Shown here: positions 1 to 64,000 of the stretch, one piece after another | Numbering within the stretch: the stretch's first letter is position 1 | Layout: every line of letters begins with the position of its first letter | Notes under the pieces: generated by a model | Told to the model about the DNA's origin: nothing | The model's database searches: none | Seen by the model: only the letters and a program-made list of their open reading frames with translations | From: Conexibacter woesei Iso977N | Lineage (GTDB): Bacteria > Actinomycetota > Thermoleophilia > Solirubrobacterales > Solirubrobacteraceae | Direction: 5' to 3' | Assembly: GCF_000424625.1 (NCBI RefSeq) | Contig: NZ_AUKG01000002.1 | Location: forward strand, 372,001 to 436,000 | Length of the DNA: 64,000 nucleotides | Translations under genes and position numbers: made by a program

Positions 1-1181
1 AACAGGCGCGCGGGCATGTGGAGGCCGAAGAGCGTCAGCGTCTGCGCGCCGGAGGCCTGCAGCTCCGGGCCCAAGATGGTGGGGTCGGTCAACGAGTGGC
101 AGTAGGTCTCGCAGGGCGGGAGCGTGGGGATCTGCCCGGAGGCCGCCTCCTCGAACGCCCGCTGCAGCTGCGATGCGGTCTCGTTGATGTGGAACGTCCC
201 GGAGAAGGCGCGCACGGGGTCGACCGCCTCGTCGCGCAGGCGCGGCAACCGCGAGAGCAACACGTTCACCTTGAGTTGCGCGCCCTCGGGGTGCTCGCCG
301 TCCGGAACGTCGAAGGGACCCGCGTTGAGGAGGACGTGGCCGCCGGAGGCGGTGTGCTCGGCGCCCGACGCGTCGCGCCAGGTGACCTCGCCGGAGTCGC
401 GGTCGACATGGACGACGTCCGACTCCGTGCGCAGCTCCGCACCCGCGGAGCGCGCGGCGTGCGCTAACGCGCCCGACACCGCGCCCATCCCGCCAACCGG
501 GACGTCCCAGTCGCCGGTCCCGCCGCCGATCACGTGGTACAGGAAGCAGCGGTTCTGCTTCAACGCCGCGTCGTCGGCCGACGCGAACGTCCCGATCAGC
601 CCGTCGGTCAGGACGACGCCGGAGACCAGGTCATCGTCGAACGACGACCGGAGCGTCTCGCCCAGCGGCGTCTCGAAGCAGAGCTGCCACGCGTCGTCGT
701 CGCCGACCAGCTCGCGCAACGCGTCGCGCGAGCGCAGCGGCTCCAGCAGCGTCGGGAAGACCCGCTCGGCGACCCGCGCCGTCAACCCGTACAACGCGTC
801 CCACGCGGCCAGGGCGGAGGACCCGCCGCTCACGCGCGCAAACGACGCGGCCGTCGCCTCCGGGTCCAGCCGGTCCACCAGCAGCCCGCGCCGCCCGCCG
901 TCCCGAGGGTCCGGCGTGTACGACGACACCCGCCGCCGGACCAGGTCCACCGACAACCCCAAGTCCTCCATGATGCTCCGCGGCATCAAGGACACCAGGT
1001 ACGCGTACCGCGACAACCGCGCGTCGACCCCCGGGAACGCGACCTCCGACACCGCCGCGCCGCCCAGCTCGTCGCGCCGCTCCAGCAGCAGCACCGACCG
1101 CCCCGCGCGCGCCAGGTAGGCCGCCGCGACCAGCCCGTTGTGCCCGCCGCCCACGATCACCGCGTCATACGAAGAACCCAT
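1..1181 (-). CDS. FAD-dependent phytoene-dehydrogenase-like oxidoreductase, C-terminus cut by window edge
   Basis: Reading leftwards from the ATG at 1181, the frame stays open to the window edge, giving about 393 residues. The N-terminus carries a dinucleotide-binding fold with GGGHNG at residues 11-16, followed about 20 residues later by a LLERRDELGG stretch, the usual second half of the FAD site in amine-oxidase/phytoene-desaturase-like enzymes. This group (CrtI/PYROXD2-like) oxidises or isomerises hydrophobic substrates; the substrate here cannot be told. Family members are usually about 500 residues, so roughly 100 C-terminal residues lie outside the window. It is divergent from the next gene with about 36 bases between them. 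Confidence 0.85.
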   Translation of the reverse strand, partial: MGSSYDAVIVGGGHNGLVAAAYLARAGRSVLLLERRDELGGAAVSEVAFPGVDARLSRYAYLVSLMPRSIMEDLGLSVDLVRRRVSSYTPDPRDGGRRGLLVDRLDPEATAASFARVSGGSSALAAWDALYGLTARVAERVFPTLLEPLRSRDALRELVGDDDAWQLCFETPLGETLRSSFDDDLVSGVVLTDGLIGTFASADDAALKQNRCFLYHVIGGGTGDWDVPVGGMGAVSGALAHAARSAGAELRTESDVVHVDRDSGEVTWRDASGAEHTASGGHVLLNAGPFDVPDGEHPEGAQLKVNVLLSRLPRLRDEAVDPVRAFSGTFHINETASQLQRAFEEAASGQIPTLPPCETYCHSLTDPTILGPELQASGAQTLTLFGLHMPARL

Positions 1182-1217
1182 CGCCCCGCAGTCTCACACG
1201 ACGCGCCCGCTAGCGTG

Positions 1218-1733
1218 ATGACCGTGAGCAGCGAGCGACCCCAGCCCTCACCGGTCGAGCGTCGCGTTGCCCGCAGCCTCGACGGCGAGAACCGGCACGG
1301 CCGCGCGATCCCGACCGAGGAGCTGCAACGCGAGCGGACGGTCGAGAACTACCTCCGGGGCGCGCTCATGCCGCGCTGGATGGAGCGCCTGAAGGACATC
1401 GAGAGCGGCACGCGCCAGCATCGCCGCGCGCTCGCCGCCGACCACGCCTACCTCAGAGAGCAGCACGCGGACGACCCCGAGACGTTCGCGCGCGTGTGGC
1501 GCGAGCGGGTCGAGCGGCGCTCGTTCGACGACGTCAACGACCTCGTCCAGGACCACAACGAGTGGTTCCCGGTCGAGCGCCAGCTGCCGATGGACCCGCG
1601 CACCGGTGAGTACCAGAAGGTCGCGGGCCGCCCGTACACGCGCGACCCGCTGACCGTCGAGTGGGCGCTGGCGCTGTTCCCGCCGACGCTCGACGGCGAC
1701 GACGGCGACGACGACGCGCCGGAGAAGGACTAG
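1218..1733 (+). CDS. conserved hypothetical protein, 171 aa
   Basis: I do not recognise a named family. The protein is charged and predicted soluble, with a central helical stretch rich in Arg and Glu, a proline-containing C-terminal third and an acidic DGDDGDDD tail. There is no signal peptide or membrane segment. ATG 1218 is the annotated start. GTG 1224 is an alternative, because a TAGCGT box at 1211-1216 would place a leaderless transcript start there. The stop overlaps the stop of the convergent MarR gene in the four bases CTAG (1730-1733). Codon use matches its neighbours, so it is probably a real gene. Confidence 0.7.
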   Translation: MTVSSERPQPSPVERRVARSLDGENRHGRAIPTEELQRERTVENYLRGALMPRWMERLKDIESGTRQHRRALAADHAYLREQHADDPETFARVWRERVERRSFDDVNDLVQDHNEWFPVERQLPMDPRTGEYQKVAGRPYTRDPLTVEWALALFPPTLDGDDGDDDAPEKD

Positions 1734-2203
1734 GCCTTCACCGCGTCGCACGCCGCCGCGGCGCGCGGGGCGAAGCGCGCGAACACGCGCGCCAGGACCG
1801 CGGCCTCCTCGGCGCTCAGGTGCGACAGGAACCGCTCGCGCACCGCGACGGCATGCGCCGCCTCAGCTTCCGCGACAACTTCACGGCCCTCGTCCGTCAG
1901 CGACGCCTCGACCGCGCGCGAGTCGGTCGAGCACTTGCGCCGCTGCACGAGCCCGCGCCGCTCCAGCGCGTCCATGTGCCGCGAGACCCGCGACAGAGAC
2001 AGCCCGGTCTCGCGCGCGAGCACGCTCAACCGCGGCCACTCCGGCGCCGCGGCGGCCAACCGCCCCAACAGCTCCAGCGTCGACAGGCCCAGCCCGTGCG
2101 CCGCGTCCAGCTCGGCGTCCAGGGCGCGCGTGATCTGCTTGTGCGCCTCGAGCAGCCCGATCCAGGCGTCGGCCTCGTGCTGGGTCCAGCCGGCCTCGGT
2201 CAC
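1730..2203 (-). CDS. MarR-family transcriptional regulator (MhqR-like position)
   Basis: A 157-residue winged-helix regulator. It has the MarR layout: N-terminal dimerisation helices, a recognition region (LSLSRVSRHMDALERRGLV) near residues 73-91, a wing ending in a DSRAVEASLTDEG stretch, and C-terminal dimerisation helices. GTG 2203 overlaps the stop of the upstream esterase gene (GTGA), so it is the last gene of a three-gene unit with the ring-cleaving dioxygenase and esterase. In Bacillus, MhqR represses a dioxygenase (MhqO) and an esterase (MhqD) and responds to quinones; the same three families together here suggest the same logic. The likely target is the twin inverted repeat at 3832-3870. 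The role is inferred from context. Confidence 0.85.
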   Translation of the reverse strand: MTEAGWTQHEADAWIGLLEAHKQITRALDAELDAAHGLGLSTLELLGRLAAAAPEWPRLSVLARETGLSLSRVSRHMDALERRGLVQRRKCSTDSRAVEASLTDEGREVVAEAEAAHAVAVRERFLSHLSAEEAAVLARVFARFAPRAAAACDAVKA

Positions 2204-2856
2204 GACAGCGTCTCCGCCACCCAGCGGACGGCCGCCGGGATGTGATGGGGGTCGATGTGGTGCGCCGCGTCGGACTCGTGGTACTCGACGTCGATGCCGC
2301 CGGCCTCCAGCAACGCCTGCGCGTCGCGGCCGAACTGCACGTCCATGATCTGGTCGTTCCGCCCATGGGCGACGAACGCCCGCATCCCGCTCGCGGCGCG
2401 ACCGGCGACGTCCGGCGTCCAGCCGTCGACCGTCGGGACGAACCCCGAGAACACCAACAACCCGGCGGGCGCCGGCCGCGCGGGGTCCAGGCCCAAGGCG
2501 TAGGACATGACCGACCCCTGCGAGAAGCCGCCGAAGACCGTCTGCTCCGGCCCGAGGCCCGTGCGCTCCCACAACATGTCGTGGAACTCCGCCAGCCGCG
2601 CCGACGACGCCCGGAACGTGTCCGGGTCCGGGTGGCCGACCCGCGGCACCACGTACCAGTGCTTGCCCGGCCAGCCCTCGATCGTCAGCGGTGCGCCTGG
2701 CGTGACGACGTGCAGCCGCCGCTCCGGATCCAGCACGTCGGCCAGCCCGAGCAGGTCGTGTTCGTCGGCGCCACGGCCGTGGTGCAGGACCAGCAGCCCC
2801 GCCGCCTCCGCGGCGGCGGGACGCTCCTGGTAGATCAACGAGGACTTGGTGGTCAT
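2200..2856 (-). CDS. alpha/beta hydrolase, phospholipase/carboxylesterase family (MhqD-like)
   Basis: A 218-residue serine hydrolase of the carboxylesterase/phospholipase (PF02230-type) group. The nucleophile elbow GFSQG puts Ser at residue 112; the acid is Asp168 in GRNDQ and the base is His199 or His200 in DAAHHIDP. The length is typical for this small family, and there is no signal peptide, so it is cytoplasmic. ATG 2856 overlaps the dioxygenase stop (ATGA) and its own stop overlaps the MarR start, so the three genes are translationally coupled. MhqD-type esterases accompany dioxygenases in quinone detoxification; the substrate here is unknown. Confidence 0.88.
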   Translation of the reverse strand: MTTKSSLIYQERPAAAEAAGLLVLHHGRGADEHDLLGLADVLDPERRLHVVTPGAPLTIEGWPGKHWYVVPRVGHPDPDTFRASSARLAEFHDMLWERTGLGPEQTVFGGFSQGSVMSYALGLDPARPAPAGLLVFSGFVPTVDGWTPDVAGRAASGMRAFVAHGRNDQIMDVQFGRDAQALLEAGGIDVEYHESDAAHHIDPHHIPAAVRWVAETLS

Positions 2857-3797
2857 GCCGACACCTCCGACGTCTCACGCGCGGCCGCGCGCGGGTTGAC
2901 GATCGGCTGCAGCGAGCGCTCCAGCTGGGCGCGCAGGTGCTCGTGCTGCCTGGGCAGCCGCAGCTCCTCGCCCAACCGCTCGGCGTCCTCGTCGGCCGCG
3001 AAGCCCGGGGACATCGTGGCGATCTCGAACAGCACGCCGCGCGGCTCGCGGAAGTAGATGGCGTTGAAGTAGTCGCGGTCCTTGACGTCGGTGATGTAGC
3101 CGTCGGCCTCGCGCACGCGCGCCTGCCACTTCAGGTGGTCGTCGTCCTGCGACGCCCACGCGATGTGGTGGACCGTGCCCGCGCCCGACCGCGGCGCCCA
3201 GGCCGGCGCCTCGTCGTAGGCCCAGTGGAAGTGGCGCTCGTCGCCCTGGACGCGGTACTCGCCGCCGCCCTGGTGCTCGAAGCCGAGGACCTCGGTCAGG
3301 ACCTGCTCCTCGACGCCGTGGAACATCGAGTAGGCGCGCGCGCCCTCCAGGCCGGTGATCGCGTGCTCGGCCGGGACCTCGTGGTGGGCGGCCTGCAGCG
3401 GCGGGTTGCCGTCGTCGGCGACGACGAGCTCGAGCTGCAGCCCGTCCGGGTCGGAGACCTTGAGCGAGCGCTCGGAGACGCGCGTGGGGTTGGCGCCCTT
3501 GGCGGCGAGGCGCTGCTGCCAGAAGTCGAGCGACGCGTCGCTCGGCACGCCGAGCTGCAGCGTGTGGATCATCCCGAGGCCCGCGCGGCCCGGGGCGGCG
3601 CCGGCGAACTCGAACCACGTGAGGATCGAGCCGGGCGCGCCGGTCTCGTCGCCGAAGTACAGGTGGTAGGCGCTCGGGTCGTCGAAGTTGACGGTCTTCT
3701 TGACGAGCCGCAGGCCGAGGACGTCGGCGTAGAACGCCACGTTGGACTGGGCGTCGCCCGTGATCATCGTGATGTGGTGGAGGCCCTCGAGTCGCAT
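2853..3797 (-). CDS. ring-cleaving (glyoxalase-fold) dioxygenase, MhqO/LinE-like
   Basis: A 314-residue vicinal-oxygen-chelate protein with two glyoxalase-like halves. The first opens with LEGLHHITMITGD (metal-ligand His near residues 6-7). The second carries VHHIAWASQDDD, and a late metal-ligand Glu lies in RGVLFEIAT. This arrangement matches extradiol or hydroquinone dioxygenases of the MhqO/LinE group, which open hydroquinone-type rings. ATG 3797 is chosen because the family motif begins five residues later; the frame extends further upstream only through the operator region. It is the first gene of the dioxygenase-esterase-MarR unit, preceded by a probable operator and an extended -10. 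Confidence 0.88.
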   Translation of the reverse strand: MRLEGLHHITMITGDAQSNVAFYADVLGLRLVKKTVNFDDPSAYHLYFGDETGAPGSILTWFEFAGAAPGRAGLGMIHTLQLGVPSDASLDFWQQRLAAKGANPTRVSERSLKVSDPDGLQLELVVADDGNPPLQAAHHEVPAEHAITGLEGARAYSMFHGVEEQVLTEVLGFEHQGGGEYRVQGDERHFHWAYDEAPAWAPRSGAGTVHHIAWASQDDDHLKWQARVREADGYITDVKDRDYFNAIYFREPRGVLFEIATMSPGFAADEDAERLGEELRLPRQHEHLRAQLERSLQPIVNPRAAARETSEVSA

Positions 3798-3831
3798 CGT
3801 CGTCGCTGCTTTCAAGTCGGGGAGAGGAGTT

Positions 3832-3870
3832 GTTGCTCCCGCAACTATAGCAGGTTCTTGCGCCCGCAAC
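3832..3870 (-). promoter_or_regulatory. twin operator with extended -10 in front of the dioxygenase operon
   Basis: Two inverted repeats of the form TTGC-N4-GCAA lie 25 bp apart centre to centre: GTTGCTCCCGCAAC at 3832-3845 and CTTGCGCCCGCAAC at 3857-3870. Between them, on the minus strand, sits TGCTATAGT, an extended -10 element. A repressor on either site would cover the promoter. The likely ligand-responsive repressor is the MarR protein encoded at the end of this operon. The sequence pattern is direct; the binding protein is inferred. Confidence 0.7.
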
Positions 3871-3902
3871 GATGCGACCCGAGGCCGCCTGGAACTACGC
3901 GC

Positions 3903-4772
3903 CTACGGCAGGAAGTAGAACGGGTTCGGGAGCTTGAACGCCGTGTCCTCGTGGCCGCCGGCGAGGTCGCTGTACTGGTCGCCCACCGAGGCGACGATCC
4001 GGTAGCCCTGGCTCTCGATCTGCTGGCGCGCGCCCGTCTTGTAGTTGACGGTCGTGCCGGTGAAGCCCGCGGGCTTCAGGAACAGCTGCTTGTAGTCGGC
4101 GTAGCCCTCGCGCCTGAGGTTGTCGTCTGTCACCGCGCGCTGGGCCTCCGGGCGGCCGGTCACGAAGAACGGCGTGATGCCCTTGGACTTGGCCAGGTTG
4201 TAGAGGTCGAGCGTCGGCCTGATCGCGGTGCCGATCTCGTCGGTCGCCTCGGCCTGCGACTTGGGGCCGTAGACGAAGCCGTCGGCGACGATCGCGGAGT
4301 AGTTGGACAGGGCGGTCTCGTCGATGTCGAAGACGATCGCGAGCCTCTTGTTCCACCACTGGCCGTTGCCGTGGCTCGGCTTGTTGGGCCCGTGGTGCGC
4401 GGCGCGCGCGACCGTGCGCGCCTTCGACGCCTTCCGGGCCGTCGCGGCCTTCCAGGTCTTCCAGTCGTTGTTGAGGTACCTGGCGGCGACCCCGTCGACC
4501 TGGCCGAGCTCGGTGTCGTAGACGCCGGTGTCGTGGTAGGCGGTCAGGACGGCCGTGAGGTCGCCCGCGTTGTAGGACCTGGCCGAGCCGAGGTAGGGCA
4601 GTCCGGCACCACCGTCGGACAGCTCGATCAGCGGCGTCGCGCCGATCTTGGTCAGGACCACCGTGGGTGCCGGGATGGCGTTGGGGTCGTCTTGGGCTGA
4701 GGCGACCGGGACGGCGACGGCGGACAGGACCAGGGCCGCCGCGGCCAGGACAAGAGCGAGAAGTCGGTTCAT
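3903..4772 (-). CDS. secreted HAD-superfamily acid phosphatase (class B/C-like)
   Basis: A 289-residue exported phosphatase. Residues 1-26 form a signal peptide ending in VASAQ. The HAD nucleophile motif DIDET has Asp149 and Asp151, and a VTGRPE segment supplies motif II; GDQYSDL near the C-terminus supplies the late Mg-binding acidic residues. Secreted HAD acid phosphatases of this kind remove phosphate from nucleotides or organic phosphates outside the membrane. ATG 4772 is preferred over ATG 4784 because GGAG lies six bases before it and the signal peptide then begins correctly. It is divergent from the chemoreceptor gene. Confidence 0.85.
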   Translation of the reverse strand: MNRLLALVLAAAALVLSAVAVPVASAQDDPNAIPAPTVVLTKIGATPLIELSDGGAGLPYLGSARSYNAGDLTAVLTAYHDTGVYDTELGQVDGVAARYLNNDWKTWKAATARKASKARTVARAAHHGPNKPSHGNGQWWNKRLAIVFDIDETALSNYSAIVADGFVYGPKSQAEATDEIGTAIRPTLDLYNLAKSKGITPFFVTGRPEAQRAVTDDNLRREGYADYKQLFLKPAGFTGTTVNYKTGARQQIESQGYRIVASVGDQYSDLAGGHEDTAFKLPNPFYFLP

Positions 4773-4888
4773 AGCGGTCTCCATGTCCCCATCTGGTCCG
4801 CACCCCGACGGCGCACTGTCCGCACCATGACGCTCCACAGCGGCCAAGAGCTCTCAAGGCTGCCTGCACATCACCGAACTCTGGGGAT

Positions 4889-7066
4889 GTGCGTTCCCCA
4901 CGTTCCCTCGCCACGAAGCTCGTCCTGACCGTCGGGCCGATCGTCCTGATCGGCATCGCCGCGCTCACCTGGATCGCCGTCACCCGTGCCGGCGACGCCC
5001 AGCGCAAGTCGGTCCAGGAGGGCCTGCGCGACCTCTCGGCGCGCCAGGCCAACGCGATCGACGCCCAGAGCGCGGCGCGCGCCGAGGTCGCGCGCTCGCT
5101 GGCCGCGAACTTCAAGACCGTCAAGTCGGGCGACCGCCCGCTCGTCACCCAGCTCGTCAAGGGCGTCGCGCTGGAGCACCCGGAGCTCAACGGCGTCTAC
5201 GCGCTGTTCGCCCACGACGAGTACGGCCCGGACGCGCCCTACGCGGGCCAGTCCACCAAGTCCGGGATGTTCACCCCGTACTTCTACCGCGACAAGGGCA
5301 AGCTCGTGTACGCGCCGGGCGACAACGGGATCTACGGGGAGGACTACTGGGAGGTGCCGCGGCGCACGAAGCGCGACGCGGTCATCGAGCCCTACGTCGA
5401 CCCGTCGATCCACGTGCTGATGACGTCCTACGTCACGCCGATCCTGGCCGCCGACGGGACGTTCCGCGGCATCGGCGGCGTCGACGTCGCGCTGAACGAC
5501 GTGCAGGCCGAGGTCGCCAGGCTGAAGGTGCTGGAGCACGGCTACTCGTTCCTGGTCACCGGCAAGGGCGCCTACCTCGCCGCGCCGAACAGGAAGCTCG
5601 TCGGGAAGTCGACGCTCGCGAAGTTGAAGCGGTCGGACCTGGCGGCGATGCGCGCGTCGATCGCGCGCGGTGGGTCGGGCCAGCTCACGGTCAAGGACCC
5701 GTTCAAGAGCGAGAAGGCGATCGTGTCGTGGGCGCCGGTCGCCACCGGCGGCTGGTCGCTGGTGACGGTCGCGCCGGAGTCCGAGGCGATGGCGCCGGTC
5801 CGGTCGCTGCGCAACAAGCTGCTGATCACGGGCGCGATCGTGTTGTTGTTGGTCTTGGGTGGCCTGGCGCTCGTCGCCACGCGCCTGGTCGCGCCGCTGC
5901 GGGTCTTCGTCGGCCGGATGCGCTCGGTCGCCGAGCGCGACGCGCCGGCGCTGGCGTCGGGCATGGGCGCGATCGCGTCCGGCGACCTGACCGTGCGCGT
6001 CGAGGCCGAGACCGAGCCGGTCGCGGTCCGCGGCCGCGACGAGGTGGCGCGGGCCAGCGAGGCGCTGAACGGCGTCGTCGAGGCGACGCACGCGTCGGCC
6101 GAGGCCTATGAGAACACGCGGGGCGCGCTGCGCGACCTGCTCGGCCAGGTCGCCGAGCGCGCCGGCGAGGTCCGGGCGTCGACCGAGATGATGGCGTCGA
6201 CGTCGCAGGAGGCCGGCAGCGCGGTCGGCGAGATCGCGCGGGCGATGGGCGACGTCGCCGGCGGCGCGGAGCGCCAGGCGCAGATGGTCGCCTCGGCGTC
6301 CGAGCGCACCGAGCGCGTCGGCACGGCGATCCGGGCCAGCGCGGAGAGCGCGCAGCGCACCGCCGAGGCCGCGGAGCGCGCGCGGGCGGTGGCGTCCGAC
6401 GGCGCAACGCGGGCCGACGAGGCGGGCGCGGCGATGCGCGGGGTCCGTGCGTCGACCGAGTCGGTGTCGGAGGCGATCGCCGCGTTGTCGCAGCGCTCGG
6501 AGCGGATCGGCGGGATCGTCGAGGCGATCACCTCGATCGCCGAGCAGACCAACCTGTTGGCCTTGAACGCGGCGATCGAGGCCGCGCGCGCCGGCGAGCA
6601 GGGCCGCGGGTTCGCCGTCGTGGCGGACGAGGTCCGCAAGCTGGCCGAGGAGTCGCAGGAGGCCGCCGCGTCGATCGGCGAGCTGATCGGCGAGATCCGG
6701 GCCGAGACCGAGCGCGCGGTGGCGACGGTGGCCGACGGCGCCGAGCGCACCGATGCGACGGCCGTGGTCGTCGAGGGTGCGCAGGAGGCCTTCGCGGCGA
6801 TCGCCGCGGCGGTGGCCGACGTGACCGAGCGGGCCGACGAGATCGCCTCGGCGGCGGCCGCGGTCGCGGCGGAGACCGAGGAGGTCCAGCGCGAGGTGTC
6901 GGAGATGGCGGCGGTCGCGGAGCAGTCGAGCGCCGCGTCGCAGCAGGTGTCGGCCTCGGCCGAGGAGACGACGGCGTCGACCGTCGAGATCGCGGGCGCG
7001 GCCGAGGGCCTGGCGCGCGCGGCGGCGGGGCTGGACGAGTTGGTCCAGCAGTTCGGGCGCGCGTAG
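4889..7066 (+). CDS. methyl-accepting chemotaxis protein with dCache sensor
   Basis: A 725-residue membrane chemoreceptor. TM1 lies at about residues 9-32 and TM2 at about 310-333, bracketing an extracellular sensor of about 280 residues with dCache-type features (the [14 protein letters not shown] to GGVDVALND region). A HAMP-like linker containing GDLTVRVE follows, then a cytoplasmic signalling domain with the conserved hairpin tip [20 protein letters not shown]. Methylation helices flank the tip. The start is GTG 4889, preceded by GGGG. No che genes are nearby, so it must feed a pathway elsewhere. The gene ends inside a strong terminator hairpin. Confidence 0.93.
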
Positions 7067-7082
7067 GGTCGCGCGCCCGAAC
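7051..7082. terminator. 13-bp perfect hairpin terminator between convergent genes
   Basis: GTTCGGGCGCGCG (7051-7063) pairs perfectly with 7070-7082 around a six-base loop (TAGGGT). The loop contains the chemoreceptor stop codon. The sugar-binding protein gene ends at 7094 on the other strand, so the hairpin can serve both transcripts. No T-tract follows, as is common in high-GC actinobacteria. Confidence 0.75.
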
Positions 7083-7093
7083 CCCGGGTTCTT

Positions 7094-8224
7094 CTAGTTG
7101 ATCCCCGCGGCCTTGCAGGCGGCCGCGAACTTGTTGATGCAGATCTCCTTGGACGTCAGGAAGTCGTCCGCGATGATCGTGTCCTTGATGTTGTCCTTGG
7201 TCACCGCCGTGGGGGCGAGGAGGACGGACGGGACCTGGCCGGCGCCGTTGTCGGTCTTGGCGTTGACGAGGCCCGCGGGCGGCTGCTTGCCCTGGGCGAG
7301 CGCGACGGCGATCTCGGCCGACGCCTCGGCCTGCTTCTTGATGCGCAGGTAGATCGTCATGTACTGGTCGCCGACGAGGATCCGCTGGATCGCGGCGACC
7401 TCGGAGTCCTGGCCGGTGGTGGGCAGCGACTTGGGGTCGATCCCGCCGCCCTTCATCGCCGCGATGGCGCCGGAGGCCATGCCGTCGTTGGCGCTGTAGA
7501 CGCCGACGATCCTGTCCTTCCCGAGGGCGGTGATCGCCTGCTCCATCTCGCGCTCGGCCTTGTCGGGCGACCAGTCCTGCGTGTCGTACTCCTTGCCGAT
7601 CCTGACCTGGGCGTGGTCGAGGACGGAGTGCGCGCCCCTCTTGTAGTCCCCGGAGGAGGGGTCGGTGGGTGAGCCGTTGAGCATCACGATGGACTTGCCC
7701 CTGCCGGCGGCGCCGATCTTGTCGATCAGGGTCTGCGCCTGCAGCTCGCCGACCTTCACGTTGTTGAAGGACACGTAGTAGGCGATGGGGGCGCCGGTGA
7801 TCAGGCGGTCGTAGGCGATGACGGGGATGCCGGCCGCCTTGGCGCGGTTGACGGTGGCGACGGCGGCCTTGGCGTCGACCGCGTCGAGGACCAGGACCTT
7901 GGCGCCCTTGGTGATCGCCGCCTCGGCCTGCTGCTGCTGGCGGACGGGGTCCTGGTTGGCGTTGGCGTAGTCGATCTTGCACGCGGGGCAGAGCGCCTGG
8001 ACCTTGGCGACGAACGTCGGGCGGTCGTGGAGCTCGTAGCGCGTGGTCTTGGTCTCCGGCAGCAGCAGGGCGATCGTGCCGCCCTTGGTGTTGTCGGTGG
8101 TCTTGGTCGCGTTGGTGGTGTTGTTGCCTGAGGCCTTGTCGTCGCTGCTGCCGCAGGCGGCGAGCGCTGTCGTGGCGGACAGGCAGACGAGCGCGGTGAG
8201 CGCCCATCGGGGGGTCGGGATCAT
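7094..8224 (-). CDS. sugar ABC transporter substrate-binding lipoprotein (XylF/RbsB-like)
   Basis: A 376-residue type I periplasmic-binding-protein-like lipoprotein. The signal ends in the lipobox LAAC (Cys at residue 24), followed by a low-complexity Asn/Thr/Lys linker to about residue 48. The mature domain has the sugar-binding fold: IALLLPETKTTRYE, repeated QAEAAI..GAKVLVLDAVD, YDRLITG, and a late TTGQDSEVAAIQRI segment like xylose/ribose binding proteins. Its start overlaps the stop of the ROK kinase gene (ATGA). No ATPase or permease gene lies next to it, so its transporter partners must be elsewhere or absent. Confidence 0.88.
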   Translation of the reverse strand: MIPTPRWALTALVCLSATTALAACGSSDDKASGNNTTNATKTTDNTKGGTIALLLPETKTTRYELHDRPTFVAKVQALCPACKIDYANANQDPVRQQQQAEAAITKGAKVLVLDAVDAKAAVATVNRAKAAGIPVIAYDRLITGAPIAYYVSFNNVKVGELQAQTLIDKIGAAGRGKSIVMLNGSPTDPSSGDYKRGAHSVLDHAQVRIGKEYDTQDWSPDKAEREMEQAITALGKDRIVGVYSANDGMASGAIAAMKGGGIDPKSLPTTGQDSEVAAIQRILVGDQYMTIYLRIKKQAEASAEIAVALAQGKQPPAGLVNAKTDNGAGQVPSVLLAPTAVTKDNIKDTIIADDFLTSKEICINKFAAACKAAGIN

Positions 8225-9117
8225 CGTGCAGCTCCTCCTCGGGAGATGATCATGTTGGTGTGGTCGATCGCCAGGGCGATCGCACCGCGCAGCGCAGCGT
8301 CATGGACGAAGCGGGCGGGGACGACGGGTGGGGGGAAGGGGACGGCTTGTTGTAGACGTCGGTGTAGGGCGGGAAGGATGAGGTCCTGGTGGTGCATGAG
8401 GCCGCCGCCGACGGCGATGCGCGTGGGGTCGATCGCGATCGCGAGGTTGGCGACATGGAGGGAGAGCTCGTCGAGGGCGTCGGCGACCAGCGCTTGCGCG
8501 TCCGCGTCGCCGCGCCTCGCGCGGTCGAAGACGTCCGCCGCGCTGGAGCCTCCGCGCTCGCCGATCGCCCGGCCGCCGGCGTGCTCCTCGAGCGCGTGCG
8601 GCTCCGCGGGGGAACGCAGGTTGTAGCCGAACTCGCCCGCCGCGCCGTGCGCGCCGGTGAGGATCGTGTCGCCGACGACGATCCCGGCGGCGAGGCCGGT
8701 GCCCAAGTTGATGAAGATGCCGGGGTCGGCGTCGACCAGCGCGCCCCAGGTGGCCTCGGCGCGGGTGGCGGCCTTGACGTCGGTCTGGGTGACGACGTCC
8801 ACCCCGAGCCCCTCGCGCAGCCTGCCGGGCAGGGCAAGCTCCTCCCAGCCCGGGACGTTGGGGGCGAGCAGGATCCGGTCCTCCTGGACGATCCCGGGCG
8901 ACGTCGCGCCGGCCGCGCGCAGCGCGCCGCCGAGTTGCGCGGCGGTCGTCTCGGCCAGGGCGTGCGCGGCGTCGACCGCGCGCTGCACCGCCTGTTCGGC
9001 GCCGGCCGCGGCGTCGGTGTCGAGGCGCCGCGACAGGACGATCTCGCCGTCGAGCGTGGCGGTCGCCACGTCGAGCTTGGTGCCGCCGAAGTCGATGGCC
9101 AGTACGAAGTCCGTCAT
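8221..9117 (-). CDS. ROK-family sugar kinase
   Basis: A 298-residue ROK protein with no DNA-binding domain. The N-terminal phosphate loop is LAIDFGGTKLD, and the catalytic Asp lies in the TQTDVKAAT segment. The usual zinc motif CxCGxxGC is missing: that region reads LRSPAEPHALEEHAGG with no cysteine, which marks a less common ROK subgroup. ATG 9117 is chosen; TTG 9120 is possible because the -10 box TAGGTT (minus strand, 9130-9135) would place a leaderless start there. It is coupled to the sugar-binding lipoprotein and divergent from a ROK repressor, so it probably phosphorylates the sugar that protein binds. Confidence 0.85.
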   Translation of the reverse strand: MTDFVLAIDFGGTKLDVATATLDGEIVLSRRLDTDAAAGAEQAVQRAVDAAHALAETTAAQLGGALRAAGATSPGIVQEDRILLAPNVPGWEELALPGRLREGLGVDVVTQTDVKAATRAEATWGALVDADPGIFINLGTGLAAGIVVGDTILTGAHGAAGEFGYNLRSPAEPHALEEHAGGRAIGERGGSSAADVFDRARRGDADAQALVADALDELSLHVANLAIAIDPTRIAVGGGLMHHQDLILPALHRRLQQAVPFPPPVVPARFVHDAALRGAIALAIDHTNMIISRGGAAR

Positions 9118-9127
9118 CAAGAGAAAA

Positions 9128-9159
9128 GAAACCTACTTTCCTAATTGGCTCGGAGTCAA
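9128..9159 (-). promoter_or_regulatory. promoter and probable ROK-repressor operator
   Basis: On the minus strand a -35 TTGACT (9154-9159), an 18-bp spacer and a -10 TAGGTT (9130-9135) drive the kinase/binding-protein pair. The 13-bp inverted repeat GAAACCTACTTTC (9128-9140) covers the -10 box. It lies between the kinase gene and the divergent ROK repressor, the usual place for that repressor's operator. The assignment to that protein is inferred. Confidence 0.6.
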
Positions 9160-9180
9160 GGCGGATAGGCTGGCGGGCCG

Positions 9181-10380
9181 ATGGCGGCCGACGAGCAGAT
9201 GCGACCTGGGCGTCCGCGGTTGCTGCGGGCGATCAACGAGCGCGCGGTGCTGGAGCGGCTGCGGGCCGGGGGTGCCGCGTCGCGGACGGAGCTGGCGGCG
9301 GCGACCGGCGTCTCGAAGCCGACCGTCGGGCAGGCGCTGGCGAACCTCGAGCGCGCCGGGCTGGTCCGGCCGGCCGGGCAGCGGGTGGGGGAGCGCGGGC
9401 GCAGTGCGTTGTTGTACGAGTTGGATCCGACGGCGGCGTACGTCGCGGGCGTGGACGTCGGGCGGTCGTGGGTCCGGGTGGCGGTCGCCGACCTGACGGG
9501 CGCGATCGTCGGGCGGCGCGACGAGCGCAACCGGGCGCGCAGCGCGGGCGCGCTGGTGGAGCGCGTCCGGTCGCTTGCGCACGATGTTGTAGGAGAAGCT
9601 GGCATCGCGTGGGGCGACGTCGTGCACACCGTCGTCGGCTCGCCGGGCGTGCTGGACCCGGAGACCGGCCGCCTGCGCTACGCGCCGAACCTGCCGGGCT
9701 GGGGCCGCGCCGGACTGGTCGACGAGCTGCGCGCCGCGCTGACCGCGTCGCTGTCGATCGACAACGACACCAACTTGGCCGCCCTCGGCGAGCGCGCGTA
9801 CGGGCTGGGGCGCGAGACGCCGGACTTCGTGTACCTGTCGGTCGGGACCGGCGTCGGCATGGGCATCGTGGTCGGCGGCGAGCTGCACCGCGGGGCGCGC
9901 GGGGCCGCCGGCGAGGTCGGCTTCCTGCCGCTGGCCGGTGGCGGGCTCGGCCGGTCCGGATCGGCCTCCCGCGGCGGCGCGCTGGAGGAGGCGGCAGCCG
10001 CATCGGGCCTCGTCCGCACGGCGCGCGACCTCGGCATGACCGGCACGGTCACCGCCGAGCGCATCTTCTCCCTGGCCGCGGCCGGCGACGCGCTGGCCCT
10101 CGAAGCGGTGAGGCACGAGGCCACCCGCCTCGCCGTCGTCGTGGCCGCCGTCGCCGCGATCATCGACCCCAACCTGGTCATCCTCGGCGGGGGCATCGGC
10201 GCCAACGCCAACCTCCTCCTGCCACACCTCGAAGCCGCCGTCGAGAGCCTCACCCCCCTCCGCCCGCCCATCGCTCTCTCAACCCTGGGCACCGACGCCA
10301 TCCTCCTCGGCGCCCTCTCGACCGCCCTCACCACCGCCCACGACCTCGTCTTCACCGAACGCGCCGGCGACGGCCGCTGA
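9181..10380 (+). CDS. ROK-family transcriptional repressor (XylR/NagC type)
   Basis: A 399-residue two-domain regulator. Residues about 10-70 form a winged helix-turn-helix (SRTELAAATGVSKPTVGQALANLERAGL region), and the rest is a ROK sugar-sensing domain with SIDNDTN and GTGVGMGIVVGG motifs and a late ILGGGIG. No zinc-binding cysteines are present. It is divergent from a ROK kinase plus sugar-binding lipoprotein and probably represses them in response to the sugar or its phosphate. A TAGGCT box at 9166-9171 ends nine bases before the ATG, suggesting a leaderless message. Confidence 0.9.
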   Translation: MAADEQMRPGRPRLLRAINERAVLERLRAGGAASRTELAAATGVSKPTVGQALANLERAGLVRPAGQRVGERGRSALLYELDPTAAYVAGVDVGRSWVRVAVADLTGAIVGRRDERNRARSAGALVERVRSLAHDVVGEAGIAWGDVVHTVVGSPGVLDPETGRLRYAPNLPGWGRAGLVDELRAALTASLSIDNDTNLAALGERAYGLGRETPDFVYLSVGTGVGMGIVVGGELHRGARGAAGEVGFLPLAGGGLGRSGSASRGGALEEAAAASGLVRTARDLGMTGTVTAERIFSLAAAGDALALEAVRHEATRLAVVVAAVAAIIDPNLVILGGGIGANANLLLPHLEAAVESLTPLRPPIALSTLGTDAILLGALSTALTTAHDLVFTERAGDGR

Positions 10381-10403
10381 CCGCCAAGGTCGTCAGGCGG
10401 CCG
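10371..10403. terminator. bidirectional hairpin spanning two stop codons
   Basis: CGGCCGCTGA (10371-10380) can pair with TCAGGCGGCCG (10393-10403), with one unpaired base. It contains the stop of the ROK repressor and the stop of the convergent exporter gene. No T-tract is seen. Confidence 0.5.
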
Positions 10404-12384
10404 GCTCGAGCTCGGTGGCGAGGCGGCGGAGGAGGGGGTCCAGCTCCGGGTTCTCGTCGGGGGACCAGTCGGCGATGAGGGTGCGGAGGCCGTCGGTGCG
10501 GGCGGCGACGAGGTCGGTGCGGATGGTCTGACCCTCGGGGGTGAGGTGGGTGGGTGGGTTGGCCGTGACGAGGCCTTGGGCCTGGAGGTCGGCGAGGGCC
10601 TCGTCGAACCTGGACGGGTTCACGAGCGGGAGCTTGCGGTAGAGCGTGATGTCGTCGGGCGCGTCGGGTGCGCCGCCGCGCAGGAGCAGCCAGGCGGCGC
10701 TCGGCGACAGGTCGATCCCGGCCCTGCGCGTCGTGTCCTGCAGGAACTCGAGCGTGCGCTCGCGGCCGACCAGCCGCGTCAGCCCGCGGGTGATCTCGCG
10801 CAGGGAATCGGTGTCGACCGGCGCGCCGAAGGACTCGCCGATGTCGCTCGCCGACGACTCGACGGTCTGGCGCAGCGGCTTCTGCTGGATGAACCACGCC
10901 AGGATGAACGCGACGACCATCACGCACGTCGCGACGACGAAGACCGAGTGCAGCGCGTCGGTGAACGACGCGATGTAGGCGTCGTGCAGCGGCGCGGGCA
11001 GCCGCTCGATCTGCGCCGGGTTGACCCCGCCCTCGGTGCCCTTCGACGCGCCGGTCGGGATCTTCTCGCTCAACTCCGAGCTCAGCCGCCCGGAGAAGAT
11101 CGCGCCGAGCACCGCGGTCCCCAGCGAGCCGCCGATCGACCGGAACAGCGTCGCGCCGGACGTTGCGACGCCGAGCTGGTCGTAGGACACCGCGTTCTGC
11201 GTGGCCAGCACGAGCACCTGCATGACCATGCCGAGGCCGAGCCCGAGGACCAGCATGTGCAGCGCGGCGACGCCGCTGGCGGTCGTCTCGTCCAAGGACG
11301 ACAACAACCACAGCCCCAGCGCGGCCACCGCCGTGCCGAGGATCGGGAAGACCTTGTACTTGCCGGTCCGCGTGATGATCTGCCCGGACGCGATCGAGGA
11401 CACCAACAACCCGCCCATGACCGGGATCAGCTGCAGGCCCGACGCCGTCGGCGACAGGCCGCGGACGACCTGCTGGAACAGCGGCAGGTACGTCAGCGCG
11501 CCGAACAGCGCGAAGCCGACGACCAGGCCGACCGCGCTGCACACGACGAACACGCGATTCCTGAACAGCGAGGGGGGCAGGATCGGCTCGGAGGCGCGCC
11601 GCTCGACCTGGGTCAGCGCGAGGAGCGCCAGGACGCCGACGATCCCCATCCCGACGATCTCCGGCGACCCCCAGTCGTAGGTGTTGCCGCCGAGCGTCGT
11701 CGCGAGGATGATCGCGCTCAGCCCGACCGCGAGCAGCAGCGTCCCGCCGTAGTCGATCTGGTGCCTGCGGCGCTCCGTGACGCTCGGCAGGGTCCGCGCG
11801 AGCACGAAGAACGCCGCGATGCCGACCGGCAGGTTCACGTAGAAGATCGACCGCCACGAGATGTTCGTCGTCAGGAAGCCGCCGAGCAGCGGCCCGGCGA
11901 CGCTCGACACCCCGAACACCGCGCCGAACAGCCCGCTGTACCTGCCGCGCTCGCTCGGCGGGACGACGTCGCCGATCGCCGCCTGCGCGCTGACCATCAG
12001 CCCGCCGCCGCCCAGGCCCTGGATCGCCCGGAACGCGATCAGCTCGGTCATGCCCTGCGCCAGCCCGCACAGCGCGCTGCCGATCAGGAACAGGACCAGC
12101 GCCGCCTGCAGGACGACCTTGCGGCCGAACAAGTCCCCCAACTTGCCGTACAGCGGCGTCACGACGGTGACCGCCAGCAGGTAGGCGGTCACGACCCACG
12201 ACAGGTGCTCCAGCCCGCCGAGGTCGCCGACGATCGTCGGCAGCGCGGTCGAGACGATCGTCTGATCCAGCGACGCCAGCAGCATCACGAGCATCAGCCC
12301 GCCCATGACCACCCAGATGTGCGGCCTGGACTCCTCGGCAGGCGGTGGCGGCGTGGCGGCGGTGGTGGTCGCGGCGGCGGACAT
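10393..12384 (-). CDS. DHA2-family multidrug MFS exporter with C-terminal winged-helix-like extension
   Basis: A 663-residue protein. Residues about 25-505 form a 14-helix MFS transporter of the DHA2 drug:proton antiporter group, with LDQTIVSTALPTI in helix 1, the GKLGDLFGRK loop 2-3 motif and the GPLLGGFL antiporter motif C. DHA2 proteins usually end near residue 500-520. Here about 150 further soluble residues follow, containing LLLRGG, FDEALADLQAQGLV and HLTPEGQ, which look like a MarR/PadR-type winged helix with its wing. Upstream lies a TetR gene with two palindromic operators, so this is probably the exporter controlled by that regulator. Confidence 0.88.
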   Translation of the reverse strand: MSAAATTTAATPPPPAEESRPHIWVVMGGLMLVMLLASLDQTIVSTALPTIVGDLGGLEHLSWVVTAYLLAVTVVTPLYGKLGDLFGRKVVLQAALVLFLIGSALCGLAQGMTELIAFRAIQGLGGGGLMVSAQAAIGDVVPPSERGRYSGLFGAVFGVSSVAGPLLGGFLTTNISWRSIFYVNLPVGIAAFFVLARTLPSVTERRRHQIDYGGTLLLAVGLSAIILATTLGGNTYDWGSPEIVGMGIVGVLALLALTQVERRASEPILPPSLFRNRVFVVCSAVGLVVGFALFGALTYLPLFQQVVRGLSPTASGLQLIPVMGGLLVSSIASGQIITRTGKYKVFPILGTAVAALGLWLLSSLDETTASGVAALHMLVLGLGLGMVMQVLVLATQNAVSYDQLGVATSGATLFRSIGGSLGTAVLGAIFSGRLSSELSEKIPTGASKGTEGGVNPAQIERLPAPLHDAYIASFTDALHSVFVVATCVMVVAFILAWFIQQKPLRQTVESSASDIGESFGAPVDTDSLREITRGLTRLVGRERTLEFLQDTTRRAGIDLSPSAAWLLLRGGAPDAPDDITLYRKLPLVNPSRFDEALADLQAQGLVTANPPTHLTPEGQTIRTDLVAARTDGLRTLIADWSPDENPELDPLLRRLATELEPAA

Positions 12385-12419
12385 CCCCCGCTTCTACCCC
12401 CACGCGCCCGCCAGGGCAA

Positions 12420-12435
12420 TCACTCCCGAGGGTGA
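12420..12435. promoter_or_regulatory. near-palindrome upstream of the exporter gene
   Basis: TCACTCCCGAGGGTGA is a 16-bp imperfect inverted repeat (TCAC...GTGA arms intact) lying 36 bases upstream of the exporter start and 12 bases from the TetR operators. It may be a further regulator site for the exporter. No binding protein can be named. Confidence 0.35.
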
Positions 12436-12446
12436 ATCGGACGTCC

Positions 12447-12482
12447 GTACCTTGCAGGTACGCCTCTGTACCTCTAAGGTAC
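12447..12482. promoter_or_regulatory. twin TetR operators, GTACCT-N3-AGGTAC
   Basis: Two perfect palindromes, GTACCTTGCAGGTAC (12447-12461) and GTACCTCTAAGGTAC (12468-12482), start exactly 21 bp apart, two helical turns. The second contains TAAGGT (12475-12480), a -10 box that ends nine bases before the GTG start of the TetR gene. Repressor bound here would block its own gene and probably the divergent exporter. Confidence 0.8.
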
Positions 12483-12489
12483 GCAGCCC

Positions 12490-13164
12490 GTGACGGACCT
12501 GTCCCTCGTCGCATCGCACCCGGAGGTCGGCACCGGCCTCGCCGCCCGCGGCTCCCAGCGCGCGCGGCTCGTCGAGGGCATGATCCAGGCCGTCGCCGAG
12601 AAGGGCTACGCCAACGCGACGGTCGCCGACGCGGTCCGCGCCGCGCGGGTCTCCCGCGGGACCTTCTACGCGCAGTTCGCCTCCAAGGAGGAGTGCTTCC
12701 TCGAGGCCTACAAGTACGGGATCGACGTGATGGTCGACCGGATCCGCACCGCGATCCGCGCCACCGCGCCCGAGGCCAACTGGCAGGAGCGCCTGCGCAC
12801 CGGCATCCGCGCCTACCTCGAGACGCTCTCCGGCGAGCCGCGCTTCGCGCGCACGCACCTGTTCGAGGTCCACCTCGCGGGCCCGCGCGCGGGCGCGGCG
12901 CGCGACGCGGCGCTGCGGGCGTTCGCCGACCGCTACCGCAGCTCGTTCCGCGCCGCGCTCGAGGAGCGCCCGGAGCTGCGCATGCCTTCCGACGACGCGC
13001 TGTTCATCCTCAGCGCCGGCGTCGACCAGCTGATCTGCGCGCGCGTGCGCGCCGGGGCGCTCGACACGCTCCCCGATCTGACCGACGAGCTCACGCTCAC
13101 GGCGGTCGCCTTCCTGGAGGGCGCCGCAGCAATCACACCAACAACCGAGAGAGGAGCGTCCTAG
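12490..13164 (+). CDS. TetR/AcrR-family regulator
   Basis: A 224-residue regulator. The N-terminal helix-turn-helix spans about residues 25-70, with the recognition segment VSRGTFYAQFASKEECFLEAY; the remainder is a helical ligand-binding domain. The start is GTG 12490, with the -10 box TAAGGT ending nine bases before it. Two operator palindromes sit directly upstream. It is divergent from the multidrug exporter and four bases upstream of an acyl-CoA dehydrogenase pair on the same strand, so it may control both, perhaps sensing an acyl-CoA or lipophilic compound. The ligand is unknown. Confidence 0.9.
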   Translation: MTDLSLVASHPEVGTGLAARGSQRARLVEGMIQAVAEKGYANATVADAVRAARVSRGTFYAQFASKEECFLEAYKYGIDVMVDRIRTAIRATAPEANWQERLRTGIRAYLETLSGEPRFARTHLFEVHLAGPRAGAARDAALRAFADRYRSSFRAALEERPELRMPSDDALFILSAGVDQLICARVRAGALDTLPDLTDELTLTAVAFLEGAAAITPTTERGAS

Positions 13165-13168
13165 TCCC

Positions 13169-14317
13169 ATGGACCTCACCTTCTCCGACGCCGAGGCGCA
13201 GTTCCGCGACGAGCTGCGCGCCTGGTTCGAGAGCAACGACCCCGGCGAGATGCCCGAGGGCGACGACGCCGGCTACGCCTGGCGCCGCGACTGGCAGAAG
13301 CGCCTGGCCGCCGACCGCTACGCCGCCGTCCACTGGCCCGAGCAGTACGGCGGCCGCGGCGCGACGATCACGCAGTCGGCGATCTTCTTCGAGGAGCTCG
13401 GCCGCGCACGCCGCCCGCTGCCCGCCAACGTGCTCGGCATCCTGCTGGCCGGCCCGACGATCATGACGTTCGGGACCGACGAGCAGAAGGACCGCTACCT
13501 CGCCCCGATCCTCACCGGCGATGAGATCTGGTGCCAGGGCTTCAGCGAGCCCGACGCCGGCTCCGACCTCGCCTCTCTGAAGACCAAAGCGGTCAAGGAC
13601 GGCGACGAGTGGGTGATCACCGGCCAGAAGGTCTGGACCTCCGGCGCCCAGTACAGCAAGTGGTGCATGTTGGTCGCCCGGACCGACTTCGACGCCCCCA
13701 AGCACAAGGGGTTGACCTACTTCCTGATGGACATGGAGCAGCCCGGCGTCCAGGTGCGCCCGCTGGTCCAGATCACCGGCGAGCCCGAGTTCAACGAGCT
13801 GTTCATCGAGGGCGCGCGGATCCCGGACGAGAACGTCCTGGGCGGCGTCGGCAACGGCTGGCGCGTCGCGCTGACCACGCTGATGAACGAGCGCTCCGGC
13901 CTCGCGTTCTTCCTGCAGGTGCGTCTGCGCCAGCTGCTCGACGAGCTGATCGAGGAGGCCGCCGCGCGCGGGCTCCTGGACGATCCGATCGTCGCCGACA
14001 GGTTGGGGTACCTGCACACGAAGGCCGAGATCCTGCGGCTCACGGCCTACCGCGGCCTGACCACGATCGAGAAGTACGGCACCCCCGGCCCCGAGGGCTC
14101 GCTGACCAAGTGGATGTGGTCGGAGACCAACCAGGAGCTGGTGCAGTTCGCGGCCGACCTGCTCGGCCCGGAGGCGCTGATCTCCGGCGAGAAGTGGGCC
14201 TACGAGCTGCTGCGCGCCCGCGGCAACACGATCGAGGGCGGCACGACCGAGATCCTCAAGAACATCGTCGCGGAGCGCGTGCTCGGGCTGCCGCGGCTGA
14301 AGGCGGTGACGGCATGA
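13169..14317 (+). CDS. acyl-CoA dehydrogenase, catalytic subunit of a heteromeric pair
   Basis: A 382-residue FAD enzyme of the acyl-CoA dehydrogenase family. N-terminal helical domain, beta domain with CQGFSEPDAGSDLASL and WTSGAQ (FAD and substrate binding), and C-terminal helical domain. The catalytic base is probably the Glu in NTIEGGTTEI near the C-terminus. It overlaps the next dehydrogenase gene (ATGA), which lacks that Glu. Pairs of this kind form alpha2beta2 enzymes in mycobacterial steroid side-chain degradation (ChsE1-ChsE2 type); the substrate here is not known. It begins four bases after the TetR gene. Confidence 0.9.
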   Translation: MDLTFSDAEAQFRDELRAWFESNDPGEMPEGDDAGYAWRRDWQKRLAADRYAAVHWPEQYGGRGATITQSAIFFEELGRARRPLPANVLGILLAGPTIMTFGTDEQKDRYLAPILTGDEIWCQGFSEPDAGSDLASLKTKAVKDGDEWVITGQKVWTSGAQYSKWCMLVARTDFDAPKHKGLTYFLMDMEQPGVQVRPLVQITGEPEFNELFIEGARIPDENVLGGVGNGWRVALTTLMNERSGLAFFLQVRLRQLLDELIEEAAARGLLDDPIVADRLGYLHTKAEILRLTAYRGLTTIEKYGTPGPEGSLTKWMWSETNQELVQFAADLLGPEALISGEKWAYELLRARGNTIEGGTTEILKNIVAERVLGLPRLKAVTA

Positions 14318-15324
14318 ACTTCGACTTCTCCGAAGACCAGCACGAGATCAAGCGCACCGCGCGCGACCTGCTCGGGCAGCGCTCGACGCTCGCCAAGGTG
14401 CGCGAGGCGGCCGAGGGCAAGTCCTATGACGACGCGCTCTGGAAGGAGCTCGTCGAGCTGGGCTGGCCGGGCATCGCGGTCTCCGAGGAGCACGGCGGCC
14501 AGGGTCTCGGCGCGGTCGAGCTGGCGATCCTCTGCGAGGAGCTGGGCTACGCGCTGGCCGCGTCGCCGTTCCTGGCGACCGTGATGGCGGCCGAGGCGAT
14601 CGGCGCGGCCGGCACGGCCGAGCAGCAGGCGCGCTGGCTCCCGGGCCTGGCGAGCGGTGAGATCACCGGCGCGCTCGGCGGCGCGAGCCAGCTCGTCAAC
14701 GACGCCGACGCGGCGGCGGTGATCGTCCTGGTCGGCGACGACGGCGTCGTGCGGCTGCTGCCGCGCGAGCAGGCCGACGTCACGGTCGTGGACTCGATCG
14801 ACCCGACGCGCCGTGCGGCGCGGGTGGCGGGCGAGGGGGAGACGCTCGGCAACGGCGGCCACGACGGGCTGGACCGCGCGACGGTCGCGGTGTCGGCCGA
14901 GCTGGTGGGCGTCGGGCAGCGCGCGCTGGAGATGACGCTGGCCTACGTCAAGGACCGCAGGCAGTTCGACACGCCGGTCGGCGCCTATCAGGCGGTCTCG
15001 CACAAGTGCGCGCAGATGCTCAAGGACACCGAGGGCGCGCGCTCGGCGACGTACTACGCGGCGTGGGCGGCGGACGCGGGCGACGACGGTCCGGGCCTGG
15101 CCGAGCCGGCCTCGCTGGCCAAGTCGGCGGCGAGCGACGGGATCCGCGACGTGACCGCCAACGCGATCCAGGCCCACGGCGGGATCGGGTTCACGTGGGA
15201 GGCCGACGTGCACTGGTTCTACAAGCGCGCGCAGGTCGACGCGGCGCTGCTCGGTGGGTCCGGGCTGCATCGCAGGCGGCTGATCGCGCTGGTGGGCGCG
15301 CGCCTCGCGGGGACGGCCGCGTAG
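14314..15324 (+). CDS. acyl-CoA dehydrogenase-like subunit lacking the catalytic Glu
   Basis: A 336-residue acyl-CoA dehydrogenase-fold protein, shorter than the usual 380. The N-terminal domain is intact (FSEDQHEIKRTARDLL, EEHGGQGLGAVE). The C-terminal domain keeps RRQFDTPVGAYQAVSH and HGGIGFTWEADVHWFYKRA. Where catalytic homologues have EG(T/G)T, this one has ALLGGSGLHRRR with no Glu. It is translationally coupled to the complete partner upstream, so it is probably the structural and FAD-binding half of a heteromeric dehydrogenase. Confidence 0.88.
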   Translation: MNFDFSEDQHEIKRTARDLLGQRSTLAKVREAAEGKSYDDALWKELVELGWPGIAVSEEHGGQGLGAVELAILCEELGYALAASPFLATVMAAEAIGAAGTAEQQARWLPGLASGEITGALGGASQLVNDADAAAVIVLVGDDGVVRLLPREQADVTVVDSIDPTRRAARVAGEGETLGNGGHDGLDRATVAVSAELVGVGQRALEMTLAYVKDRRQFDTPVGAYQAVSHKCAQMLKDTEGARSATYYAAWAADAGDDGPGLAEPASLAKSAASDGIRDVTANAIQAHGGIGFTWEADVHWFYKRAQVDAALLGGSGLHRRRLIALVGARLAGTAA

Positions 15325-15377
15325 GCGAAGCCTGGTCCGACTGGCCAAGAGGTGGTGGGATCCCGCGTCCGGGCGGG

Positions 15378-15383
15378 TACAAT
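15378..15383 (+). promoter_or_regulatory. -10 box of infA
   Basis: TACAAT is the best -10 hexamer in the gap before infA. It implies a transcript start near 15390 and a leader of about 118 bases, long for this window. No good -35 lies 16-18 bp upstream. Confidence 0.55.
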
Positions 15384-15387
15384 GTTC

Positions 15388-15460
15388 AGAGGTGCTCGCA
15401 CGTTCGCGTGCGGTCCCACCCCTCTCAGCGCGATGGTTCGGCCGTGTGCGACGCACACGG
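15388..15460 (+). promoter_or_regulatory. structured infA 5' leader with two hairpins
   Basis: CGCACG-TTCG-CGTGCG (15397-15412) is a six-bp stem with a four-base loop, enclosed by AGAGGTG (15388-15394) facing CACCCCTCT (15417-15425). A second, eight-bp perfect stem CCGTGTGC-GAC-GCACACGG lies at 15442-15460. Both precede the ribosome binding site. They could control infA translation or message stability; no known riboswitch class is recognised. Confidence 0.5.
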
Positions 15461-15507
15461 AGACGCTCTCTCGCGCGCCCCGAACCCGAACGCATGAAGG
15501 AGGCCGC

Positions 15508-15729
15508 ATGGCCGTAGAGGACAAGGTCGCTCTTGAAGGTGAAGTCGTCGAGTCGCTTCCCAACCTGCTCTTCCGCATCCAGCTCGACATGGACGATCAC
15601 GAGGTTCTCGCGCACCTCGCCGGCAAGATGCGCCGTAACCGCATCCGCGTGCTGCCGGGTGACCGCGTGCGCGTCGAGGTCTCTCCGTACGACCTCACCC
15701 GCGGGCGCATCGTCTACCGGATGAAGTAG
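15508..15729 (+). CDS. infA: translation initiation factor IF-1
   Basis: A 73-residue S1/OB-fold protein matching IF-1 over its whole length: [37 protein letters not shown] and the C-terminal [15 protein letters not shown]-1 binds the A site of the 30S subunit during initiation. AAGGAGG at 15497-15503, four bases before the ATG, is the strongest ribosome binding site seen in the window. In many bacteria infA sits with rpmJ-rpsM-rpsK; here it stands alone between an acyl-CoA dehydrogenase gene and a convergent HAD gene. Whether a second copy exists in the ribosomal cluster cannot be told. Confidence 0.97.
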
Positions 15730-15732
15730 CGC

Positions 15733-15755
15733 CGGAGGCGCTTCACGCGCCTCCG
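15733..15755. terminator. 9-bp hairpin terminator after infA
   Basis: CGGAGGCGC (15733-15741), loop TTCAC, GCGCCTCCG (15747-15755): a perfect nine-bp stem four bases after the infA stop. It also covers the last codons of the convergent HAD gene, so it may act in both directions. No T-tract. Confidence 0.7.
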
Positions 15756-16405
15756 ATGGACGCCAGCAGCGCTGGCGTCACCTCCCTGATCCCGTCGACC
15801 ACGACCGCGGCGAGCGCCAGCGCGTCGGGGGCCGGCGGGAAGGCGTGGTTGGGCGTGGCGATGACGACCATGCCCGCCGCACCGGCCGCGCGCAGGCCGT
15901 TCGAGGAGTCCTCGACGGCGGCGCAGTCGTTTGGGTCTGCGCCGATCCGGCGCGCCGCCTCGAGGTACACGTCGGGCGCGGGCTTGCCGCGCGCGACCTC
16001 CTCGGATGACACGGTCGCCGCGAAGTGCCGCGCGATGTCCGCGGCGTCGAGGACGGCGTCGATGACCTCGCGGTTGGCGCTCGAAGCGAGCGCCAGCGCG
16101 TAGTGGTCGGCGAGTGCCCGCACCGCTGCGACGGCGCCCGGCAGGAGGGGCAGCGTCCGGTGCACCTCGGCGACGACCCCGGCGGCGACCTCCTTCGAGA
16201 TCGTCTCCACGTCGCCGTCCACACCCAGCTCGTCGCGCAGATACCGCGACCACTCGGCACTCGACATCCCCTGCATCGCCTCCGTGGCGCCGTCCTTCCA
16301 GGCCCCACCATGCGCGGCAACGTACGCCCTCCGCTCCCGATCCCAGACCTCCTCGGTGTCGACGATGACACCGTCCATGTCCAAGACCACCGCCTCGATG
16401 CTCAT
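15743..16405 (-). CDS. HAD-superfamily hydrolase, beta-phosphoglucomutase-like
   Basis: A 220-residue HAD enzyme of the cap-1 type. Motif I is DMDGV (Asp9, Asp11), motif II the ALASSANRE segment, motif III the Lys in ARGKPAPD, and motif IV VEDSSNG. Enzymes of this group are beta-phosphoglucomutases or small sugar-phosphate phosphatases; the sequence does not decide between them. A TAGCCT box on the minus strand (16413-16418) ends seven bases before the ATG and overlaps the stop of the GNAT gene upstream, so the gene may have its own leaderless promoter. Confidence 0.9.
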   Translation of the reverse strand: MSIEAVVLDMDGVIVDTEEVWDRERRAYVAAHGGAWKDGATEAMQGMSSAEWSRYLRDELGVDGDVETISKEVAAGVVAEVHRTLPLLPGAVAAVRALADHYALALASSANREVIDAVLDAADIARHFAATVSSEEVARGKPAPDVYLEAARRIGADPNDCAAVEDSSNGLRAAGAAGMVVIATPNHAFPPAPDALALAAVVVDGIREVTPALLASIGGA

Positions 16406-16415
16406 GGCCCGGAGG

Positions 16416-16868
16416 CTAGAGGACCAAGGACATCAGGAAGTGGGGGCCGATCGAGGGCATGAGGAACTCGGGGCCTTCGGTGGTGAAGCCGGCGCGTTCG
16501 TAGAAGCCGAGGGCGGGGGTGCGGGCGTTGCACCAGATGCGGATGGCGCCCTCGGTGCGTGCGTGGTGGATGCACGCGGTGAGGAGCTGGGCGCCGGCGC
16601 CGCGGCCGCGGCCGTGGTCCGGGTCGGTGGCCATGCCGCGGATGCGCCAGTCGCCGGGCGTTGGGGAATGGGGGTGGGGCTCGGGCGTGATCGAGGCAAT
16701 GCCTATGGGTTGGTCGCGCGCGCTGTCCTCGTCCATGAAGGCGGCGAAGTGGGCTGCCCCGGGCGTGTCATCGCCGTCGTAGACCTGCTCGGCGATCGTC
16801 TGGTGGGGGCGCAGGACCCGTTGGCGCAGGGGTCGAACGACGGCCGCGGGGACCTGCTCGACGATCAC
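16416..16868 (-). CDS. GNAT-family N-acetyltransferase
   Basis: A 150-residue acetyltransferase. The acetyl-CoA motif A lies in WRIRGMATDPDHGRGRGAGAQLL at about residues 73-95 (the GRGRGAG loop), followed by WCNARTPALGFYERAGF, the typical motif B. The substrate is unknown. GTG 16868 overlaps the stop of the EAL-GAF gene (GTGA), so the two are coupled. Confidence 0.85.
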   Translation of the reverse strand: MIVEQVPAAVVRPLRQRVLRPHQTIAEQVYDGDDTPGAAHFAAFMDEDSARDQPIGIASITPEPHPHSPTPGDWRIRGMATDPDHGRGRGAGAQLLTACIHHARTEGAIRIWCNARTPALGFYERAGFTTEGPEFLMPSIGPHFLMSLVL

Positions 16869-18100
16869 GCCGGCTCGGCGATCGCCAGGCCGGACGACCC
16901 GGACAGCACCGCGACGAACGGCAGCGCCCGCGCGCGCACGCGCGCCACGGCCTCGCGCGAGAACGGACGCGCCGCCCTGCGGTAGCAGGCGACCAGCCCG
17001 AGGACGACGCCGCCGTCGTGGACCGGGACCAACAGGACGCCCTGGTAGCCGGCGGCCGCCAGCGCGCGGCGCTCGATGCGGTCGGCTTCGGCGTCGGCGC
17101 GCAGCACCTGCCCGGCATCGCCGGTCGCCAGCGCGTGGGCCCGGACCGGGACGTCGCCGAGCGCGACCCGCGCGCCCGGCTCGCGGTCCGGGACCCGCAC
17201 GGCGACCAGCTCGCCGGCGCGCCGGTCCAGCCTCCAGAGGTCGACGCGGTCCGCGCCCGCCGCGGCGCCGATCAGCGTCGCCAAGCGCTCCGGGACCGAT
17301 CCGCCCAGCGACGTCGCCACGTCGCGCGGTGGCGCGCCCAGCGCCCGCAGCCCGTTGCGCAGCGACGCCGCGAACGGCTGCGCCGCACCCGAGTCGGGCG
17401 CGGCGAACGACGCCGACGGCCGCCCCAGCAGGTACCCCTGCGCGTAGGCGACGTCCAGCTCGGCGACCGCGCGCAGGTCCTCCGCGCACTCGATCCCCTC
17501 GGCGCACACCGCGCCACCCGTCTGCGTCGCGAACGACGCGAACGACGCCACCAGCGCGGCGCGCGCCGGGTCGCTCGCGACCCCGCTGACCAGCGAGCGG
17601 TCGAGCTTGACGATGTCGGGCCGGACGCGCATCAGCTGCTGCAGCCCGGAGTACCCGGCGCCCGCGTCGTCGAGCGCGATCCGCGCGCCCGCCGCGTGCA
17701 GCCGCGCGACCGCCGCGTCGAGGTCGGCGCCGAAGCCCCACAGCTCGTCCTCGGTGATCTCGACGACCACGCCCTCCAGGTCCTCCGGGAGGCGCTGCCA
17801 CAGGACGGGCGAGCGCAGCGTCGAGATCGACAGGTTGATCGTCAGCATCGTCCAGCGCGGGCGCCCGGGCGCGGCCAGCGCGCGCACGACCGCCTCGGTC
17901 TCCAGTTCGGGGCCGAACCCCGCGGCGTGCGCGGCGTGGAACACGTCCGGGATCGCCATCCCCGGCAGGCCCGGGAAGCGCGCCAGCGCCTCGTGCGCGA
18001 TCACCCGCCCGGTCGCGAGCATCACGATCGGCTGGAAGTGCATCTCCAGGGCGCCGGGCTCCGAAAGCACGGCAGGGGTCAGCAGCGGTCCTCCCTCCAC
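16865..18100 (-). CDS. EAL-domain cyclic-di-GMP phosphodiesterase with C-terminal GAF domain
   Basis: About 411 residues. The EAL domain covers roughly residues 15-255 and keeps the active-site set: HEALARF (the EAL motif), NLS, EITEDE, LDDAGAGYSG, DIVKLDRSLV, CAEGIE and QGYLLGRP. It should therefore hydrolyse c-di-GMP. Residues about 275-405 look like a GAF sensor (GVLLVPVHDGGVVLGLV). No membrane segment, so it is cytoplasmic. The start is uncertain: GTG 18100 is used, GTG 18070 is possible. Divergent from the subtilase gene. A diguanylate cyclase is encoded at 38.4 kb. Confidence 0.88.
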   Translation of the reverse strand: MEGGPLLTPAVLSEPGALEMHFQPIVMLATGRVIAHEALARFPGLPGMAIPDVFHAAHAAGFGPELETEAVVRALAAPGRPRWTMLTINLSISTLRSPVLWQRLPEDLEGVVVEITEDELWGFGADLDAAVARLHAAGARIALDDAGAGYSGLQQLMRVRPDIVKLDRSLVSGVASDPARAALVASFASFATQTGGAVCAEGIECAEDLRAVAELDVAYAQGYLLGRPSASFAAPDSGAAQPFAASLRNGLRALGAPPRDVATSLGGSVPERLATLIGAAAGADRVDLWRLDRRAGELVAVRVPDREPGARVALGDVPVRAHALATGDAGQVLRADAEADRIERRALAAAGYQGVLLVPVHDGGVVLGLVACYRRAARPFSREAVARVRARALPFVAVLSGSSGLAIAEPA

Positions 18101-18167
18101 ACGCGCCAAGTTCGACGCGTCCGGAACCGGTCCTGCCGGCCGGCAGCCTCCAGTACGCTGGCGCGCG

Positions 18168-19514
18168 ATGTCACGGACGACCGGACTGGGTCCCGCAGCC
18201 CTCGTCGCCGTCGCGCTCGCCGCTGCCCTCGCGGCGCCAGGCGCGACCGCCTCCACCTACGACACCCCGGACGCGAGCCAGAGCTGGACGCGCGGCACCG
18301 TGATCGCGCCCGGCCTGCAGCCGCCCGCAGCGTTCGCGCCGATCGGGATCGTCGACGACCCGGTCGACGGCGCCGCCGTCAGCGACGTCGCGCAGGCCGG
18401 GATCCTGGCGGGCAGCCCCGGCCGGGCGCCGACCGGCGACCCGATCACCGCGCACGGGACCGAGGTCGCCTCGGTCGCCGCCGCGCGGGCCGACAACGCC
18501 GGGGTGATCGGGATCGCGCCCGGCGCGCCGCTGCTGTCCTGGGGCTACGACGAGCGGTCGGGCGAGGACCCGACCTGCGACGAGGTCACCGACGGGATCG
18601 TCAGGCTCGCCGACGCCGGCGCCAAGGTCATCAACTTGAGCGTGGAGACGCCGGACGACTGCACCGACCTGCGGCTCGCGATCGGCGCGGCCTACGGCGA
18701 GGGCGCGCTGATCGTCGCCTCGGCGGGCAACGACGGCAGACTGCCCGATCCGCCGGCGGCGACCTACCCGGCGCAGTACCCGCACGTCCTCACCGTCGGC
18801 GCGCTCAGCCTCGGCCTGACGGCGGCGGACTTCTCCACGCCGGGCAGCGGGGTCGACCTCGTCGCGCCCGGCGAGGCGGTTCCGGTCGCGCTCCCGCCGG
18901 CGCTCGACAAGGACGGCACCGCCGACGGCCTGACGACCGAGACCGGCACGAGCTTCGCGGCGCCGATCGTCTCCGGCCTCGCGTCGTGGCTGATCGCCGC
19001 GCGGCCGAGGCTCGAGCCCGGCCAGGTCGCCGACCTGCTGCGCGCGACGGCCAGGGACGAGGGCGATCCGGGCTGGGACGCCAAGACCGGCTTCGGCCTC
19101 CCGGTCCTCGCGAGCGCGCTGACCGCGAGGTTGCCGCAGGCCGACAACTACGAGCCCAACGACCTCATCACCGAGGTCGACGGGATCGGCTACAACGGCG
19201 CCGACCCGTACCGCTCGGGCACGCTGAAGGCGACGATCCAGCCCGTCGAGGACCCGGCCGACGTCTACCGGATCCGCGTCAAGGCGCACGGCCGCGCAAC
19301 CGCGAGGCTCACCGGCGGCGCGGGGACCAAGCTGTACGCCTACGCGAGCAAGGCCAAGTCCTTCGACGCCCGCCCGCTGGCGACCGGCGCGAGGTCGGTC
19401 ACCGTCCGCAACGCCACCAAGAAGGCCGCGACGTACTACCTCGCGGTGCGCGAGCCCGCCACGACCACCCCGGTCGCGACGAGCATCCCCTACACCTTGA
19501 AGATCAAGCGCTAG
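18168..19514 (+). CDS. secreted subtilisin-family serine protease
   Basis: A 448-residue subtilase. A signal peptide covers residues 1-29. The catalytic triad is Asp63 (IVDDPVD), His96 (AHGTEVAS) and Ser262 (GTSFAAP), with oxyanion Asn188 in SAGNDG. After about residue 320 a beta-rich tail begins (DNYEPNDLI), like a pre-peptidase C-terminal domain. The Asp motif reads DDPVD rather than DTGVD, a mild departure. No clear propeptide domain lies between signal and catalytic region. A TACGCT box at 18154-18159 ends eight bases before the ATG. The stop overlaps the convergent rpiA stop in CTAG. Confidence 0.9.
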   Translation: MSRTTGLGPAALVAVALAAALAAPGATASTYDTPDASQSWTRGTVIAPGLQPPAAFAPIGIVDDPVDGAAVSDVAQAGILAGSPGRAPTGDPITAHGTEVASVAAARADNAGVIGIAPGAPLLSWGYDERSGEDPTCDEVTDGIVRLADAGAKVINLSVETPDDCTDLRLAIGAAYGEGALIVASAGNDGRLPDPPAATYPAQYPHVLTVGALSLGLTAADFSTPGSGVDLVAPGEAVPVALPPALDKDGTADGLTTETGTSFAAPIVSGLASWLIAARPRLEPGQVADLLRATARDEGDPGWDAKTGFGLPVLASALTARLPQADNYEPNDLITEVDGIGYNGADPYRSGTLKATIQPVEDPADVYRIRVKAHGRATARLTGGAGTKLYAYASKAKSFDARPLATGARSVTVRNATKKAATYYLAVREPATTTPVATSIPYTLKIKR

Positions 19515-20176
19515 TAGATCCGCCGCTCGATGCGGCCGTCGCCGTGGGCGACGATCACGGCGCTCGTCAGCTCCGGCGGGAACAGGCCGTGGTCGACGAC
19601 GCCGGGCGTCGTGGACAGCAGCGTCGCGACCGCCGCGACGTCGCTGAGGTCGCCGCCGTAGTCGGCGATCACCCCGCCGTCCGGGGACGGCGGCGCGCCG
19701 TCGCGCACGACCGTCGGGACCAGCGCCGCGAGCGTCGCGGGCAGGCCGAACGACAGCAGCTCCAGTGGGATCGGCGCGCTGATCGACTCCACCACCTTGG
19801 TCTCGTCGGCGATCACGACGAAGCGGTCCGCGGCCGCCGCGACGACCTTCTCGCGCGTGTGCGCGCCGCCGCCGCCCTTGACGACCCAGCCGTCGGGCGC
19901 GATCTGGTCGGCGCCGTCGATCGCGAGGTCCAGGTGGTCCAGCGCGTCGAACGGCTCGACCGCCAGGCCCAGCTCGATCCCGATCCGCTCGGTCGCGTCC
20001 GACGTCGCCACGCAGCGGATGTCCTTCAACTTGCGCGCGGCCAGCGCGGGGAGCAGGTAGGCGACCGTCGAGCCCGTCCCGAGCCCGACCAGCATGCCGT
20101 CCTGGACCTCCTCCGCGGCCGCCTCGGCGGCCGCGCGCTTCTGCGCCTCAAGCGCCTCGCTGCTGCTGGTGCTCAT
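19511..20176 (-). CDS. rpiA: ribose-5-phosphate isomerase A
   Basis: A 221-residue RpiA. The diagnostic stretches are GLGTGSTVAYLL, DLAIDGADQI (catalytic Asp), KGGGGAHTREK and VVIADETK, all in the right order and spacing. It interconverts ribose-5-phosphate and ribulose-5-phosphate in the pentose phosphate pathway. ATG 20176 overlaps the stop of the upstream ROK glucokinase gene (ATGA), so the two are co-translated; together they suggest a sugar-phosphate operon. Its stop overlaps the subtilase stop. Confidence 0.96.
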   Translation of the reverse strand: MSTSSSEALEAQKRAAAEAAAEEVQDGMLVGLGTGSTVAYLLPALAARKLKDIRCVATSDATERIGIELGLAVEPFDALDHLDLAIDGADQIAPDGWVVKGGGGAHTREKVVAAAADRFVVIADETKVVESISAPIPLELLSFGLPATLAALVPTVVRDGAPPSPDGGVIADYGGDLSDVAAVATLLSTTPGVVDHGLFPPELTSAVIVAHGDGRIERRIY

Positions 20177-21135
20177 GCGACAAGCAAAGCAGCCCCGAGG
20201 GCGCCGCCGAGATCTCCCAGCTCCGCGACCCGGATGACCGGCGGGTCGTCGTCGTGGAAGAGGTGGGGCATCATCGCGTCCTGGATCCGGCGCGCGTAGG
20301 GGTCGCCGAAGCGGACGCCGAGGCCGCCGCCGATCACGATCGCCTCGGGGTCGAGCACGTTGCACGCGGACGCCACGGCGGTGCCGAGCGCCTCGACGGC
20401 GTCGGCGATCAGCGACTCGGCGAGCTCGTCGCCGCGGTCGATCGCGCGCGCCCAGATTCCGGAGGTCAGGCGGTCGCGGCCCTTCTCCTCCATGATCTTG
20501 AACAGGTCGGTGTGCTGGCCGTCGTCGACCGCCTCCCGCGCGCGCTGCTCCATCGCGCGCCGGCCCGCGTATGCCTCCATGCACCCGTGGCGCCCGCACG
20601 GGCACCTGATGCCGTGGTGGCGCACGGGGATGTGGCCGATCTCGCCGGACGTCCCGCGGCCGTTCCAGACCCTGCCGTCGAGGATGATCCCGCCGCCGAC
20701 GCCGGTGCCCCAGAAGACGCCGAGCAGCGAGTCGAACTCGCGCGCCGCGCCGAGCGTGAACTCCGCCTGCGTGGCGACCGTGACGTCGTTGCCGAGCTTG
20801 ACGGTCGCGCCGAAGCGGTCGCCGAGCAGCTGGGCGACCGGGACCGGGTCCCTCCAGTCCGGGAGGTTGGCGGCGTTGGCCAGCGAGCCGGTGGCCTCGT
20901 CGATCCCGCCGGGCGCGCCGACGCCGATCCCGGTGAGCGCGTCGGGTGCGACCGACGCCGCCTCGGCGGCCTCCTCGAGCGCCTCGATCAGCGCGGCGAT
21001 GACGTCCGGCGGGCCGCCGGTCGTCGGGGTCGGCCGCCGGGCCTGGCCGAGCACGTTGTTGTCCTTGTCGGCGATGATCGCCTGGATCTTGGTGCCGCCG
21101 AGGTCGATGCCCCCGCGGAGTGCTGCCTGTGGCAT
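20173..21135 (-). CDS. glk: ROK-family glucokinase
   Basis: A 320-residue ROK kinase. The phosphate loop is GGIDLGGTK, the catalytic Asp is Asp117 in LGNDVTV, and the zinc motif CPCGRHGC (Cys178, Cys180, Cys185) is complete, with His168 ahead of it. These features fit polyphosphate/ATP glucokinase-like ROK enzymes that phosphorylate glucose. It is translationally coupled to rpiA. Unlike the ROK kinase at 8.2-9.1 kb it has the zinc site. The exact hexose is inferred. Confidence 0.88.
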   Translation of the reverse strand: MPQAALRGGIDLGGTKIQAIIADKDNNVLGQARRPTPTTGGPPDVIAALIEALEEAAEAASVAPDALTGIGVGAPGGIDEATGSLANAANLPDWRDPVPVAQLLGDRFGATVKLGNDVTVATQAEFTLGAAREFDSLLGVFWGTGVGGGIILDGRVWNGRGTSGEIGHIPVRHHGIRCPCGRHGCMEAYAGRRAMEQRAREAVDDGQHTDLFKIMEEKGRDRLTSGIWARAIDRGDELAESLIADAVEALGTAVASACNVLDPEAIVIGGGLGVRFGDPYARRIQDAMMPHLFHDDDPPVIRVAELGDLGGALGAALLVA

Positions 21136-21159
21136 GTGCGTTGCATCTTGCCCCTTCGG

Positions 21160-21172
21160 GGCGCTGAGGCAA
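21160..21172 (-). terminator. short hairpin after the glycosyltransferase gene
   Basis: GCCCC-TTC-GGGGC, a five-bp perfect stem, begins two bases past the stop of the membrane glycosyltransferase gene and lies upstream of the glucokinase start. Weak and without a T-tract. Confidence 0.4.
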
Positions 21173-21174
21173 CG

Positions 21175-22803
21175 TCAGGCTGCGGCGGGGACCGGCCGGG
21201 CGGCCGGAACGGGCTCCGCGGCGGGCACGGTCGCGCGGGCGCCGAGCGGGCCGAGCAGCGCGACCATCGCGGGCGGCGCGAGCCACAGGAGGTACAGCGG
21301 GGCCCAGTGGTTGGCCTGCAGCTGCAGGCCCGCGAGCACCGCGGTGATCAGCGCGGCGACGCGGCGGGGATCGGCGGCGAGGGCGCGGTCCTTGTAGACC
21401 AGGACGGCGCCGCCGAGCGCGAGCGCGAGCGTCGTCGCCTGGGCGAGCGGCTGGACGCCCTGGAGGTCGAGCGTCGCCCAGAGCGACATCATCGAGCGCC
21501 GCGAGACCTGGAACGACATCGCGTGGAGCATGTCGCTCGGTCCGCTCGTGCCGCCGATCAGGACGAGCGCGGCGAGGCTGGCGGCGCCGACGGCGACGGC
21601 CGCGGCGAGCGCATGCACCAGCGCGCGGCCGCGCAGGCGCGCGAGCCAGAGCGGGAGCAGGACGAGCGGCGCGAGCTTGGCGACGCCCGCGCCGGCGAGG
21701 ACGGCGGTCGAGAGCGCGGGGCGCGCCCACCAGGCCAGCGCCCAGATCAGCGCGGCGGCGATCAGGCCGTCGTTGGTCCCGGAGGAGGTCGAGAGCAGTG
21801 CGGCGGGGAAGGCGAGCAGCGCGATCAGCGCGGGCCAGCGGCTCGCGGCGCCGCGGCCGTCGCCGGTGGCACGGGCGATCCCGGCGGCGCAGGCCAGCAG
21901 CGCGAGCGTCGCGACGACGAGCGCGCCGGTCTGGTCGTCCCAGTCCGAGGTCACGGGCCAAAGCAGCGCGAACGGCAGGTGGATCAGGTAGATCGGCAGG
22001 CCGTAGGTGTCGCCGTGGACGATGTCGCCGGGCATGTGGCCGTAGGGCAGGAGGCCGTGGGCGAGCGCGGTCGCGCCCTCCATGTCGGCGGTCCCGACGT
22101 CGACGACCGCCGTCGAGGTCAGCGTGACGAGCACCGAGATGGCGAGCAGCGCGAGGCCGAGCTGCTTGGCGAGGCGGGGCACGGCGAGGCGCTGGAGCAG
22201 GACGGGCTGCTGCTGGTCCTCGTCGTCCTCCGGCCGGGGCGCGCGCAGGGCGAAGACGACGCTCCGGACCATGATGTAGGCCAACAGCGCCGCGCCGACG
22301 GCCTCGGTCAGGGTCAGGCGGGCCTGGTCGACGAGGATCACCGGGATCACGAACGCGGCGAGCGCGAGCGCGTCGAGGGTCCGGGTCCGCAGCAGCGGGC
22401 CGCGCAGCGTCGCAAGCAGGAACAGGACCGTCAGCGCGGCGAGCACGATGTAGGAGTTGGCGATCGGCGCGCCGAAGGCCGCGCGGCGCTCGGTGTAGAC
22501 GTAGGGGTGGTAGGTGTGGCCGTTGGTCCGGACGGTCGTGGTCGCGATCGCGCGGCCGTCGCGGAACCAGTTGACGCCGACGGAGCGGTCGTCGAGGTAG
22601 AGGACCTTCGCGGACGTGGTGGTGCGGACGACCGGCGCGAGCGTGGGGTCGTGTGCGCCGATCTGCAGGGCGCGTGCCGCCGGAACCGCGAGCGGCGGGT
22701 CGTGGCGTGCCTTGAGGAACCCGAGCGCGCTCGTGGCGAGGAAGACGACGAGGGCGACGAGCGCCGCGGAACGGCGCGCGGACAGGAGGGAGACGCGGCC
22801 CAC
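21175..22803 (-). CDS. polytopic membrane protein, probable GT-C/GT87-type glycosyltransferase
   Basis: About 542 residues with roughly 12 hydrophobic segments. After the first one (residues about 10-30) comes an extracytoplasmic part (to about 110) with YLDDRSVGVNWFRDG. Later loops contain VDVGTADMEGATALAHGLLPYGHMP and YGLPIYLIHLPF, resembling lipid-phosphosugar-dependent mannosyltransferases (GT87/DUF2029). A charged, Gln-rich cytoplasmic loop lies in the first half. GTG 22803 is chosen because the first membrane helix follows soon after; TTG 22875 would add an unlikely Arg/Pro-rich extension. Donor and acceptor are unknown. Confidence 0.7.
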   Translation of the reverse strand: MGRVSLLSARRSAALVALVVFLATSALGFLKARHDPPLAVPAARALQIGAHDPTLAPVVRTTTSAKVLYLDDRSVGVNWFRDGRAIATTTVRTNGHTYHPYVYTERRAAFGAPIANSYIVLAALTVLFLLATLRGPLLRTRTLDALALAAFVIPVILVDQARLTLTEAVGAALLAYIMVRSVVFALRAPRPEDDEDQQQPVLLQRLAVPRLAKQLGLALLAISVLVTLTSTAVVDVGTADMEGATALAHGLLPYGHMPGDIVHGDTYGLPIYLIHLPFALLWPVTSDWDDQTGALVVATLALLACAAGIARATGDGRGAASRWPALIALLAFPAALLSTSSGTNDGLIAAALIWALAWWARPALSTAVLAGAGVAKLAPLVLLPLWLARLRGRALVHALAAAVAVGAASLAALVLIGGTSGPSDMLHAMSFQVSRRSMMSLWATLDLQGVQPLAQATTLALALGGAVLVYKDRALAADPRRVAALITAVLAGLQLQANHWAPLYLLWLAPPAMVALLGPLGARATVPAAEPVPAARPVPAAA

Positions 22804-22889
22804 TTCCCCGGGCGGTCGGCGCCGCGCGCGCGGGGTAGAGGTGGGCGGTCCGCCTCTGGACGCATGTTCGGGCAAGATCCCGCGCGCTG

Positions 22890-23642
22890 ATGGATGCCGC
22901 CGATGCCGTTCTGCTCGCCGCCGCCGGGGTCACGACCGGCGCGATCAACGCGGTGGCCGGTGGTGGGTCGCTGGTCTCGTTCCCGGCGCTGATCGCGACC
23001 GGGCTGTCGCCGCTGAGCGCGAACGTGTCGAACCTGATCGCGACGCTGCCGGGGTACCTGTCGTCCGCGGCCGCGTCGCGCGAGGAGCTCGCGGGGCAGC
23101 GGGCGCGGGTCCGGCTGCTCGCGGCCGCGAGCGCGGTCGGCGCGGCGATCGGGACGACGCTGCTGCTGGTCGGGCCTGCCGACACCTTCAAGAAGCTGGC
23201 GCCGTGGCTGATCCTGATGGCGTGCGCGCTGCTGGCGGCGCAGCCGTTCGTGGCGCGCTACGTCGCGCGGTCGCCCGCGCACCACACGGCGCCGCGGCGG
23301 CTGGTCGTGAGCGTCGGGATCGCGAGCGTCTACGGCGGCTACTTCGGCGCGGGGCTCGGGATCATCCTGCTCGCCGCGCTGGGGCTGACGCTGGAGGAGC
23401 CGCTGCAGCGGCTCAACGCGCTCAAGCAGGTGCTGTCGCTGACGGTCGCCGTGGTGAGCGCGGTCGCGGTCGCGCTGTTCGGGCCGGTGTCGTGGCTCTC
23501 GGCGCTGGTCGTCGGCGCGGGGACGCTGGTCGGCGGCCGGCTGGGCGTGGGCGTCGCCCGCAAGCTGCCGGATCAGGTGCTGCGCGGCGCGGTGATCGCG
23601 CTCGGCGTCACCGTTGCGGTTGTGCTGCTGCTGCGGGGCTAG
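22890..23642 (+). CDS. TSUP (TauE/SafE) family membrane transporter
   Basis: A 250-residue protein with eight or so hydrophobic segments in two similar halves. The first has TGAINAVAGGGSLVSFPAL and LSANVSNLIATLPGY; the second YGGYFGAGLGIILLAAL and LKQVLSLTVA. These are the paired motifs of TSUP permeases, which export or import sulfite, sulfonates or other small organic anions. The substrate is not predictable. It is divergent from the glycosyltransferase gene, and its 3' end overlaps a small reverse-strand gene. Confidence 0.88.
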   Translation: MDAADAVLLAAAGVTTGAINAVAGGGSLVSFPALIATGLSPLSANVSNLIATLPGYLSSAAASREELAGQRARVRLLAAASAVGAAIGTTLLLVGPADTFKKLAPWLILMACALLAAQPFVARYVARSPAHHTAPRRLVVSVGIASVYGGYFGAGLGIILLAALGLTLEEPLQRLNALKQVLSLTVAVVSAVAVALFGPVSWLSALVVGAGTLVGGRLGVGVARKLPDQVLRGAVIALGVTVAVVLLLRG

Positions 23643-23763
23643 CCGCCGGGCCTGCGTGGTGGTGCGGCACGTCCGCGCGGCTCGTGGCGGCGCCGAGCAG
23701 CAGCGCGGCGACGACGAGCGCGATGACGCGGCGGCCTGACGTGGTGGTGGGTTCGGTGCGCAT
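23608..23763 (-). CDS. possible small secreted peptide, 51 aa
   Basis: From ATG 23763 a 51-codon frame encodes a basic N-terminus, a hydrophobic stretch (VIALVVAALLLGAATS, residues about 13-28) and a short tail with ADVPHHH and an Ala/Gln-rich end. It looks like a signal peptide or single membrane anchor with a tiny exported part. It overlaps the TSUP gene end by 35 bases. No family is recognised, and a chance frame cannot be excluded. Confidence 0.35.
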   Translation of the reverse strand: MRTEPTTTSGRRVIALVVAALLLGAATSRADVPHHHAGPAASPAAAAQPQR

Positions 23764-23837
23764 GCGAAGAGGTCCTCGCCCCTAAGACGCGCGGCGCGCG
23801 AGAAAGTGACGGGGTTTCCTCTTCGTGATGTGCGCGC

Positions 23838-24200
23838 TCAGCCCTTTGCCGCGCGCAGGACCATGCGGACGAAGCCGAGCTGCAGCGGGAGGCGCGCCCA
23901 CAGCAGCGGCTGGGGGATCTTCTTGTAGCGCTCGGGGTTCAGCGCCATGTGCAGGTTGGCGGGGAAGACCGCGACGAGCGTCGCGATCAGCCACCACGCG
24001 CCGTACTTGCGAACGGTCGGGTTCTTGGAGAGCAGCGCCGCGCCGCCCGCCGCTTCCGCGACGCCGGAGGCGTAGACCAGCTCGCGATGGGCCGGGAGGT
24101 AGTCCGGCATGATCGACTCGTAGGTCTTCGGGATCACGAAGTGCAGGATCCCGGCGCCCACGAAGACGGGGCCGGCGGCGTTCTTGAAGAGGCGGGGCAT
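23838..24200 (-). CDS. DoxX-like membrane protein
   Basis: A 120-residue protein with four hydrophobic segments and the DoxX-like pattern AGILHFVIPKTYESIMPDYLP followed by YASGVAEAAGGAALL and NLHMALNP. DoxX-type proteins are small membrane partners of oxidoreductases; the precise role is unknown. A TAGGTT box on the minus strand (24210-24215) ends nine bases before the ATG, so the message is probably leaderless. It is divergent from the hydrolase gene at 24250. Confidence 0.85.
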   Translation of the reverse strand: MPRLFKNAAGPVFVGAGILHFVIPKTYESIMPDYLPAHRELVYASGVAEAAGGAALLSKNPTVRKYGAWWLIATLVAVFPANLHMALNPERYKKIPQPLLWARLPLQLGFVRMVLRAAKG

Positions 24201-24209
24201 CAGGGCGGC

Positions 24210-24239
24210 AACCTACCCAGGTTGCGGCCGGGGTAGGCT
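24210..24239. promoter_or_regulatory. divergent leaderless promoters
   Basis: TAGGTT (minus, 24210-24215) ends nine bases before the DoxX-like start. TAGGCT (plus, 24234-24239) ends ten bases before the hydrolase ATG at 24250. The two -10 boxes are back to back within 30 bp, so any regulator bound here would affect both genes. Confidence 0.6.
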
Positions 24240-24249
24240 GGCCGTCGAG

Positions 24250-25035
24250 ATGCCACTCGTCTACCGAGAGTCGCTGCCGGTCGAGGAGCCCAGGGGCACG
24301 GTGCTGTGCGTGCACGGGTGGCCCGAGACGTCGTACATGTGGCGCCACCAGCTGGAGGCGGTCGCCGACGCCGGCTGGCAGGCGGTCGCGCCGGACCTGC
24401 CGGGGTATGGCGACTCGCCGCTGGGCGGGCTGCGCGGGACGTGGACCGATCACGTCGGTGCGCTGGACGAGTTCCACCGCGAGCAGGAGCTCGGCGAGGT
24501 CGTCCTGGTCATGCACGACTGGGGTGGGCTGATCGGCCTGCGCTGGGCGTGCGAGCACCCGGATCTCGTGCGCGCGATGGTGATCAGCAACACGGGGTTC
24601 TTCGCCGACGGCAGGTGGCACGGGCTTGCCGACGTGATGCGCACGCCCGATCAGGGGGAAGCGCTGATCGACGGGGTTGACCGCGAGGGGTTCGCCGCCA
24701 TGCTTCGGTCGGTGAGCCCTGGAATGGATGACCGCGCGCTGGACGAGTACTTCAAGGCCTATGGGTCGGAGGAGCGGCGGCGCGGCATGTTGTCGCTGTA
24801 CCGGTCCGGCGAGTTCTCGGAGATCGAGGACTATGACTTGGCCGGCGTGCAGGCGCCGTCGCTGATCCTGTGGGGTGCGGACGACCCGTTCGCGCCGGTC
24901 GCGGGCGCGCATCGCTTCGACGCCGAGCTGGACGACACGTCGCTGGTGGTCGTCGATGGTGCCGGGCACTTCGTCTACGACGACGAGCCGGAGCGCTGCT
25001 CGCGCGAGATCGTGTCCTTCCTCGAGCGGGTCTGA
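24250..25035 (+). CDS. alpha/beta hydrolase, haloalkane dehalogenase/epoxide hydrolase-like
   Basis: A 261-residue hydrolase. The nucleophile elbow reads MHDWGG, giving an Asp nucleophile (Asp90) as in haloalkane dehalogenases and epoxide hydrolases, not a Ser. The oxyanion region is [10 protein letters not shown]. The acid lies in WGADDPFAP and the base His in [10 protein letters not shown] Trp directly follows the nucleophile, as in dehalogenases, but which activity applies is open. TAGGCT ten bases upstream suggests a leaderless message. The NagD-like gene follows after seven bases. Confidence 0.88.
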
Positions 25036-25042
25036 GTTGTTG

Positions 25043-25828
25043 ATGTCCAAGCGTGAGATCAAGTCCTGGTTGATGGACATGGACGGCGTGCTCGTCCACG
25101 AGGAGGAGGCGATCCCGGGCGCCGACCGGTTCATCGCCGCGCTGCGGGATCGCGAGATCCCGTTCCTGGTGCTGACCAACAACTCCATCTACACGCGGCG
25201 CGACCTGGCGGCGCGGCTGCGGGCGTCCGGGCTGGACATCCCGGAGGAGTCGATCTGGACTTCCGCCCTGGCCACCGCGGGGTTCTTGCGCGACCAGCGT
25301 CCTGGCGGGAGCGCGTTCGTGATCGGCGAGGCGGGGCTGACGACCGCGCTGCACCAGGAGGGCTACACGCTCACCGAGCGCGACCCCGACTACGTGGTGC
25401 TGGGGGAGACGCGCACCTACTCCTTCGAGCGCATCACCCAAGCGATCCGCCTGATCGAGAACGGCGCGCGCTTCATCGCGACCAACCCCGACGCGACCGG
25501 GCCATCACCCGACGGCTCGCTTCCGGCGACCGGCGCCGTTGCCGCGCTGATCACCCGCGCGACCCAGCGCGAGCCCTACTACGTCGGCAAGCCCAACCCG
25601 CTGATGATGCGCTCCGCGCTCAACGCCATCGACGCGCACTCCGAGACCACCGCGATGATCGGCGACCGCATGGACACCGACGTGGTGTCAGGCCTCGAAG
25701 CCGGCCTCGAAACCGTGCTCGTCCTCACCGGCGTCTCCACCCGCGAATCCGCCGAGCTCTTCCCCTTCCGCCCCTCCCGCATCCTCGACTCCGTCGCCGA
25801 CCTCGCCGACGAGATCACGTCCGCCTGA
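25043..25828 (+). CDS. HAD-IIA (NagD-like) phosphatase
   Basis: A 261-residue HAD hydrolase. Motif I is [10 protein letters not shown] (Asp12, Asp14), motif II LVLTNNS, motif III the Lys in VGKPNPLMM and motif [13 protein letters not shown]. The cap between motifs II and III makes it subfamily IIA, like NagD and 4-nitrophenylphosphatases, which dephosphorylate nucleotides or sugar phosphates. It lies seven bases after the hydrolase gene and is probably in the same transcript. Confidence 0.9.
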
Positions 25829-25887
25829 CCCCGCTAGACGCGCCCCTCACCACCGGTCGCGCGACCGCCGCAGGGCGGTCGGCGGAG

Positions 25888-26016
25888 GTGGTCCCGCCGG
25901 CGTTTCGCAACCGGTGCGTGGTCGCGTCTGGCAAGGCAACCCGTGAGTCTTTGGACGCGTACGACGGGTGGGTCTTCATCGAGACCGAAACGCTCCCCCG
26001 GACCGACGGAGGTTGA
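25888..26016 (+). CDS. possible short ORF or gene remnant ahead of the lipoprotein gene
   Basis: A GTG-started frame of 42 codons ends seven bases before the lipoprotein ATG. Its C-terminal half (GKATRESLDAYDGWVFIETE) has a protein-like composition rather than the Arg/Pro-rich look of shadow frames in this genome. It could be a leader ORF or the tail of a decayed gene. The frame stays open further upstream into the preceding gene, so the start is a guess. Confidence 0.25.
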   Translation: MVPPAFRNRCVVASGKATRESLDAYDGWVFIETETLPRTDGG

Positions 26017-26022
26017 AGTCCT

Positions 26023-26646
26023 ATGACCCGGCAGAGCACTGCCAGCCGAATGGATGACGCAAAGCGTCTCTCGGCTTTGGCGGCTGGAGTTTCTGGGCTC
26101 CTGCTCGTCTCCTGTGGCTCGAGCGGAGGCCCCATGGGGTCTGCTGCTGGGGACGCGGTCACGAGCGTCAGGCCGGCGTCGAGCACGACGACTCCCGATC
26201 CGGCGGCAAGTGCGAAGTATCGCTTCGCGGTTCCGCCAACCGTGGTGTTCGTGTCGGCGCAGGACAGCGGACAGTTCTATGTCTTCGTCCGAATGAACCG
26301 CCCCCTCCCGCGGACCAAACGAGGGATCCGAGCCTTGTTCGAGCTCGATGGTGGTTCGGCACCCTTCGCAATTCCCACAACGATCTCCACAAGGCCGCCG
26401 TGCTATGAGGCGTACGTCGAGGCAATCAACAACCCGAAGGCGCCTCCTTCGATCGTCAGCCCCCAAGACGGCGAAACGGTGACGGTCACGCTGCATCTCC
26501 CCGGACGCCGCGACACCGAGTCGGTTGTCGTTGCGGCGCGCGCCGTGTCGCAGAGCTCTGTCGGCACGGACAAACGAAACGCGAGGTATCTGCGAAAGCT
26601 CGGCTGCAAGGTGAAGTTGTCGCCCGCATCAAGGGACGGGGCGTGA
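26023..26646 (+). CDS. hypothetical lipoprotein of lower GC content
   Basis: A 207-residue protein with a lipoprotein signal ending in the lipobox LVSC (Cys31), a Ser/Pro/Thr linker, then a beta-rich domain with paired cysteines. GGAGG lies ten bases before the ATG, a classical ribosome binding site rather than the leaderless arrangement common here. Codon use is visibly different from the neighbours, with many A/T-ending codons and an estimated GC near 60%, suggesting recent acquisition. No family is recognised. Confidence 0.7.
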   Translation: MTRQSTASRMDDAKRLSALAAGVSGLLLVSCGSSGGPMGSAAGDAVTSVRPASSTTTPDPAASAKYRFAVPPTVVFVSAQDSGQFYVFVRMNRPLPRTKRGIRALFELDGGSAPFAIPTTISTRPPCYEAYVEAINNPKAPPSIVSPQDGETVTVTLHLPGRRDTESVVVAARAVSQSSVGTDKRNARYLRKLGCKVKLSPASRDGA

Positions 26647-26703
26647 CGGTCGCCTGCCCGCCATCGCGCGTAAATCGAACGGGCGTGCGTATAGTTTCGG
26701 CGC

Positions 26704-27867
26704 ATGGCGCTGAACCGCACGCTGTATGACGATGATCACAAGCTGTTCCGGGAGTCTGCTGCTGCTTTCGTGGATCGGGAGATCCTGCCGGCGCGGGAGT
26801 CGATCCGGGAGGAGCGGCGGATTCCGAAGGAGCTGTGGCTGAAGGCCGGGGATTCCGGGTTCCTGGGGGTCGCGGTTGCCGAGGAGTACGGCGGCAGCGA
26901 TGTCGACTTCCGCTACAACGCGATCTTCAACGAGGAGCTGTCGCGGGCGGGGATGGCGTTCTCGTCGTCGTTCACGATCCACGCCGACGTGTGCGCCCCG
27001 TACCTGACGCGCCTGACCTCGGAGGAGCAGAAGCAGCGCTGGCTGCCGAAGTTCTGCTCCGGCGAGATGGTCACCGCGATCGGCATGACGGAGCCGGAGG
27101 CCGGCTCCGATCTGCAGGGCCTGAAGACCACCGCCAAGCGCGACGGCTCCGACTGGGTCATCAACGGCTCGAAGACCTTCATCACCAACGGCGCGCACGC
27201 CGACCTCGTGATCGTCGCCGCCCGCACGGCGACCGACCCGAAGGGCCGCGGCATCAGCCTCTTCGCGATCGAGGAGGGCATGGAGGGCTTCTCGCGTGGG
27301 CGCAAGCTCCACAAGGTCGGCCAGCACGAGGCCGACACGGCCGAGCTGTTCTTCGAGAACGTCCGCGTCACCGACGACCAGCTGATCGGCGAGGTCGACC
27401 GCGGTTTCCACCACATGATGGAGCACTTGGCCCAGGAGCGGCTGGGCTCGGCGATCTCCAACACCGCACATGCTCAGCAGGCCTTCGCGGTCACCCTCGA
27501 GTACATCAAGTCGCGCAAGGCGTTCGGCCGGCCGATCGGGACCTTCCAGAACTCGCGCTTCCTCGCCGCCGACCTGCAGACGCGCCTCGACGTGACGCAG
27601 TCGTTCGTCGACCAGTGCGTGATCGCGCACGCCGCGCACGAGCTCTCAGCGGTCGACGCGGCCAAGGCGAAGTGGTGGTCGGCCGAGGTCCAGAACCTGG
27701 TCATCGACGCCTGCGTCCAGCTCCACGGCGGCTACGGCTACATGGAGGAGTACGAGGTCGCCCACGCCTGGATGGACGCCCGCGTCACCAAGATCTGGGC
27801 GGGCTCCAACGAGATCATGAAGGAGATCATCGGCCGCGACCTGGGCCTCGGCGAGGTCCGGGCCTAG
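26704..27867 (+). CDS. acyl-CoA dehydrogenase, long-chain/isovaleryl type
   Basis: A 387-residue complete acyl-CoA dehydrogenase: AVAEEYGGSDVDFRY, IGMTEPEAGSDLQGLKTTA, FITNGAHADL, RKAFGRPIGTFQNSRFLAADLQ and LHGGYGYMEEY. The C-terminal catalytic position reads WAGSNEI with no Glu, but AQERLGSA earlier supplies a Glu at the site used by long-chain and isovaleryl-CoA dehydrogenases. It catalyses the first oxidation step of beta-oxidation or branched-chain breakdown. TATAGT at 26690-26695 ends eight bases before the ATG: a strong -10 and a probable leaderless start. Confidence 0.92.
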   Translation: MALNRTLYDDDHKLFRESAAAFVDREILPARESIREERRIPKELWLKAGDSGFLGVAVAEEYGGSDVDFRYNAIFNEELSRAGMAFSSSFTIHADVCAPYLTRLTSEEQKQRWLPKFCSGEMVTAIGMTEPEAGSDLQGLKTTAKRDGSDWVINGSKTFITNGAHADLVIVAARTATDPKGRGISLFAIEEGMEGFSRGRKLHKVGQHEADTAELFFENVRVTDDQLIGEVDRGFHHMMEHLAQERLGSAISNTAHAQQAFAVTLEYIKSRKAFGRPIGTFQNSRFLAADLQTRLDVTQSFVDQCVIAHAAHELSAVDAAKAKWWSAEVQNLVIDACVQLHGGYGYMEEYEVAHAWMDARVTKIWAGSNEIMKEIIGRDLGLGEVRA

Positions 27868-27871
27868 CCGC

Positions 27872-28771
27872 ATGATGCACCCCGTCCTGGAGCTGCTCCG
27901 GGCGCGGGCGGCGGGGGAGGCGCGCGGCGACGCGCGCCTCGCGCTCGTCCTGGAGGGCGGTGGCATGCGCGGCGTCGTGTCCTCCGCGATGGCCGACGCG
28001 CTCGAGGCGCGCGACCTGCGCGACGCGTTCGACCTCGTCGTCGGGACCAGCGCCGGCGCGCTGAACGGCGCGGCGTTCCTGGCGGGCGTCGCGCGCGGCT
28101 GCACCGACAACTACCTCGACGCCGACCTCGTCAAGCGCTACATCGCGCCGCGCCGCCTGCTGATCGGCAGGGCCGCGGTCGACGTCGCGTTCACGCTGGA
28201 CCGCAACAACCCCGGGCTGGACGGCGACCGCCACCGCCGCACCGCGGAGTCCGGGAAGCTGCACGCGATCGCGATCGACGTCGCCACCGCCCGGCCGGAG
28301 ACGCTGAGCGACCTCACGACGCCGGAGGACCTGCGCGGCGGGCTGCTCGCGACCTCGCGGCTCCCCTGGCTCGGCGGCGACCCCGTCGCGTTCCGCGGCC
28401 GCCGCTGGCTCGACGGCGGCCTCGTCGACCCGATCCCCGTGGATGCAGCGCTACACCTTGGTGCCACCCATGTGCTGGTCCTTCAGACGCGCCCAGAGGG
28501 CGTCCCGCGCACGCCCGCCGGCGGCCTCGTCGAGCGCATCATCGCTCGCCGCCTGCGCGCGCTGAACCCGGACCTCGTCCCGCTCGCCGCCGGCCGCTTC
28601 GCCGTCTACGAGGACGTGGTCACCAGGATCGCGACCAACACCACCAACGTGCTCGGCGTCCGCCTCCCGGCCGGCACGCCGTCCGTCTCCCAGCTCGAGC
28701 GCAGCACCGAGGAGCTGCGGGCCGCCGCAGACGCGGGGCGCGCAGCGATCGCGCAGCTCCTCGGCGACTAG
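27872..28771 (+). CDS. patatin-like phospholipase
   Basis: A 299-residue patatin-family acyl hydrolase. The oxyanion glycine motif is LEGGGMRG, the nucleophile Ser lies in VVGTSAGALNG, and the dyad Asp in RWLDGGLVDPIPV. There is no signal peptide or membrane segment, so it acts in the cytoplasm or at the inner membrane face on lipids or acyl esters. It follows the acyl-CoA dehydrogenase gene after four bases and may supply it with released fatty acids. ATG 27872 is followed by a second ATG; either could start. Confidence 0.9.
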   Translation: MMHPVLELLRARAAGEARGDARLALVLEGGGMRGVVSSAMADALEARDLRDAFDLVVGTSAGALNGAAFLAGVARGCTDNYLDADLVKRYIAPRRLLIGRAAVDVAFTLDRNNPGLDGDRHRRTAESGKLHAIAIDVATARPETLSDLTTPEDLRGGLLATSRLPWLGGDPVAFRGRRWLDGGLVDPIPVDAALHLGATHVLVLQTRPEGVPRTPAGGLVERIIARRLRALNPDLVPLAAGRFAVYEDVVTRIATNTTNVLGVRLPAGTPSVSQLERSTEELRAAADAGRAAIAQLLGD

Positions 28772-28793
28772 GCGGGATGTGCTGGGGAGCGCA

Positions 28794-28823
28794 TTGACCG
28801 AGTCTAACTTTGTACTCGGTCAA
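28794..28823. promoter_or_regulatory. perfect TetR operator, 10-bp arms
   Basis: TTGACCGAGT (28794-28803) and ACTCGGTCAA (28814-28823) are perfect inverted repeats separated by ten bases. They lie 23 bases upstream of the TetR gene at 28847, just ahead of its TACGGT -10 box (28835-28840). Autoregulation by that TetR protein is the simplest reading. Confidence 0.75.
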
Positions 28824-28846
28824 GCGTCAAGTGGTACGGTCGCGCC

Positions 28847-29470
28847 ATGTCGCTGCGCGAGCGCAAGAAGGCCGAGACCCGGACCGCGATCGCCGACGCC
28901 GCCGCGCAGCTGTTCAGCGAGCGCGGGTTCCATCACGTGACCGTCGGCGAGGTCGCCGAGGCCGCCGGCGTGTCGAAGCAGACGGTCTTCAACCACTTCG
29001 CCAACAAGGAGGAGCTGGTCTTCGACCGCGCCGCCGAGGTCGAGGAGATCATCGTCGCCACCGTCCGCGACCGGCCCGCCGGCACCACCACGGTCGAGGC
29101 GTTCAAGGCGATGACGCGCGCGTTCTGGACCCGCGTCGACGACCTCGCCGAGGACCGGCCCCAGGCCGGCTTCTTCCTCATCGTCGAGCGCACGCCCGCG
29201 CTGCAGGCCTACCAGCGGGAGCTGGGGGCCAGGATCGTCGACCGCGTCGAGCACGAGATCCGCACGGAGGCGAGGGCGAGGCCGGACGACCTGCGCCCGC
29301 GCTACGCGGCGGCGTCGCTCTGCGGCATCCACTTCGGCGTCGCCGACATCTTCCGCACGCACGTCGCGGCCGGCGACCCGCCGTCGCAGTTCCTGAAGGC
29401 CTTGCTGCGCCGCGCCGACGAGGCCTACAACATGCTCGCCGACGGCGTCGGCGCCTACCCGGAACGCTGA
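28847..29470 (+). CDS. TetR/AcrR-family regulator
   Basis: A 207-residue TetR protein. The N-terminal DNA-binding domain contains FSERGFHHVTVGEVAEAAGVS followed by KQTVFNHFANKEEL, the standard TetR helix-turn-helix, at about residues 22-60. The helical ligand domain follows. The TACGGT box ends six bases before the ATG, and a perfect inverted repeat sits just upstream. The patatin gene ends 75 bases before, on the same strand, so the target besides itself is not clear. Confidence 0.9.
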   Translation: MSLRERKKAETRTAIADAAAQLFSERGFHHVTVGEVAEAAGVSKQTVFNHFANKEELVFDRAAEVEEIIVATVRDRPAGTTTVEAFKAMTRAFWTRVDDLAEDRPQAGFFLIVERTPALQAYQRELGARIVDRVEHEIRTEARARPDDLRPRYAAASLCGIHFGVADIFRTHVAAGDPPSQFLKALLRRADEAYNMLADGVGAYPER

Positions 29471-29599
29471 CGCGCCATCACCCGGTTGGGTCGGATTCTC
29501 AACCTGGTTACCCAGGACTGGGGACGCAGCCGGTACAACGCCCGTCGAACGCGGTCCGACGACGGTCGCCCCGCACCCTCCAGCCTCCCCTTGCCGAGC

Positions 29600-29836
29600 A
29601 TGTCCGCCGATCCCAGGACCATGTCCACCGCCGCTGCCGTCATCGACCTCCTGACGAGCCCCGGAACGCCGGCGCCGACGCGCCTGCGCCTCGCCGCCGA
29701 GCGCCTCGCCGACGGCCCGACCCAGCAGGACAGCCCCGTCTTCATCGAGCGCCTCGCCGCGATCGTCTGCGGCCCGGGCGGCGACGAGCGCCTGACCGCC
29801 GCGCTCCACGTCTTCGACACCGCCGCGCTCGTCTAG
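29600..29836 (+). CDS. small hypothetical protein, about 78 aa
   Basis: A short helical protein with LRLAAERLADGPTQQDSPVF and a hydrophobic C-terminal end. No family recognised. ATG 29600 is used; ATG 29621, with AGGA just before it, would give 71 residues. The frame is also open further upstream, but that part reads as Arg/Ser-rich non-coding sequence. The gap 29471-29599 contains the inverted repeat CCTGG-TTAC-CCAGG (29503-29516) and nothing else that I can identify. Confidence 0.5.
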   Translation: MSADPRTMSTAAAVIDLLTSPGTPAPTRLRLAAERLADGPTQQDSPVFIERLAAIVCGPGGDERLTAALHVFDTAALV

Positions 29837-29856
29837 CGCGGCGCTAGGCCCCTAGC
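29833..29856. terminator. overlapping palindromes between convergent genes
   Basis: CTAGCGC-G-GCGCTAG (29833-29847) and GCTAGG-CC-CCTAGC (29843-29856) are alternative hairpins. They cover the stop of the small gene and the stop of the NYN gene on the other strand. Probable bidirectional terminator. Confidence 0.45.
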
Positions 29857-30412
29857 CAAGTAGCGTCCACGGGTCGAAGCGATCGATCGGGATCACGCGG
29901 ATGCGCGGGAGCGCGACCGTGAAGGCCCCGACGTCGTCTTCCAAGTCATACAACTCGAGGCCGTCGGCCTGGAGGTCGGCGAGCTGGGTCGAGATCAGCT
30001 CGCGGAAGCCGATGACGCCGACGCGGCGCTCGCCGTCGCGCAAAAGCTCGGCGATCTGCGGCGCGAAGTCGCCGTCGTGGGAGCAGAGCAGCACGTCGCC
30101 GTCGCCGCGCTGGGCCAGCGCCTCCAGCGTGCGCTGGATCGCGACGTCGACGACCTTGACCTCGGGCGGCCCGGACAGCAGCACCGGCCGGTACTCCAGG
30201 GCGTCCAGCGCCTGGACGAACGACATCGGGATCTGCCCCGAGCCGTTGAGGTAGAACAGCCCGCGCGCCGGCTGCTCCCAGACCGCCTGGCCGTACTTGC
30301 GGACCCGGTCCCACCGCGGCCGCTCCTCGGGCTCCGGCCGGCGCCCGAGCAGGGAGCCGCCGAGCGTCGCGTCGATGTTCTCGCCATCGACGAGCAGGAA
30401 GGTCTCGGCCAT
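29852..30412 (-). CDS. NYN-domain (PIN-like) ribonuclease
   Basis: A 186-residue protein of the NYN/LabA family. The acidic active-site set is present: LLVDGENID at the N-terminus, KVVDVAIQRTL in the middle, and LCSHDGDFAPQI. NYN domains share the PIN/FLAP nuclease fold and act on RNA; the target is unknown. On the minus strand a TAGCCT box (30421-30426) ends eight bases before the ATG, suggesting a leaderless message. No partner or antitoxin gene is adjacent. Confidence 0.85.
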   Translation of the reverse strand: MAETFLLVDGENIDATLGGSLLGRRPEPEERPRWDRVRKYGQAVWEQPARGLFYLNGSGQIPMSFVQALDALEYRPVLLSGPPEVKVVDVAIQRTLEALAQRGDGDVLLCSHDGDFAPQIAELLRDGERRVGVIGFRELISTQLADLQADGLELYDLEDDVGAFTVALPRIRVIPIDRFDPWTLLG

Positions 30413-30440
30413 CGCGGCGGAGGCTACCCGCCCGGGCGGG

Positions 30441-30467
30441 CGGAGCCGCGCGCGCTGCGCGGCTCCG
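30441..30467 (-). terminator. 11-bp hairpin terminator after the M1 peptidase gene
   Basis: CGGAGCCGCGC (30441-30451) pairs perfectly with GCGCGGCTCCG (30457-30467) around a five-base loop. It lies 22 bases past the stop of the large peptidase gene on the minus strand. Confidence 0.65.
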
Positions 30468-30488
30468 CTCCGTCCGTCCTCCCGGTTG

Positions 30489-33400
30489 CTACGGCTGCGT
30501 CGTCGACAGCGTCACGACGATCGTCTTGGCGTACCTGCCGGTCCGCAGGGCGTCGGTCGCCCCGACGTACTGCTTCAGCCACAGCGTCACCGGGTCCCTG
30601 GTGACCGGTGCGGCGTAGGTCAGCAGCGTCAGCGGCGACGCGACGCCGGTCACCGCGCCGAACGACGGCGTCCCGCTGCCCGCCGTCGCCGCGGCCTGCA
30701 GCGGCGAGGCCAGCGCGAACGCGCCGTTGACCAGGTGGCCGGTCGCCGTCCCGCTCGGATCGGCGATCGTCAGCGCGGCGTTGCCGCCCGTCGAGGTCAC
30801 GCTCACCGGGATCGTCGTGCCGTCGTCGGCGGCGACCCCCGGGACGAACGTGCCCAGCGACGCGCTCGTCGCCCCGACCTCCAGCGCGAGCGTGCTCGGC
30901 ACGTTGCCGCCGACCGTCGCCGACCCGGTTGCGTCGATCACGAAGGCCACCGACCTGGTCGCCTCGTGGTTGCCGGCCACGTCGACCGACGAGAACGCGA
31001 CCGTGTGGCCGCCCGCGCCGGACACCGTGATCGGCGCGCCCGTCCACGCGACCGGGTCGCCGCCGTCGACCGCGTAGGCGGTCGCCGCGACGCCCGAGCC
31101 GCCGGCGTCGGTCGCGCTCAGCGTGACCGTGGCCGGGCCGGACGCGATCTGCCCGCCGTCCGGGACCGGCGTCACCGCCGCGGTCGTCACCGGCGCCGTC
31201 GAGTCCTCCTGGAACGTCAGCGACCCCGCCGGCTCCTGGTTGCCGGCCGTGTCGACCGAGTAGAAGCGGACGGTGTGCGTGCCGTCCCCCGCGACCGGGA
31301 CCGGCGTGCCGGTGTAGGCCACGAAGTCAGCGCCGTCGACCGAGATGTAGGACGTGCCCACGCCCGGCCCGCCCGCGTCGGTGGCGCTCAGCGTCACCGA
31401 CGGGCCCGAGTACCAGCCGCCGACCGCGGCGGGGGAGACCGTCGCGGTCGTCGCCGGGACCGTGCCCGACGAGCAGCCGCCGGTCGCGTCGTAGAAGCCC
31501 GGGCCAGTCAGGCCCGGCCCCGTGATCTGCGGCTTGTTGGCGCCGCCGCCCGCCGGGTAGGCGGTGTCGAACCACTGCGTGAAGAACGTGTCCAACTTGG
31601 TGGAGCACGCCGCGCTCTGGTTCGGCAGGTACTTGTGGAAGACGGCCTCCTCCTGGGGCTCGGTGATGCTCTTGCCCCCGTAGGTCGCCTGGATCTCCTG
31701 GAGCGCCCTGTTGAACGGGGTCGCGCCGAGGATCTGGCGCAGCGCGATGTACGCGGTGGCGGGCCGGCGGTAGGTGAACGACGTGCTGAACAGCGACGAC
31801 GGCGTCGGGTTCGACGGCGCGCCGGTCCAGGCCGAGGTCGAGGCGTAGTTGGTGTTGAACTGGTTGACCAGCGACGTCTCGAAGCTCGCCGAGCCCGGGA
31901 CGTTGCCGCCCCCGCCGGCGTTCTTGGCGTTGTTGAGGTACTCGCCCAGCTGCGCGAAGCCCTCCTTGAAGAACGTCAGGTTGAAGTTGCCCTCGCTGAC
32001 GTTGTCGCCCCACCACTGGTGCATGTTCTCGTGGTAGAAGGTCCCCGAGCTGATCGAGCTGCCGGCGAAGGTGATCTTCGTCTGCATCTCCTCCTCGAAG
32101 CTCGCGCCCGGGGTGCCGATGATCACGCCGTCGGTCGAGAACGGGAACCCGCCGTTGAACTGCGTCTGGAAGTCCGTGATGTCCTGCTGGGTGTCCATCA
32201 CGGTCTTGTTGGTGGCCTTCTTGGTGGCCGCGATCGACGCGCTCTGCGCCTGGTAGTAGACGACGCCCGCGTTCGGGCCCGTCGAGGAGATCCGGCTGCT
32301 CAGGTCGTAGGCCCCGATGCTGTTGGTCACCAGGTAGTTGGCGATGTGCTCCGGCGAGTGCCAGTGCCACGTCGTCGTGCCGCCGGCGATCCGGGGGTCG
32401 GACGCGTCGTCGGCCGTCGAGACCAGCTCGCCGTTGGCGATCGCCGTCTTGCCGAGCGGCACCGTGTCGTAGAAGTCGTAGGTCGGCTTCACGGACGGGT
32501 GGTTGTTGAGCGGCATCCAGTCCATCGTCCCGACGGGCTCGGTGGTGACGAACGAGCCGTCGGTGCCGGTGAACCAGCCCTCGGTCGAGCCGTCGCCGTC
32601 GACGTGGACGCCGGGGCGGCCGGCGTAGTTGACGACGACGTCGAACGTCGCGCCGCTCGGGATCGGGTCGGCCGGCGTGATCACCAGCTTGTTGGCCGGG
32701 CACTGCAGGCCGTTGCCGGACGCCGACGTGGTCGTCGGCGCGCACGCGGGCGCGTTGGGGTTGGTGGCCGAGATCGGGTTGGTCTGCCCGGTCAGGTGCG
32801 CGTTGGGGTCCGGGTCGTCCTGGCCGTTGGGGTCGCCGGGGTAGGTCGGCTGGGCGAACCTGAACGTCGCCGGCCTCCCGTTGACCGTGATCGAGCTGAC
32901 CGCCATGTTCGGCCCGGCGGGGTCGGCGTTGGCCTGCTCGAAGTCGAGGCTGAAGTCCGTCAGGCACTGCGTCGCCTGCTGGGTGAGGTCGACGTAGGTG
33001 CCGTCGAGCAGCGCGTTGCCCGCGACGTCGTAGATCAGGTGCACGTCGGAGTGGACCGACGTGTAGCCGCCGTTGCCCATCTCGACGTAGACGTGGTCGC
33101 CCGCCCTGGAGAGCGTGTGCGCTCCGGACGAGCAGCTCTCGGCAGCGGCGGCCGCCGCGCGCTTGACGCTGATGGAGGCCGCCGGCGATGCCGTCCCGAC
33201 CTCGACGTGACGGGCGGCGGTCGCGCACGCCAGCCAGCCCTGCGTGCCCTTCGGCAGGCAGCCGACGAGCGCGTAGGAGCCCTTCTTGAGGCCCTTGGGC
33301 AGAGCGACGGAGATGGTGATGGCCTTGCTCGCGCCGGGCTTGAGCACGACGGCGCGGTGGCCGACCACGACCGGCCTGCTGCCGGCCTTCGTGAGCCGCA

Positions 33401-33680
33401 CCGCGAAGCGCGCGGCGTGGGTGGCGCGGCCGTGGTTCACGAGCCGGGCCTTCAACTTGTAGGTCTTGCCCGGCGCGGCGGCGGCGGGCGCCGACGAGAG
33501 GCTCGCCGGGAAGAACGAGCGGCGCACGGCCGCCGGCCTGGCGGCCGCGGCGCGCGGAGCGCTCGTCCTGGTCGTGGTGTGAGGCTTGCTGGCCAGGCCG
33601 GCGGCCGGCAGCGCGAGGCTGCAGGCCACCGCGACGGCCGCCGAGGCAGAAGCCCCGGCGCGGAAGCGACGTCCGGTCAC
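30489..33680 (-). CDS. secreted M1-family metallopeptidase with Ig-like C-terminal repeats
   Basis: A 1063-residue exported protein. Signal peptide at residues 1-30; then a CARDB-like adhesive domain (about 60-150); then an M1 gluzincin core with the zinc site HENMH (His550, Glu551, His554) and third ligand Glu573 exactly 18 residues later, preceded by a FEEEMQTK segment in the usual GAMEN-loop place. Residues about 745-915 hold two OmpL47-like beta repeats (each with VTLSATDAGG). A further beta domain ends in VTLSTTQP. The start is GTG 33680. Probably a cell-surface aminopeptidase; no LPXTG or membrane anchor is visible. Confidence 0.9.
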   Translation of the reverse strand: MTGRRFRAGASASAAVAVACSLALPAAGLASKPHTTTRTSAPRAAAARPAAVRRSFFPASLSSAPAAAAPGKTYKLKARLVNHGRATHAARFAVRLTKAGSRPVVVGHRAVVLKPGASKAITISVALPKGLKKGSYALVGCLPKGTQGWLACATAARHVEVGTASPAASISVKRAAAAAAESCSSGAHTLSRAGDHVYVEMGNGGYTSVHSDVHLIYDVAGNALLDGTYVDLTQQATQCLTDFSLDFEQANADPAGPNMAVSSITVNGRPATFRFAQPTYPGDPNGQDDPDPNAHLTGQTNPISATNPNAPACAPTTTSASGNGLQCPANKLVITPADPIPSGATFDVVVNYAGRPGVHVDGDGSTEGWFTGTDGSFVTTEPVGTMDWMPLNNHPSVKPTYDFYDTVPLGKTAIANGELVSTADDASDPRIAGGTTTWHWHSPEHIANYLVTNSIGAYDLSSRISSTGPNAGVVYYQAQSASIAATKKATNKTVMDTQQDITDFQTQFNGGFPFSTDGVIIGTPGASFEEEMQTKITFAGSSISSGTFYHENMHQWWGDNVSEGNFNLTFFKEGFAQLGEYLNNAKNAGGGGNVPGSASFETSLVNQFNTNYASTSAWTGAPSNPTPSSLFSTSFTYRRPATAYIALRQILGATPFNRALQEIQATYGGKSITEPQEEAVFHKYLPNQSAACSTKLDTFFTQWFDTAYPAGGGANKPQITGPGLTGPGFYDATGGCSSGTVPATTATVSPAAVGGWYSGPSVTLSATDAGGPGVGTSYISVDGADFVAYTGTPVPVAGDGTHTVRFYSVDTAGNQEPAGSLTFQEDSTAPVTTAAVTPVPDGGQIASGPATVTLSATDAGGSGVAATAYAVDGGDPVAWTGAPITVSGAGGHTVAFSSVDVAGNHEATRSVAFVIDATGSATVGGNVPSTLALEVGATSASLGTFVPGVAADDGTTIPVSVTSTGGNAALTIADPSGTATGHLVNGAFALASPLQAAATAGSGTPSFGAVTGVASPLTLLTYAAPVTRDPVTLWLKQYVGATDALRTGRYAKTIVVTLSTTQP

Positions 33681-33830
33681 GTTGTTGAGTTCCCCCGAGG
33701 TGAAAAGGCGCCGGACGCATCGGTGCGGCCGGTCGGCGGCGCACGCTAACGACGGGTCACCTCCCGGACATCATGCATTCGGTACATGCGTGTTCGACCT
33801 TTGGAACATCCGCGAGGATGTGCTGCGCAT

Positions 33831-34346
33831 ATGCCCGAGCTCCCCACGGTCCGCCTTCAGATCCTCGACGCGACCGCGCTGCAGGCGCTGGTCTCCGGCA
33901 ACCTGCGTGCCGCGAGCGACGCGGCCGGCGTCGCGCTGCCGATCGAGTTCCTCAACGACACGTGGCTGTGGACGCTGCGCCTCGGCCAGATGATCGGCGA
34001 GCCCGAGGTCACGCCGTGGCTCGTGCGCGTGATCGTCCCGGAGACCGGGCCGGGCGCGGGCACGGCCGTCGGCCACGCCGGCTACCACGGCGCGCCCGAC
34101 GAGCGCGGCATGGTCGAGATCGGCTACCGGATCATCCCGGCGATGCGCCGCAACGGCTACGCGCAGGCCGCGGTCACCGAGCTGCTGGCGTGGGCGAGGG
34201 CCAACGGCGCGACGATCGCGCGCGCCTCGATCAGCCCCGGCAACGCGCGTTCGCTGGCGATCGCGGCGGCCTTCGGCTTCGTCGAGGTCGGCGAGCAGAT
34301 CGACGAGATCGACGGTCGGGAACTGGTCTTCGAGCGGTCGATCTGA
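33831..34346 (+). CDS. GNAT-family N-acetyltransferase
   Basis: A 171-residue acetyltransferase of the RimJ-like kind. VEIGYRIIPAMRRNGYAQAA is the beta4/motif A acetyl-CoA site and ISPGNARSLAIAAAFGFVEVG is motif B. ATG 33831 is chosen because the domain starts shortly after; an upstream start at 33786 would add 15 unlikely residues. The gap 33681-33830 holds only a short GCAT...ATGC inverted repeat. The P450 gene follows 14 bases downstream, across a palindrome. Confidence 0.82.
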   Translation: MPELPTVRLQILDATALQALVSGNLRAASDAAGVALPIEFLNDTWLWTLRLGQMIGEPEVTPWLVRVIVPETGPGAGTAVGHAGYHGAPDERGMVEIGYRIIPAMRRNGYAQAAVTELLAWARANGATIARASISPGNARSLAIAAAFGFVEVGEQIDEIDGRELVFERSI

Positions 34347-34356
34347 CACAGTGTCA
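34344..34356. promoter_or_regulatory. perfect palindrome TGACACAGTGTCA before the P450 gene
   Basis: TGACAC-A-GTGTCA is a perfect 13-bp inverted repeat. It starts at the stop codon of the GNAT gene and ends four bases before the P450 ATG. It looks like a TetR- or GntR-type operator. No regulator gene is adjacent, so a regulator elsewhere would be needed. Confidence 0.55.
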
Positions 34357-34360
34357 AACC

Positions 34361-35593
34361 ATGTCCGCGGAACCGCTTGATCTCAAGGACGTCAACGTCA
34401 CCGAGCGCGAGAACTGGCCGGACGGCCCGCCGCACGAGCTCTTCAAGCGGATGCGCGGGGGGTGCCCGGTCCACTGGACCGAGAAGATCACCGAGTACCC
34501 CGACGAGAAGGGCTTCTGGTCGGTCACGACCGCTGAGGATGTCCACGCGGTCTCGCGCGACTGGGAGACCTACTCCTCGGCGACCGGCTTCACGTTGCTG
34601 ACCGACGCGATCCTGCCGCTGGCGCTCGCGCAGGGCATGTTCATCGGGATGGACCCGCCGCGCCACGACCGCCTCAAGGCGCTGTTCCAGCGCGGCTTCA
34701 CGCCCAAGCGCACCGCCGAGCACGAGCCCGCGATCCGCGAGATCACCACCGCCGTGCTCGACCGCCTCGAGGGCCGCGAGACCGCCGACCTCGTCAGCGA
34801 CGTCGCCCAGCCGGTCGTCGCGCGCGTCATCGGGTCGTTCATGGGCACCGCGCCCGAGGACGACGCGATCTGGGCGCGGCTGATGAACCAGACGCTCGGC
34901 GCCGGCGACCCGGACATGAACCCCGAGGGCGTCCAGACCGTGATGGAGCGCGACGTGCCGGAGATCTTCCGGCGCTGCCAGCTGCTGATCGAGGAGCGGC
35001 GCGAGCGCCCGACCGAGGACTTGATGTCCGTGTTGGTCCACGCCGACATCGACGGCGAGCAGCTGACCGACGTCGAGATCGTCATGGGCTTCTTCCTGCT
35101 CGTCGCCGCGGGCAACGACTCCACGAAGGCGACGTACTCGTCGGCGATGCGCGCGCTGATGGAGGACTCGTCGCAGCGCGACCTGCTGCTCGCCGACATG
35201 TCGCTCGTCCCGAGCGCCGTCGAGGAGGCGCTGCGGATGTTCCCCGCGTTCGCGCACTTCCGCCGCACGGCGACGCGCGACGTCGAGCTCAACGGCGCGC
35301 AGATCAAGGCGGGCGACAAGGTCGCCATGTGGTACGTGTCGTCCAACCGCGACGAGACGCGCTACGAGGACCCGGACCGCTTCGACGTCACCCGCAACCC
35401 GGAGCACCAGGCCTTCGGCGCGGGCGGCCGCCACTTCTGCCTCGGGACCGCGCTGGCGCGCCTGGAGCTGCGGATCCTGATCGAGGAGACGCTGAAGCGC
35501 TACCCGGCGATGGAGATCGCCGGCGAGCCCCACTACGCCGAGTCGCCGTTCATCAACCAGCTCAAGAACCTCCCGGTGCGGCTCAACGCGTAG
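34361..35593 (+). CDS. cytochrome P450
   Basis: A 410-residue bacterial class I P450. The I-helix has AAGNDSTK (the AGxxT oxygen-activation motif), the K-helix EEALR (ExxR), and the heme loop FGAGGRHFCLG with the axial Cys360. There is no membrane anchor, as in soluble actinobacterial P450s that hydroxylate terpenes, steroids or fatty acids. The substrate is unknown. Two acyl-CoA dehydrogenase genes follow, which suggests a role in breakdown of a lipid or terpenoid. Redox partners are not adjacent. Confidence 0.95.
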   Translation: MSAEPLDLKDVNVTERENWPDGPPHELFKRMRGGCPVHWTEKITEYPDEKGFWSVTTAEDVHAVSRDWETYSSATGFTLLTDAILPLALAQGMFIGMDPPRHDRLKALFQRGFTPKRTAEHEPAIREITTAVLDRLEGRETADLVSDVAQPVVARVIGSFMGTAPEDDAIWARLMNQTLGAGDPDMNPEGVQTVMERDVPEIFRRCQLLIEERRERPTEDLMSVLVHADIDGEQLTDVEIVMGFFLLVAAGNDSTKATYSSAMRALMEDSSQRDLLLADMSLVPSAVEEALRMFPAFAHFRRTATRDVELNGAQIKAGDKVAMWYVSSNRDETRYEDPDRFDVTRNPEHQAFGAGGRHFCLGTALARLELRILIEETLKRYPAMEIAGEPHYAESPFINQLKNLPVRLNA

Positions 35594-35648
35594 GGGAGCG
35601 CGCGGCCCTGGCGGACAGGTCGCCTGTCTTCTGAACGACGGCGGCCAG

Positions 35649-35677
35649 TTGACCCAAGAAACTCTTGCGTCTACTGT
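35649..35677 (+). promoter_or_regulatory. sigma70-type promoter for a leaderless message
   Basis: -35 TTGACC (35649-35654), exactly 17 bp, -10 TACTGT (35672-35677). The ATG at 35686 lies eight bases after the -10 box, where transcription should begin. One of the best-formed promoters in the window. Confidence 0.75.
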
Positions 35678-35685
35678 TCGGCGTG

Positions 35686-37005
35686 ATGACCGTCGCCGAA
35701 CGATCGATGGGGCTTGGGCTCCGGGCGCTGAACCGCCTGGCCGGCTCCGACATGGTGGACCGGCTCGGGGCGCGCAAGCCCGCCGAGCGCGTCCTGTACC
35801 GCGCCACGCGCGATGGCTTCAAGGTCGTCGGGCGCGCGGGCCGGACGTTCTCCGCCGCGCAGCGGCTCGGGAAGCCCGCGCGGCCGCGGAAGTCCGGCGG
35901 GACGGGGCTGTTCGACCTCACGCCGAGCGACGAGCAGCAGATGCTCGTCGAGGCGTGGCGCGACTTCGCGTCGGCGCGCCTGCGCACCGCCGCGGCCGCC
36001 GCCGAGAGGGGCGAGGGCCGCGACGAGGTCTTCAAGGAGGCCGGCGAGCTCGGGCTGACGATGCTCGGCGTGCCCGAGGAGCTGGGCGGCGCGATCTCGG
36101 AGCGCAGCGCGGTCACCGCGCTGATGGCCGCCGAGACGCTCGCCCACGGCGACGCCGGCCTGACCGTCGGCGCGCTGGCGCCCGCCGCGGTTGCCACCGC
36201 GCTCGCGCTCTGGGGCGACGCCGACCAGCAGGCGACCTACCTGCCCGCGCTGGTCTCCGACGACATCCCGGCGGCCGCGCTGGCGATCGCCGAGCCGCGC
36301 CCGCTGTTCAACCCCAACAACCTCGAGACCGTCGCGCGCCGCGCGACCGGCGGCGGCTACATCCTCGACGGGCTGAAGACGCTCGTCCCGCGGGCCGAGG
36401 ACGCCGAGCTGCTGATCGTCGCCGCGCGCCTGGAGGGCTCGCAGACGTCCGCGCTGTTCCTGGTCGAACCCAGGGCCGGCGGCGTCGCCGTCAAGGAGGA
36501 CCCGGCGATGGGCCTGCGCGGCGCGGGCCTCGGCCGCCTCAAGCTCGAAGATGTACATGTCGGTGCGGAGGCGCTGCTGGGCGCCGCCGATCCCGCGGTC
36601 TACGCCGAGCTGATCGCCCGCTCGCGCCTGGCCTGGGCCGGGATCGCCGCCGGCGCCGGCCGCGCGGTCCTCGACTACGTCATCCCCTACGTGAACGAGC
36701 GGATCGCCTTCGGCGAGCCGGTCAGCCACCGCCAGGCGGTCGCGTTCACGGTCTCGAACGTCGCGATCGAGCTGGAGGGCCTGCGCCTCGTCGCGCTGCG
36801 CGCCGCCGCCCGCGCCGACGCCGAGCAGGACTTCTCCCGCGAGGCGGCGCTGGCGCGCCAGCTCGCGGCCCGCTACGGCATGCAGATCGGCTCCGAGGGC
36901 GTCCAGCTGCTCGGCGGCGCCGGCTACATCGCCGAGCATCCCGTCGAACGCTGGTACCGCGACCTGCGGGCCACCGGCCTCATGGAAGGCGTGCTGGTCG
37001 TCTGA
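35686..37005 (+). CDS. acyl-CoA dehydrogenase family protein with N-terminal extension
   Basis: A 439-residue acyl-CoA dehydrogenase homologue. About 80 residues precede the usual start of the fold (LTPSDEQQMLVEAWRDFA), including basic, Arg-rich stretches. The dehydrogenase part keeps GVPEELGG, LLGGAGYIAEHPVERWYRD and a final LMEG, so the C-terminal Glu is present, but the protein stops five residues later. It overlaps the next dehydrogenase gene by one base (TGATG). The two probably form one complex. The leaderless promoter is described separately. Confidence 0.85.
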   Translation: MTVAERSMGLGLRALNRLAGSDMVDRLGARKPAERVLYRATRDGFKVVGRAGRTFSAAQRLGKPARPRKSGGTGLFDLTPSDEQQMLVEAWRDFASARLRTAAAAAERGEGRDEVFKEAGELGLTMLGVPEELGGAISERSAVTALMAAETLAHGDAGLTVGALAPAAVATALALWGDADQQATYLPALVSDDIPAAALAIAEPRPLFNPNNLETVARRATGGGYILDGLKTLVPRAEDAELLIVAARLEGSQTSALFLVEPRAGGVAVKEDPAMGLRGAGLGRLKLEDVHVGAEALLGAADPAVYAELIARSRLAWAGIAAGAGRAVLDYVIPYVNERIAFGEPVSHRQAVAFTVSNVAIELEGLRLVALRAAARADAEQDFSREAALARQLAARYGMQIGSEGVQLLGGAGYIAEHPVERWYRDLRATGLMEGVLVV

Positions 37006-38231
37006 TGATCAACCTCGAGACCCCCAAGAAGTTCGGCCCGCTGATCGCCCAGGCGCGACAGGTGGCCGACGAGGTCTTCCGGCCGATCTCGCGCAGGTAC
37101 GACCGCGACGAGCACGAGCGGCCCAAGGAGCTCGACATGCTCGCCGCGCTGGTCGACGGCATGAACGACGGCTCCGACATGGGCGGCGCGGGCGCCGCCG
37201 GCGTGCGGCGGTCGAGCAACGGCAACGGCAAGAAGGCCGACGACGGCGGCACCCGCAACGGGTCGAACCTCTCGACCGCGCTGTCGATCATGGAGCTGTG
37301 CCGCGGCGACGTCGGCCTGCTGCTGTCGATGCCGCGCCAGGGGCTGGGCAACTCGGCGATCGCATCGGTCGCCGACGACGAGCAGCTCGAGCGCTTCGCC
37401 GGCCGCTGGGCGGCGATGGCGATCACCGAGCCCGAGGCCGGCAGCGACTCCGCCGCGATCCGGACGACCGCGGTCCTCGACGGTGAGGACTACGTGCTCA
37501 ACGGCGAGAAGATCTACGTGACGGCCGGCGAGCGCGCCGACCTCGTGGTCGTCTGGGCGACGCTGGACCGCACGAAGGGCCGCGGGGCGATCAAGTCGTT
37601 CGTCGTCGAGCGCTCCAACCCCGGGCTGGTCCTCGACCGCCTGGAGCACAAGCTCGGCATCCGCGCGTCGGACACCGCGGCGTTCAGCCTCGTCGACTGC
37701 CGCGTGCCGAAGGAGAACCTGCTCGGCCCGCCCGGCATCGCCGACACCAACGGCTTCGCGGGCGCGATGCAGACGTTCGACAACACGCGCCCGCTGGTCG
37801 CCGCGATGGCCGTCGGCCTGACGCGCGGCTGCCTGGAGGAGACCAGGAAGCTCCTGGAGCAGGCGGGCGTGACGATCGACCACGGCGCGCCGGTCGCGAC
37901 GCAGAGCGCGGCGGCCGCCGAGTTCATCCAGATGGACGCCGACTACGAGTCCGCGTACCTGCTGACGATGCAGGCCGCGTGGATGGCCGACAACTCGAAG
38001 CCCAACTCGCTGCAGGCCTCGATGGCCAAGGCGAAGGCGGGGCGGACGTGCGTGGACGTCGCGCTGCGCTGCGTCGAGCTGGCGGGCGCGCTCGGCTACA
38101 GCGAGGACCTGCTGCTGGAGAAGTGGGCGCGCGACGCGAAGATCCTGGACATCTTCGAGGGCACGCAGCAGATCCAGCTGCTGATCATCGCGCGGCAGCT
38201 CCTGGGGTTGAGTAGCGCTCAGCTTCGTTGA
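37005..38231 (+). CDS. acyl-CoA dehydrogenase with central low-complexity insert
   Basis: A 408-residue acyl-CoA dehydrogenase. ITEPEAGSDSAAIRTTA and VTAGERADLVVVWATLD are the beta-domain FAD/substrate motifs; the C-terminal catalytic segment is ILDIFEGTQQIQ with the standard Glu. Between residues about 58 and 92 an insert rich in Gly, Ser, Asn and Lys replaces part of the N-terminal helical domain, probably a flexible loop. It is coupled to the preceding dehydrogenase gene and ends in a terminator. Confidence 0.88.
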   Translation: MINLETPKKFGPLIAQARQVADEVFRPISRRYDRDEHERPKELDMLAALVDGMNDGSDMGGAGAAGVRRSSNGNGKKADDGGTRNGSNLSTALSIMELCRGDVGLLLSMPRQGLGNSAIASVADDEQLERFAGRWAAMAITEPEAGSDSAAIRTTAVLDGEDYVLNGEKIYVTAGERADLVVVWATLDRTKGRGAIKSFVVERSNPGLVLDRLEHKLGIRASDTAAFSLVDCRVPKENLLGPPGIADTNGFAGAMQTFDNTRPLVAAMAVGLTRGCLEETRKLLEQAGVTIDHGAPVATQSAAAAEFIQMDADYESAYLLTMQAAWMADNSKPNSLQASMAKAKAGRTCVDVALRCVELAGALGYSEDLLLEKWARDAKILDIFEGTQQIQLLIIARQLLGLSSAQLR

Positions 38232-38242
38232 GCTTATTTTTC
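38217..38242 (+). terminator. intrinsic terminator with T-rich tail
   Basis: GCTCA (38217-38221), loop GCTTCGT, TGAGC (38229-38233), then TTATTTTTC. It overlaps the stop of the acyl-CoA dehydrogenase gene. The only hairpin in the window followed by a real T-tract. Confidence 0.6.
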
Positions 38243-38375
38243 TCCTGCACGTCTCTAGTTTTGCTGACCGGGCGCCGATCACCGTGTCGTGCGCCCGAAA
38301 ACGGCTCATAACGCCCCATCGCATCGCCCGTCCTGGATCTGCCGCGACCAACCCGAGCGGGAGCGGTTCCTGGAC

Positions 38376-39368
38376 ATGCACGCGCGCATCCTGCCCGCGC
38401 ACCAGCGCGTGCTCGGGCTGATCGCGCTGCTGCTGATCCCGACGATCCCGTTCGACAGCATCTACGCGCCGATCCCGCTGGTCTGCGCGGTGATCGGCTA
38501 CGCGTGGGCGCAGCACAACGCGACGAGGTTCGACCGGCCGGAGCTGGTCATCGCCGCCGGGCTGCTGTTCGGGCAGGCGATGCTGGCGACGGCGATCGTG
38601 GTCGACGCCCGCCAGCACACGGTCGGGCTGGCGATCATGATCTGGCCGCTGGTGGCCGCGGGCGGGCGCTTCTCGTCGCGCGTCGTGTGGGTCTTCACGG
38701 CGTACACGCTGGTCCTGATGTGCGGCGCGTCGCTGGCCTTCGGCGGCGCGGCGGTCCTGCACGACCCGATCCTCCTGACCCTCCCGGTCGCGACGCTGGT
38801 CGCGGTCGTGATGATGTCGGCGGTCATCCGCGACTCCGACGCGCAGCACCGCAGCGCCGCGATCCTCGACGGGCTGACCGGGATGCTGAACCGGACCGCG
38901 CTGGCCGCGCGCACGCACGAGATCGAGCACCAGTCGGCGGTGACCGGCGGGCCGGTCGCGGTGATCGTCGGCGACGTCGACCACTTCAAGGCGGTCAACG
39001 ACTCCCACGGGCACGGCGTGGGGGACCACGTGCTCCGGGACCTCGCGTACGTGATCCGCAAGGAGCTGCGCGCGTTCGACCTGGCCTACCGCGTGGGCGG
39101 CGAGGAGTTCGCGGTGATCATGCCGGGCGCCGAGGAGGGCGCGGCGGCCGAGCTGGCCGAGCGGCTGCGCGCGGCGATCGCGGCAGGGCCGATCGGCGGG
39201 CTGGCGGTGACGATGTCCTTCGGCGTCGCGGCCGCGGCACCGGGCACGTTCGTGTGGGACGAGTCCTACGCGCGCGCCGACGCCGCGCTGTACCTGGCCA
39301 AGCAGGACGGGCGCAACTGCGTCCGGCTGGCGTCGGGCGCCGTCGAGCCGCTGGTGCTCGCGGCCTAG
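38376..39368 (+). CDS. membrane diguanylate cyclase (GGDEF domain)
   Basis: About 330 residues. Five or six hydrophobic segments cover roughly residues 10-155, then a GGDEF domain with DGLTGMLNR, GDVDHFKAVND and the active-site RVGGEEF. RAFD lies five residues ahead of GGEEF, the RxxD inhibitory c-di-GMP site. It should make c-di-GMP and be feedback-inhibited. ATG 38376 is preferred because the first helix begins about ten residues later; GTG 38289 is possible. Its stop overlaps the convergent reverse transcriptase stop in CTAG. Confidence 0.9.
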   Translation: MHARILPAHQRVLGLIALLLIPTIPFDSIYAPIPLVCAVIGYAWAQHNATRFDRPELVIAAGLLFGQAMLATAIVVDARQHTVGLAIMIWPLVAAGGRFSSRVVWVFTAYTLVLMCGASLAFGGAAVLHDPILLTLPVATLVAVVMMSAVIRDSDAQHRSAAILDGLTGMLNRTALAARTHEIEHQSAVTGGPVAVIVGDVDHFKAVNDSHGHGVGDHVLRDLAYVIRKELRAFDLAYRVGGEEFAVIMPGAEEGAAAELAERLRAAIAAGPIGGLAVTMSFGVAAAAPGTFVWDESYARADAALYLAKQDGRNCVRLASGAVEPLVLAA

Positions 39369-40735
39369 CGCGGCGACGCCGGCCAGGCGATCTGCTCGAA
39401 GCGCGCGCGGAGCTTCGCGCCGCGCTGGGGGTTGACGTGCTCGACCCAGGCGATCCGGCCGCGCAGGTGCGCGCGGAAATCCGGGACGTGGGCGCGGTTC
39501 TCGGCGTGCGGGTCGGCGGCGCGGGCGGCGTTGTGGAGGATCGCCCTGAGGCGGTCGTACTCGTCGCGGGCGATGTTGGGGTGGTCGTTGACGACGATGC
39601 CGGTCACGCGCTGGCGCTGGGCGGCGACCATGATGGTGGTCTTGGTCTCGTTGAGCCGCAGGCCCTGGCCGCGGACGATCGCGCGCACGGTCTGCGTGGT
39701 CCGCTGCGCGTGGCGCGCGAGCGCGCGGTCGCCGGAGAGGACGAGGTCGTCGGCGTAGCGCGTGTAGGTCGCGCCGAGCTTGACGGCGAGCGCGGCCATC
39801 CGGCGGTCGAGCGTGAACGCGCAGAGGTTGGCCAGCAGCGGCGAGGTCGGCGCGCCCTGGGGGAGGTGGGGCGCGGCGAGACGGCGGCCGAGCAGGACGT
39901 GCTGCCGGTGCAGCGCGGGGTCGGCGGGCGCCGGGACGTCGGCCCACGCGCCGGGCGGGACCGCGTTGGTGGTCAGGCCGGTCAGCGCGTGGGCGACCGC
40001 CTCGGGGTAGCCCGCCAGCCGGAAGATCCCGTAGACGCGGCCCGCGGGGAGCGAGACGAAGAAGTCGCGGACGTCGAAGCGCAGGACCGCGGCCGCGCCG
40101 GCGTGGCGCCGGGCATGTTGTAGGACATCGCGTCCGGGCACGAACCCGTAGGCCGCGTCGTGGGCCGGGACGTGGACGAGCAGCTTGTGCAGGATCCGGC
40201 GCTGGATGGCCTTCAGGCGCGCCTTCGGCTGCTCCAGGAAGCGCACGGGCGCGCCGGGGCGCGCCGACCACGCGTACGTGTAGTGGCGCAGCCGCCGGTC
40301 GTCGGCCCGCCGCTCCCGGGACTGCACGTCGGCGAACCACGCCAGCTCGCCGTGCGACAGCGCCAGCCAGTCCGCGAGGTCGCCCGCCGTGTCGAGCTCC
40401 GGGATCGCGGGCCACGGCCGCCTGCCGGCCATCGCGCCCGGCGCGACGAGCCGGTGCTTGGGCGGGAACGGCGCCGCGCGGCGCGCGTCGATGGTCGCCG
40501 CGACGAACGCCGCCAGCTCGCGCGGGCGGTCGCGCGGTGGGTGGGCGTACGCCGCCAGCACGCGATCGACTTCCCGCCGCAGCCATCGCAGCCCCGGGAC
40601 CGCCTCGACGCCCAGCGCATCGTGGCCCCGCTGGATCATCCCCGGCCGCGTCCACGCGCCCGCCAGGAACGCGTCGGCGAGCGCCGCCGCCGCGTCGGAG
40701 CGAAGGGGCTGCGGCTGGTCGGGAGGCGGCGGCAT
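39365..40735 (-). CDS. retron-type reverse transcriptase
   Basis: A 456-residue RNA-directed DNA polymerase. The catalytic acids are Asp221 (RFDVRDFF) and Asp329-Asp330 in YTRYADDL. LPQGAPTSP (291-299) is the family template-grip motif and RQRVTGIVVN (VTG at 377-379) is the thumb signature of retron enzymes. The retron NAxxH motif appears as HARRH (207-211). About 150 N-terminal residues precede the RT core, as in the 485-residue myxobacterial Mx162 enzyme, and IPELDTAGDLADWL to LAWFADVQSRE resembles its RT-preceding segment. No maturase or HNH domain. ATG 40735 lies 13 bases after the a2 repeat of the RNA element, which supports this start. Confidence 0.93.
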   Translation of the reverse strand: MPPPPDQPQPLRSDAAAALADAFLAGAWTRPGMIQRGHDALGVEAVPGLRWLRREVDRVLAAYAHPPRDRPRELAAFVAATIDARRAAPFPPKHRLVAPGAMAGRRPWPAIPELDTAGDLADWLALSHGELAWFADVQSRERRADDRRLRHYTYAWSARPGAPVRFLEQPKARLKAIQRRILHKLLVHVPAHDAAYGFVPGRDVLQHARRHAGAAAVLRFDVRDFFVSLPAGRVYGIFRLAGYPEAVAHALTGLTTNAVPPGAWADVPAPADPALHRQHVLLGRRLAAPHLPQGAPTSPLLANLCAFTLDRRMAALAVKLGATYTRYADDLVLSGDRALARHAQRTTQTVRAIVRGQGLRLNETKTTIMVAAQRQRVTGIVVNDHPNIARDEYDRLRAILHNAARAADPHAENRAHVPDFRAHLRGRIAWVEHVNPQRGAKLRARFEQIAWPASPR

Positions 40736-40748
40736 GACGGACGTGGCG

Positions 40749-40764
40749 GCGGCGCCGGGCCCGA
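40749..40764 (-). repeat. a2 arm of the retron inverted repeat
   Basis: Perfect 16-base complement of 40895-40910. Pairing of a1 with a2 would bring the branching G next to the 3' end of the msd, as needed to prime reverse transcription. Confidence 0.8.
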
Positions 40765-40894
40765 CGGTCCCGTGTCGTGCGTGCGGGGCATGGCGGCTCG
40801 TCGCCGCAGCCCGCACGCGCTGCCGTGCCGTGGTTCCTGCTGATCCCCGGGGTGACCCCGGAGAGGTGGCCCGCCCGAGGGCGGGCGCACCGGC

Positions 40895-40910
40895 TCGGGC
40901 CCGGCGCCGC
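40895..40910 (-). repeat. a1 arm of the retron inverted repeat
   Basis: Perfect 16-base complement of 40749-40764. It begins ten bases after a TATGCT -10 box, at the expected 5' end of the transcript. Confidence 0.8.
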
Positions 40911-40920
40911 GCTGCGCGGC

Positions 40921-40926
40921 AGCATA
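40921..40926 (-). promoter_or_regulatory. -10 box of the candidate retron
   Basis: TATGCT on the minus strand, ending ten bases before a1. It lies in the 38-base gap between the upstream gene's stop (40949) and a1. No convincing -35 is visible at 16-18 bp. Confidence 0.5.
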
Positions 40927-40948
40927 GCGCCGGACTACACAGCAGGCC

Positions 40949-41467
40949 TCAGCGTTCCGGGCGGTCCGGCATCTCCCACTCCTCGTCGCCGAGGGTGACC
41001 AGGACCGGCTCGCCGCCGCGGGCGGTCACGGTCAGGTCGATGCCGGCCGTGATCGTCTGGTAGACCGCGATCGCCACCGAGCGCCCGCCGAGCAGTGCGG
41101 CCAGCTCGCGCATCGCGTCGGCGAGCATGTCCAGCCCGCCGAGCGTGCCGGTCACCTGGCCGGTCTCGGGGTCGACCTCGAACGGCGGCAGCTGGCGCAG
41201 CTCGATCGCGCCGCCGAAGGACTCGGCCTCCAGCTCGATCGCGTGCGGCAGGTGCATGATGCGGTCGCCGATCCGGACCTCGACCGGCGCCAGCCGGCCG
41301 ACGTCGACCAGCGCGGCAGGCGAATCCTGCGCGCCGTCCACGACGACCGCGACGCGCAGCGCGCCGGACCGGTGCAGCACGTCGCGCAGCGTCTCGACGA
41401 CCGCGTCCAGCGGGCCGACGGTCGCGACGAGGTCGATCTCCTCGGCTTCCTGTTCAGGCTCTTCCAT
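40949..41467 (-). CDS. hypothetical protein, 172 aa
   Basis: An acidic, soluble protein with no signal peptide. Visible segments: an N-terminal acidic helix, LRVAVVVDG, a beta-rich middle (APVEVRIGDRIMHLPHAIELEAESFGG) and a hydrophobic helix (GGLDMLADAMRELAALLGG) before SVAIAVYQTI. I do not recognise the family. ATG 41467 is chosen for the AGGG just ahead of it; ATG 41479 is possible. It lies immediately upstream of the retron promoter on the same strand, so an involvement as a retron partner cannot be excluded, though nothing in it resembles a known retron effector. Confidence 0.7.
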   Translation of the reverse strand: MEEPEQEAEEIDLVATVGPLDAVVETLRDVLHRSGALRVAVVVDGAQDSPAALVDVGRLAPVEVRIGDRIMHLPHAIELEAESFGGAIELRQLPPFEVDPETGQVTGTLGGLDMLADAMRELAALLGGRSVAIAVYQTITAGIDLTVTARGGEPVLVTLGDEEWEMPDRPER

Positions 41468-41525
41468 CGCCCTCAGCATGCCACGCCGCGCGCTGTGAGA
41501 GGATCCCGCTCCGGAGGAGCTGGAC

Positions 41526-42668
41526 TTGGACTCGATGGACACCGCGCAGGCAGCGGAGGCCGTGGTCGGCGGGGACGCCGGCCACCTCGCCCGGCTGTTC
41601 GCCATGTCGCCCGACCTGTTGGCGGCGGCGGGCTTCGACGGGCTGCTCAAGCTGTTCAACGACGCATGGGAGACGCAGCTCGGCTTCTCGCGCGAGGAGC
41701 TGGCGGTCAAGCCGTACCTGGAGCTCGTCCATCCTGAGGACCGCGACGAGACGCGCGTGCAGATCGGGCGCCTCGCGCAGGGCGAGACGATCGCCGAGTA
41801 CGTCTGCCGCCTGGTCCGCAAGGACGGCACGGTCGTCCACATGGCGTGGTCGGGCGGGCCCGGCGACGAGGCGTTCTACATCGTCGGGCGCGACGTCACC
41901 GACCGGCTGGCGATGGAGCACGAGCTCGAGCAGCGCGCCGAGCGGCTGCTGACCACCAACGGCGAGCTGCAGGACTTCGCCTACACCGCGTCGCACGACC
42001 TGTCCGAGCCGCTGCGGATGGTCGCGTCGTTCCTGGGGCTGCTGGAGCGGCGCTCGGGCGGCGCGCTCGACGAGCGCTCGCGGGAGTACCTGCGCCAGGC
42101 GTCTGACGGCGCGGTCCGGATGCGTGCGCTGATCGACGACCTGCTCCAGTACTCGAGGGTCGCCAACGAGGAGCCGCGCAGGGAGCAGGTCGACCTCCGC
42201 GGGCTGGTCGACGGCGTCCTGGCGTTCCTGGCGCCCGCGATCCAGGAGCAGGGCGCGGTCGTCACCGTCGAGGACCTGCCGACGCTAGAGGCCGAACCGA
42301 CGCAGCTCGCCCAGCTGCTGCAGAACCTGATCGGCAACGCGGTCAAGTTCCACCCGCCCGAGCAGGTGCCGCACGTGCGCGTCAGCGCGCGCAGGACGAT
42401 CGGCGGCTGCGTCGTGACCGTCTCCGACGACGGGATCGGGATCCCGATCGCCGACCAGGAGCGCATCTTCGCGATGTTCACCCGCCTGCACGGCCGCGAC
42501 GAGTACGCCGGGACCGGCATCGGCCTGGCGATCTGCCGCCGCATCGCCGAGCGCCACGGCGGCCGCATCTACGTCGAGTCCGACGGCGAGGGCCAGGGCT
42601 CGGCGTTCCACACGCTGCTGCCCGACACGCCGACCGCGCCGGGAACCCCGCGCGGCGACGCGCGCTAG
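41526..42668 (+). CDS. PAS-domain sensor histidine kinase
   Basis: A 380-residue soluble kinase. A PAS domain spans about residues 22-128 (FNDAWETQLGFSREEL, LVHPEDRDE, GRDVTDR), followed by a short coiled coil, the phosphoacceptor H-box ASHDLSEPLRM (His157) and an ATPase domain with NLIGNAVKFH (N), SDDGIGIP (G1), FAMFTRL (F) and GTGIGLAICRRIAERHGG (G2). The start is TTG 41526, six bases after GGAGGAG (41513-41519); ATG 41535 would be too far from it. No response-regulator gene is adjacent, so it is an orphan kinase. Divergent from the 172-residue hypothetical gene. Confidence 0.92.
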   Translation: MDSMDTAQAAEAVVGGDAGHLARLFAMSPDLLAAAGFDGLLKLFNDAWETQLGFSREELAVKPYLELVHPEDRDETRVQIGRLAQGETIAEYVCRLVRKDGTVVHMAWSGGPGDEAFYIVGRDVTDRLAMEHELEQRAERLLTTNGELQDFAYTASHDLSEPLRMVASFLGLLERRSGGALDERSREYLRQASDGAVRMRALIDDLLQYSRVANEEPRREQVDLRGLVDGVLAFLAPAIQEQGAVVTVEDLPTLEAEPTQLAQLLQNLIGNAVKFHPPEQVPHVRVSARRTIGGCVVTVSDDGIGIPIADQERIFAMFTRLHGRDEYAGTGIGLAICRRIAERHGGRIYVESDGEGQGSAFHTLLPDTPTAPGTPRGDAR

Positions 42669-42674
42669 CCGCCC

Positions 42675-43379
42675 CTACGACGGCAGGTCGAAGCGCGCGG
42701 TCCGGATCCGGTGGGCGGTCGCGGTTGCCCAGGGCGCGCCGAGGGCGTCGAGGGCTGAGGCGGACTCCTCGACGTCGTAGGTCACGCGGCGCAGCGTGAC
42801 CGCGTCGATGTCCTCGGTGTCGTCCCACGTCGCGTAGGCGGCGCGGGTGTCGCCGTCCCAGGGCAGGCCGACCGAGCCCGGGTTGACGAGCTCGGCGCCG
42901 CCCTCGGCCGAGCGCAGGAACTGCAGGTGCGTGTGGCCGAAGACGATCCGCGCCTGCGGGATCTCCAGCAGCATCGCGGCGTCCTCAGCGCTCGCCTCCG
43001 GCCCGAAGGCGACGACGTCGGACTGCGGCGAGGCGTGCACGAAGAGCGTGTCGCCGAGCACGACCTGCCTCGGCAGCCCGCCGAGCTCCTGGACCGCGCC
43101 CGGCCCGAGCGCCTCGCGCACGAACGCGTTGGCGCCCCTGATCACCGGCTGGTCGAACGCCGACCCCGGATCGGCCTGCCAGCGCTCCCAGTTGCCCTGG
43201 ATCCACGTCGTGTCCTCGGGCAGCCCGCGCAGGATCTCCACGCACTCGACCGGCCACGCGCCGAACGCCGAGTAGTCGCCGCCGAGCAGGAAGCGGGTCG
43301 CGCCATGCTCGCGCGCGTCGGCCAGGACCGCCTCCAGCGCGGGCCGGTTGCCGTGGATGTCATACAAGATCGCGAGCAT
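42675..43379 (-). CDS. metallophosphoesterase (YfcE/MJ0936-like)
   Basis: A 234-residue calcineurin-like phosphoesterase. The metal-binding series is complete apart from a changed third motif: YDIHGN (Asp7, His9), GGDY, GNWE where most have GNH(E/D), FVHASP and FGHTH. Such enzymes cleave phosphodiesters or phosphomonoesters with two metal ions. The substrate is unknown. The stop lies seven bases from the convergent histidine kinase stop. It is divergent from the GNAT gene with 20 bases between starts. Confidence 0.88.
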   Translation of the reverse strand: MLAILYDIHGNRPALEAVLADAREHGATRFLLGGDYSAFGAWPVECVEILRGLPEDTTWIQGNWERWQADPGSAFDQPVIRGANAFVREALGPGAVQELGGLPRQVVLGDTLFVHASPQSDVVAFGPEASAEDAAMLLEIPQARIVFGHTHLQFLRSAEGGAELVNPGSVGLPWDGDTRAAYATWDDTEDIDAVTLRRVTYDVEESASALDALGAPWATATAHRIRTARFDLPS

Positions 43380-43399
43380 GTCGCCATCATGCCTGGCCG

Positions 43400-44002
43400 A
43401 TGGAGCTCCGTGGACCGCATCTGACCCTGCGCCTGCCGCACCCCGACGACGCCCCCGCCCTGCTGGCGCTGGCCTCCGACCCGGAGGTGACGCGCTGGTT
43501 CTCGTGGGGCCCGTACACGAGCGTCGATCAGCCGATCGCGTGGATCGAGGCCCAGGCGGCGCGGCGCGAGGCGGGCGACCAGCTCGACTTCGTCGTCCAC
43601 GACCGCGAGCACGGGCCGATCGGCGTCACCGGCCTCGGGGAGCTGTCACGGCGCGACCGCCGCGCGATGGTCGGCACGTGGTTCGGCCGCGAGCACTGGG
43701 GCACCGGCGCCAACGCCGAGTCCAAGGCGCTGATCGCCCACGCCGCGTTCGCGATCTGCGGGCTGGAGCGCCTCGGGGCGTACTCCAACCCCGACAACGC
43801 GCGCAGCGCCAACGCGCTGGAGCGCGTCGGCTTCACGCGCGAGGGGACGCTGCGCGGCTGGCACCGCCACGGCCCGCAGCAGCTCGACGTCCACATCTTC
43901 GGGATGCTGCGCGGCGACTGGGAGGACGGGCCGCTGCACGACGTCAAGGCGGCGGTGATCGGCGTCCCTCCGGCGCCCTGGCTGCTAGGAGATGAGGCGT
44001 GA
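43400..44002 (+). CDS. RimJ/RimL-type GNAT acetyltransferase
   Basis: A 200-residue GNAT. LRLPHPDDAPALLALASDPEVTRWF at the N-terminus, GTWFGREHWGTGANAESKALIAHAAF as the acetyl-CoA motif and NPDNARSANALERVGF as motif B place it with ribosomal-protein/aminoglycoside type acetyltransferases. Its stop overlaps the start of the ABC ATPase gene (GTGA), so it is the first gene of an operon with the ABC exporter that follows, an arrangement sometimes seen in self-resistance loci; this is only suggestive. Confidence 0.87.
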   Translation: MELRGPHLTLRLPHPDDAPALLALASDPEVTRWFSWGPYTSVDQPIAWIEAQAARREAGDQLDFVVHDREHGPIGVTGLGELSRRDRRAMVGTWFGREHWGTGANAESKALIAHAAFAICGLERLGAYSNPDNARSANALERVGFTREGTLRGWHRHGPQQLDVHIFGMLRGDWEDGPLHDVKAAVIGVPPAPWLLGDEA

Positions 44003-44709
44003 GCACCGATGCCCCGCCCGCCGTCGCCGCCCTCGAGGTCGCCGGCCTGACCCGCAGCTACGGCCGCCTCGTCGGCCTGCACCCGTTCGACCTGACCCTC
44101 CAGGCCGGCGAGTGCGTCGCGCTGATCGGCGCCAACGGGTCCGGCAAGTCCACCGCGGTCCGCACGATCGCCGGGCTCCTGGAGCCGACCGAGGGGACCG
44201 TCCGGATCTGCGGCCACGACCCGCACGACGAGCCCGACGCCGAGCAGGCGCGCGCACTGCTGGCGCTCGTCCCCGACACGCCGCTGCTCTACGACGACCT
44301 GACGGTCCGCCAGCACCTGGAGCTGACCGCGCTCGCCCACGGTGTCGCGGGCGACGGGGCCGACGAGCGGATCGACGCGCTGCTGGAGCGCCTCGACCTC
44401 ACGGCGCGCGCCGGCTTCCTGCCGACCGAGCTGTCGCGCGGCATGCGCCAGAAGACCGGCCTGGCCAACGCGCTGATCCGGCCGAGCAAGGTGATGATCC
44501 TGGACGAGCCCGTCGTCGGCCTCGACCCGCCGTCGCAGGAGCTGCTCGGCGTCGTGCTGCGCGAGGCCAAGGCCGCCGGGACCGCGATCCTGATGACCAC
44601 GCACCAGATGTACTTCGCCGAGGGCCTGGCCGACCGCGCCGTCGTGCTCGCCGAGGGCGGGATCGTCGACCAGGGCCCCTGGGACGAGGTGCGCGCGCGT
44701 GGCCACTGA
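43999..44709 (+). CDS. ABC transporter ATP-binding protein
   Basis: A 236-residue ABC ATPase. Walker A GANGSGKST (about residues 43-51), signature LSRGM in place of LSGGQ, Walker B VMILDEPVVGLD, and a switch His in MTTHQM. The altered signature resembles drug-exporter and ABC-2 ATPases. The start is GTG 43999, overlapping the GNAT stop. The stop overlaps the next gene by 11 bases. It pairs with the 533-residue membrane protein. Confidence 0.92.
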   Translation: MSTDAPPAVAALEVAGLTRSYGRLVGLHPFDLTLQAGECVALIGANGSGKSTAVRTIAGLLEPTEGTVRICGHDPHDEPDAEQARALLALVPDTPLLYDDLTVRQHLELTALAHGVAGDGADERIDALLERLDLTARAGFLPTELSRGMRQKTGLANALIRPSKVMILDEPVVGLDPPSQELLGVVLREAKAAGTAILMTTHQMYFAEGLADRAVVLAEGGIVDQGPWDEVRARGH

Positions 44710-46300
44710 GACCGCGATCGCCGCGCCGGCGCCGCCGCGCGTCCGGCCCTCGGACCTACGGCGCTTCTGGCGCGGCGTGCAGGAGCCGCCCGGGATCCTC
44801 AAGCGGCTGGAGCCCGTCTACTACGTCTTCATCACGATCGCGATCTTCGGGCCGCTGGTCTACGGCACGGTCAGCCAGGCGCTGGCCGACGTCGCGACCG
44901 GCCGCGCCGTCGCGGTCTGGGGCCCGGCGCTGGCGCTGGCCGGGCTGCTGGCGGTCGTCCGCTGGGGCGCGGTCCAGGGACCGGTGGTGTTCTCCGTCCC
45001 CGACGTCGCGCACCTGCTCGGCGCGCCGCTGCGCCGCGCCGACCTCGCGCTCGGGCGGCTGGTGCGCGCGCTGCTGGTCGCCGCGGGTGCGGGCGCCGTC
45101 CTCGGCGGGCTGATCCTGATCGGCGCCGCCGGCGACGGCCGCGGGATCGCGGTCGCGCGCGGCGCCGGGTTCGTGGTGGCCCTGGCGTTGTTGATGGTCT
45201 TGGGCGTCGCGGCCGCCGGTCTCGTGCAGGCCAGCGCGCGCTGGGACCGCGGCTCGCGGCTGCTGACCTGGCCGCTGCTGGCGATCGCCGCCGGGCTGGT
45301 CGTCGCCGCCGGCGACGGCGGGACCACCGGACGCCGCATCGCGATGTGGTCCGGCCCGTGGGGCTGGGCGATCGCGCCGCTGGAGAAGGCGGTCCGCGCA
45401 TGGCCGTTGGCCATCGTCCTGCTCGCGGTCCTGACCGCGGCGGCGACGCTGCTCGCGTTCGCCCGGCGCGGCAGCACGCCGACCGAGCGCCACCTCGTCC
45501 GCGCCGAGGCGCGGCAGGGCGCGCTGGCCGCGGTGTACTCCATGAACGCGCGCTACGTCCGGCGCTCGCTGTCGAGCGTCGGCGCGCGGCCCGCCCGCGC
45601 GCCGCGGCTGTTCGGCCTGCTGCCGCGCCCGCGCGACGAGCGCTGGGCCGTCCCGTGGCGCGACGCCGCCGCCCTGCTGGCCGCGCCGCAGCGCCTGGTC
45701 GAGGCGGTCGTGCTGGCGGTCGGCGGCGCCGCGCTGGCGCTCGTCAACGGCGCGCACCCGGCCGGTGTCGGCCTCGGCGCGTTGTTGTTGTTCTTCGCCG
45801 GCTCCCGGATCCTGGAGCCGCTGCGCGCCGAGACCGACCAGCCGAGCCGCGCCCGCGTGCTCTACGTCGCGGCGATGCCGCGGCTGCTCGTCGCGCACGC
45901 GTTCGTCCCGATCGTCGTCGTGGCGACCGGGACGCTGCTCGCCACGCTCGGCGTCGCAGCCCTCGGCGCGCTCCCGGCGCACGGCGCGACCGCGGCGGTG
46001 CTGCTCGTCCTGACGGCGATCCCGATCACGCTCTGCGCGGCGCTGTCCTCACGCCGCGGCGGGCAGATGTCGCCGTCGGTGATGGCGACGGCGACGAACG
46101 ACCAGACGGGGATGATGCTGGTGCTCGTGTTGCTGTGGGTGATCCTGTTCCCGGTGATCGCGGCGGGGATCACGATGGTGGCGATCGGCGTGACGGTGCA
46201 GAACGGGACGACGGGGACGCCGCAGCTGGTGGCGGGGTTGTTCGCGGCGACGGCGGTGTTGTCGATCTCGCTGGCGGCGTCGAGGTTTGCGCCGGGCTGA
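44699..46300 (+). CDS. ABC exporter membrane subunit, large
   Basis: A 533-residue polytopic protein with about 12 hydrophobic segments in two halves joined by a charged cytoplasmic loop (about residues 255-325). It has no clear ABC2_membrane motif, but PDVAHLLGAPLRRADLALGRLVRALL is the coupling-region type seen in two-component actinobacterial exporters. The start is GTG 44699, inside the 3' end of the ATPase gene, so the two are translationally coupled. Cargo unknown. It is followed directly by the large inverted repeat. Confidence 0.8.
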   Translation: MATETAIAAPAPPRVRPSDLRRFWRGVQEPPGILKRLEPVYYVFITIAIFGPLVYGTVSQALADVATGRAVAVWGPALALAGLLAVVRWGAVQGPVVFSVPDVAHLLGAPLRRADLALGRLVRALLVAAGAGAVLGGLILIGAAGDGRGIAVARGAGFVVALALLMVLGVAAAGLVQASARWDRGSRLLTWPLLAIAAGLVVAAGDGGTTGRRIAMWSGPWGWAIAPLEKAVRAWPLAIVLLAVLTAAATLLAFARRGSTPTERHLVRAEARQGALAAVYSMNARYVRRSLSSVGARPARAPRLFGLLPRPRDERWAVPWRDAAALLAAPQRLVEAVVLAVGGAALALVNGAHPAGVGLGALLLFFAGSRILEPLRAETDQPSRARVLYVAAMPRLLVAHAFVPIVVVATGTLLATLGVAALGALPAHGATAAVLLVLTAIPITLCAALSSRRGGQMSPSVMATATNDQTGMMLVLVLLWVILFPVIAAGITMVAIGVTVQNGTTGTPQLVAGLFAATAVLSISLAASRFAPG

Positions 46301-46492
46301 GGTGGTTGTCCGCGGGGTGTTGAGCGGCGCTGCGGCGCGTGCGGTGGGTGGTGTTCAGCGCGGCCGTGTTGAGGTGCCGCTCCGCGTGGTTTGGTGGGCA
46401 TCGATGGGAGAGTCGTTTGGTGTGGCGCCGTCGTTGGCGGTGTGGCTGGGTGGTGGTGGTGCTTCCGGGCGCGGTTCGGGGCCGAACGGGTG

Positions 46493-46541
46493 GGTCAACG
46501 GCAGTTAGGGGTTCTCTGCGAACCCCTAACTGCCGTTGACC
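46493..46541. repeat. perfect 22-bp inverted repeat, left unit
   Basis: Arms at 46493-46514 and 46520-46541 are perfect complements, with the loop TCTGC. The arm starts GGTCAACGGCAG and ends TTAGGGGTTC. It could form a very stable hairpin and act as a terminator for the exporter operon on its left. Confidence 0.88.
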
Positions 46542-46585
46542 TCTTCGGGGTCCCGATTCGGAGCCGAATTGGCGACTCTGGAGCG

Positions 46586-46628
46586 CAACGGTGCATTTGG
46601 GTCCTATGCGAGCCCCTATGCACCGTTG
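46586..46628. repeat. second palindromic unit, right
   Basis: CAACGGTGCAT (46586-46596) pairs perfectly with ATGCACCGTTG (46618-46628), with further GGG/CCC pairing inside and a CTATGCGA-like centre. It resembles the left unit in outline (CAACGG ends, GGGT-CCTnTGCGA-CCCCT core), so the two appear to be diverged copies of one repeat. Confidence 0.75.
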
Positions 46629-46850
46629 ACCCCTTCGTTCGTCCCCGAACTTCGCCCCGAAGCACCACGAAGGCCCAGCCACACCGCCAACGGCGGCGCC
46701 GCCAACCGGGCTGGTCGCCGTCGATGCCCTCCAAACCACGCGCCACATCGCCGCCGCACGGCCGCGCTGAACACCACAACCGCCGCGCCGCACCACCGCC
46801 AACACCCCGCGGAGAACCGCAGCGCCGCCAACGCCCCGCGGAGACCTCAG

Positions 46851-47603
46851 TCAGTCCGAGCGCCGCGCGTCCCAGCGGAAGCCGCGGATCGCGAAGAACA
46901 GCCCGATCAGCGTCCACACGCACACGATGCACAGCCCGGATGCGTTGTCGCTCAGCGACCGCCCCGACACCAGCGCGCCTGACAGGCCGTCGATGATGTG
47001 CACGAGCGGCAGCACCTGCGCGAGGTGGAGCAGGAACTGCGGCGCGTCGTTGACGTCGTAGAAGACGCCGGAGATGAAGATCACCGGCAGGAAGATGATG
47101 TTGTTGTACGCCGCGGCCGCGTCGTAGTTCGGGACGATGTGCGACCACGCGACGCCCAGCGACGCCAGGCAGACGACGCCGAACGCCGTGTACACCAGCA
47201 GCTCGACCCAGTCCTTGGGCCAGCCGGTCCCGAAGATCAGATCGCCCGCGATGATCACCAGCGCGAGCTGGATCACCGCGTTGGCGACGGCATTGCCGAA
47301 CACGCCGAGCAGGTAGGAGCCCTCGGGCAGCGGCGTGCCCTTCATCCGCTTCAGCACGCCCTGCTCGCGCAGGAACGTCAAGTTCATGACCAACGACGAG
47401 AAGGTGGTGGCCATGATCGACATCCCCGCGATGCCGGGGATCAGGACGTTGAGGTTCTTCTGGTTGCCGGCGAAGATCGCGCCGAAGAGCGCGAGGAACA
47501 GCAGCGGCAGCAGGAAGTTGAAGAACGCGGCGCTCGGGTTGCGCCAGAACATCTTGCGCTCGAGGCGGTACTGGTGCCACGCCAGGGTCAACGCGTCGGA
47601 CAT
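46851..47603 (-). CDS. ABC-2 type transporter permease (DrrB-like)
   Basis: A 250-residue membrane protein with six hydrophobic segments and the ABC-2 pattern: RNPSAAFFNFLLPLLFLALFGAIFAG near the N-terminus, LREQGVLKRMKGTPLPEGSYLLG as the coupling helix, and FLPVIFISGVFY before the last pair of helices. It forms the channel of an exporter with the ATPase encoded upstream (TGATG overlap). DrrAB-type systems export drugs, lipids or polyketides; cargo unknown here. Confidence 0.92.
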   Translation of the reverse strand: MSDALTLAWHQYRLERKMFWRNPSAAFFNFLLPLLFLALFGAIFAGNQKNLNVLIPGIAGMSIMATTFSSLVMNLTFLREQGVLKRMKGTPLPEGSYLLGVFGNAVANAVIQLALVIIAGDLIFGTGWPKDWVELLVYTAFGVVCLASLGVAWSHIVPNYDAAAAYNNIIFLPVIFISGVFYDVNDAPQFLLHLAQVLPLVHIIDGLSGALVSGRSLSDNASGLCIVCVWTLIGLFFAIRGFRWDARRSD

Positions 47604-48523
47604 CAGGCGCCGACCTCCTCGGCCGCGGCGGCGGCTTCCTCGTCGCTCGTGACCGGCTCGGCGGTCAGCTCCAGGTAGACGTCCTCCAGCGACGGGCGCG
47701 CGACCGACAGGTCCTGCAGCGCCTCGCCGCGCGCGAGCGCGGCACTGGTCAGCTGGTGCAGCAGCGCGGTCGGGTCGTCGCTCTCGCGCGTCTCCAGCTG
47801 GCCGGTCTCGGCGCTTCGCCAGGACACCGTGTAGCGCGAGGACGACGCGCCCAGCTCGGCGGGCGGGCCCTCGGCGACGATCCGGCCCTCCTTGACGATC
47901 GCGACGCGATCGCACAGCGCCTGGGCCTCGTCGAGGTAGTGCGTCGTCAGCAGGACGGTCTTGCCCAGCTCCTGCAGCGAGCGCACGACGTCCCACGCGG
48001 CGCGGCGCGCGGCCGGGTCGAAGCCGGTCGTCGGTTCGTCGAGGAAGATCAGCTCGGGGTCGCCGATCAGCGCGAGCGCGAAGTCCAGGCGGCGCTGCTG
48101 GCCGCCCGAGAGCTGGCGCGAGAGCGCGTCGCGCTTCTCGTTCAGTCCGGCCAGCTCCAGGACCTCGTCGACGTCGCGCGGATGTGGGTAGAAGCGCGCC
48201 CAATGCGCGACCGCCTCGCGGACCGTCACGTGCCGGTACATGCCCGACGACTGCAGGACGATCCCGACGCGCTTGCGCAGGTCTCGCGGCGCGTGCTCGG
48301 GGTCGTGGCCGAGGACCGAGACGATCCCGCCGTCGCGCTTGCGGTAGCCCTCGAGGATCTCGACCGTCGAGGTCTTGCCGGCGCCGTTGGGGCCGAGCAG
48401 GCCGAAGACCTCGCCCGGCGCGACCTCGAAGTCGATGCCGCGCACCGCGGCGAACGACCCATAGGACTTGCGCAGATCGCGCACCAGGATGGCGGGTGCA
48501 GAGGCGGCCACGCCTTCATTCAA
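47603..48523 (-). CDS. ABC transporter ATP-binding protein (DrrA-like)
   Basis: A 306-residue ABC ATPase: Walker A GPNGAGKTS, Q-loop LQSSGMY, signature LSGGQQRR, Walker B LIFLDEPTTGFD, switch TTHYLDEA. The C-terminal 80 residues form the extra domain typical of DrrA-like exporters (SVARPSLEDVYLELT). The start is unclear: TTG 48523 gives the longest form, GTG 48511 is possible. It is divergent from ppx with only about 11 bases between starts. Confidence 0.92.
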   Translation of the reverse strand: MNEGVAASAPAILVRDLRKSYGSFAAVRGIDFEVAPGEVFGLLGPNGAGKTSTVEILEGYRKRDGGIVSVLGHDPEHAPRDLRKRVGIVLQSSGMYRHVTVREAVAHWARFYPHPRDVDEVLELAGLNEKRDALSRQLSGGQQRRLDFALALIGDPELIFLDEPTTGFDPAARRAAWDVVRSLQELGKTVLLTTHYLDEAQALCDRVAIVKEGRIVAEGPPAELGASSSRYTVSWRSAETGQLETRESDDPTALLHQLTSAALARGEALQDLSVARPSLEDVYLELTAEPVTSDEEAAAAAEEVGA

Positions 48524-48534
48524 GCAGCGCGCGC

Positions 48535-49446
48535 ATGAGAAGCTCTGTCACGTTGCGTAGAGCAGCCTGCATCGACATCGGCTCCAACACGACGCGGCTG
48601 CTCGTCGCCGAGCCCGATCCTGCGCATCCAGGGGCGCTCGTGGAGGTCGCCGCGCACCGCGCGTTCGTGCGCCTGACGGCCGCCGAACGGCGCTCCGGGA
48701 TCCCGGAGGACAAGGCGGCGGCGATCGCCGAGGCGGTCGCCGAGCAGGCGCTGACCGCACGCGCCAACGACGTGCTCGCGCTGCGCGTCGTCGCGACCGC
48801 GGCGCTGCGGGACGCGCCCGGACGGGATCGGCTGATCGCGCGCCTCAGCGCGGCGGCGGGCGTCCCGGTCGAGGTGCTCAGCGGCGAGGAGGAGGCGCGG
48901 CTGGCCTTCGCGGGCGCGACCGCGCCGCTGGCCGGCGACGGCGACGGCATCCGGTCCGTGGTCGTGGCCGACGTCGGCGGCGGCTCGACCGAGCTGGCCC
49001 ACGGCGCGCCGGGCGCCGTCCCGGGCTGGTGGGCGTCGCTGCCGATCGGCTCCGGCGCGCTGGCCGAGTCCTTCGACGGCGCCGACCCGCCGACGGCGCA
49101 GCACGTCGCCGCCGCGCGCGCCGCGGCCCGCGCCGCGCTGCACACGGTCGGCTGCCCGGAGGCCGAGGTCGCGTGGGCGGTCGGCGGCAGCGCGACGTCG
49201 CTGCGCCGGCTCTGCGGCGAGGAGCTGACGGCCGCCGCGCTGGAGGACGCGCTGGAGCGCGTGATCGCCGCGCCCGCCGCGGTCGTCGCCTTCGACCTCG
49301 ACCTCCACGTCGAACGCGTGCGGCTCCTGCCCGCGGGTCTGGTCCTGCTCGCCGAGGTCGCGCGCGCCGCGGGTTGCCCGTTGCACGTCGGCTGCGGCGG
49401 CCTCCGTGAAGGTGTCGTCCTCGACCTGCTGGGACAAGAGGAGTAG
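48535..49446 (+). CDS. ppx: Ppx/GppA-family exopolyphosphatase
   Basis: A 303-residue member of the short actinobacterial Ppx/GppA type. ACIDIGSNTTRLLV is the phosphate 1 motif, SGEEEARLAFAGA carries the catalytic Glu region, VVADVGGGSTEL the phosphate 2 motif and WAVGGSATSLRR the adenosine/phosphate end. It removes terminal phosphates from polyphosphate or pppGpp. The next three genes encode two CHAD proteins and polyphosphate kinase, so polyphosphate is the likely substrate. Confidence 0.92.
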   Translation: MRSSVTLRRAACIDIGSNTTRLLVAEPDPAHPGALVEVAAHRAFVRLTAAERRSGIPEDKAAAIAEAVAEQALTARANDVLALRVVATAALRDAPGRDRLIARLSAAAGVPVEVLSGEEEARLAFAGATAPLAGDGDGIRSVVVADVGGGSTELAHGAPGAVPGWWASLPIGSGALAESFDGADPPTAQHVAAARAAARAALHTVGCPEAEVAWAVGGSATSLRRLCGEELTAAALEDALERVIAAPAAVVAFDLDLHVERVRLLPAGLVLLAEVARAAGCPLHVGCGGLREGVVLDLLGQEE

Positions 49447-49462
49447 AAGAGACCCAGCACCG

Positions 49463-49954
49463 ATGGCGAAGGCACGCGACATCCCCGGCCTCGACGGCCG
49501 CCACAGCTTCCGCGCGACCGCGCGCGAGGCGGTCGCGATCCGTGCCGACGAGATGTGGGAGCACGCGGCCGGCGTGCTCGACACCGAGGACATCGAGCGC
49601 GTCCACGACATGCGCGTCGCGACGCGGCGGCTGCGCGCGGTCCTGGAGGTCTTCGCGCCCGCCTTCGAGAAGGCGCAGCACCGGGCGGTCCTGAAGGACG
49701 TCGAGGCGCTGGCCGACGCGCTCGGCGCGCGCCGCGACCCCGACGTGCAGCTCGCGGCGCTGATGGAGATCGGCGCGCAGCTCCCGGAGGCCGACCAGCC
49801 CGGAGTCGCGGCGTTCGCCGCGCGCGTGCGCGCGGAGCAGGGCGACGGCAACGCGATCCTGGCGGCGGCGCTCAGGCACGCCGAGGACCACGACCTGCGC
49901 GGCCGGATCGACGCGCTCGTCGCGGAGACGGAAGCGGAAGCGGTGCCCTCGTGA
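49463..49954 (+). CDS. CHAD-domain protein, first of two
   Basis: A 163-residue all-helical CHAD protein. The conserved basic/histidine helix VHDMRVATRRLRAVLE sits at about residues 47-62. CHAD domains bind polyphosphate through such His/Arg/Lys-lined helices. It is about half the size of a usual CHAD domain (about 280 residues) and overlaps a second CHAD gene (GTGA), so the two probably pair to form one complete domain. It lies 16 bases after ppx. Confidence 0.88.
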   Translation: MAKARDIPGLDGRHSFRATAREAVAIRADEMWEHAAGVLDTEDIERVHDMRVATRRLRAVLEVFAPAFEKAQHRAVLKDVEALADALGARRDPDVQLAALMEIGAQLPEADQPGVAAFAARVRAEQGDGNAILAAALRHAEDHDLRGRIDALVAETEAEAVPS

Positions 49955-50481
49955 AGGCGCGCAAGGTCAAGGGGATCGACCCCGACGGGCGCGCCGCCGA
50001 CGAGGTCGCGAAGATCGTCGCGGTCCGGCTCGACGAGCTGTGCGCGTTCATGCCGACCGCGCGCGACCCGGCCGCGGTCCACACGCTGCACGACATGCGG
50101 ATCGCCGCCAAGCGCCTGCGCTACGTGCTGGAGCTGTTCGCGCCCGCGTTCGGCCCGTACGCCGGCGAGGCGGCCAGGCAGGCCAAGAAGCTCCAGGACG
50201 TCATCGGTGAGATCCACGACTGCGACGTCACGCGCCCGCGGATCGCCGCGCTGCGCGACGAGCTGCCCGCGGACGATCCCGCCCAGCCGGGCCTGCAGGC
50301 GCTCGACGGCGTGCTGGCCCAGCGGCGCGACGAGCAGTTCGTGCGTTTCCTGCAGCGCTGGGACAGACTGGAGGACAAGCACTTCCGCACGCGGCTCACC
50401 GAGGCGATCACATCGCGTTCACACGACGGTAACGGCAGCCCGGAACATGCGGGCATACCGTCAGAGGAGTCTCCAGCATGA
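49951..50481 (+). CDS. CHAD-domain protein, second of two
   Basis: A 176-residue CHAD protein starting with GTG 49951 inside the stop of the first. LHDMRIAAKRLRYVLELFAPAFG repeats the signature helix of its neighbour, and KKLQDVIGEIHDCDV is a further CHAD motif. The stop overlaps the ppk1 start (ATGA). Together with the first it looks like a CHAD domain split into two polypeptides, translated together with polyphosphate kinase. Confidence 0.9.
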   Translation: MKARKVKGIDPDGRAADEVAKIVAVRLDELCAFMPTARDPAAVHTLHDMRIAAKRLRYVLELFAPAFGPYAGEAARQAKKLQDVIGEIHDCDVTRPRIAALRDELPADDPAQPGLQALDGVLAQRRDEQFVRFLQRWDRLEDKHFRTRLTEAITSRSHDGNGSPEHAGIPSEESPA

Positions 50482-52649
50482 ACCCAGATCCTCAGATGAC
50501 CCAAGAGTCCATCCGCGACATCGAGGCGCACCCCGCGCCGCCCCCGCCGCCGTCGGACCTCGACGCCAAAGAGCTGTACATCAACCGCGAGCTGAGCTGG
50601 GTCGACTTCAACGACCGAGTCCTACAACTCGCCGAGGATCCGGCCCAGCCGCTGCTGGAGCGCTGCAAGTTCGCGGCGATCTTCGAGTCCAACCTCGACG
50701 AGTTCTTCATGATCCGCGTCGCCGGCCTGCACGACCAGGTCGACGCGGGGATCACCGCGCCCAAGCTCGACGGCCGCACGCCGTCGGAGACGATCGACGC
50801 GATCCGCGCGAAGGTGCTGGACCTGAAGTCGCGCCAGTGCAAGACGCTCTCGCACGAGCTGCGCCCGCAGCTGGCCGAGCACGACATCAACCTGGTGTCG
50901 ATCGACGAGGTCTCCGCGGACGCGCGCCGCGCGCTCGATCACCGCTTCCGGCGCCAGATCTTCCCGGTCCTGACCCCGCTGGCCGTCGGCCTCGGGCGGC
51001 CGTTCCCCTACATCTCGAACCTGTCGCTGTCGCTGGCGGTTCTGATCAGGGACCCGGTCGGCGGCCACATCACGTTCGCGCGCGTCAAGGTGCCGAAGGA
51101 GATGCTGCCGCGGTTCGTGGCGCTGGAGGACGAGCCGACGACGTTCGTCCCGCTCGAGGAGCTGATCGCCGCAAACCTGCAGTCGCTGTTCCCGGGCATG
51201 GAGGTCATCGAGCACGGCGTCTTCCGGGTCACGCGCGACGCGGACTTCGAGATCAGCGACGAGGCCGACGACCTGCTGACCGCGGTCGAGGACGAGCTGC
51301 GCCGCCGCCGCTTCGGGGAAGTTGTACGGGTTGAGGTCGACTCGCAGATGGCGACGTCGCTGCGCGACGCGCTGACCGAGGCGCTGGAGGTCGAGGAGCG
51401 CCAGATCTACGAGACCAACGACCTGCTGGACATGACGGACCTCTGGCAGATCGTCGGCCTCAAGGGCCACGACGACCTCCGCGACGAGCCGTGGTCGTCG
51501 GTCACGCAGCCGCGCCTGCGGCCCGAGGAGCACCACGCCAAGGCCGACATCTTCGCCGCGATGCGCCAGGGCGACGTCCTGGTCCACCACCCCTACGACT
51601 CGTTCTCGACCTCGGTCGGGCGCTTCGTGGAGCAGGCCGCCAACGACCCGGACGTCCTGGCGATCAAGCTCACGATCTACCGGACCAGCGACGACACGCC
51701 GCTGGTCCCGGCGCTGATCCGCGCGACCGAGCGCGGCAAGCAGGCCGTGTGCCTGGTGGAGCTGAAGGCGCGCTTCGACGAGCGGGCGAACATCGAGTGG
51801 GCGCGCAAGCTGGAGGAGACCGGCGTCCACGTCGTCTACGGCCATCCGGCGCTGAAGACGCACGCCAAGTGCATCCTCGTCGTCCGCCGCGAGGGCGACG
51901 GGGTCCGCCACTACCTGCACGTCGGGACCGGCAACTACCACCCGAAGACCGCGCGGTTGTACACCGACTTCGGCCTGTTCACGACCGACGAGCGGCTCGG
52001 CTCCGACGTCGCCGACATGTTCAACTTCCTGACCGGCTACGCGCGGCCGCGCCGGTACCGCAAGGCCCTGATCGCGCCGGACCACCTGCGCGACGGGATC
52101 GTCGACGAGATCGAGAGGACGATCGCGGCCAAGGAGGCCGGCAGGCCCGCGCGGATCCAGATGAAGATGAACTCCTTGGTGGACCGCACGTGCATCAAGG
52201 CGCTCTACCGCGCGTCGCAGGCGGGCGTGAAGGTCGACCTCAACATCCGCGGGATCTGCTGCCTGGTGCCGGGCATCCCGGGGGTCAGCGAGAACGTCCG
52301 CGTGGTCTCGATCGTCGGGCGCTTCCTGGAGCACTCGCGGATCTACGCGTTCGAGCGCGGCGAGGAGCAGCTGGTGCTGATCGGGTCCGCCGACCTGATG
52401 CCGCGCAACCTCGACACGCGCGTCGAGCTGGTCGTGCCGGTCGAGGACGCGGTCCTGCGCGACGACGTGCTCGACACGCTGGAGCGCTCGTTCGCCGACG
52501 ACACCCACGCCTGGGACCTCGACACCGAGGGCACCTGGACCCGCGCCGTCCGCGACCCCGACGAGCCCGAGCCCCGCGACCTCCAGCGCGAGCTGATGCT
52601 CGGCCACACCGCCCGCGCCGCCGAGCGGGACGCGTCGAGCACGTCGTAG
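50478..52649 (+). CDS. ppk1: polyphosphate kinase 1
   Basis: A 723-residue PPK1. All domains are present: the N-terminal LYINRELSWVDFNDRVL, the head domain, and two C-terminal phospholipase-D-like domains. The autophosphorylated His is His462 in ALKTHAKCILV; LHVGTGNYHPKTARLYTDFGLF and IKLTIYRT are ATP-binding segments; a second catalytic His lies in FLEHSRIYAF. It polymerises ATP gamma-phosphate into polyphosphate, reversibly. AGGAG precedes the ATG, which overlaps the CHAD stop. The ppx-CHAD-CHAD-ppk1 order points to one polyphosphate operon. Confidence 0.97.
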   Translation: MNPDPQMTQESIRDIEAHPAPPPPPSDLDAKELYINRELSWVDFNDRVLQLAEDPAQPLLERCKFAAIFESNLDEFFMIRVAGLHDQVDAGITAPKLDGRTPSETIDAIRAKVLDLKSRQCKTLSHELRPQLAEHDINLVSIDEVSADARRALDHRFRRQIFPVLTPLAVGLGRPFPYISNLSLSLAVLIRDPVGGHITFARVKVPKEMLPRFVALEDEPTTFVPLEELIAANLQSLFPGMEVIEHGVFRVTRDADFEISDEADDLLTAVEDELRRRRFGEVVRVEVDSQMATSLRDALTEALEVEERQIYETNDLLDMTDLWQIVGLKGHDDLRDEPWSSVTQPRLRPEEHHAKADIFAAMRQGDVLVHHPYDSFSTSVGRFVEQAANDPDVLAIKLTIYRTSDDTPLVPALIRATERGKQAVCLVELKARFDERANIEWARKLEETGVHVVYGHPALKTHAKCILVVRREGDGVRHYLHVGTGNYHPKTARLYTDFGLFTTDERLGSDVADMFNFLTGYARPRRYRKALIAPDHLRDGIVDEIERTIAAKEAGRPARIQMKMNSLVDRTCIKALYRASQAGVKVDLNIRGICCLVPGIPGVSENVRVVSIVGRFLEHSRIYAFERGEEQLVLIGSADLMPRNLDTRVELVVPVEDAVLRDDVLDTLERSFADDTHAWDLDTEGTWTRAVRDPDEPEPRDLQRELMLGHTARAAERDASSTS

Positions 52650-52670
52650 ACGCGCGCTAGGTTGAGGCGC

Positions 52671-53534
52671 GTGCCGCGGCTCGCGCTCGTCCTGCTCTGC
52701 CTCGCGTTCGCCGGCTGCGGCGGCGCGTCGGGCGGTGGCGGCACGACCGCGACGGCTCCGGCCGGCGCGCAGGTCGCCAACGGGCCCGCGCGAGCGTCGA
52801 CCAACCGCGATCTCGGCGTCGCGACGCCGGAGATCGAGCACGGCCGCGCGTCACGCGCGCCGGTCCCGATCCTGATGTACCACGTGATCGCGCCCGCTCC
52901 GCCGGGCGCGAAGTACGGCGGGCTCTGGGTCCCTCCGGCGGAGCTGAAGGAGCAAGTTGATGCTCTTGCCGGTGCGGGCTACACGGCGGTCACGCTCGAC
53001 CAGGTGCTCGACGGCTGGGCCGGGAAGCCGGCGCTGCCCAGGCACCCGGTCGTCCTGTCGTTCGACGACGGCTACCTCTCGCAGGGCAAGGACGCGGGCG
53101 CGATCCTCGCCGCCCACCGCTGGCCCGGCGTCCTGAACCTCGCCTGGCACAACCTCGGCGTCCCGGGCGGGATCACGAAGTCGCGGATCAGGACGATGGT
53201 CAGGTCCGGCTGGGAGATCGACGCGCACTCGCTGACGCACCCGGACCTCACGACGCTCGGCGCCGCGCAGCTGAGGACCGAGGTCGCCGGCTCGCGCAGG
53301 GCGATCCAGGACGCGTTCGGCGTCCCGGTCGACGCGTTCTGCTACCCGGCGGGCAAGTACGACGCCACCGTCGAGGCCGCCGTGAAGGCCGCGGGCTACC
53401 GCGCGGCGACGACCGAGCTGGACGGCGCGGCGGCCCCGTCGCAGGACCCGTACGCGCTGCACCGGATCCGCGTCAACGCGGGGGAGAGCGCCGCCGCGGT
53501 GCTCGCGCGCGTGCAGGCGGCGGCGGGGCGTTAG
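52671..53534 (+). CDS. polysaccharide deacetylase (NodB) lipoprotein
   Basis: A 287-residue lipoprotein. Signal peptide with lipobox AFAGC (Cys16), a Gly/Thr/Ala linker, then a NodB domain: ILMYHVI, LSFDDGY (catalytic and metal Asp), HSLTHPDL (metal His pair) and FCYPAGKYD. It removes acetyl groups from N-acetylated sugars in the wall or capsule at the cell surface. GTG 52671 is chosen because the TAGGTT box (52658-52663) ends seven bases before it; TTG 52662 would overlap that box. Confidence 0.9.
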   Translation: MPRLALVLLCLAFAGCGGASGGGGTTATAPAGAQVANGPARASTNRDLGVATPEIEHGRASRAPVPILMYHVIAPAPPGAKYGGLWVPPAELKEQVDALAGAGYTAVTLDQVLDGWAGKPALPRHPVVLSFDDGYLSQGKDAGAILAAHRWPGVLNLAWHNLGVPGGITKSRIRTMVRSGWEIDAHSLTHPDLTTLGAAQLRTEVAGSRRAIQDAFGVPVDAFCYPAGKYDATVEAAVKAAGYRAATTELDGAAAPSQDPYALHRIRVNAGESAAAVLARVQAAAGR

Positions 53535-53544
53535 GGTTCGAGAC

Positions 53545-54360
53545 GTGAGCGCCGGCGATGCGACGCCCCAGACCCTGGACGAGAAGGTCAACGCCGCGCA
53601 CATCCGCGTGCCCGCGCGCGGCAACCGCAAGCTCGAGAAGCTGATCGACGCGGTCAACGCCGACGTCGAGCTGAAGGCGTGGTGGCACGCCGCGGCGGTC
53701 AACGCCGAGCGCCTCGAGATGTCCGACCACTCGTGGGTCCACATCCAGATCGTCACCAACATCGGGCTGCGCCTGGCGCGGCTGCTGTTCCGGCGCGGCG
53801 TGGTCCCGAGCGTCGTCAAGGACCACGGGCTGACCGAGCGCGACGCCGAGGTCGTGATCGCCGCGGCGGCGCTGTTCCACTGCGTCGGGATGTCGATCCA
53901 CCGCGCCGACCACGAGCAGTTCTCGCTCTTCCTCACCGCCGACAAGCTGCCCAAGCTGCTGGCCGGGATCTACGAGGACCCGACCAAGGCCATCATCTGC
54001 TCCGAGGCGTCGCACGCGATCATCTCGCACCGCTCCAGGGGCGCGCCGTTCACGATCGAGGGCTCGATCGTCCGCGTCGCCGACGCGCTCGACATGGCCA
54101 AGGGCCGCTCGCGCGCCGACAAGCTGCTGCCGAACATCCACAGCGTCTCCTCGTACGCGATCGAGTCGGTGGAGATCAAGCCGGGCGAGGAGAAGGCGGT
54201 CCGGATCGAGATCGACATGTCCAACTCGGCCGGCATCTACCAGGTCGACGAGGGCCTCGGCACGAAGCTGCGCGGGACGCCGCTGGCCGAGCACGTCGAG
54301 GTCATCGCCCGCATCGACGCCGAGCACGAGGCCCGCATCCTCAACGTCTTCAAGATATGA
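53545..54360 (+). CDS. HD-domain family protein with altered HD motif
   Basis: A 271-residue protein related to HD-superfamily phosphohydrolases. SDHSWVHIQIV gives the first metal His, VRVADALDMAKGRS the final Asp, but the central motif reads LFHCVGMSIHR: His112 is followed by Cys113 instead of Asp. That Asp normally bridges the metals, so activity may be lost or changed. The C-terminal part is beta-rich (ESVEIKPGEEKAVRIEIDMSN). TAGGGT (53532-53537) ends seven bases before the GTG start and overlaps the previous stop codon. It overlaps the next gene (ATGA). Confidence 0.85.
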   Translation: MSAGDATPQTLDEKVNAAHIRVPARGNRKLEKLIDAVNADVELKAWWHAAAVNAERLEMSDHSWVHIQIVTNIGLRLARLLFRRGVVPSVVKDHGLTERDAEVVIAAAALFHCVGMSIHRADHEQFSLFLTADKLPKLLAGIYEDPTKAIICSEASHAIISHRSRGAPFTIEGSIVRVADALDMAKGRSRADKLLPNIHSVSSYAIESVEIKPGEEKAVRIEIDMSNSAGIYQVDEGLGTKLRGTPLAEHVEVIARIDAEHEARILNVFKI

Positions 54361-55205
54361 GCCCTTCGATCCCGGAAGCCATCTTCGAGCGCCACCTGCG
54401 GCTGATCGCGGCGCGCGATGTTGAAGCACTTGCCTCGCAGTACCACGACGACGCGCTGCTGCTGCGCGGCGACCGCGCGATCCGCGGGCGGGACGCGCTG
54501 CGCGAGCACTTCGGGACGTGGCTGGCGTCCGGGCCGTCGCTGGAGGTCGCCTCAGCGCACGCCGCCGATGACGTGCTGTCCTACCAGGCGACCGTCACGG
54601 TGGCCGACGAGCCGGTCCGCGAATACGGCGTGCTGTTCGCGCGCGGCGAGCGGATCGCCCGCCACGTCACCGGGATGTTCCCGGTGGCGTCGGGCGAGGG
54701 CCGCCGCAGGTCCGGCGTCCACGTCGACCTCGAGCCCTACAGCGCCTGGACCCCGCACGCCGTGCCGGACCCGCGCAACGCCGGGCGCGAGACGATCGGG
54801 CCGGTGCTGCTGGAGATCGTCTCCGCCGAGGGCCCGATCCTCGCCGAGCGCGCGTACCGCCTGTACATCAAGGCGTCCGGCGGCAAGGCGCTGACGTCGA
54901 TCGCCCGCGCACCGCTGAGCGGCTCCACGTTCCGCCTGCGCAACGCGGGCGCGATCGACTTCGAGGAGGGCTCGGAGGTGCTGCGGCCGGCCGGCACGCC
55001 CGAGGTCCGCGTCCGCGAGCTCGGCCCGCGCGCGCTGGACGAGGTCCCGCTGCGCGAGGTCGCCGAGCTGATGCGCCGCCTGCGCGCCGCGGGCGCGACC
55101 GAGCTGCCCCGCGCGGTCCTCGACGCCTACGGGTTGGTCCGCATGACGGCGAAGGCCGAGGACTTCCTCGCCCAGGCCGAGCAGGTCTCGCTGACCGACT
55201 TGTAG
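54357..55205 (+). CDS. SnoaL-like domain protein with C-terminal winged-helix-like region
   Basis: A 282-residue protein. Residues about 1-125 form a SnoaL/NTF2-like fold (FERHLRLIAARDVEALASQYHDDALL, REHFGTWLASGPSL). Residues about 145-215 (ILLEIVSAEGPI-like, YRLYIKASGGKALTSIARAPL, AIDFEEG) resemble the wHTH often found at the C-terminus of DUF3320-type proteins, followed by a helical end. The combination is unfamiliar to me. It is coupled to the altered HD protein, so they may act together. Function unknown. Confidence 0.7.
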   Translation: MSPSIPEAIFERHLRLIAARDVEALASQYHDDALLLRGDRAIRGRDALREHFGTWLASGPSLEVASAHAADDVLSYQATVTVADEPVREYGVLFARGERIARHVTGMFPVASGEGRRRSGVHVDLEPYSAWTPHAVPDPRNAGRETIGPVLLEIVSAEGPILAERAYRLYIKASGGKALTSIARAPLSGSTFRLRNAGAIDFEEGSEVLRPAGTPEVRVRELGPRALDEVPLREVAELMRRLRAAGATELPRAVLDAYGLVRMTAKAEDFLAQAEQVSLTDL

Positions 55206-55313
55206 GTCATCGCGTGCGCTTTGCGCAGCGATGGTGAACTTCAGATCGCTTGAGTGAACATTGGGGCGCGCAAACGCTCGCATCCCCCGTTCGGGGGACC
55301 GAGAAGCGGGACA

Positions 55314-56528
55314 ATGCGCCCCCACTTCTCTTGGTCGTCCGGTGTCCCCGCACCGTCCGACGACCTGCACCACGGCTCCTCGGCGGAGTTCGCCGAGGTC
55401 AAGGCCGGGCTCGTCAGTCTGCAGGCCAACTGCCTGACGAACCTGTCCGAGGGCCTGGCCGCGATGGCGTCCGGCGACCTCACCCGCGCGATCGCGCCCG
55501 TGACCAGGCCGGTCACGTCGCAGCCCAGCGACCCCCAGATCGCCGAGCTGGCCGAGCTGTTCAACACCATGTTGGGCACCGCCCAGGCCGCGCTGGAGGG
55601 CTACGAGGCGCTGCGCAGCGACCTGCGCCGCGCGCTCGGCGACCGCTCGTCGCTGAACGACCTCGGCCTGCGCCTCACGTCGCTGTCGGACAACTGCCTC
55701 GTCGCGCTCGGCGACGGCCTCGCCGCGGTCGCCGACGGCGACCTCACGCGCCCGGCCGAGCCGGTCACGACGTCGATCGACGCGGCGCCCGGCCACGACC
55801 TCGGCACGCTGGCCACGACCTTCAACACCATGTTGGGCCGCGCGCAGGGTGGGCTGGGGTCCTACAACGAGATGCGCGGCCACCTCGCCGGGATGATCGG
55901 CGAGATCGGGGCGACCGCCGCGACCGTCGCCGCGCACTCGCAGGAGATGTCGACGACGGCCGAGCAGACCGGCCGCGCGATCCAGGAGATCGCCGAGGCA
56001 TCCTCCGACGTCGCGCTCGGCGCCGACCGCCAGCTCGGCCTCGTCTCCGGCGCCCACGCGATCACCGGCGAGGCCGTCGGCCTGGCCGAGAGGGCCGAGG
56101 GCGTCGCCCGCGAGGGCGTCGCGCTGACCGCCGAGATCGCCGGGATCGCCGAGCAGACCAACCTGCTGGCGCTCAACGCCGCGATCGAGGCCGCCCGCGC
56201 CGGCGAGCAGGGCCGTGGCTTCGCGGTCGTGGCCGAGGAGGTCCGCAGGCTCGCCGAGTCCGCGGCGAAGACCACGCAGCTGACCCGCGGCGCCTTCGAC
56301 GGCCTGGCGGGCTCGATCAACGAGGTCAGCGACTGCGTCGCCCGGATCGCGAAGGCGACCGAGGAGGTCACGAGCGTCGCCCGGCAGGCGGGCTCGGCGA
56401 CCGGCCACGTCTCCGCAGCGGCCGAGCAGTCGTCGGCCTCGACCCAGCAGGTCGCCGCGTCGGCGACCGAGCTGGCGCACTCCGCCGAGGAGCTGGAGCG
56501 GCTCGTCGGCCGCTTCGTCGTCGCCTAG
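55314..56528 (+). CDS. cytoplasmic methyl-accepting chemotaxis-like protein with tandem HAMP-like repeats
   Basis: About 404 residues with no membrane segment. Two similar HAMP-like units ([21 protein letters not shown] and [21 protein letters not shown], each followed by FNTMLG) occupy residues about 35-190, then a signalling domain with the hairpin tip [20 protein letters not shown]. It must sense a cytoplasmic cue or another receptor. ATG 55314 is used; GTG 55254 would add 20 residues and would include a CCCCC-GTTC-GGGGG hairpin in the coding region. Its stop overlaps the HxlR stop in CTAG. Confidence 0.88.
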
Positions 56529-56929
56529 GCGGTTGCCATAGGCGTCGGTGGTCCCACCACCGCGGGGCGTGCGTCGTACTCGGCGCGCGCCCCGTGCACG
56601 TCCTCGATGTTGTCGATCGCCCACGCCCGGATCGCGTCGACCGCGACGCTCAGGCTCCGGCCCAGCGGGGTCAGCGTGTACTCGACCGTCACCGGGACCG
56701 TCGGATAGGCGGTCCGGGTCACGAGCCCGTCGCGCTCCAGCCCGCGCAGCGTCTGGGTGAGCATCTTCTGCGTGATCCCGTCGACGTCCCGTCGCAGTTG
56801 CGAGAAGCGCTTGGTCCCGGGCTCCAGCGCGGTCACGACGAGCATCGACCACTTGTCGGCGATCCGCGCGAGCACCTGGCGCGTGGGGCAGAGCGCGTTC
56901 ATCGGGTCGTAGCCGGACTTGGTTTCCAT
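56525..56929 (-). CDS. HxlR-family transcriptional regulator
   Basis: A 134-residue winged-helix protein: [52 protein letters not shown] and [12 protein letters not shown] are the characteristic HxlR stretches, with one Cys near residue 14 that may be redox-active as in YodB and QorR. It is divergent from a quinone oxidoreductase gene, the arrangement of QorR-qorA, so it probably represses that gene and itself under non-stress conditions. Confidence 0.92.
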
Positions 56930-56931
56930 CA

Positions 56932-56945
56932 GGTACCAAGGTAAC
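56932..56945. promoter_or_regulatory. probable HxlR operator
   Basis: GGTACC-AA-GGTAAC is an imperfect inverted repeat (five of six positions) three bases upstream of the HxlR start and about 50 bases upstream of the divergent oxidoreductase. HxlR operators are commonly GTAC-type palindromes in this location. Confidence 0.45.
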
Positions 56946-56996
56946 TCAAGGGTGCCATCTTCCGCAAGGAAACCACCTCGCCTAGCGTCCGCCGGC

Positions 56997-57929
56997 ATGG
57001 ACGCCTTCATCCCCACCAACAACGCCGAGACGCTGATCGAGCTCGCCCGCGACGTCGCCGAGCCGGAGCCCGCGCCGAACGAGGCGGTCGTCGCCGCGCG
57101 GGCCTTCTCGATCAACCGCGGCGAGGTCAACCTGCTCTCCGGCCCGCCGCGCGGCGGCGGCTGGCGCCCCGGGGCCGATGTCGCCGGCGTGATCGCGCGC
57201 GCCGCCGCCGACGGCTCTGGCCCGCCGGAGGGCGCGCGCGTCGTGGCGCACGCGTGGCAGGGCGGCTGGGCGCAGCGCGTCGCGGTCGCGACCGACGCGA
57301 TCGCCGTGCTGCCCGATGCGGTGGGCTTCGACGTCGCCGCGACGCTCGGGGTCGCCGCGCTGACCGCGCTGCGGCTCGTCCGCGCGGCCCCGGACCTGAC
57401 CGGCCGGCGGCTGCTGATCACCGGTGCGGCCGGCGGCGTCGGGCACTTCGCGACCGAGCTGGCGATCGCGCGCGGGGCGGAGGTCGTCGCGGTCTCGCGG
57501 AGGGGCGCGCCGCGCCTGGAGGCCTTCGGGGCGACGGTGGTGCCGGAGGTCGCGGCCGCGCCCGGTCGCTTCGACGTCGTCTTCGAGTCGATCGGCGGCG
57601 CCTCGCTGCCCGCGGCGATCGAGCGCGCGGCCGCCGGCGGGACCGTCTTCTGGCTGGGCCAGGCCGACAACGAGCCGGTGGCGCTGGACTTCTTCGAGAC
57701 CGTCAACCACCCGGTGGCGCCGGTCGCGGCGATCGTCCCGTTCTCCTACTGGCGCACCGGCGCGTCCGACGCGGCCGACCTGGCGACGCTCGCGGGCCTC
57801 GTCGCACGGGGCCTGCTGCACCCGGAGGTGGGGGAGACCGCGCCGTGGGCCGAGACGCCGCGGCTGCTCCGGGCTCTGCGCGATCGCGAGCTGACGGGCA
57901 ACGCGGTGCTCGGCTTGGATTCGCTCTGA
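56997..57929 (+). CDS. quinone oxidoreductase-like (zinc-free MDR) enzyme
   Basis: A 310-residue medium-chain reductase. The N-terminal catalytic domain has [13 protein letters not shown] and [11 protein letters not shown]; the Rossmann domain has [18 protein letters not shown] at about residues 140-157. No zinc-binding cysteines are present, as in NADPH:quinone reductases (QOR). It reduces quinones or enones. TAGCGT at 56983-56988 ends eight bases before the ATG, so the message is probably leaderless. Controlled in all likelihood by the divergent HxlR regulator. Confidence 0.9.
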
Positions 57930-57957
57930 GTCGAATCGTCGGCTAGGCTGCGCCGCG

Positions 57958-58839
57958 ATGGCGGCGAGGCCTGCGACGCGGGGTGGCGGCGGTGTGGGAG
58001 GGCGCGCCGTCGTCTCGCCGACGGTCGAGATCGTCGCTGCGGCCGGTCGGGAGCGGCCGGCGTGGGGGAGCGGGCGGATAACCGCGGCCGACTACGGCCT
58101 GCTGCGCGCGGTGTCACAACCTGGCGGCCGATTGGGCCCGCGTTTCGCGATGTCGCCGGGCGATGAGCCTCACCCTCAGGTCGAGGTTGAGCTGCGCAGG
58201 GTTCTGGAAACCGATCCGGAGCGCGTCGCCGCCGACCTCGCCGCCGTGCACCCCGACGGCATCCCACGCGGCGCGCGCCTGCTGCTCGACCGCCCCGGCA
58301 CCGGCCTGCGCAAGCTCGTCGACCAGATGCGCATGGTGTGGGAGGCGGTCGTCGAGCCGCGATGGGCGGAGGTCCTCCCACTGCTCGAAGCGGCGGCGGC
58401 CGAGGAGGGCGCGCGGGCCGAGCTGCGCGCGTCGGTGGTCGCGGCGGCGCAAGAGGGACCCCTCCACGTTGTCGTCTCGGCCTTCGCGGCGCGATCGCAG
58501 ACGGTCGGCGACCTGCGGATCGTCCGGGTGGAGGATGCGGCGCGGCTCGTCGACCCGGAGGCGTCGGCGCTCACCCCGGACCCGACCGCGCTCGGCGACC
58601 TGATCGGCCCCCGGCGCGCGCAGATCCTCGTCGCGCTTGGGGTCGCGCCCGCCACGACGACGCAGCTCAGCGAGTGGCTGCGCGCCAGCCCGGCCGGGAT
58701 CTCGGGCCATCTCGCCGTTCTGCGCCGATCTGGCCTGGTCGCCGGGCAGCGCCGAGGGCGAGAGGTGCTCTACGTCCGGACGCGCGGCGGCGACGGGTTG
58801 GTCGCCGCCGCCGGCTCCGGCGGCGCGGCTACGCGCTGA
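57958..58839 (+). CDS. ArsR-type helix-turn-helix regulator with N-terminal effector region
   Basis: A 293-residue protein. The DNA-binding part is at the C-terminus (about residues 210-280): LGDLIGPRRAQILVALGVAP, TTTQLSEWLRASPAGISGHLAVLRRSGLV, RRGREVLYVRT. The N-terminal two thirds match the layout of actinobacterial DUF5937-HTH regulators, a presumed ligand-binding region. TAGGCT (57944-57949) ends eight bases before the ATG. Its 3' end overlaps the convergent carotenoid oxygenase gene by 11 bases. Target unknown. Confidence 0.8.
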   Translation: MAARPATRGGGGVGGRAVVSPTVEIVAAAGRERPAWGSGRITAADYGLLRAVSQPGGRLGPRFAMSPGDEPHPQVEVELRRVLETDPERVAADLAAVHPDGIPRGARLLLDRPGTGLRKLVDQMRMVWEAVVEPRWAEVLPLLEAAAAEEGARAELRASVVAAAQEGPLHVVVSAFAARSQTVGDLRIVRVEDAARLVDPEASALTPDPTALGDLIGPRRAQILVALGVAPATTTQLSEWLRASPAGISGHLAVLRRSGLVAGQRRGREVLYVRTRGGDGLVAAAGSGGAATR

Positions 58840-60250
58840 AGAACTGCCCGTGGAACCCGAACGGGATGTGGTGGGGCGCCTCGGCGCGCGCGATCTCGGT
58901 GAACGACGCCGCATCCAGCACCAGCAGGAACGACCGTCCGGCCTCGACGTCGAGCACGACCGAGAGCACGACGCCGTCGTCTTCGGCCTCGGCGCCCGGC
59001 CGCGGCACGAACACCGGCTCGCCGGCCCACGCGCTCGGCTCGTCCCACGCCACGTGGCTGCCGTCGGTCACGTCGATCTTGACCAACCGCTTCAGGAACA
59101 CCTCGCCCGACGAGTTGCCGCCGTACACGTACCGGTACGGCTTCCCGTTGAAGCGCCGGTAGTTGATCTGCGGCAGCTCCATCGTCAGGTCGGCCAGGTC
59201 GCGGACCTCGGCGCGGCCCGCGCCCGCGCGCAGCGTGAGGCGGACCGGCTGGGCGCTGAGGTCGGAGTGGTCGTCGCCGCCGCGCAGGCGGTCGAGCTCG
59301 AGCAGCTCGATGATCGACGCGTCCGGATACGCGCAGAGGTCGATGACCACGTCGTCGCCGTCCTCGAACGCGTTGATGGTGTGGAACACGAAGAACGGGT
59401 CGGCGACCCAGGTCCGCGCCAGCGCGCCGGTCTTGCGGTCGAAGGCGTGGATCCTGACCCCCAGCTCCGGCTTCCACTTGTAGTTGTGGATGAACGCCCT
59501 GCCGCCGACGGCCAACTTGATGGGGTTGACGACCAGCGGGTTCTCCAGCAGCAGCGCGTAGCGCGGGGTCAGCGCGAAGGAGTGCATGTACGCCGGCTCC
59601 CTGACCGGCATCGACGCGACCACCCGCGACGACGTGCCGTCCGTGCGCGCGTAGACCTTGTACTGCGACCTGGGCCCCATGTGGGCCGAGAAGTTGATGA
59701 ACTCGCCCGTCTCGCCGTCCAGGTGGGGGTGCGCGGTGGTGATCTGGCCGAACCTCATGGCCTCGCGATCGATGCGCGTCGTCGCCAGCGTCTCGGCGTC
59801 GAAGGCCACCGCCATCGGCGTCTCGGTCATCGCGACGTACTCGTCGCCGAGCTTGCTGAGGTTCACGTTGGCGTTGTCGGTCAGCTCCGGCGAGAACACC
59901 GACTGCACGCGCTGGAACAGCGAGCGGCACGGATCCGTCGCGAAGCCCGAGATCGCCGCGCCGCCGGTCGCCAGCGCCCTGCGCCGCGCGTCGGTGTCGA
60001 GGAACCTCGAGGCGTAGGAGACGCCGCCGGTGCCGTCGAAGCCGAAGCGGTTGAGCATCGCCATCCCGTCGAACCAGTGCGACACCGAGCGCCGCTCGAA
60101 GTCCATCTGCGCGGGCGTGACGCGGACCAGCCCGCCCGTCAGCCACGCCGGCACCTCGCCGGTGACAGGGACCGAGTCGATCCGGACCTCCTCGGTCTGG
60201 TCGGCGAAGCCGAGCCGGTGGTCGGTCTGCGTGCTCGATACGATCGACAT
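58829..60250 (-). CDS. carotenoid oxygenase family dioxygenase
   Basis: A 473-residue seven-bladed propeller enzyme. The four iron-ligand histidines can be placed in TAHPHLD, AYMHSFALT, VFHTINAFEDGD and the C-terminal HHIPFGFHGQF. The second-shell Glu of AFEDGD is also conserved. Such enzymes cleave double bonds in carotenoids, apocarotenoids or stilbene-like phenylpropenes; the substrate is not decided by sequence. ATG 60250 sits seven bases after a strong -10 (TACGGT) with a -35 at 17 bp. It is divergent from a PadR regulator that probably controls it; PadR proteins often sense phenolics. Confidence 0.93.
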   Translation of the reverse strand: MSIVSSTQTDHRLGFADQTEEVRIDSVPVTGEVPAWLTGGLVRVTPAQMDFERRSVSHWFDGMAMLNRFGFDGTGGVSYASRFLDTDARRRALATGGAAISGFATDPCRSLFQRVQSVFSPELTDNANVNLSKLGDEYVAMTETPMAVAFDAETLATTRIDREAMRFGQITTAHPHLDGETGEFINFSAHMGPRSQYKVYARTDGTSSRVVASMPVREPAYMHSFALTPRYALLLENPLVVNPIKLAVGGRAFIHNYKWKPELGVRIHAFDRKTGALARTWVADPFFVFHTINAFEDGDDVVIDLCAYPDASIIELLELDRLRGGDDHSDLSAQPVRLTLRAGAGRAEVRDLADLTMELPQINYRRFNGKPYRYVYGGNSSGEVFLKRLVKIDVTDGSHVAWDEPSAWAGEPVFVPRPGAEAEDDGVVLSVVLDVEAGRSFLLVLDAASFTEIARAEAPHHIPFGFHGQFFSA

Positions 60251-60257
60251 GCTCCGA

Positions 60258-60285
60258 ACCGTACCGTCCGAAAGAGACCATTGCA
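60258..60285 (-). promoter_or_regulatory. carotenoid oxygenase promoter overlapping the PadR start codon
   Basis: On the minus strand: -35 TTGCAA (60280-60285), 17-bp spacer, -10 TACGGT (60258-60263), then seven bases to the ATG at 60250. The -35 covers the TTG start codon of the divergent PadR gene (60281), so the whole control region is only 30 bases. CCGTACCG in the middle may be the PadR site. Confidence 0.65.
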
Positions 60286-60829
60286 AGCCCTGAAGCTCAC
60301 CCCGACCTCGTTCATGGTCCTCGGCCTGCTCGAGCAGGCCGCGCCCGCGGAGGCCACGCCCTACGACATCAAGCAGTGGATGGGCTTCTCGGTGGACAAC
60401 TTCTGGCCCACGCCGCACGCGCAGGTCTACCGCGAGCCCGAGCGGCTGGCGACCGGCGGCTACGTGACCGAACGCAGGGAGGAGACCGGCCGGCGGCGCA
60501 AGTTCTACAAGATCACCGAGGCCGGCTCGGCGGCGCTGGAGACGTGGCGCCACGAGCCGCTCGACGACCTGCCGGAGCTGCGCGACGCCGCCGTCCTCAA
60601 GATCTTCTTCGGCGCCGACCCGGTGGTCGTCGCCCGCCACCAGGTCGCCGCGCACGAGGCCAAGCTCGCCGAGTACGAGCACCTCCGCTCCAACATCGCG
60701 GAGTTCATCCCGCCCGGCCAGCTCCTCGCGCTCGACATCGGCATCGCCCACGAGCGCAAGGAGGTCGACCTCTGGAACGAGGTCGCGGCCGGTCAGGTCC
60801 CGCCTACTACCAGTGCACCCCGCGCATGA
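60281..60829 (+). CDS. PadR-family transcriptional regulator
   Basis: A 182-residue PadR protein. N-terminal winged helix: LTPTSFMVLGLLEQA, TPYDIKQWMGFSVDNFWPTPHAQVYREPERLATGGYV and RRRKFYKITEAG; the C-terminal helical dimerisation domain follows (VARHQVAAHEAKLAEYEHL). TTG 60281 is the only sensible start, with AAAGAGA upstream. It is divergent from the carotenoid oxygenase gene and probably represses it. The 3' ends of this gene and the acyl-CoA reductase gene overlap by 23 bases. Confidence 0.9.
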   Translation: MQALKLTPTSFMVLGLLEQAAPAEATPYDIKQWMGFSVDNFWPTPHAQVYREPERLATGGYVTERREETGRRRKFYKITEAGSAALETWRHEPLDDLPELRDAAVLKIFFGADPVVVARHQVAAHEAKLAEYEHLRSNIAEFIPPGQLLALDIGIAHERKEVDLWNEVAAGQVPPTTSAPRA

Positions 60830-62789
60830 TGTTGGCCATCGCGATCTGCTCGACCGAGGCCTTCTCGTTCGGGTCCTTCTCGCCCTTCGACGCGGCGGAG
60901 TCCGGGAACACCTTGTAGGCCATGTGCAGGATCTGGTCGACCGCCTTCGGCGCGACCGCGTAGAGCACCTCGCCGAACGTCCCCAGCCGCGTGTTGATCT
61001 GCTTGGGCTTGCTGCGGATCGCCTCGCAGATGATGTCGCCCGCCTCGTCCGGCGAGATCGTCGGGAACGAGTCATAGATCTTGGTCGGCGCGATCATCGC
61101 CGTCCGGACCAAGGGCATGTGGATGGTCGTGAACGTGATGCCGTCGCCGATGACCTCGGACGACACGACGCGCGTCCACGCGTCCAGCGCGGCCTTCGAC
61201 GCGACGTAGGCGCTGAAGCGCGGCGGCGAGGTCTGCACGCCGATCGACGACACGTTGACGATGTGGCCGGCGCCGCGCTCGCGCATGTGCGGGAGCAACC
61301 CCATCGTCAACTTGATCGTGCCGAGGTAGTTGAGCTGGACCGTGCGCTCGAAGTCGTGGAAGCGGTCCTGCGAGAGCGCGATCGAGCGCCGGATCGAGCG
61401 GCCCGCGTTGTTGACCAGGACGTCGATCGACGCGTGGTCGGCGAGCAGCGAGGCGACGAGGTCGTCGATCGAGTCCAGCGCGCTCAGGTCCGCGGAGTAG
61501 GCGTACGCCGTGCCGCCGGCGCGCTCGATCTCCTGCTTGGCCTCCTGCAGCTTGTCCATCGACCGCGCGACCAGGATCGGGATGCCGCCGGCGCGCGCGA
61601 CCTTGTGCGCGGCGGCCAGGCCGATGCCCGACGACGCGCCGGTGATGACCACCGTCTTGCCGTTGACCGCGTGCTCGAAGGACCGGTCCTTGTACAGGTC
61701 CGGGTCCAGGACGCGCTCCCAGTAGTCCCACAACTTGGTCGCGTAGGTGTCCAGCTCCGGGACCGCGATCTCGCTGTCGGCCAGCGCGCGCTCGGTGTCG
61801 CGCGTGTCGAACTGGCACGAGAAGCCGACGTGCTCGATGACCTCCGGCGGGATCCCGAAGTCGGCCAGGATCGAGTCCCGGACGCCCTTCAGCGCGGGCA
61901 GCTTCATCACCATCGACAACGTGCCCTTGGGCAGCATGTCGAGCAGCTTCCTGTCGATCCGCATCGCCATGTGCGGCGCGTGGCCGGCACGGGCCATCGT
62001 GTTGAGGACGTCGCCCGAGCGCTGGCCCTTGGGGTGGGCGAGGTGGAACGTCTGGCCGTCGAGCCCGTCGGCGTGGGCGATGTGGTCCATCGCCTTGGCG
62101 ACGTAGTCGACCGGGACGACGTTGGTCCAGCCCAGCTCCGGCCCGACCAGCGGCGCCCACTCGGGCAGCCAGCCGCGGATCTTCTGCAGCGCCTTGAAGA
62201 AGTAGTAGGGCCCGTCGACCTTGTCCATCACGCCGGTCTGCGAGTGGCCGACGACGATCGCGGGGCGGTAGACGCGCAGCGGCGACGACGCGTCGTCGCG
62301 GGCGATCCTCTCCGACTCGAACTTCGTGCGGTGGTAGGCGGACGGGAGCTTCTGGCCCTCGTCGAACATGTCCTCGCGGAACAGGCCGCGGTGCGCGCCG
62401 GCGACGGCGACGGACGACACGTGGTGCAGCGTCCCGCTGTCGAGCGCGTTGGCGAGGTCGACCGCGTTGCGCGTGCCCTCGACGTTGAGCTTCTCGTTGC
62501 GCTCCTCGTCGGCGGTCATGTCGTAGATCGCCGCGAGGTGGAAGAAGTGGTCGATCGAGCCCCTGTGCTCGGCGATCCAGGCGTCGTCGACGCCGAGGTT
62601 GGGGTGGCCGAGATCGCCGACGACGGGGTGGACGCGCTCAGCGTCGGGCCAGGTCTCGATCAGCGCGTCGAGACGGTCGCGCGAGGTCTCGCGGACCAAC
62701 ACGTACACGTCGCCGGTGCGGTTGCGCAGCAGCTCCTCGACGAGATGCCGGCCGATGAACCCCGTCGCTCCGGTCACGAAATACGCCAT
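60807..62789 (-). CDS. two-domain fatty acyl-CoA reductase-like SDR protein
   Basis: A 660-residue fusion of two short-chain dehydrogenase units. The N-terminal extended SDR has YFVTGATGFIGRHLVEELL (cofactor) and YHRTKFESE (active-site Tyr/Lys). After about residue 375 a classical SDR follows with VVITGASSGIGLAAA, VNNAGRS and YVASKAALD. Length and order match bacterial alcohol-forming fatty acyl-CoA reductases (661-residue Marinobacter type) and mycobacterial AcrA1, which make fatty alcohols for wax esters. Which step each half does is known only for those homologues. GGAGGAG lies well upstream of the ATG. No wax synthase gene is in the window. Confidence 0.88.
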   Translation of the reverse strand: MAYFVTGATGFIGRHLVEELLRNRTGDVYVLVRETSRDRLDALIETWPDAERVHPVVGDLGHPNLGVDDAWIAEHRGSIDHFFHLAAIYDMTADEERNEKLNVEGTRNAVDLANALDSGTLHHVSSVAVAGAHRGLFREDMFDEGQKLPSAYHRTKFESERIARDDASSPLRVYRPAIVVGHSQTGVMDKVDGPYYFFKALQKIRGWLPEWAPLVGPELGWTNVVPVDYVAKAMDHIAHADGLDGQTFHLAHPKGQRSGDVLNTMARAGHAPHMAMRIDRKLLDMLPKGTLSMVMKLPALKGVRDSILADFGIPPEVIEHVGFSCQFDTRDTERALADSEIAVPELDTYATKLWDYWERVLDPDLYKDRSFEHAVNGKTVVITGASSGIGLAAAHKVARAGGIPILVARSMDKLQEAKQEIERAGGTAYAYSADLSALDSIDDLVASLLADHASIDVLVNNAGRSIRRSIALSQDRFHDFERTVQLNYLGTIKLTMGLLPHMRERGAGHIVNVSSIGVQTSPPRFSAYVASKAALDAWTRVVSSEVIGDGITFTTIHMPLVRTAMIAPTKIYDSFPTISPDEAGDIICEAIRSKPKQINTRLGTFGEVLYAVAPKAVDQILHMAYKVFPDSAASKGEKDPNEKASVEQIAMANIMRGVHW

Positions 62790-62870
62790 GCAGCTTCTCT
62801 CCTCACTCCTCCAGCGGGACGAGAGGCGATCCTATCCGCAAGCCGCGAGGCTCACGCAGGGTGTGTTCCG

Positions 62871-63650
62871 CTAGGAGATCCCGGCGCCCGCGCCGCTGCG
62901 GCCCTCGCCACCCGCGAAGCGCGCCGCGCCGGACTGGGCCGCCGCGTAGGTCTCGGGACCGGCCTGGGCCTCGAGCGCCAGGCCCTCGGCGAGCGGCAGG
63001 CCGAAGCCCTCGATCGCCGCGCGGCGGTCGGCGAGCATGGTCGCCTGCGGGAACGACGCCAGCGCCTCGGCCCACTCCAGCGCGCGCGTGAGCGCCGCGT
63101 CGGGGCCGTCGGGGACGACCTCGGTGACCAACCCCATCGACAACGCCTCGGCCGCGTCGACGATCCGGCCCGACAGGATCAGGTCCAGCGCGCGGCCGAG
63201 CCCGACGATCCGGGGCAGGCGCTGCGTGCCGCCGTCGATCAGCGGGACGCCCCAGCGCCGCTCGGGGCAGCCGAACGACGACTGCGCGGTCGCGATCCGC
63301 AGGTCGCACCACAGCGCGAGCTCCAGCCCGCCGGCCAGCGCGAACCCGTCGACCGCGGCGATCGCGGGCTTGCTCGGCGTCCGCCGCGTGAAGCCCATCG
63401 GCCCGTTGGGGTCGTCCAGGCGCCCGGCGTAGGTGTCGATCGCCTTGAGGTCGGCGCCCGCGCAGAAGGCGATCCCGCCCGCGCCGGTCAGGACCATCAC
63501 CCGCGCGTCGTCGTCGGCCTCGAAGCGCTCCAGCGCGGCGAGCAGCGCCTCGGCCGTCGGACCGTCCACAGCGTTGCGCCGCTGCGGTCGGTCGATCGTC
63601 ACCACCGCGGCGGCGCCGCGGCGTTCGTACGAGACAGGCTCCGGCGACAT
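62871..63650 (-). CDS. enoyl-CoA hydratase/isomerase family protein
   Basis: A 259-residue crotonase. The oxyanion-hole segments are AFCAGADLKAID and GFALAGGLELALWCDLRIA; the two catalytic-region Glu residues lie in GGLELAL and SFGCPERRWGV. It hydrates enoyl-CoA in beta-oxidation or a related pathway. On the minus strand TAGGCT (63659-63664) ends eight bases before the ATG, so the message is probably leaderless. The gap 62790-62870 to the reductase gene contains TAGGAT, a possible promoter for that gene. Confidence 0.92.
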   Translation of the reverse strand: MSPEPVSYERRGAAAVVTIDRPQRRNAVDGPTAEALLAALERFEADDDARVMVLTGAGGIAFCAGADLKAIDTYAGRLDDPNGPMGFTRRTPSKPAIAAVDGFALAGGLELALWCDLRIATAQSSFGCPERRWGVPLIDGGTQRLPRIVGLGRALDLILSGRIVDAAEALSMGLVTEVVPDGPDAALTRALEWAEALASFPQATMLADRRAAIEGFGLPLAEGLALEAQAGPETYAAAQSGAARFAGGEGRSGAGAGIS

Positions 63651-63669
63651 GGTCGCGGAGCCTAGGGGC

Positions 63670-63939
63670 TTACCAGCCGCCGGACCAGCGCTTGTCGCCG
63701 CCGGCCGCCTTGACCGCGGCCTTCCTCTCGTCCTTGCGCTTCTCCAGACGCCACTGGAGCAGCGAGACGACGAGGACCAGCACCGGGAAGAAGGCGATGA
63801 CGATGAACGCGGCGTTGGTGACGACCTTGTCGTCGGTCTCGCCGTAGGCGCCCTCGCCCGAAGCCTGGGCGAACGCCATGGGCGCGCTGAGGGCCAGGAG
63901 GGCGATCGTCAGGAACAGGGTCTTCGTGAGGCGGCGCAT
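63670..63939 (-). CDS. small exported or membrane protein, 89 aa
   Basis: A signal peptide (about residues 1-25, ending MAFAQA) is followed by a short acidic segment (GEGAYGETDDK), one membrane helix (AAFIVIAFFPVLVLVVSLLQW) and a basic Lys/Arg-rich tail ending KRWSGGW. No family recognised. ATG 63939 is preferred over 63951 because TACGAT (63950-63955, minus) would then end ten bases before it. Beyond it, 63956-64000 shows nothing further. Confidence 0.75.
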   Translation of the reverse strand: MRRLTKTLFLTIALLALSAPMAFAQASGEGAYGETDDKVVTNAAFIVIAFFPVLVLVVSLLQWRLEKRKDERKAAVKAAGGDKRWSGGW

Positions 63940-64000
63940 CGCAACCCGCATCGTATTGAATGCGGCGCCATGGCGGCACTCTCACGTGAGCGGCTCGACG

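Follow-up and report, generated by a model that had tools for sequence, protein, structure and literature searches.

In retrons, the reverse transcriptase (RT) recognizes the msr portion of a dedicated RNA, the 2'-OH of a guanosine primes DNA synthesis, and the msd portion is copied into a DNA hairpin attached to the msr (PMC6868368). Most characterized retrons work together with an effector, either as a protein or as a fused domain (PMC12262390, PMC12548924), and some have no clear effector association (PMC8867640). What the effector-less retrons do is a question that dates from the first discovery of msDNA in myxobacteria.

We analyzed a 64,000-nt stretch of the Conexibacter woesei Iso977N genome (assembly GCF_000424625.1, contig NZ_AUKG01000002.1, positions 372,001-436,000, forward strand; hereafter the window), in which an earlier note had read a retron. 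The base-level description in that note was correct at every base checked. We interpret the element as an intact two-part retron, composed of an RNA and an RT, that very probably makes a branched RNA-DNA molecule. Our confidence in retron biochemistry for this element, with branched msDNA as the predicted product, is high, and it refers to the biochemistry and excludes any cellular function. Retrons are a known kind of element, and this RT is already matched by PADLOC profiles. In the literature searched, there appears to be no description of the RNA family, of its occurrence across Actinomycetota and in some Burkholderiales, or of the clean two-part cassette, the surveys of Mestre 2020 and Khan 2024 lying outside this comparison.

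Features of the retron locus, in window coordinates. The strand is left empty for the cassette as a whole.
Feature	Coordinates	Strand	Basis
Whole cassette, absent in a same-genus genome	39379..40960		Empty site in L108
-10 promoter element TATGCT	40921..40926	-	TANNNT at the matching place in 35/35 related loci
a1 repeat (5' arm)	40895..40910	-	Perfect 16-bp inverted repeat, covarying with a2
Predicted branching guanosine (GAGC)	40894..40894	-	First base past the a1/a2 stem
Predicted msr RNA, ~75 nt, end approximate	40821..40894	-	Fold and family alignment
msr hairpin 1, sequence variable	40865..40891	-	Fold
msr hairpin 2, near-invariant CTCCGGGGNNACCCCGGGG	40844..40864	-	Family alignment; 99.6% of cells paired
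Predicted msd template, DNA ~56-65 nt, DNA 3' end approximate	40765..40820	-	Position between msr and a2
msd stem-loop	40779..40818	-	Compensatory changes in 8/12 pairs of two msd helices
a2 repeat (3' arm)	40749..40764	-	Perfect repeat and a1/a2 covariation
Retron reverse transcriptase, 456 aa	39365..40735	-	PADLOC RT_other 1.5e-163, RT_outgroup 2.5e-153; AlphaFold2; Ec86 similarity
Conserved N-terminal four-helix domain, residues 9-87	40475..40711	-	Predicted in both structure models
YADD catalytic motif	39746..39757	-	Sequence motif
VTG motif, start of region Y	39599..39607	-	Residues 377-379; V[TC]G in most relatives

The a1 arm (40910-40895) reads GCGGCGCCGGGCCCGA and, together with its partner arm (40764-40749), encloses 130 bases and spans 162 bases from end to end on the minus strand, which confirms the perfect 16-bp repeat and 162-base segment described earlier. 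The other reported landmarks are also where they were placed: G 40894 directly follows a1, within GAGC, as the G in AGC context; the TATGCT lies ten bases before the first arm, at 40926-40921; and the ATG of the RT, at 40735, lies 13 bases past the second arm. The minimum free energy fold of 40736-40915 shows the a1/a2 stem plus the two short hairpins and one long hairpin that had been claimed. Its energy is -122.1 kcal/mol compared with -100.2 for shuffles, a gain of 22 kcal/mol (z -5.2; 0/200). A perfect 16-bp repeat with a loop of 80-200 nt occurs once in the 64-kb window, where an order-1 Markov simulation expects 0.03; the next best in the window, at 52462-52647, is a perfect inverted repeat of 14 bp that encloses a 158-nt loop. 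A search of Rfam with the RNA returned no match at the gathering cut-off or at E up to 1.

Counting partial and weak matches, related RTs turned up on 29 GTDB contigs and in 28 of 201 genomes from the order. The RNA upstream of the RT can be aligned as one family across 35 loci. These loci share one order of parts: an a1 ending in CGA is followed by the guanosine and a hairpin of variable sequence, then by the near-invariant hairpin and a linker, and finally by the msd stem and a GTCG with which a2 opens. The guanosine just inside a1 is conserved in all 35, as CGAG (TGAG in L003), and the branch-site context is AAGC in Undibacterium and Burkholderia. In 35/35 loci a TANNNT element precedes the branch guanosine by 28-34 nt (composition-matched shuffles: mean 1.8, maximum 7). 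Because its position is fixed in this way, transcription probably starts at, or close to, the first a1 base.

The stems of this RNA have changed in step. Each locus pairs its own a1 and a2 with a mean score of 14.9, against 7.0 when partners are swapped (0/20000 permutations, and 0/50000 with one representative per a1 group), and RNAalifold detected double changes in 15 of 25 pairs. In a second alignment (A4), in which anchors place the a1 of the Arthrobacter group, 89.8% of cells are paired compared with 77.6% after shuffling and at most 46% with partners slid. Changes on both sides occur in 15 of its 29 pairs, and its covariation score is 0.282 versus 0.084 shuffled (0/500 shuffles); columns 1-4, the outer a1/a2 pairs, are often unpaired in this gap-free alignment. 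The msd helices are 91-97% paired. The long hairpin and the repeats have a very high GC content, and hairpin 2 of the msr is almost invariant and so yields no covariation evidence. Thus, for the check in relatives proposed earlier, the a1/a2 and msd stems covary and hairpin 2 is uninformative.

A covariance model built on 33 loci matched held-out loci in Burkholderia pyrrocinia, Burkholderia arboris, Tsukamurella, Dietzia, Undibacterium and two more actinobacterial genomes. In these loci the RNA lies directly before the RT, with about 20-35 bases between the end of the model and the RT start in the four that were measured. The model gave no match in the type III-A retron loci examined, nor in the empty sites described below. 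Within the order, the RNA is present in 11 of 101 genomes, one copy each, namely 10 with a clear RT N-terminal domain and one (G010) with an RT remnant. Judged by sequence comparison, this RNA has been conserved as a functional element.

Several loci depart from the common form. In G010, a shortened retron RNA (L095, 4935-5033) sits beside the RT remnant and has the appearance of a decaying element. Geodermatophilus africanus (L021, 4828-4989) carries an outlier RNA that scores weakly against the model (28 bits), has an atypical a1/a2 and shows one more hairpin close to a2; its RT is present. In two Geodermatophilaceae MAGs (L024 and L025) the RNA is intact and the RT frame seems split in two, through assembly error or decay.

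The RT belongs with retron RTs by profile, structure and phylogeny. The best-fitting PADLOC profiles are RT_other, at 543 bits, and RT_outgroup, at 509 bits, both of which cover its whole length; the next RT profiles, type XIII (281 bits) and III-A (256 bits), reach about half the top score. The group II maturase profile TIGR04416 gives 50.1 bits, below its cut-off of 300, the Drt2 profile gives 45 bits, and RVT_1 is the only Pfam family found. The AlphaFold2 model (pLDDT 92) has the Ec86 RT as its nearest solved structure (Z 28.0 over 305 residues, 28% identity); retron RTs take all of the top 14 PDB places, and RTs of the group II, G2L4 and DGR kinds fall below Z 20. In the tree, the window RT and 18 relatives group at 99/99, a long and poorly placed Ec48-type branch also falling inside, and group II RTs lie outside on a branch of length 3.5. 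We rejected the Ec48-type RT as a family member, its placement being a long-branch artefact (branch 4.3, support 85/18). A search of viral contigs gave no relative, and phage records contain distant retron RTs only.

The YADD, LPQGAPTSP and VTG motifs reported earlier are each present in the open reading frame. The earlier note had also singled out a change of NAxxH to HARRH in region X. The change is there, and it is not a special feature: across 27 aligned relatives the histidine never varies and the alanine hardly does, and the asparagine position, which is changed in most of them, holds N, H, G, F, Y or A. HARRH is therefore ordinary variation of a family whose RTs share about 38-55% identity. 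The full NAXXH is found in 14 of 16 verified retrons, the asparagine being changed in Mx65 and Ec48 (PMC6868368), so this residue is not defining. Overall, the retron reading is supported on each of the points checked, which were the a1/a2 and msd covariation, the placement of the RT away from group II introns and DGRs, and the adjoining of RNA and RT in relatives.

About 105 residues precede the RT core, and within them the four-helix domain is predicted with pLDDT above 90 in the helices. This domain matched no Pfam family, no PDB entry by sequence and no clear PDB fold; the best Z was 4.4 and Foldseek gave no match below E 3, which is not proof of a new fold. Among the 101 genomes searched it was clearly found only within this RT family, with no free-standing copies. 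Its nearly invariant residues are A16, A22, W28, W51, P67, D69 and R72, of which the W, P, D and R would seem to fit a surface or a core better than a catalytic center. The domain is the element's only candidate for an effector or docking function. Effector-associated domain EAD1 was rejected: it matched one relative weakly (E 0.08) and none in 61 genomes of the order, where the control also gave no match.

The limits of the cassette are given by an empty site. In a same-genus genome, locus L108 aligns to window positions 34007-39378 and 40961-44699 (87% and 82% identity) with 8 bp between the two flanks, so the cassette is about 1582 bp and comprises promoter, RNA and RT with no further gene. 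Of two further same-genus genomes, one is likewise empty at this site and the other retains part of the RT in decayed form. That piece (L109 6039-6299, genome G144) has 50% identity and an internal stop and lies at the syntenic site, which indicates loss by decay in a sister species. Beside the cassette, a GGDEF diguanylate cyclase gene (38289-39368, plus strand) is convergent with the RT gene, their stops overlapping by 4 bp (39365-39368), and a gene of about 172 codons without a Pfam match (40949-41464, minus strand) flanks the empty site and is present in 61 of 81 family genomes.

Neither an effector gene nor a fused effector domain, which would mark a tripartite defense retron (types I-XIII), is present in the cassette. 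The neighborhood contains acyl-CoA dehydrogenases, the GGDEF protein, a P450, a histidine kinase and an ABC transporter and is not a defense island. Across the loci of different clades we found no common neighbor gene and no hidden effector. A recurrent neighbor in Arthrobacter was considered and rejected as an effector; inferred from its sequence, it reads like a NUDIX hydrolase, and it reflects local synteny only. Plasmid-borne relatives are also solitary and are annotated merely as reverse transcriptase family proteins.

Sequence and comparison place the promoter, the RNA and, directly downstream, the RT in one transcription unit. The RT would bind the msr, the a1/a2 stem would present G 40894, and the 2'-OH of this guanosine would prime DNA synthesis. 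The msd would then be copied from about 40765 toward 40820, yielding a DNA hairpin of ~56-65 nt on an msr RNA of ~75 nt, held within the RT complex; the predicted DNA begins near CGGTCCCGTG (also given as CGGTCCCGTGTCGTGCG). The branch and the precise ends of the DNA are inferred from established retron biochemistry. Far less surely than the biochemistry, the complex may need no partner gene in the element and may act through the N-terminal domain of the RT, either by docking a host-encoded protein or by a change of state when the msDNA is disturbed.

Phage defense, through the N-terminal domain or a host partner, is the function we favor, with low confidence. In its most specific form, this would be a widespread effector-less family in which the four-helix domain reads the state of the msDNA and acts, a proposal that we regard as speculative and, taken by itself, doubtful. 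If true, an entire defense unit would consist of one gene and one RNA in 1.58 kb.

Three alternatives bear on function. The element could be part of a tripartite system whose effector is encoded elsewhere in the genome, unlinked. Most characterized retrons do act with an effector (PMC12262390, PMC12548924), and this element has none in cis; however, the 1.58-kb cassette is gained and lost as a whole, with a patchy distribution and no common neighbor across clades, and the 101 genomes hold no free-standing N-terminal domain. We consider an unlinked effector possible though improbable. Equally, the msDNA might serve a role other than defense, or the element might be near-neutral and persist by occasional transfer. 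Its solitary position outside defense islands, the decayed remnant at the matching site in a sister species, retention at the same site among Arthrobacter and the precedent of retrons without a clear effector association (PMC8867640) all fit such a history, to which we would give only a modest chance: selection has kept the RNA structure and the RT, with compensatory changes, across relatives whose RTs are only ~38-55% identical. In the third alternative, the N-terminal domain is itself the effector, making this a single-gene retron akin to RT-Toprim or RT-TIR fusions with a domain of no known kind. The domain is conserved, predicted to fold and tied to the RT family, and the element has no other extra part, but the domain has only ~80 aa, lacks a catalytic-looking set of invariant polar residues and matches no toxin or enzyme fold, and we think this unlikely. 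The possibility that the repeat and hairpins are merely a GC-rich regulatory structure (the region is 80% GC, where strong folds are common) next to an RT of another class, such as a group II intron, DGR or DRT enzyme, is highly improbable and already contradicted by the uniqueness of the 16-bp repeat in the window, by covariation that 0/500 shuffles reached, by a retron profile score of 543 bits versus 50 for group II and 45 for Drt2, and by the group II RTs lying outside in the tree.

The element offers a minimal system for probing what lone retrons do. Because the empty site delimits the unit, the RNA structure is backed by covariation and some relatives can be cultured (Arthrobacter, Agreia, Nocardioides, Kineococcus and Burkholderia), the question of function can be tested by moving or deleting 1.6 kb. 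The locus also adds a retron RNA family without an Rfam model, and an RT, native to high-GC actinobacteria, that could potentially be used for DNA writing.

Compared with known systems, the element combines familiar and distinct parts. The PADLOC profiles RT_outgroup and RT_other (PDLC03740, PDLC02949), which are protein profiles only, match residues 8-454 of the RT and thus include its N-terminal part. Ec86 (Eco1) has the same RT fold and a separate effector (title of 7v9x), whereas this element has none; alignment of the Ec86 chain begins only near residue 66 of our RT, and the modeled four-helix domain has no clear counterpart there. The nearest retron group among those sampled in the tree is type III-A, whose loci, where examined, carry an upstream hypothetical gene that is absent here. 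Plasmid-borne III-A-like retron RTs in Phaeobacter, Sulfitobacter, Shigella and Rhizobium (L118, L120, L124 and L126) each have an upstream hypothetical gene. An N-terminal extension of the RT is common to this element, Mx162, Mx65, Sa163 and Ne144, the myxobacterial retrons being compared by description only. The earlier note had called the locus Mx162-like: the long N-terminus bears this out, whereas the branch site is CAGC in Mx162 (PMC6868368) and GAGC here, and the shared figure of 162 is a coincidence, referring in Mx162 to the 162-nt DNA that gives it its name and here to an unrelated a1-a2 span. Mx65 shares with our element both the GAGC branch site and the lost asparagine of NAXXH (PMC6868368). 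By its sequence, then, with GAGC at the branch and a predicted DNA of ~56-65 nt, this retron looks more like Mx65.
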